Origin: Candidatus Methylomirabilota bacterium
GTDB taxonomy: Bacteria > Methylomirabilota > Methylomirabilia > Methylomirabilales > Methylomirabilaceae
Length of the DNA: 13,460 nucleotides
Direction of reading: 5' to 3'
Assembly (NCBI GenBank): GCA_028869615.1
Contig: JAGWRQ010000040.1
Span: forward strand, 1 to 13,460
The notes beneath the pieces are model-generated. The model was given only the letters and a program-made list of their open reading frames with translations, made no database searches and had not been told where the DNA came from. The position numbers were made by a program, and so were the translations under genes. Below are positions 1 to 13,460 of this stretch, piece after piece; the first letter of the stretch is position 1; every line of letters starts with the position of its first letter.

Positions 1-455
1 AGGCGCTTTCGCCGGAGTTCGCATCCTATCAGCGTCAGATCGTGGCGAATGCGAGGGCGCTTGGGGAGGCGCTGCAGAGCCACGGCTTTCGTCTGGTCTC
101 CGGCGGAACCGATACCCATCTCCTTCTGATCGATCTGCGAGGGAAAGATCTGACCGGAAAGGCGGCTGAGACCGCGCTGGATCAGGCTGGTATCACGGTC
201 AACAAGAACGCCATCCCATTTGACGGGGCAAAGCCGACCGTTACTTCGGGCATTCGGATCGGGACACCGGCCGTAACCACCCGGGGGATGCGGGAAGGCG
301 AAATGAGAGAGATCGCGAACCTCATTGCCGACGTCCTGAAAGACGTGTCGAACACTGCGGCCCTGGTTGGGGTCGCGGCTCGAGTGAAAGAGCTTTGTGA
401 CGCCTTCCCGTTATACCGAGAGCAGCTTGCCCTCTCCTCTCCCCACCTTACGTAG
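1..455 (+). CDS. glyA: Serine hydroxymethyltransferase, C-terminal part (5' truncated by window edge)
   Basis: PLP-dependent enzyme that converts serine and tetrahydrofolate to glycine and 5,10-methylene-THF in the cytosol. The frame is open from base 3, giving about 150 residues, roughly the last third of a family member of about 415 residues. Visible family motifs are [13 protein letters not shown], the [10 protein letters not shown] segment, and [15 protein letters not shown]. The Arg in SGIRIGT matches the substrate-carboxylate-binding Arg of characterised SHMTs (family knowledge). The gene ends in TAG 22 bases before nrdR. The glyA-nrdR pairing is common in bacteria and makes co-transcription likely. 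The GTG at 42 is an internal Val codon, not a start; the true start lies outside the window. Confidence 0.96.
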
Positions 456-476
456 GATCCTCCGAGGGACCCGCGT

Positions 477-950
477 GTGAAGTGTCCCTACTGTGGCAGT
501 CTCGAAGAAAAGGTCGTCGATTCCCGTGAGGGCAAGGATGGCGCAGTGGTCCGTCGTCGTCGCCAATGCCAACAGTGCCTGAAGCGTTTTACCACCTATG
601 AGCGGATCGAGGAGATCCACTTCATGGTCATTAAGGCGGATGGGCGCCGGGAGCCGTTCGACCGGCATAAGATTCTGGCGGGATTGCTCAAGGCGACCCA
701 GAAGCGGCCTGTCAGCGTCGTCCAGCTCGAGAAAATCGTGGATGAGATCGAGGGCCGCCTTGCGGAGAAGGCGGAGCGCGAAATGCCTTCTGCTGAGATC
801 GGTGAGCTGATTATGGAGCGGCTCCACGAGATTGATGAGGTGGCGTACGTCCGTTTTGCATCGGTGTATCGTCAGTTCAAGGACGTCAGTCAGTTCGTCG
901 AGGAGGTTAAGGGCCTCCGGGAAGGGGGGAGGCGTCGGAAGGCCCCGTAA
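477..950 (+). CDS. nrdR: Transcriptional repressor NrdR
   Basis: Zn-ribbon/ATP-cone repressor that senses ATP/dATP and represses ribonucleotide reductase genes by binding NrdR boxes. The 157 residues match the usual length of about 150-160. The N-terminal zinc ribbon is intact, with Cys3, Cys6, Cys31 and Cys34 (CPYC and CQQC). A basic RRRR run precedes the second pair. The ATP-cone domain spans about residues 49-139 (VIKADGRREPFDRHKI onward). The GTG start is chosen because it places MKCPYCG at the N-terminus and has GAGGG at 464-468 upstream. No RNR gene is in this window, so its targets lie elsewhere. A small inverted repeat (AAGGAC/GTCCTT, 950-969) sits at its 3' end but lacks a T-run. Confidence 0.96.
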   Translation: MKCPYCGSLEEKVVDSREGKDGAVVRRRRQCQQCLKRFTTYERIEEIHFMVIKADGRREPFDRHKILAGLLKATQKRPVSVVQLEKIVDEIEGRLAEKAEREMPSAEIGELIMERLHEIDEVAYVRFASVYRQFKDVSQFVEEVKGLREGGRRRKAP

Positions 951-993
951 AGGACAGCGATGAGTCCTTCGGGGATCGGCTCTCGAAGCGGCG

Positions 994-1803
994 ATGGAAC
1001 TTACCTTTACGTACCTTGCATTACTGTTCTACCTGAGCGCGAGCCTGGCATATATGGGCTCTCTTGCAACGCGGCCCGGCAAGCTCCTCCGGATCGCGGG
1101 CCTGCTGGGCCGTGTCGGGTTTGTCCTGCATACGGGGGCTGTGGCGGTTCATCTCTACCAACAGGGCCGTCCACCAGCCAATCTTGGCGATTGGCTCTCT
1201 TTCTACGCGTGGGCCACGGCGGCAGTATACATCATTGCCGAGGTGTACTATAAAAGTAAGGTGATCGGCTCGTTTGCGATCCCACTGGTGGTCCTCCTGC
1301 TCGGAGCATCGGCCGCCCTACCCAAGACGATCGAAACTCTGTCCCCGCCATTGAAGAACTTCGGGGTCTGGGCGCACGTGATCCTGACCCTGCTCGGCAA
1401 CGCCGCCTTTGCGCTCGCTTGCTGCGGGGCGCTGATGTACCTGGTCCAGGAATGGTTGCTCAAATCCAGGCATCCTGGAGTACTCTTTGAGCGCCTTCCT
1501 TCATTGAAGCTGCTCGACGATCTGTGTCACTTCAGCCTGACACTGGGATTCCCGCTGCTGACCCTCGGCTTGTTGAGCGGTGTCTTGCTCAGCTATTCGG
1601 TGTGGGGTTCTTTGCTGTCCTGGGATGGCCGACAGATATGGTCAACCGTCACCTGGGTCTTTTACGCGGTCCTGTTGCATAGACGGCTGGCAGGTGGCTG
1701 GCGGGGTCGGAGGGCCGCCATTCTGTCGATCATCGGATTCTGCGGGGTTGTGTTTGCTACTATGTTAGCAAATCTCCTCATCAGAGGGACGCACGCATTT
1801 TGA
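994..1803 (+). CDS. CcsA/HemX-family cytochrome c assembly-type membrane protein
   Basis: Polytopic inner-membrane protein of 269 residues with about eight hydrophobic segments. It belongs to the CcsA/HemX (cytochrome C assembly protein) family. A degenerate tryptophan motif is visible near residues 203-229 (VWGSLLSWDGRQIWSTVTW, then a YAVLLH segment). It corresponds to the WGxxWxWD haem-handling loop of CcsA-type proteins but has fewer tryptophans. Histidines occur in FVLHTG, VWAHVIL and VLLHRR, which are candidate haem ligands. The gene ends one base before hemA, the classic hemX-hemA arrangement. Either haem export/cytochrome c maturation or a HemX-like role in controlling HemA level is possible, and the sequence alone does not decide. 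The ribosome binding site is weak. Confidence 0.85.
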   Translation: MELTFTYLALLFYLSASLAYMGSLATRPGKLLRIAGLLGRVGFVLHTGAVAVHLYQQGRPPANLGDWLSFYAWATAAVYIIAEVYYKSKVIGSFAIPLVVLLLGASAALPKTIETLSPPLKNFGVWAHVILTLLGNAAFALACCGALMYLVQEWLLKSRHPGVLFERLPSLKLLDDLCHFSLTLGFPLLTLGLLSGVLLSYSVWGSLLSWDGRQIWSTVTWVFYAVLLHRRLAGGWRGRRAAILSIIGFCGVVFATMLANLLIRGTHAF

Positions 1804-1804
1804 C

Positions 1805-3073
1805 ATGGAAATCATTACCCTCGGTCTGAGCCACAAGACAGCGCCGATTGAACTTCGGGAGAAGTTCCACATTCCGGAGTCGGAGTTGCCGGAAGTCTTG
1901 GGGGATCTGGGTGGGTGCGGGCAGATCCTTGAGCGGATGATGCTCTCCACCTGCAACCGCGTGGAGACGTACGCGGTCGTGGACGACGTGGAGGGCGCGC
2001 GTCAGTTTCTCATAGAGTTGCTGTCCGAGCGGCAGAAGCTTCCACCGCAGGCTTTTGAGTCCTCTCTGTATCTGTTGACCGCCGATGAGGCGATCCGGCA
2101 TATCTTCCGTGTTGCCTCGAGTCTTGACGCGATGGTGGTTGGCGAGTCTCAGATCCTCGGCCAGGTGAAGGCGGCGTACGCGGTTGCTCTCGAACAGAAT
2201 GCTACGGGCATGATTCTCAATGCCCTGATGGAAAGGGCGTTTCGCGTCGCGAAGCGGGTTCGCACCGAGACCGGGATTGCGACCTCTGCCGTCTCAGTCT
2301 CTACCGCCGCCATCGAGCTGGCCAAGAAGATCTTCGGCGATCTGACGGGTCGTACGGTCATGCTGATCGGGGCCGGCAAGATGTCGGAGTTATCGGCCAA
2401 ACATTTGCTGGCTGATGGCGTGGGTACGGTGATCGTAGCCAATCGGAATTTCGATCGCGCGGTGGAATTGGCCGAGCGGTGGGGCGGCCGGGCGGTGCGG
2501 TACGATTTCGTCAAGCTGGAGATGCTCCAGGCCGACATCGTCATCAGTTCGACCGGCGCCCCGCATCAGATCCTCTCCAAGGCCGACTTCCAGGAGATTA
2601 TCGCGCAGCGCCGCAACCGTCCGATCTTTGTGATCGACATCGCCGTTCCCAGAGATGTCGATCCCGCGGCCAACGAGATTGACAATGTGTACCTGTATGA
2701 TCTTGACGACCTCAAAGGAGTCGTGCAAGCCAACCTTCGCGAGCGACAGCACGAGGCGGATCTGGCGGAGGCGATGATCGATCGGGAGGTCAGGCAGTTT
2801 GCCGAATGGCTTGCGAGCCTGCACGTCGTCCCGACGATTGTGGCCATGCGCAAGAAGGTTGAATCGATCCGAGAGGAGGAACTCCAAAAGATTTTTGCGA
2901 AACTGGGAGACTTGACGCCTGAGGAGCGGCATGCTATCTCCCTCATGACCGGCTCGATTGTGAACAAGATTCTGCACGATCCGACGATGGAGTTGAAACG
3001 CCAGTCGGCCTTGAAAGAGGGCCACCTCTACGTGAATGTGCTGCGCAGGCTCTTCGGAATCAGGGAGGAATAA
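1805..3073 (+). CDS. hemA: Glutamyl-tRNA reductase
   Basis: First committed enzyme of the C5 pathway. It reduces glutamyl-tRNA(Glu) to glutamate-1-semialdehyde with NADPH. The 422-residue length is typical. The catalytic Cys50 lies in the STCNRVE motif, and GLSHKTAPIELRE opens the catalytic domain. The VVGESQILGQV signature is at 111-121, and the Rossmann glycine motif GAGKMSE at 189-195. The C-terminal dimerisation helices end with RRLFGI. The ATG start lies one base after the stop of the CcsA/HemX-like gene, so translation is probably coupled. hemC follows after a 1-nt gap. The presence of HemA rather than ALA synthase shows ALA is made by the C5 route. Confidence 0.98.
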   Translation: MEIITLGLSHKTAPIELREKFHIPESELPEVLGDLGGCGQILERMMLSTCNRVETYAVVDDVEGARQFLIELLSERQKLPPQAFESSLYLLTADEAIRHIFRVASSLDAMVVGESQILGQVKAAYAVALEQNATGMILNALMERAFRVAKRVRTETGIATSAVSVSTAAIELAKKIFGDLTGRTVMLIGAGKMSELSAKHLLADGVGTVIVANRNFDRAVELAERWGGRAVRYDFVKLEMLQADIVISSTGAPHQILSKADFQEIIAQRRNRPIFVIDIAVPRDVDPAANEIDNVYLYDLDDLKGVVQANLRERQHEADLAEAMIDREVRQFAEWLASLHVVPTIVAMRKKVESIREEELQKIFAKLGDLTPEERHAISLMTGSIVNKILHDPTMELKRQSALKEGHLYVNVLRRLFGIREE

Positions 3074-3074
3074 C

Positions 3075-4031
3075 GTGGCCGGTGCGAGGCGTAATACGCT
3101 GAAGCTGGGAACGCGGGGAAGTCCGCTGGCGCTTTGCCAGGCGGGGCTCGTGTCGGAAAGTCTGAGCCGGCAATGGCCCGGCCTGGAAGTCAGTATCATT
3201 CCTATCAAGACCTCCGGTGACAAGTTCCTCGATGTGGTCCTTTCACAGGTGGGCGGAAAGGGCCTCTTTGTGAAGGAGATCGAGGAGGCCCTGCTCGACA
3301 GTCGGATCGACCTCGCGGTCCATAGCCTGAAGGATCTGCCTGCGGAGCTGGCGCCAGGCCTTCGGGAGGGGGCCGTCATGCGCCGCGAAGACCCGCTCGA
3401 TGCGCTCATTGCGAGGAGCAGTCTTCGGTTTACGGACCTCCCTCGCGGAGCCAGAATTGGAACCAGCAGCCTGCGCCGACAGGTCCAGTTCCTCCATCAT
3501 CGCCCGGACCTCCAGATCGTGTCCCTGCGCGGTAATGTGCAGACACGGCTGAAGAAGCTCGATGAGCTTGGCCTTGAGGCCGTGGTCCTGGCGGCCGCGG
3601 GCCTCATCCGCCTTGGGCTACAGGATCGGATTACTGAGCGCCTGCAGCCGGATCTGTGCTTGCCGGCTATCGGTCAGGGAGCGCTGGTGATCGAAATTCG
3701 GGAGGACGATCAACGAACGGCCGAGCTTGTGGAGCCGCTCAATCATCGCGAGACTCGACAGGCCACAATGGCGGAACGGGCGTTCCTGCGACGCCTGGGC
3801 GGGAGTTGCGTGACTCCGGTCGCCGCCTTCGGCGAGATTGAGGGCGAGGCGCTCGTTCTCACTGGAATGGTTGCCGGTCTGGACGGCAAGCGGCTGCTCA
3901 GGCACGCCGTTCGTGGGGAGACCGGCGCGCCTGAGCGGGTGGGGCAGGCGTTGGCGGAGATGTTGCTCGCCGCTGGAGCTGACGAGATCCTGCGCGAGGT
4001 GAATGCCCAGCTTTTGGGGCAGGGTCAATGA
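3075..4031 (+). CDS. hemC: Hydroxymethylbilane synthase (porphobilinogen deaminase)
   Basis: Polymerises four porphobilinogens to hydroxymethylbilane in the cytosol. With the GTG start at 3075 the protein has 318 residues, close to the family norm. The longer frame from ATG 3036 lies inside hemA. The GTG is preceded at 6-nt spacing by GGAGG (3064-3068) and gives an N-terminus just ahead of LKLGTRGSPLAL. Catalytic Asp87 is in VHSLKDLP, and the dipyrromethane cofactor attachment Cys245 is in LGGSCVTP. Substrate-binding arginines are present around IGTSSLRRQ and LRGNVQTRL. Its stop overlaps the start of cobA-hemD by 4 nt (ATGA), a typical coupling arrangement. Confidence 0.97.
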   Translation: MAGARRNTLKLGTRGSPLALCQAGLVSESLSRQWPGLEVSIIPIKTSGDKFLDVVLSQVGGKGLFVKEIEEALLDSRIDLAVHSLKDLPAELAPGLREGAVMRREDPLDALIARSSLRFTDLPRGARIGTSSLRRQVQFLHHRPDLQIVSLRGNVQTRLKKLDELGLEAVVLAAAGLIRLGLQDRITERLQPDLCLPAIGQGALVIEIREDDQRTAELVEPLNHRETRQATMAERAFLRRLGGSCVTPVAAFGEIEGEALVLTGMVAGLDGKRLLRHAVRGETGAPERVGQALAEMLLAAGADEILREVNAQLLGQGQ

Positions 4032-5548
4032 CGGGGAAAGTCTATCTTATCGGCGCTGGGCCGGGTGATCCCGGCCTTTTTACGCTGCGTGGTGTGGCGT
4101 GTCTCAGAGAAGCCGATGTGATCGTGTACGATTATCTCGCCAACCCGCGTCTGCTTTCCTATGCCAGACCTGACGCCGAGCTGATCTACGTCGGCAAGAA
4201 GGGCGGCGACGCCGATGCGGCCACACAGGCGGAGATCGACCGTCTGCTGATCGAGAAGGCTCTGACTGGAAAGGTGGTGGCGCGGCTGAAAGGGGGCGAC
4301 CCGTTCATTTTTGGACGGGGTGGCGAAGAGGGGGAGGAGCTGTTTCAAGCTGGTATCCCCTTCGAGGTCGTTCCAGGGATCACCTCAGCGATTGCCGTAC
4401 CGGCATATGCAGGGATTCCCCTCACCCACCGCGATTACGCCTCGACGGTTGCCATTCTGACCGGACACGAGGATCCCTCGAAGCAGACGTCGCTGATCGC
4501 CTGGGAGAAGGTGGCGACCGGCATCGGAACATTGGTATTTCTGATGGGTGCCGGCAATCTTCCAACTATCGTTGAGAAGCTTCTCGGACACGGTCGGTCA
4601 AAAGATACGCCGGCCGCCGTCATGCACTGGGGGACGAAGCCTGAGCAGGAGACGGTCACCGGCACGCTCGAAAATATCGTGGCGCTCGCCCAGGCGCGCG
4701 GGTTAGGGCCGCCGGCGGTCCTGGTAGTCGGCGATGTCGTCCGGCTTCGAGAGCGGCTGAACTGGTTCGAGCACCGGCCGCTCTTCGGGAAGCGGATTCT
4801 TGTAACCAGGACCCGTGAACAGGCGGGTCGATTTGCCGAGTTGCTGGAAGGACAAGGGGCGGAGGTGGTGGAGATTCCTCTTATCGAAATTGCGCCGCCA
4901 AAAAGTTGGAAACCTCTCGACCAAGCGATCAAGCGGCTCGAGAGCTACCAATGGGTGATCTTTACCAGCGTAAACGGCGTCGAGGCTTTTTTCCGCCAGC
5001 TACGGGAGCTTCGCCAGGATGCCAGACGCCTGGGTGCCGCCAGGATCTGCGCCATCGGATCTGCGACCGCTGATTGTCTTGATAGACATAATATCATCCC
5101 CGATATTGTTCCGGCAGAGTTTCGGGCCGAAGGGATCATCGAGGCACTCAAGCCGTATGATCTGCGGGGCGCAAAGATCCTGTTGCCGCGGGCCGAGGTC
5201 GCGCGGGATCTGTTGCCGAAGGATCTCGAACAGCGGGGCGCGACTGTTGAAGTTGTTCCCGTATATAGGACTGTGAAATCAAATAGTTCTGTAGAAACCT
5301 TAAAGTCGCTTCTCATTGATAGGAAAATCGACCTTGTTACCTTCACTAGTTCCTCCACCGTCACCAACTTCGTGGAGGCGCTGGCGCAGGAAGACCTCAA
5401 GGCGATCTGCGAGGGGGTGCGCATCGCGTGCATCGGTCCCATCACGAAAGAGACAGCCGAACGCTTCGGTCTGACGGTCGATATCATGCCAAAACAGTAC
5501 ACCATCCCGACCTTCGCGGCAGCAATTGCCGATTATTTTGCGGCATAG
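4028..5548 (+). CDS. cobA-hemD: Fused uroporphyrinogen-III C-methyltransferase / uroporphyrinogen-III synthase (CobA-HemD)
   Basis: Bifunctional 506-residue protein. Residues about 3-245 form the SUMT domain, which uses SAM to methylate uroporphyrinogen III at C2/C7 to give precorrin-2. Its motifs are GAGPGDP (9-15), RLKGGDPFIFGRG (86-98), VPGITS (115-120) and PLTHR (131-135). Residues about 254-503 form HemD, which cyclises hydroxymethylbilane to uroporphyrinogen III (ILVTRTREQ start, FTSVNGVEAFF, ICAIGSATA, TFTSSSTVTNF, IACIGPIT). The fusion places the branch point to sirohaem, haem d1 or cobalamin on one polypeptide, directly after HemC. The codons at about 5265-5350 are much richer in A/T than the rest of the gene, but the frame stays intact. 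hemB does not follow, unlike in many hemACD operons. Confidence 0.96.
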   Translation: MTGKVYLIGAGPGDPGLFTLRGVACLREADVIVYDYLANPRLLSYARPDAELIYVGKKGGDADAATQAEIDRLLIEKALTGKVVARLKGGDPFIFGRGGEEGEELFQAGIPFEVVPGITSAIAVPAYAGIPLTHRDYASTVAILTGHEDPSKQTSLIAWEKVATGIGTLVFLMGAGNLPTIVEKLLGHGRSKDTPAAVMHWGTKPEQETVTGTLENIVALAQARGLGPPAVLVVGDVVRLRERLNWFEHRPLFGKRILVTRTREQAGRFAELLEGQGAEVVEIPLIEIAPPKSWKPLDQAIKRLESYQWVIFTSVNGVEAFFRQLRELRQDARRLGAARICAIGSATADCLDRHNIIPDIVPAEFRAEGIIEALKPYDLRGAKILLPRAEVARDLLPKDLEQRGATVEVVPVYRTVKSNSSVETLKSLLIDRKIDLVTFTSSSTVTNFVEALAQEDLKAICEGVRIACIGPITKETAERFGLTVDIMPKQYTIPTFAAAIADYFAA

Positions 5549-5624
5549 CGCCAAATCCGCGACGAGCCGATTGCCGGCGGAGGAGAAGGTCTGACACCGC
5601 AAGGATCACGGAAGGGAGGGCTGG

Positions 5625-5894
5625 ATGGCTAAACGAAGTGACAGCGTGATCGTGCTGTTGGTGATCCTCATATTGGGGGCATTGATAGGGACCGTGATAG
5701 GAGAGGTCATCGCCGCCATGGCGCCCGGCGGGACAGTGGAAAAGATCTTCAGCAAGGGGATCAACCCGGGGCTCTCCCCGCCTGCGACGCTCGACCTGAA
5801 GGTCCTGAACCTCTCCTTCGGTTTCACCGTGAAAATCAACCTCTCAAGCTTGCTGGGTATCGGTCTGGCGCTCCTGCTCTATCGGAAGTTGTGA
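5625..5894 (+). CDS. DUF4321-type small membrane protein
   Basis: An 89-residue protein with two hydrophobic segments. One lies at about residues 8-33 (VIVLLVILILGALIGTVIGE) and the other at about 71-87 (SSLLGIGLALLLY). They are separated by a loop containing GLSPPATLDLKVLNL. The layout and final hydrophobic stretch match the DUF4321 family of unknown function as I recall it, often found beside maf. The ATG has a clear purine-rich Shine-Dalgarno (GGGAGGG, 5614-5620). Its TGA overlaps the GTG start of maf by 4 nt, so both are probably co-translated. No catalytic residues are evident. I do not assign a function. The 76 bases upstream hold no recognisable feature beyond this ribosome binding site. 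Confidence 0.8.
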   Translation: MAKRSDSVIVLLVILILGALIGTVIGEVIAAMAPGGTVEKIFSKGINPGLSPPATLDLKVLNLSFGFTVKINLSSLLGIGLALLLYRKL

Positions 5895-6472
5895 TTATCC
5901 TGGCTTCCGCGTCTCCTCGGCGGGAGGCGCTTCTACAGGCGCTGTGGGTCGAGCACCGGGTCCTCCCGAGCTTGGTCGACGAAGCGAGTCCGTTCGATGG
6001 GACGACGGCTGGCCGCGCGGAGGCTCTGGCCCTTCGCAAGGCGACCGAGGTGGTAGCTCGTATGGGAGAGGGGTTGGTTCTTGGCGCAGACACTATCGTC
6101 GAATGCGGCGGTTGCCTCCTGGGTAAGCCGAAAGATCGGGATGAGGCCCGCCGGTTTCTGTGCCTGTTGAGCGGTCGGAGTCATCTGGTGGTGACGGGGC
6201 TTGCCCTCGTGCAGGCCAGCGATGGCCGAACGGAGGTTGGACACGAGGTGACCGAGGTGCGGATGCGAGCTTTGGGAGATGCGGAAATTGACGCCTATGT
6301 GCAGACGGATGAACCGTTTGATAAGGCCGGGGGCTACGCGATCCAGGGCGCTGCCGAGGGCTTCATTGAAGGGATCAAAGGCAGCTTTACCAACGTGGTC
6401 GGCCTCCCGCTCGGCAGGCTACGCACGCTCCTCCTGCGGTTTGGCATCGATCCGTTCTGTCGGCAGGTCTGA
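5891..6472 (+). CDS. maf: Maf family nucleoside triphosphate pyrophosphatase
   Basis: Cytosolic house-cleaning enzyme that hydrolyses dTTP/UTP or modified pyrimidine NTPs to NMP plus PPi. The 193-residue length is typical. Visible motifs are SASPRR (6-11), GADT with the catalytic Asp67 (65-68), the GKP element (78-80), DKAGGYAIQG (144-153) and GSFTNVVGLP (164-173). The DKAGGYAIQG form is that of the dTTP/UTP (YhdE-like) subfamily rather than the m7GTP type; this subfamily call is inference. The GTG start overlaps the preceding stop by 4 nt and gives the expected IILASASPRR N-terminus. The ubiX start follows after a 3-nt gap. Confidence 0.95.
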   Translation: MIILASASPRREALLQALWVEHRVLPSLVDEASPFDGTTAGRAEALALRKATEVVARMGEGLVLGADTIVECGGCLLGKPKDRDEARRFLCLLSGRSHLVVTGLALVQASDGRTEVGHEVTEVRMRALGDAEIDAYVQTDEPFDKAGGYAIQGAAEGFIEGIKGSFTNVVGLPLGRLRTLLLRFGIDPFCRQV

Positions 6473-6475
6473 ACA

Positions 6476-7069
6476 GTGGTGAAACGGACTGACGCGAAGC
6501 AGGAGTATATTCTTGGGATTACCGGGGCCAGCGGGGCCGTTCTTGGCGTCCGGATGCTGGAGGTACTCCATGCGCTCAGCCTGCCTGTCCACCTGATCGT
6601 GTCCGAAGGGGCAAAGACGACACTTCGAGAAGAAAGCGGACGAACGGTAGAGGATCTCAAGCGCCTCGCGACCTTTTTCCACGACGATCGAGACCTCGGC
6701 GCATCCATCTCGAGCGGCTCCTATGTCTCGCCCAACGTGAGCGCGATGATTGTCGCGCCATGCTCGATGAAGAGCCTGGCGGCCATCGCCACCGGCTACA
6801 CAGAGACCCTGATCGCCCGAGCGGCTGATGTAGTCCTGAAGGAGGGGAAGCATCTTGTGCTTGTGGTGAGGGAGAGCCCCTTTACCGTCATCCATCTGGA
6901 ACAGATGTTGACATTGGCCAGGTCGGGCGTCAGAATCGTTCCGCCAATGCCGCCGTTCTATCAGAAGGCGACAACGGTCGAGGAGTTGGTAGACCAGATC
7001 GTCGGACGGGTGCTGGATCAGATCGGGCTCCACACCGACTTACCGAATCGGTGGCGGGGCGCGGAATAA
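6476..7069 (+). CDS. ubiX: Flavin prenyltransferase UbiX
   Basis: Attaches a dimethylallyl group to FMN to make prenyl-FMN, the cofactor of UbiD-type decarboxylases used in quinone synthesis. The 197 residues match the family length. Motifs are TGASGA (16-21, FMN-binding loop), APCSMKSLAAIATG (94-107), RESPF (132-136) and PPMPPFY (156-162). There are two tandem GTG codons at 6476 and 6479; I use the first, but the second is equally plausible because no strong ribosome binding site separates them. It is the last gene of the tightly packed block. No UbiD is adjacent, so the partner enzyme must be encoded elsewhere. Confidence 0.95.
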   Translation: MVKRTDAKQEYILGITGASGAVLGVRMLEVLHALSLPVHLIVSEGAKTTLREESGRTVEDLKRLATFFHDDRDLGASISSGSYVSPNVSAMIVAPCSMKSLAAIATGYTETLIARAADVVLKEGKHLVLVVRESPFTVIHLEQMLTLARSGVRIVPPMPPFYQKATTVEELVDQIVGRVLDQIGLHTDLPNRWRGAE

Positions 7070-7242
7070 CGATCGGGGTGCTGCTGGCGATTATCCACGC
7101 CCGATACGTTATCCGCTTCCGTTCGCTGCTGTTCCATGCTATACAGTTGAATCGGGGATAAGTCGGCTGAAGGGTAGGGCAGGGAAGTGAGCCGATTGGG
7201 AAGAGCGCTGTATATGATCGCCATGTTGAAGGATAATCCGAT
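7070..7242. other. Intergenic gap upstream of exbB/tolQ
   Basis: This 173-base non-coding stretch separates the tetrapyrrole block from the ExbB/ExbD genes and is the likeliest place for a new promoter. There is a TATACA element at about 7141-7146 with a poor -35 match 17 bases upstream. A TATGAT at about 7213 has no partner at the right spacing. AAGGA just before the ATG at 7243 is a usable ribosome binding site. I see no convincing terminator hairpin with a T-run after ubiX. Confidence 0.4.
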
Positions 7243-7920
7243 ATGATGGAACAGGGGGTTTTCCAGTTTATTGCCCACGGTGGGATCACGATGGTGATCC
7301 TCGTGATGCTGTCCATCTTTTCGATTGCGGTGATCGGCGAGCGATTCTATACATTTTATAAGGCTCAGAAAGCGACCGAACAGGTGGCCGAAAAGGGGTT
7401 GCAGTATGTGGCGGATGGGAAGATGGCTGAGGCGCTCCGCCTGTGCGAACGGAACGCCGGTAGCCCGGTTGCCAAGGTCCTGGAAGCCGGTCTCCTGGCC
7501 ATCATCGATCAGGAATACCCGGCTCTCTTTGGTAAGCAATTTCCGCGTCGGCTGGAATCGTGCAAAGGGGCTATGCAGCGGACAACCTCTACAGAGATCT
7601 CCCGTCTGGAACGGTACTTGGGTTCATTGGCGACCCTTGGAAATGTTAGCCCGTTTGTCGGCCTCTTCGGAACCGTTCTGGGGATCATTCGAGCCTTTGG
7701 GGCGATGGCTAAAACGGGATCCGGCGGGCTTGGTACGGTGTCAGCCGGGATAGCCGAAGCGCTTGTGGCAACAGCCGCCGGCTTGTTCGTAGCGATTCCC
7801 GCGGTCATCGCGTATAACTATTTCGTCGGTAGGGTGAAACTGTTTACCGCAGCAATGGATAATGCGGCCTCAGAGATGGTGGATAGGCTGTTGGATCAGG
7901 CCGCTCATCACGAGGGTTAA
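7243..7920 (+). CDS. ExbB/TolQ/MotA-family proton channel protein
   Basis: Inner-membrane stator subunit that, with ExbD/TolR, uses proton motive force to energise an outer-membrane or envelope partner. The 225-residue protein has the expected three-helix layout: TM1 about 14-34, a cytoplasmic domain of about 90 residues, TM2 about 127-150 and TM3 about 170-192. Family motifs are GNVSPFVGLFGTVLGIIRAF (133-152) and GIAEALVATAAGLFVAIPAV (169-188). Tandem ATG codons occur at 7243 and 7246, so the start is uncertain by one residue. The ExbD/TolR gene follows 11 bases downstream. The motifs do not separate TolQ from ExbB, and there is no TonB, TolA or TolB nearby to decide. Confidence 0.93.
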   Translation: MMEQGVFQFIAHGGITMVILVMLSIFSIAVIGERFYTFYKAQKATEQVAEKGLQYVADGKMAEALRLCERNAGSPVAKVLEAGLLAIIDQEYPALFGKQFPRRLESCKGAMQRTTSTEISRLERYLGSLATLGNVSPFVGLFGTVLGIIRAFGAMAKTGSGGLGTVSAGIAEALVATAAGLFVAIPAVIAYNYFVGRVKLFTAAMDNAASEMVDRLLDQAAHHEG

Positions 7921-7931
7921 AGGGGACACGC

Positions 7932-8342
7932 ATGCAGTCTAACAGTGGGAAAGATCGACGGATGCTGTCAGAAATCAATGTGACCCCTTTGGTGGACGTA
8001 ACACTCGTCCTGCTGATCATCTTCATGGTGACGACCCCGATGCTCCAGCGTGGGACTGATGTCCAGCTTCCGACAGCGCAGGCATCGCAGGTGAAAGAAG
8101 AGGATCGCATCACCTTGACAGTAACGAAAGACAGCCGCATTCTCGTCAATAATGAAGAGGTGCCCCGGCAGCAGCTTGAAGCGCGCCTCAAATCCATGAC
8201 CGGTTCTGGGAAGGAGCGGGTGCTCTATTTACGCGGTGATGCCAGGGTCCCTTACGGTTTCGTCATCGATGTGATGGATGCCATCAAATCTTCCGGTATC
8301 GAGACGGTCGGGATGATTACCGAGCGAGCAGGGTCCAGATAG
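7932..8342 (+). CDS. ExbD/TolR-family biopolymer transport protein
   Basis: Partner of the preceding channel protein. It has a single N-terminal transmembrane helix (about 19-38) and a periplasmic domain. The 136 residues match the family. The N-terminal motif SEINVTPLVDVTLVLLIIFM contains Asp22, equivalent to the essential proton-carrying Asp of ExbD/TolR. The periplasmic part includes an ITLTVTKDSRILVNNEEV strand pair and a YLRGDARVPYGFVIDVMDAIK segment typical of TolR/ExbD. AAGGGGA just upstream of the ATG is a good ribosome binding site. No TonB or TolA follows; the next gene belongs to a phosphate-transport pair. Confidence 0.94.
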   Translation: MQSNSGKDRRMLSEINVTPLVDVTLVLLIIFMVTTPMLQRGTDVQLPTAQASQVKEEDRITLTVTKDSRILVNNEEVPRQQLEARLKSMTGSGKERVLYLRGDARVPYGFVIDVMDAIKSSGIETVGMITERAGSR

Positions 8343-8373
8343 CTCGCTTTACCGTTGTGAGGCCACACCCGAT

Positions 8374-8991
8374 ATGTTCAGACTGATCCCACGGGAAGAG
8401 AAGTTCTTCGAGTACTTCGACAAAGCAGCCAATAATATATTGGAAGGCGCAAAAGTCCTCGTGCAGATGACGGATGAGCGCGGCGCGGACTTTCAGGAAC
8501 GATGGAAGCGACTCGAGGAGCTCGAGCACGTGGGAGACAAGCTTACCCACCAGATTATCCGAAAGCTGAATCGGACATTCATTACCCCCATCGACCGCGA
8601 AGACATTCACAGTCTGGCCGTGGCGCTGGATGACGTCATGGACCTGATCGAGGCGTCGGCTGTGCGCATGAGTCTTTACAAGATCAAGCAGCCCACCGAG
8701 GAGGCCGGGAAGCTTGCCCAGGTTATCCTGAAATCGGCGGAGGAGATTGTCAAGGCGGTGTCGAACCTCGAGCGGATGGACGATGTAATGGAGCATTGCA
8801 TCGAGATTAATCGACTGGAGAACATGGCTGATGAGATCAGCCGAGAGGCGATTGCCGACCTTTTTGATAAGGGGCACGACCCGATGGATGTGATTAAGTG
8901 GAAGGAGATTTACGAGACGATGGAGATGACCACCGACGCGTGTGAAGATGTGGCCAACATCGTCGAATCAGTGGCATTGAAGAGCGCCTGA
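8374..8991 (+). CDS. DUF47 family PhoU-like protein (PiT accessory)
   Basis: A 205-residue, all-helical cytoplasmic protein of the DUF47/PhoU-like family. Members are often encoded immediately before a PiT phosphate permease and are thought to regulate it. The family look is clear: the start FRLIPREEKFFEYFDKAANNI, the LEELEHVGDKLTHQIIRKLN helix with TFITPIDREDIHSLA, and the C-terminal EIYETMEMTTDACEDVANIVE with conserved acidic residues that could bind metal. The start codon lacks a strong ribosome binding site. The PiT gene starts 60 bases downstream, consistent with an operon. Confidence 0.93.
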   Translation: MFRLIPREEKFFEYFDKAANNILEGAKVLVQMTDERGADFQERWKRLEELEHVGDKLTHQIIRKLNRTFITPIDREDIHSLAVALDDVMDLIEASAVRMSLYKIKQPTEEAGKLAQVILKSAEEIVKAVSNLERMDDVMEHCIEINRLENMADEISREAIADLFDKGHDPMDVIKWKEIYETMEMTTDACEDVANIVESVALKSA

Positions 8992-9051
8992 TCCCCGTGG
9001 TCCCACTCGTCGAGACCATACCACGTTCTCCCGCCGTATAACAGCCCGCCT

Positions 9052-10047
9052 ATGCTGGGACTTGTTGTTCTGAGTATCTTGATCGCGTTGATCTTCGACT
9101 TCATCAACGGCTTTCACGATGCCGCCAACTCGATCGCGACCGTGGTGTCCACACGCGTGCTCTCGCCGATGCAAGCAGTGATCTGGGCCGCGGTCTTCAA
9201 CTTTGTCGCCGCATTCGGCTTCGGGGTCAGTGTGGCGACGACTATCGGAAAGGGAGTCGTCCAACCTGAGGCGATCAATGAATATGTGATCATGGCCGGC
9301 CTTATCGGCGCCATTGCGTGGGACCTGATCACCTGGCACTATGGCATTCCGAGCAGCTCGTCCCATGCGCTGATCGGGGGGCTGGCCGGGGCTGCGATCG
9401 TCAACGCCGGCATCTCGGCTCTGATCCCCGCTGGCATCTATAAGATCCTCCTATTCATCGTCCTTTCCCCGCTGCTGGGTCTTGTCCTGGGATTCGGGAT
9501 CATGGTGGTCGTCATCTGGGTCTTCTGGCGGGTCCGCCCCAGCCGGGTAGATCGCTGGTTCAGGCGATTGCAGCTTGTCTCGGCCGCGCTGTACAGTCTG
9601 GGACATGGGACCAATGATGCCCAGAAGACGATGGGAATTATCGCGGGCCTTTTGTTCAGCGCGGGCTACCTGGGTAAGGAGTTCTACGTTCCCATCTGGG
9701 TCATTCTGGCGGCCCACGCGGCGATCGGCTTGGGGACCCTGGCCGGCGGCTGGCGTATTGTCAAGACGATGGGGATGCGACTCACGAAGCTCAGGCCGGT
9801 CGGTGGCTTCTGTGCTGAAACTGCGGGAGCCGTGACGCTGATCGGTACCGCCATTGCGGGCATTCCGGTCAGCACCACTCATACCATTACCGGCGCCATT
9901 TCCGGGGTCGGGGCGACCAGCGGCCTTTCGGCGGTGCGGTGGGGAGTGGCTAGACAGATCGTCTGGGCCTGGATCCTCACCATTCCTCTCTCTGCTGCCA
10001 TCGCCGCTGCCTCATTTTCCCTGATCAAACTCTACCTACGTTTCTAG
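9052..10047 (+). CDS. PiT-family inorganic phosphate transporter
   Basis: Inner-membrane low-affinity phosphate permease, probably carrying metal-phosphate complexes in symport with H+ or Na+. The 331 residues with about ten hydrophobic segments match short bacterial PiT proteins. Both PiT signature repeats are intact: GFHDAANSIATVVSTR (20-35) and GHGTNDAQKTMG (184-195). The inverted-repeat companions IPSSSSHALIGG (about 99-110) and IPVSTTHTITGA (about 270-281) are also present. It pairs with the upstream DUF47 gene. The ATG has no obvious Shine-Dalgarno. Because PiT proteins carry neutral metal-phosphate (including Mg-phosphate), its proximity to the Mg2+-regulated genes downstream may be relevant, but that is inference. 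Confidence 0.95.
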   Translation: MLGLVVLSILIALIFDFINGFHDAANSIATVVSTRVLSPMQAVIWAAVFNFVAAFGFGVSVATTIGKGVVQPEAINEYVIMAGLIGAIAWDLITWHYGIPSSSSHALIGGLAGAAIVNAGISALIPAGIYKILLFIVLSPLLGLVLGFGIMVVVIWVFWRVRPSRVDRWFRRLQLVSAALYSLGHGTNDAQKTMGIIAGLLFSAGYLGKEFYVPIWVILAAHAAIGLGTLAGGWRIVKTMGMRLTKLRPVGGFCAETAGAVTLIGTAIAGIPVSTTHTITGAISGVGATSGLSAVRWGVARQIVWAWILTIPLSAAIAAASFSLIKLYLRF

Positions 10048-10096
10048 ATTTGCCGTGGCGTGAACCGAATGCCCCTGACCTGACGTTAGGTATGGT

Positions 10097-10729
10097 ATGT
10101 TCGGACTCTCTCCGCAAGAACTGCAATCCTTCATGGCCCCCTATGTGGCCCACTGGGGATACCTGTTCATCGGCGTGACGGTCGTGCTCGGTAACATTGG
10201 GTTGCCGGTCCCTGAGGAGACGATCTTATTGGTAGGGGGCTATCTTGCGGCGAAGGGGATGCTGAGCCTCTGGGGGCTGATCCCGACGGCGATTGTAAGC
10301 GCCACCGGGGGGGATAGTCTTGGGTATTGGCTTGGGAGTCGGGCCGGGCGACGGCTCCTCCTGCAGTATGGAGTGGCCTTGGGGGTTACGCGCCAGCGAC
10401 TCTTCGTGGCCGAGCAGTTTTTCGGGCGATACGGTCCCTGGACGGTCTTCCTGGCTCGCTTCATCGGCGGCCTCAGGTTCATGGCAGGGCCCCTGGCGGG
10501 AGCACTCCGCATGCCCTTTTATCGCTTTCTCCGCTACAACCTGACTGGTGCAGTAGTATACTGCTCTACAATGATCTACATTGCGTATTTTTCGGCCCCT
10601 TTCTTCGATCGGGTGGTCCACCTCGTTGCTATGGCAAACTGGATGCTGGCCCTCCTTGTACTCTTGATGGCACTAGGTTTCGTTGGCTGGTGGCTGTGGC
10701 GTGTCCAGATCCAGCAGGACAAGAGCTGA
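10097..10729 (+). CDS. DedA/VTT-domain inner-membrane protein
   Basis: A 210-residue polytopic protein of the DedA (SNARE-associated/VTT) superfamily, whose members include undecaprenyl-phosphate or phospholipid flippases. Motifs are the re-entrant-loop sequence NIGLPVPEET (33-42), GDSLGYWLGSRAG (72-84) and FLARFIGGLRFMAGPLAG (118-135). The last contains the family's conserved arginines. The C-terminus has one more helix (about 180-202) and a short polar tail. The start ATG at 10097 gives the usual short amphipathic N-terminus; an ATG at 10092 is out of frame. An imperfect palindrome (ACCTGACGTTAGGT, about 10078-10091) lies just upstream. Substrate is not assignable from sequence. Confidence 0.92.
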   Translation: MFGLSPQELQSFMAPYVAHWGYLFIGVTVVLGNIGLPVPEETILLVGGYLAAKGMLSLWGLIPTAIVSATGGDSLGYWLGSRAGRRLLLQYGVALGVTRQRLFVAEQFFGRYGPWTVFLARFIGGLRFMAGPLAGALRMPFYRFLRYNLTGAVVYCSTMIYIAYFSAPFFDRVVHLVAMANWMLALLVLLMALGFVGWWLWRVQIQQDKS

Positions 10730-10762
10730 GTCGAATTCGCCGTGGCTAGATGTCGCCGCTGT

Positions 10763-10872
10763 TTACCGCGCCTCCGGGACTGGCCGTTCGCGACGCTCCT
10801 GCCGCCGCGCCAGCAGGGTGTAGATAGCCGACAGCACCAGCAGTGTGAGCGCCGTTGACGAGATCAGACTTT
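10763..10872 (-). pseudogene. 3'-end remnant of an RND (CzcA/AcrB-type) efflux pump gene, copy A
   Basis: On the minus strand, the frame from 10870 to the TAA at 10765-10763 encodes 35 residues beginning SLISSTALTLLVLSAIYTLL and ending in an Arg/Glu-rich tail (RRQERRER). This is the pattern of the last transmembrane helix and cytosolic tail of RND permeases, where GGLxSSTxLTLLVLPxxY is typical. There is no start codon and nothing RND-like further upstream in any frame, so it is a truncated remnant. It converges with dedA. Its inner 36 bases (10837-10872) are identical to those in copy B at 12963-12998. Confidence 0.7.
10837..10872 (+). repeat. Direct repeat, copy A (36 bp identical core)
   Basis: The 36 bases ending in CAGACTTT are identical to 12963-12998 in the same orientation. 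Similarity continues leftward at a lower level for about 60 more bases, to about 10780. On the right it stops abruptly: copy A continues into a T-run and the TTGACA of a putative promoter, and copy B into GGGGTTGC. The core is the inner edge of the RND gene remnant. Confidence 0.9.
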
Positions 10873-10877
10873 TTTTC

Positions 10878-10907
10878 TTGACACATCTGATGCTCCCCAC
10901 CTATCTT
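10878..10907 (+). promoter_or_regulatory. Putative sigma70-type promoter for the M-box transcript
   Basis: A consensus TTGACA (10878-10883) is followed after 18 bases by TATCTT (10902-10907), predicting a transcript start near 10914, about 50 bases upstream of the M-box aptamer. It lies only six bases after the edge of the RND remnant. The -35 is perfect, the -10 matches moderately, and the spacing is acceptable. Confidence 0.6.
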
Positions 10908-10961
10908 GTCCCCAAGATGATCGACCGTAATACAGGAGGTCGGCATCGGATAATCGAATCG

Positions 10962-11130
10962 GTTCCTCGATAGGTGAGGCTCCCGCGCAACACACAGGCC
11001 ACTGCCCCAAAGCGTCCAGAGACGCGTGATGGCGGGGTAGAACAGGGATTCCCGGATTAAGGGTCTCTCTAAGGTGGCTGAGACGGAAACGCCTCTGACG
11101 GGGCGCGGAGTTGAAGCTTGAGCGAGTGGG
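10962..11130 (+). ncRNA. M-box (ykoK leader) Mg2+ riboswitch aptamer
   Basis: The region reproduces the conserved blocks of the ykoK/M-box class in the right order. First comes TAGGTGAGGCTCCC (10971-10984), the near-invariant 5' block. Then come CACTGCCCCAAA (about 10990-11001), GCGTCCAGAGACGC (11002-11015, a hairpin corresponding to the GUCCAAAGAC block), GATGG...GGGTAGAACAGGG, GGATTAAGGG (11054-11063), and GAAGCTTGAGCGAG (11113-11126). The closing stem can form between CTCG (10966-10969) and CGAG (11123-11126). M-boxes sense Mg2+ directly and usually repress Mg2+ transporter genes when Mg2+ is plentiful. Here it precedes a terminator, a porin gene and then an MgtA-type ATPase, which fits that role. 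Exact ends are by eye. Confidence 0.88.
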
Positions 11131-11132
11131 GC

Positions 11133-11193
11133 AAAGGGTTGGCCGATCATCAGCGTGATGACGCACCGACCTGGGACAGATGGTGCGCCCTTT
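11133..11193 (+). promoter_or_regulatory. Candidate antiterminator of the M-box expression platform
   Basis: AAAGGGT at 11133-11139 can pair with GCCCTTT at 11187-11193, the left arm of the terminator, giving 7 pairs including one G-U. Between them sits a perfect 6-bp hairpin, TCATCA-GCG-TGATGA (11147-11161), that would bring the two arms together. Formation of this structure would prevent the terminator, as expected for the low-Mg2+ state. This is inference from pairing by eye. Confidence 0.5.
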
Positions 11194-11222
11194 CTCCGCT
11201 TTGGGGAAAGGGCTTTGCTTTT
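11187..11222 (+). terminator. Intrinsic terminator of the M-box expression platform
   Basis: An 11-bp stem with one G-U pair forms between GCCCTTTCTCC (11187-11197) and GGGGAAAGGGC (11203-11213), with a GCTTT loop. It is followed directly by the T-rich stretch TTTGCTTTT (11214-11222). It lies about 60 bases after the aptamer, the usual place for a Mg2+-induced terminator that would cut off transcription before the porin gene. Confidence 0.85.
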
Positions 11223-11256
11223 CCCCCGCGACTGAACCCTTTGGAGAGGGGACGAC

Positions 11257-11331
11257 ATGGATAGCAGTACTAGTCAGCCTCCACTGGGAGGCTGCTCCCG
11301 TACCGGGAGCGTGGAAGCCGCTAGCCGATAG
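11257..11331 (+). CDS. Possible short leader ORF (24 aa)
   Basis: After the terminator, GGAGAGGGG (11243-11251) precedes an ATG at 11257 that opens a 24-residue frame containing a Pro-Pro pair (MDSSTSQPPLGG...) and ends in TAG. I do not recognise it. Its second half is occupied by two perfect tandem hairpins. It could be a regulatory leader peptide or a chance ORF. In enteric bacteria, mgtA leaders encode short proline-containing peptides, but no sequence likeness to those is visible. Confidence 0.25.
   Translation: MDSSTSQPPLGGCSRTGSVEAASR
11275..11310 (+). repeat. Two tandem perfect hairpins in the porin leader
   Basis: Hairpin 1 pairs CAGCCTCC (11275-11282) with GGAGGCTG (11287-11294) around an ACTG loop. 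Hairpin 2 pairs GCTCCCG (11294-11300) with CGGGAGC (11304-11310) around a TAC loop. They share one base at the junction. Neither is followed by a T-run, so they are unlikely to be terminators. Confidence 0.75.
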
Positions 11332-11397
11332 GCGTTCACTCCTCTTATCTCTCGCCTCACGCTTCGCGTCCTGCATGCCCCCGGCGTGGCAGATGTG

Positions 11398-11435
11398 AAG
11401 GGTGAAGGCGGGTTACCCGCCGGGTTTTCATCCTT
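11398..11435 (+). terminator. Second hairpin, possible terminator, in the porin leader
   Basis: GGCGGG (11407-11412) pairs with CCCGCC (11416-11421) around TTA and is followed by GGG and TTTT (11425-11428), like a weak intrinsic terminator. Alternatively, AAGGGTGAA (11398-11406) can pair with TTCATCCTT (11427-11435) to extend the same hairpin with a five-base bulge, which would sequester the T-run. The two forms could be alternatives. The remaining 11436-11560 shows no further recognisable feature. Confidence 0.45.
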
Positions 11436-11568
11436 TCCCTGCAGCATCTTTCAGGTTGTCGCGGCGCTCTTTGCCTACCAGTCTATTCATCTGGCTGGAT
11501 TCTTCGAGTAAGCGAGGGAGAGGCCGAGCGTTGTTGGGCCGGACCTGTACAACCAACCTCGAGGGGAC

Positions 11569-12882
11569 ATGATCATAGGCCTCCGCAGGACCATCCTGAT
11601 CACATACGCCCTGCTCGCTTGCATCCTGCCGACTCTGGCCTCGGCGTACGAGCAGGATTGGAATTGGCACGTGCAAAACACGGACGTCGTTCAGTGGCAT
11701 CCGCGATTTCCCGCCCGGTTCTCCGGACCGCAGAGTCTGAGTGAGACGAGTGCGGCCGAAGAGACCGTATCAGTAGATGTGTACGGGGGAATTCGGGTAT
11801 GGGACGGGGCGGAACTGTACGCGGATGGGCTGATGTGGCATGGGTTTGGCTTGAGCGATACCCACGGGGTGGCCGGCTTCCCGAACGGCGAAGCTTTTCG
11901 GATAGGGACAAACTCTCTTCGTGGGACGCTGGCGCGCATGTTCGTGCGCCACACTATTGGGTTGGGCGGCGAGCGGGAAACCGTCGAGGACGACCAACTC
12001 CAGCTGGCCGGTACGCGGGACATATCGCGGATCACGCTCACGCTGGGGAAGATCAGCGTGAAGGACCTCTTTGATACCAATGCCTACGCCAACGACCCGC
12101 GCACCCAGTTCCTGAATTGGAGCCTGCTGGCGAACGGGGCATGGGATTACCCCGCCGATTCCCTTGGGTACACGATCGGGTTCGCCGCCGAGCTGAATCG
12201 CCCGAACTGGGCAGTGCGGTATGGGATCTTTGAGGTACCGAAGCGCCTCAATGGCGAGGCGTTTGACCGACACCTCCTGAAGGCCTGGTCCATGGTGACG
12301 GAGATCGAGCGCCGCTATGCCGTAGTCGGCCGTCCAGGGACGATCCGGCTGCTTGCGTACCTGACGCGAGCACACATGGGCAGGTATCAGGACGCGCTCA
12401 GCGCCCCCACCAGGCCCGCCGATACCACCCCATTTCGCAGGAACTATCACGGCAAGTACGGCGTCGGCCTGAATATGGACCAGGAGCTCATCGAGGGGGT
12501 CGGGGTATTCATGCGGCTGGGGTGGAGCGATGGGCAGACCGACTCATGGATGTTTACCGATGTGGACCGCACCGCTTCGCTGGGCGCGAGCATTAAGGGA
12601 AGGTTCTGGAGGCGCCACGATGATACCATCGGTGTGGGGGGCGTCTTCAACGGTATTACCGATGTTCACCGGAAATACCTCGCCGCGGGAGGTTTGGGAA
12701 TTCTTGTCGGCGACGGCACGCTGTCGTACGGCTGGGAGCGGCTCCTGGAGGTCTACTATGACGCGGCCCTCTGGAAGCGCCTCCATGCTGCCTTGGACTA
12801 TCAGTTTATCGTGAACCCGGCCTACAACCGCGATCGTGGCCCGGCCTCGGTCTTCGGCATGCGCGTGCACTGGAGCTACTGA
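11569..12882 (+). CDS. OprB-like (carbohydrate-porin family) outer-membrane porin
   Basis: A 437-residue exported protein. The N-terminus has two arginines, a hydrophobic core (TILITYALLACILPTL) and an ASA cleavage site near residue 26, a classical signal peptide. The mature part alternates aromatic/glycine-rich beta strands with polar loops and ends in a short strand (FGMRVHWSY) with a terminal aromatic residue, as in outer-membrane barrels. The segments RITLTLGKISVKDLFDTNAYANDPRTQFLNW, NYHGKYGVGLNMDQEL and the C-terminal YQFIVNPAYNRDRGP resemble the OprB/carbohydrate-selective porin family. GAGGGG lies just before the ATG. It sits between an M-box riboswitch and an mgtA-type gene, so divalent cation passage is more likely here than sugar uptake; that is inference. 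Confidence 0.82.
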   Translation: MIIGLRRTILITYALLACILPTLASAYEQDWNWHVQNTDVVQWHPRFPARFSGPQSLSETSAAEETVSVDVYGGIRVWDGAELYADGLMWHGFGLSDTHGVAGFPNGEAFRIGTNSLRGTLARMFVRHTIGLGGERETVEDDQLQLAGTRDISRITLTLGKISVKDLFDTNAYANDPRTQFLNWSLLANGAWDYPADSLGYTIGFAAELNRPNWAVRYGIFEVPKRLNGEAFDRHLLKAWSMVTEIERRYAVVGRPGTIRLLAYLTRAHMGRYQDALSAPTRPADTTPFRRNYHGKYGVGLNMDQELIEGVGVFMRLGWSDGQTDSWMFTDVDRTASLGASIKGRFWRRHDDTIGVGGVFNGITDVHRKYLAAGGLGILVGDGTLSYGWERLLEVYYDAALWKRLHAALDYQFIVNPAYNRDRGPASVFGMRVHWSY

Positions 12883-12897
12883 TCGGCGCGGCGACCT

Positions 12898-12998
12898 TCA
12901 GCCAGTTTGACGCTCGCGGCGCTCCCGCCACTGCGCTAGCAGGGCGTAGATGGCTGGCAGCGCCAGCAGTGTGAGCGCCGTTGACGAGATCAGACTTT
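12898..12998 (-). pseudogene. 3'-end remnant of an RND efflux pump gene, copy B
   Basis: The minus-strand frame from 12996 to the TGA at 12900-12898 encodes 32 residues: SLISSTALTLLALPAIYALL followed by AQWRERRERQTG. It carries the canonical L-P-A-I-Y of the last RND transmembrane helix, which copy A has changed to L-S-A-I-Y. It has no start and is cut at exactly the same codon as copy A. The tail beyond the helix differs between the copies, as expected for paralogous genes, while the last 36 bases are identical. It converges with the porin gene. Confidence 0.7.
12963..12998 (+). repeat. Direct repeat, copy B (36 bp identical core)
   Basis: Identical to 10837-10872 and in the same orientation. 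The two cores bracket the promoter, M-box, leader and porin gene, a segment of about 2.1 kb. Confidence 0.9.
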
Positions 12999-13160
12999 GG
13001 GGTTGCGGAACAACATCGTACCCCCTGTGACCCTGCCGTCGAATCGGTACATGAACAGCTCGTCGAGGAAGACCGGGGGGAGCGCCGCGACTCGCTTTGT
13101 CTTACCCTGGGACGATTGCATGGCTGGCGTGGGCGCAGGCGCAGGGATGCCGCATCATGG
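12999..13160. other. Leader region between RND remnant B and mgtA
   Basis: This stretch of about 160 bases has no recognised gene, no second M-box, no convincing promoter pair and no intrinsic terminator. Several frames are open across it on both strands, including a minus-strand ATG frame of 43 codons (13121-12990), none recognisable. Together with remnant B it makes up the 294-base gap between porin and mgtA. Confidence 0.4.
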
Positions 13161-13176
13161 AAGGAGGTGAAAACCG

Positions 13177-13460
13177 ATGGCCCGCTTTCCGACATTGGCA
13201 AACATCATCCAGATGAAGCCCAAGCTCCTGTCAGGCAACGGGCGCGGGTTGATGACCTCAAGCGCTGCAGGCGTGTTGCTCCGGTCGTCAGAGGCAGACA
13301 GCTCGTCCGCTCTGCACGCGTTGGAGACGAGTGAGCACGGCCTGACGGAGCGTGAAGTCGCGAATCGTTTGGAGCAGTACGGCAAGAACGAGGTGACCCG
13401 CGAGAGGCCGCCGGCCTGGCACTGGATGCTCCTGCGCAACTTCAAGAACCCGTTCATCGT
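13177..13460 (+). CDS. mgtA: MgtA-type P-type Mg2+-importing ATPase, N-terminal part (3' truncated by window edge)
   Basis: Ninety-four codons are visible, open to the window end. After a basic, weakly conserved N-terminal tail (about 1-45) comes a cation-ATPase N-terminal domain: LHALETSEHGLTEREVANRL, EQYGKNEVTRERPP, then AWHWMLLRNFKNPFI. The W-x-x-x-x-x-x-x-x-NPF ending leading into TM1 is typical of P3B (MgtA/MgtB) ATPases, which import Mg2+ with ATP. The ATG at 13177 has a near-perfect Shine-Dalgarno (AAGGAGGTGA, 13161-13170) at ideal spacing. The catalytic DKTGT and the metal-site helices lie beyond the window, so the Mg2+ assignment rests on the N-terminus plus the upstream M-box. Other P-type cation ATPases are the alternative. 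Confidence 0.85.
   Translation, partial: MARFPTLANIIQMKPKLLSGNGRGLMTSSAAGVLLRSSEADSSSALHALETSEHGLTEREVANRLEQYGKNEVTRERPPAWHWMLLRNFKNPFI

Follow-up and report, generated by a model that had tools for sequence, protein, structure and literature searches.

Organization of the M-box-porin-mgtA locus

The window, which is the whole stretch of DNA analysed here (13,460 nucleotides), corresponds to the entire contig C218 of the genome bin G000. Toward its end, a promoter-like motif, an M-box, a terminator-like hairpin, an OprB-fold porin gene and an MgtA-like ATPase gene, present with its first 94 codons, follow one another on the + strand. Rfam, Pfam and motif scans thus returned the order given in the initial annotation, in which the ATPase had been named as a P3B start. 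The features are as follows.

10784..10870, - strand: cusA-like gene relic (3' end), upstream of the promoter (tblastn, 86% over 29 aa)
10878..10907, + strand: sigma-70-like promoter, TTGACA-18-TATCTT (consensus match only)
10959..11137, + strand: M-box (ykoK leader) Mg2+ riboswitch aptamer (Rfam RF00380, 111.0 bits, E 1.4e-24)
11124..11201, + strand: predicted antiterminator (fold of 11111-11203, -34.1 kcal/mol; prediction only)
11187..11223, + strand: intrinsic terminator hairpin (11187-11213) with T-rich tail (predicted fold, terminator scan)
11257..11331, + strand: possible 24-codon leader ORF with Shine-Dalgarno-like GGAGAGG (sequence and alignment; ambiguous)
11449..11472, + strand: deletion junction, where ~1.7 kb (an Nramp-family gene) of the same-genus genome G032 is absent (blastn against its locus, L004)
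11569..12882, + strand: OprB-fold porin of the Mg2+-gene-associated clade, 437 aa (Pfam OprB, 142.4 bits)
12904..12996, - strand: second relic of a cusA-like 3' end, between porin and mgtA (81% over 31 aa)
13177..13460, + strand: start of an MgtA/MgtB-like (P3B) ATPase, cut by the contig end (Pfam Cation_ATPase_N)

The M-box match, obtained with the ykoK-leader model as the initial annotation had proposed, is full length (1-169), lies well above the gathering score of 44, and is the sole match in the window at that score; its E-value rules out a chance hit. A hand-written M-box pattern was dropped, because the initial version recovered none of the three known M-boxes and the revised one failed on that of L005.

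Behind the aptamer, the terminator-like hairpin at 11187-11213 (-20.2 kcal/mol) is followed by TTTGCTTTTC. In the predicted antiterminator, the 3' strand of the aptamer P1 helix together with AAAGGG (~11124-11138) base-pairs with the terminator's 5' half (~11188-11201), and the two predicted folds are mutually exclusive. The terminator scan by itself was at chance level (two found versus a mean of 1.7 in shuffled sequences), and the promoter-like motif was found once versus a mean of 0.4. All 11 M-boxes examined, among them that of the window, are followed at 21-51 nt by the start of a comparable hairpin, a count made without a shuffle control. The segment at 11257..11331 reads either as a leader ORF partly kept in G032 or as conserved hairpins. 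Both cusA-like relics, for which the intact gene on contig C241 served as the tblastn reference, share the same outer edge.

The porin and its family labels

PF04966 (OprB) was the only Pfam family found in the porin (cut-off 22.9 bits), whose N-terminus, read by eye, is signal-peptide-like. A structure model based on 102 sequences (pLDDT 93.6, compared with 60.9 for an earlier 20-sequence model) predicts an OprB fold with 16 long strands. The underlying alignment combined 45 of 120 listed proteins with 57 of the 67 porin loci described below, leaving out L043 (internal stop), L063, L069, L080, L081, L084, L102, L105, L107, and L108. Sequence searches with the porin against the PDB gave no match. 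The OprB carbohydrate porin (PF04966; PDB 4gey) shares its Pfam family and fold at 18% identity, whereas the genomic setting here is that of Mg2+ uptake and not of sugar use. By its predicted fold, the window porin may nevertheless be compatible with an ordinary sugar porin. A second porin of G000, on contig C241, starts at codon 3, at the contig edge.

Many of the best-scoring relatives of the porin are named "high affinity Mn2+ porin" by JGI. The initial annotation had questioned the carbohydrate label; since the nearest named relatives bear this name, the Mn2+ label is in question as well.

Loss of an Nramp-family gene and the mgtA fragment

In G032, the order is M-box, an NRMT-like (Mg2+-type) Nramp gene, and porin. 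The blastn blocks against L004 (8533-11448 and 11473-12990) leave the Nramp gene out of the window, with both flanks collinear at 84-87%, and no close copy of it was found in G000. The porin was described in the initial annotation as the first gene after the switch; this holds in the window, but the order follows from the loss of the Nramp-family gene that stands between M-box and porin in G032.

Against the PDB, the G032 Nramp matched 7qia best (E 8e-52; the accession appears in PMC8806188), whereas the best MntH reached E 2.5e-20. The NRMT criteria given in that article are a helix 6 change of the metal-binding Met to Ala and a helix 1 change of Asn to Gly (PMC8806188). At the helix 6 site, Ala is found in G032, L071, L115, L114, and L082 (TTIAPW) and in L072 (TTVAPW), and Thr in G006 and L055 (TTITPW). 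At the helix 1 site, in an alignment read by eye, Gly is found in L071, L115, L114, G006, L055, and L072, and Ala in G032 and L082. The G032 gene is therefore called NRMT-like and not NRMT. G000 retains another Nramp-family gene on contig C271 (35% identity to that of G032), relatives of which in G022 and G011 carry TTIAPW; MgtA need not, therefore, be the only importer left after the loss.

The only two NCBIfam matches of the ATPase fragment were both Mg2+ P-type ATPase models. Their scores lie far below the whole-length cut-offs (37.8 bits versus 610.75 for TIGR01524), because only the N-terminus is present. By score, the fragment is closer to all 10 MgtA proteins compared than to all 9 other P-type ATPases of the genus.

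The remainder of this mgtA was not found in G000, and none of the 15 genomes of the genus holds an ATPase above the MgtA cut-off. These absences, together with the missing Nramp gene, the contig end within mgtA, the C241 porin at a contig edge, and the state of the bin (contamination 7.85%, 278 contigs), would be expected if the window were an assembly or binning chimera and the true genome had M-box, Nramp, and porin as in G032. The collinearity of both deletion flanks and the failure to find a close Nramp copy in G000 argue against this, and we consider it quite unlikely. The general claim would hold even for a chimeric window, because the M-box-porin and mgtA-porin pairs described below are independent of it.

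Mg2+ genes beside related porins

Among the matches listed, 67 porin loci were compared; isolate names coincide in two pairs of genomes, so that not all loci are independent. Mg2+-related genes (mgtA, mgtE, mgtC, or NRMT-like) lie near the porin at 17 of these, 15 of which carry mgtA, mgtE, or mgtC: mgtA was found at 12 loci (adjoining the porin at 11 and ~5 kb off at one), mgtE at one, NRMT-like genes at four, and mgtC at five. Another 46 of the 67, many on short contigs, showed none of the metal-transport genes tested. Outside the clade, 0 of 10 OprB porins of the window's class had these Mg2+ genes within 1.5 kb, a difference from 17 of the 67 listed that is not significant alone (one-sided p ~0.07, hand arithmetic).

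The porin-mgtA neighbourhood sought in the initial annotation recurs in Verrucomicrobiota, Bacteroidota, and Burkholderiales. When Burkholderiales loci were collected by their mgtA, the porin adjoined this gene at five of the best-scoring 30 (four near full length, one a remnant). Of 288 sampled Verrucomicrobiota genomes, five carried the porin at E <= 1e-60, one of them beside mgtA. The order mgtC-mgtA-porin is seen in Sediminibacterium magnilacihabitans DSM 22423 (L090). All 10 neighbouring MgtA proteins of the relatives exceeded 610.75 bits for TIGR01524 (851.6-1299.3 bits), and that of L118 scored 714.4 bits over a partial gene; the partial genes of L050 (112.1 bits) and L072 (559.4 bits) fall under the cut-off, with Mg2+ models as their best matches. 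On the porin tree, the MgtA label requires at least six changes, at the starred branches. This tree omitted L105, L084, L107, and L108 (<250 aa) and was labelled before mgtA was found in L050 (entered as without a Mg2+ gene) and L072 (entered as NRMT and MgtC only).

MnoP, the high-affinity Mn2+ porin of alphaproteobacteria (PMC4827864), has an OprB-like domain, serves metal uptake and has the function name that many of these relatives bear at JGI. The clade might accordingly consist of Mn2+ or general transition-metal porins of this kind, with the link to Mg2+ genes reflecting cross-talk, since NRMT-type transporters also carry Mn2+ and the two limitations may coincide. Besides the JGI names, the canonical Mn2+/Fe2+-type (MntH-type) Nramps paired with four of the 67 listed loci, the Bradyrhizobium BTAi1 porin frame of ~700 codons (close to the length of MnoP, 675 aa), the transport of both Mg2+ and Mn2+ by the PMC8806188 protein, and the mainly Mn2+-directed activity in B. 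subtilis of Acidobacterium capsulatum NrmT, which has no riboswitch (PMC4072509), are consistent with this. In contrast, the 675 aa of MnoP include a fused Brucella-Rhizobium porin domain at the N-terminus (PMC4827864), which the 437-aa window porin, situated behind an M-box, lacks; the signal for M-boxes is Mg2+ (PMC4072509); and the predominance of mgtA, mgtE, or mgtC among the Mg2+-linked loci also points away from Mn2+. A Mn2+ porin is, in our judgement, unlikely.

It is highly improbable that the porin is a route for organic ligands or counter-ions, such as a Mg2+-organic acid complex, in the manner of its sugar- or acid-carrying OprB relatives. The OprB fold, the lactate-, kinase-, or TRAP-type neighbours of more distant relatives (L076-L081, L083; N-termini read by eye), and the amino-acid permease that follows NRMT in L115 (also by eye) would suit such a role, but no sugar or organic-acid gene was noticed by eye in L004, L071, or L115 from the M-box to the last of the porin, CBS, and Nramp genes.

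M-boxes upstream of porins in other genomes

The survey for M-boxes upstream of porins that the initial annotation had called for yielded M-box-porin operons in six genomes of one Acidobacteriota class. MgtE_N/CBS and NRMT genes follow in five of the six (G099, G095, G1216, G1196, and G1219), in G095 after a second M-box; the locus of the sixth, G1225, is cut at the contig edge. M-box-CBS-Nramp operons without a porin occur in G373 and G006. In one Acidobacteriota class, 214 of 399 genomes hold a porin relative at E <= 1e-50, and an Rfam scan of all 67 listed porin loci found an M-box only at L071. M-boxes were detected in at least 3 of 95 genomes of the window's phylum and at least 2 of 396 Acidobacteriota genomes. 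These counts are lower bounds, because the filters were stricter, few candidates per genome were scored in the Acidobacteriota survey, and a further Acidobacteriota draw gave M-boxes at five more loci.

Taken with the strength of the window's M-box, the recurring Mg2+-gene neighbours support, at the level of sequence, the earlier proposal that the porin is a Mg2+-regulon member working with MgtA, and they do so outside the window as well.

Discussion

We consider it likely that the locus is a Mg2+-starvation operon serving both membranes, in which a divalent-cation porin and an inner-membrane importer act together under Mg2+ shortage. The riboswitch, gene order, predicted porin fold, and recurring mgtA/mgtE/mgtC/NRMT-like neighbourhood are read from the sequence, and from these we infer which way the switch works, that mgtA is co-transcribed, that Mg2+ passes through the porin, and that the cell benefits. 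At high cytoplasmic Mg2+, the M-box would fold, its P1 helix would withhold the antiterminator strand, and transcription would end at 11187-11213. When Mg2+ drops, the antiterminator would form and RNA polymerase would continue into the porin and probably on into mgtA, since no terminator-like site was found between the two genes. The porin barrel would raise the entry of divalent cations, chiefly Mg2+, into the periplasm, and would thereby keep the high-affinity inner-membrane importer, MgtA-like in the window and NRMT-like in relatives, from being starved by the outer membrane.

Envelope reinforcement would be equally consistent with riboswitch control by Mg2+: the barrel would be induced when Mg2+ stops bridging lipopolysaccharide and would stabilise the outer membrane, in the manner ascribed to OprH, with the channel incidental. 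General porins already admit Mg2+, so that the need for a dedicated Mg2+ porin is not obvious. We regard envelope reinforcement as very unlikely.

PE/PPE proteins belong to a protein family different from that of the window porin. As a functional precedent for the M-box-controlled locus, the M-box of the Mycobacterium tuberculosis pe20-ppe31...mgtC operon controls PE/PPE proteins that the bacterium needs to grow when Mg2+ and pH are low, with mgtC co-transcribed and a conserved small ORF between the switch and the first gene (PMC12810186). The mycobacterial platform acts by translational control and Rho-dependent termination (PMC12810186), whereas an intrinsic terminator is predicted in the window.

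The initial annotation had regarded the arrangement as a candidate for an undescribed system, and this stands in part. M-boxes upstream of Nramp-related genes are already published, frequently alongside a protein similar to the N-terminal domain of MgtE and with an intrinsic-terminator switch (PMC4072509). M-boxes also precede Nramp-family genes in the relatives described here, and the window shares the M-box and a predicted intrinsic terminator. The porin, often the first gene, is the addition: the words porin, OprB, and outer membrane are absent from the main text of PMC4072509, and the open-licence literature searched (titles and abstract openings, with subscription journals mostly outside the scope) contained no M-box- or mgtA-linked OprB porin. 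On balance, and with considerable reservation, we favour the broader view that these proteins form an unrecognised class of beta-barrel porins dedicated to Mg2+ uptake, controlled directly by the M-box in two phyla, with MgtA, MgtE, MgtC, or NRMT-like proteins as partners in others, the window partner having switched from NRMT-like to MgtA under the same switch.

Mg2+ uptake in double-membraned bacteria is usually told as an inner-membrane problem, the outer membrane being considered leaky enough. The association of one porin clade with four kinds of Mg2+-related gene and with a riboswitch points to the outer membrane as a possible limit on uptake under Mg2+ shortage. The genes named here, some of them in cultured strains, offer a set in which such a limit may be tested. 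The "carbohydrate-selective" and "high affinity Mn2+ porin" labels would then be corrected for part of a widespread family, and it is probable that some bacteria with two membranes admit magnesium through a dedicated outer-membrane route when it is in short supply.

The M-box leader, the porin gene and the ATPase start

The window is the entire contig C218 of the source genome bin G000, which totals 2.06 Mb over 278 contigs (completeness 99.79%, contamination 7.85%). It carries the following features:

10878-10907, + strand: sigma-70-like promoter (sequence)
10959-11137, + strand: full-length M-box aptamer (111 bits, E = 1.4e-24)
11187-11213, + strand: terminator hairpin with a T-rich tail (sequence scan, predicted fold)
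11569-12882, + strand: porin gene (Pfam OprB, 142.4 bits)
from 13177, truncated by the contig end, + strand: start of a P-type ATPase gene (first 94 codons)

The initial annotation had proposed a Mg2+-regulated porin working with MgtA behind an M-box (ykoK leader, RF00380), and the full-length aptamer match bears out the M-box. In a predicted alternative fold, the terminator's 5' half can be taken up in a helix with the 3' strand of aptamer P1 plus AAAGGG, which would correspond to an OFF-switch layout. Terminator-like hairpins start 21-51 nt 3' of all 11 M-boxes examined, including that of the window, and no terminator-like site was found in the interval between the porin and the ATPase. In NCBIfam, the 94-codon ATPase fragment matched no models other than those of Mg2+ P-type ATPases, and each of the 10 MgtA proteins in the comparison was closer to it than any of 9 other P-type ATPases from the genus. 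G000 yielded no further part of the gene, and in 15 genomes of the genus no ATPase scored above the cut-off for MgtA.

Between the leader and the porin, a second terminator-like hairpin was seen at 11407-11421 (GGCGGGTTACCCGCC, then GGGTTTTCAT). The segment 11257-11331, downstream of the M-box terminator and ahead of the porin, may be a 24-codon ORF with a Shine-Dalgarno-like site, and a similar candidate is present in the same-genus relative G032 (TSQPPLGG is common to both); alternatively, this segment may represent conserved hairpins. A conserved small ORF also lies behind an M-box in M. tuberculosis (PMC12810186).

Comparison with relatives in the phylum

Among 95 genomes of the window's phylum, an M-box was detected in at least three under stricter filters, and a porin of the window's kind in three, one of these matches being weak and split in two. 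In G032, the M-box is followed by an Nramp-family gene and then by a porin 89% identical to that of the window. Both flanks align between the two loci (84% and 87%), and the window lacks the approximately 1.7 kb that constitute the Nramp gene.

In the G032 Nramp, the metal-binding Met of helix 6 is replaced by Ala, and the Asn of helix 1 is replaced by Ala, not Gly; these residue criteria for the Mg2+-type branch (NRMT) were taken from PMC8806188. The best PDB match was 7qia (E = 8e-52), an accession named in PMC8806188, and the best MntH match reached E = 2.5e-20. On these grounds, the protein is called NRMT-like rather than NRMT.

Given the gene order in G032 and the gap in the window, the switch of the window probably once belonged to an NRMT-like-porin operon that lost its Nramp gene, and now stands ahead of the porin and mgtA. 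No close copy of the G032 Nramp was found in G000, which has one other Nramp-family gene (contig C271; 35% identity to the G032 Nramp); two relatives of the C271 gene, in genomes G022 and G011, contain TTIAPW, as does the G032 Nramp, and carry DQDAG on helix 1. In G006, of the same taxonomic order, an M-box precedes an Nramp-family gene (Thr for Met) and a gene for an MgtE_N/CBS/PRC protein, without a porin.

Two relics flank the M-box-porin segment of the window:

10784-10870, - strand: second cusA-like 3' relic, upstream of the promoter, with the same outer edge as the first
12904-12996, - strand: cusA-like 3' relic (last 31 codons), ahead of mgtA

In G032, an intact cusA-like gene lies downstream of the porin and convergent with it. 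Because the two relics share their outer edge, they suggest unequal recombination or tandem duplication. G000 has a second porin gene (contig C241, 1-1308; locus L012), 90% identical, of which the first two codons are cut off by the contig edge; an intact cusA-like gene follows in convergent orientation. This second porin might be located past the window's mgtA, or be a contaminant.

M-box-porin loci in Acidobacteriota

A porin-alignment scan of GTDB species genomes yielded at least 67 porin loci. Rfam detected an M-box in one of the 67 loci among the matches listed, the Acidobacteriota locus L071, which has two: one ahead of the porin (6568-6741) and one ahead of an MgtE_N/CBS protein gene (CBS) and an NRMT gene (8442-8615). 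The genome of L068, also of the Acidobacteriota, was found to have a second porin in the row M-box, porin, CBS, NRMT, and a relative of this porin (E <= 1e-50) occurs in 214 of the 399 genomes of its class.

The best 30 loci of this class, including the two just described, were checked for neighbours, and 22 were covered by the M-box scan (20 by Rfam and the two already known). An M-box was present at 7 of these 22 porin loci. It lies directly ahead of the porin in four further genomes (G1216, G1196, G1219 and G1225) and between the porin and CBS in G1228. Longer stretches bore out the order M-box, porin, CBS, NRMT in the first three, and the G1225 locus ends at a contig edge. A CBS gene or a gene best matched by the NRMT profile lies within 1.5 kb at 10 of the best 30 loci (L174, L176 and L188 being counted by the profile without a motif check), and neither at the other 20. 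Genome G373 has an M-box, CBS and Nramp without a porin. In G1228 (L196, 3375-7753), the M-box and CBS are followed by two tandem NRMT-like genes, which differ in the helix-1 motif (DNDAGGV versus DNDSGGI).

Neighbours of the porin clade

Among the 67 porin loci in the matches listed, local profiles identified mgtA in 12:

L045, L048, L050, L051, L052, L072, L075, L090, L091, L096, L099, L102

The gene is divergent in L045 and L048 and lies approximately 5 kb from the porin in L072. In the same 67 loci, mgtE was found in L046, NRMT-like genes in L055, L071, L072 and L082, and mgtC in L068, L072, L082 (approximately 5 kb away), L090 and L096. Together, 17 of the 67 hold at least one of these genes, and 15 of the 17 hold mgtA, mgtE or mgtC. 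For random positions, a rough calculation gives clearly fewer than one of 67 loci with mgtA within 7 kb. All 10 full or near-full ATPases exceeded the curated cut-off of NCBIfam models of the Mg2+ type (851.6-1299.3 bits), and the partial ATPases of L050 and L072 matched Mg2+ models best, but below the cut-off; Pfam bore out the MgtE and all five MgtC.

In Burkholderiales, mgtA was present in 101 of 300 genomes; among the best 30 mgtA loci, a porin was adjacent in five (four near full length, one remnant) and mgtC was present in two. With these and the pairs among the 67 listed loci, the conserved porin-mgtA neighbourhood expected from the initial annotation is recurrent. Few of the Verrucomicrobiota genomes sampled have the porin (5 of 288), and one of the five porins adjoins mgtA. 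All 10 control OprB porins from outside the clade, in the window's class, lacked the tested genes within 1.5 kb, a small control whose difference from the clade is not significant alone.

In a quick tree of the 67 porins, the MgtA label requires at least six changes, at the starred branches, its clustering is not beyond chance (220 of 500 shuffles were equally low), and the M-box porins fall into two separate groups. On these grounds, the porin-mgtA link was gained or lost many times, and the tree does not tell which.

Two Bacteroidota loci, L090 (Sediminibacterium magnilacihabitans DSM 22423, 3319-8344) and L096 (Ferruginibacter, 2778-7964), show mgtC-mgtA-porin in one direction. In the Verrucomicrobiia, 8.3 kb of contig (L072, 1-8284) contain the porin together with mgtC, a partial mgtA and an NRMT-like gene. 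In L043 and L116 (G101:C449), a clade porin gene of a Limisphaerales genome contains an internal stop codon.

Evidence for Mn2+

Among the matches listed, the tested metal genes are all absent from 46 of the 67 porin loci. At four loci (L054, L057, L059 and L060), the porin lies beside an Nramp with the canonical Mn2+/Fe2+-transporter motifs DPGN and MPH. These four are Verrucomicrobiota, in which relatives of the porin adjoin an MntH-type Nramp, perhaps a Mn2+ version of the pairing. Many of the nearest porin relatives are named 'high affinity Mn2+ porin' by JGI. MnoP, the porin on which the Mn2+ alternative is based, is described as a 675-aa fusion in PMC4827864, whereas the porin of the window is not such a fusion. 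An NrmT of A. capsulatum that lacks a riboswitch acted chiefly in Mn2+ transport, and the same authors point to riboswitch control as a helpful sign of Mg2+ specificity (PMC4072509). Because no ATPase above the cut-off for MgtA was found in the 15 genomes of the genus and because of the helix-1 residue of the G032 Nramp, the assignments of the window locus to a Mg2+ operon and of the porins to a Mg2+ class become slightly weaker, and their rivals slightly stronger.

Discussion

PE/PPE-type proteins act in the mycobacterial outer membrane. In functional terms, the nearest precedent for an M-box-porin operon comes from M. tuberculosis, where an M-box operon encoding PE20, PPE31 and MgtC is required at low Mg2+ and low pH (PMC12810186). 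M-boxes ahead of corA, mgtE, mgtA and Nramp-related genes are already published (PMC4072509). An OprB porin linked to an M-box or to mgtA was not found in the titles and abstract openings searched. Switch and fold are both familiar; what was not found described there is their recurrent combination.

Stated most cautiously, gene content and order suggest that the OprB-fold porin clade serves divalent-metal uptake, and that those porins of the clade which follow an M-box or adjoin mgtA, mgtE or mgtC would serve Mg2+. The window locus is likely to be a Mg2+-starvation operon serving both membranes, with a porin for divalent cations, chiefly Mg2+, and an importer. By a narrow balance, we also favour an unrecognised class of beta-barrel porins for Mg2+ uptake, which would be M-box-regulated in two phyla and accompanied by MgtA, MgtE, MgtC or NRMT-like proteins elsewhere; in the window its partner would have changed from NRMT-like to MgtA.
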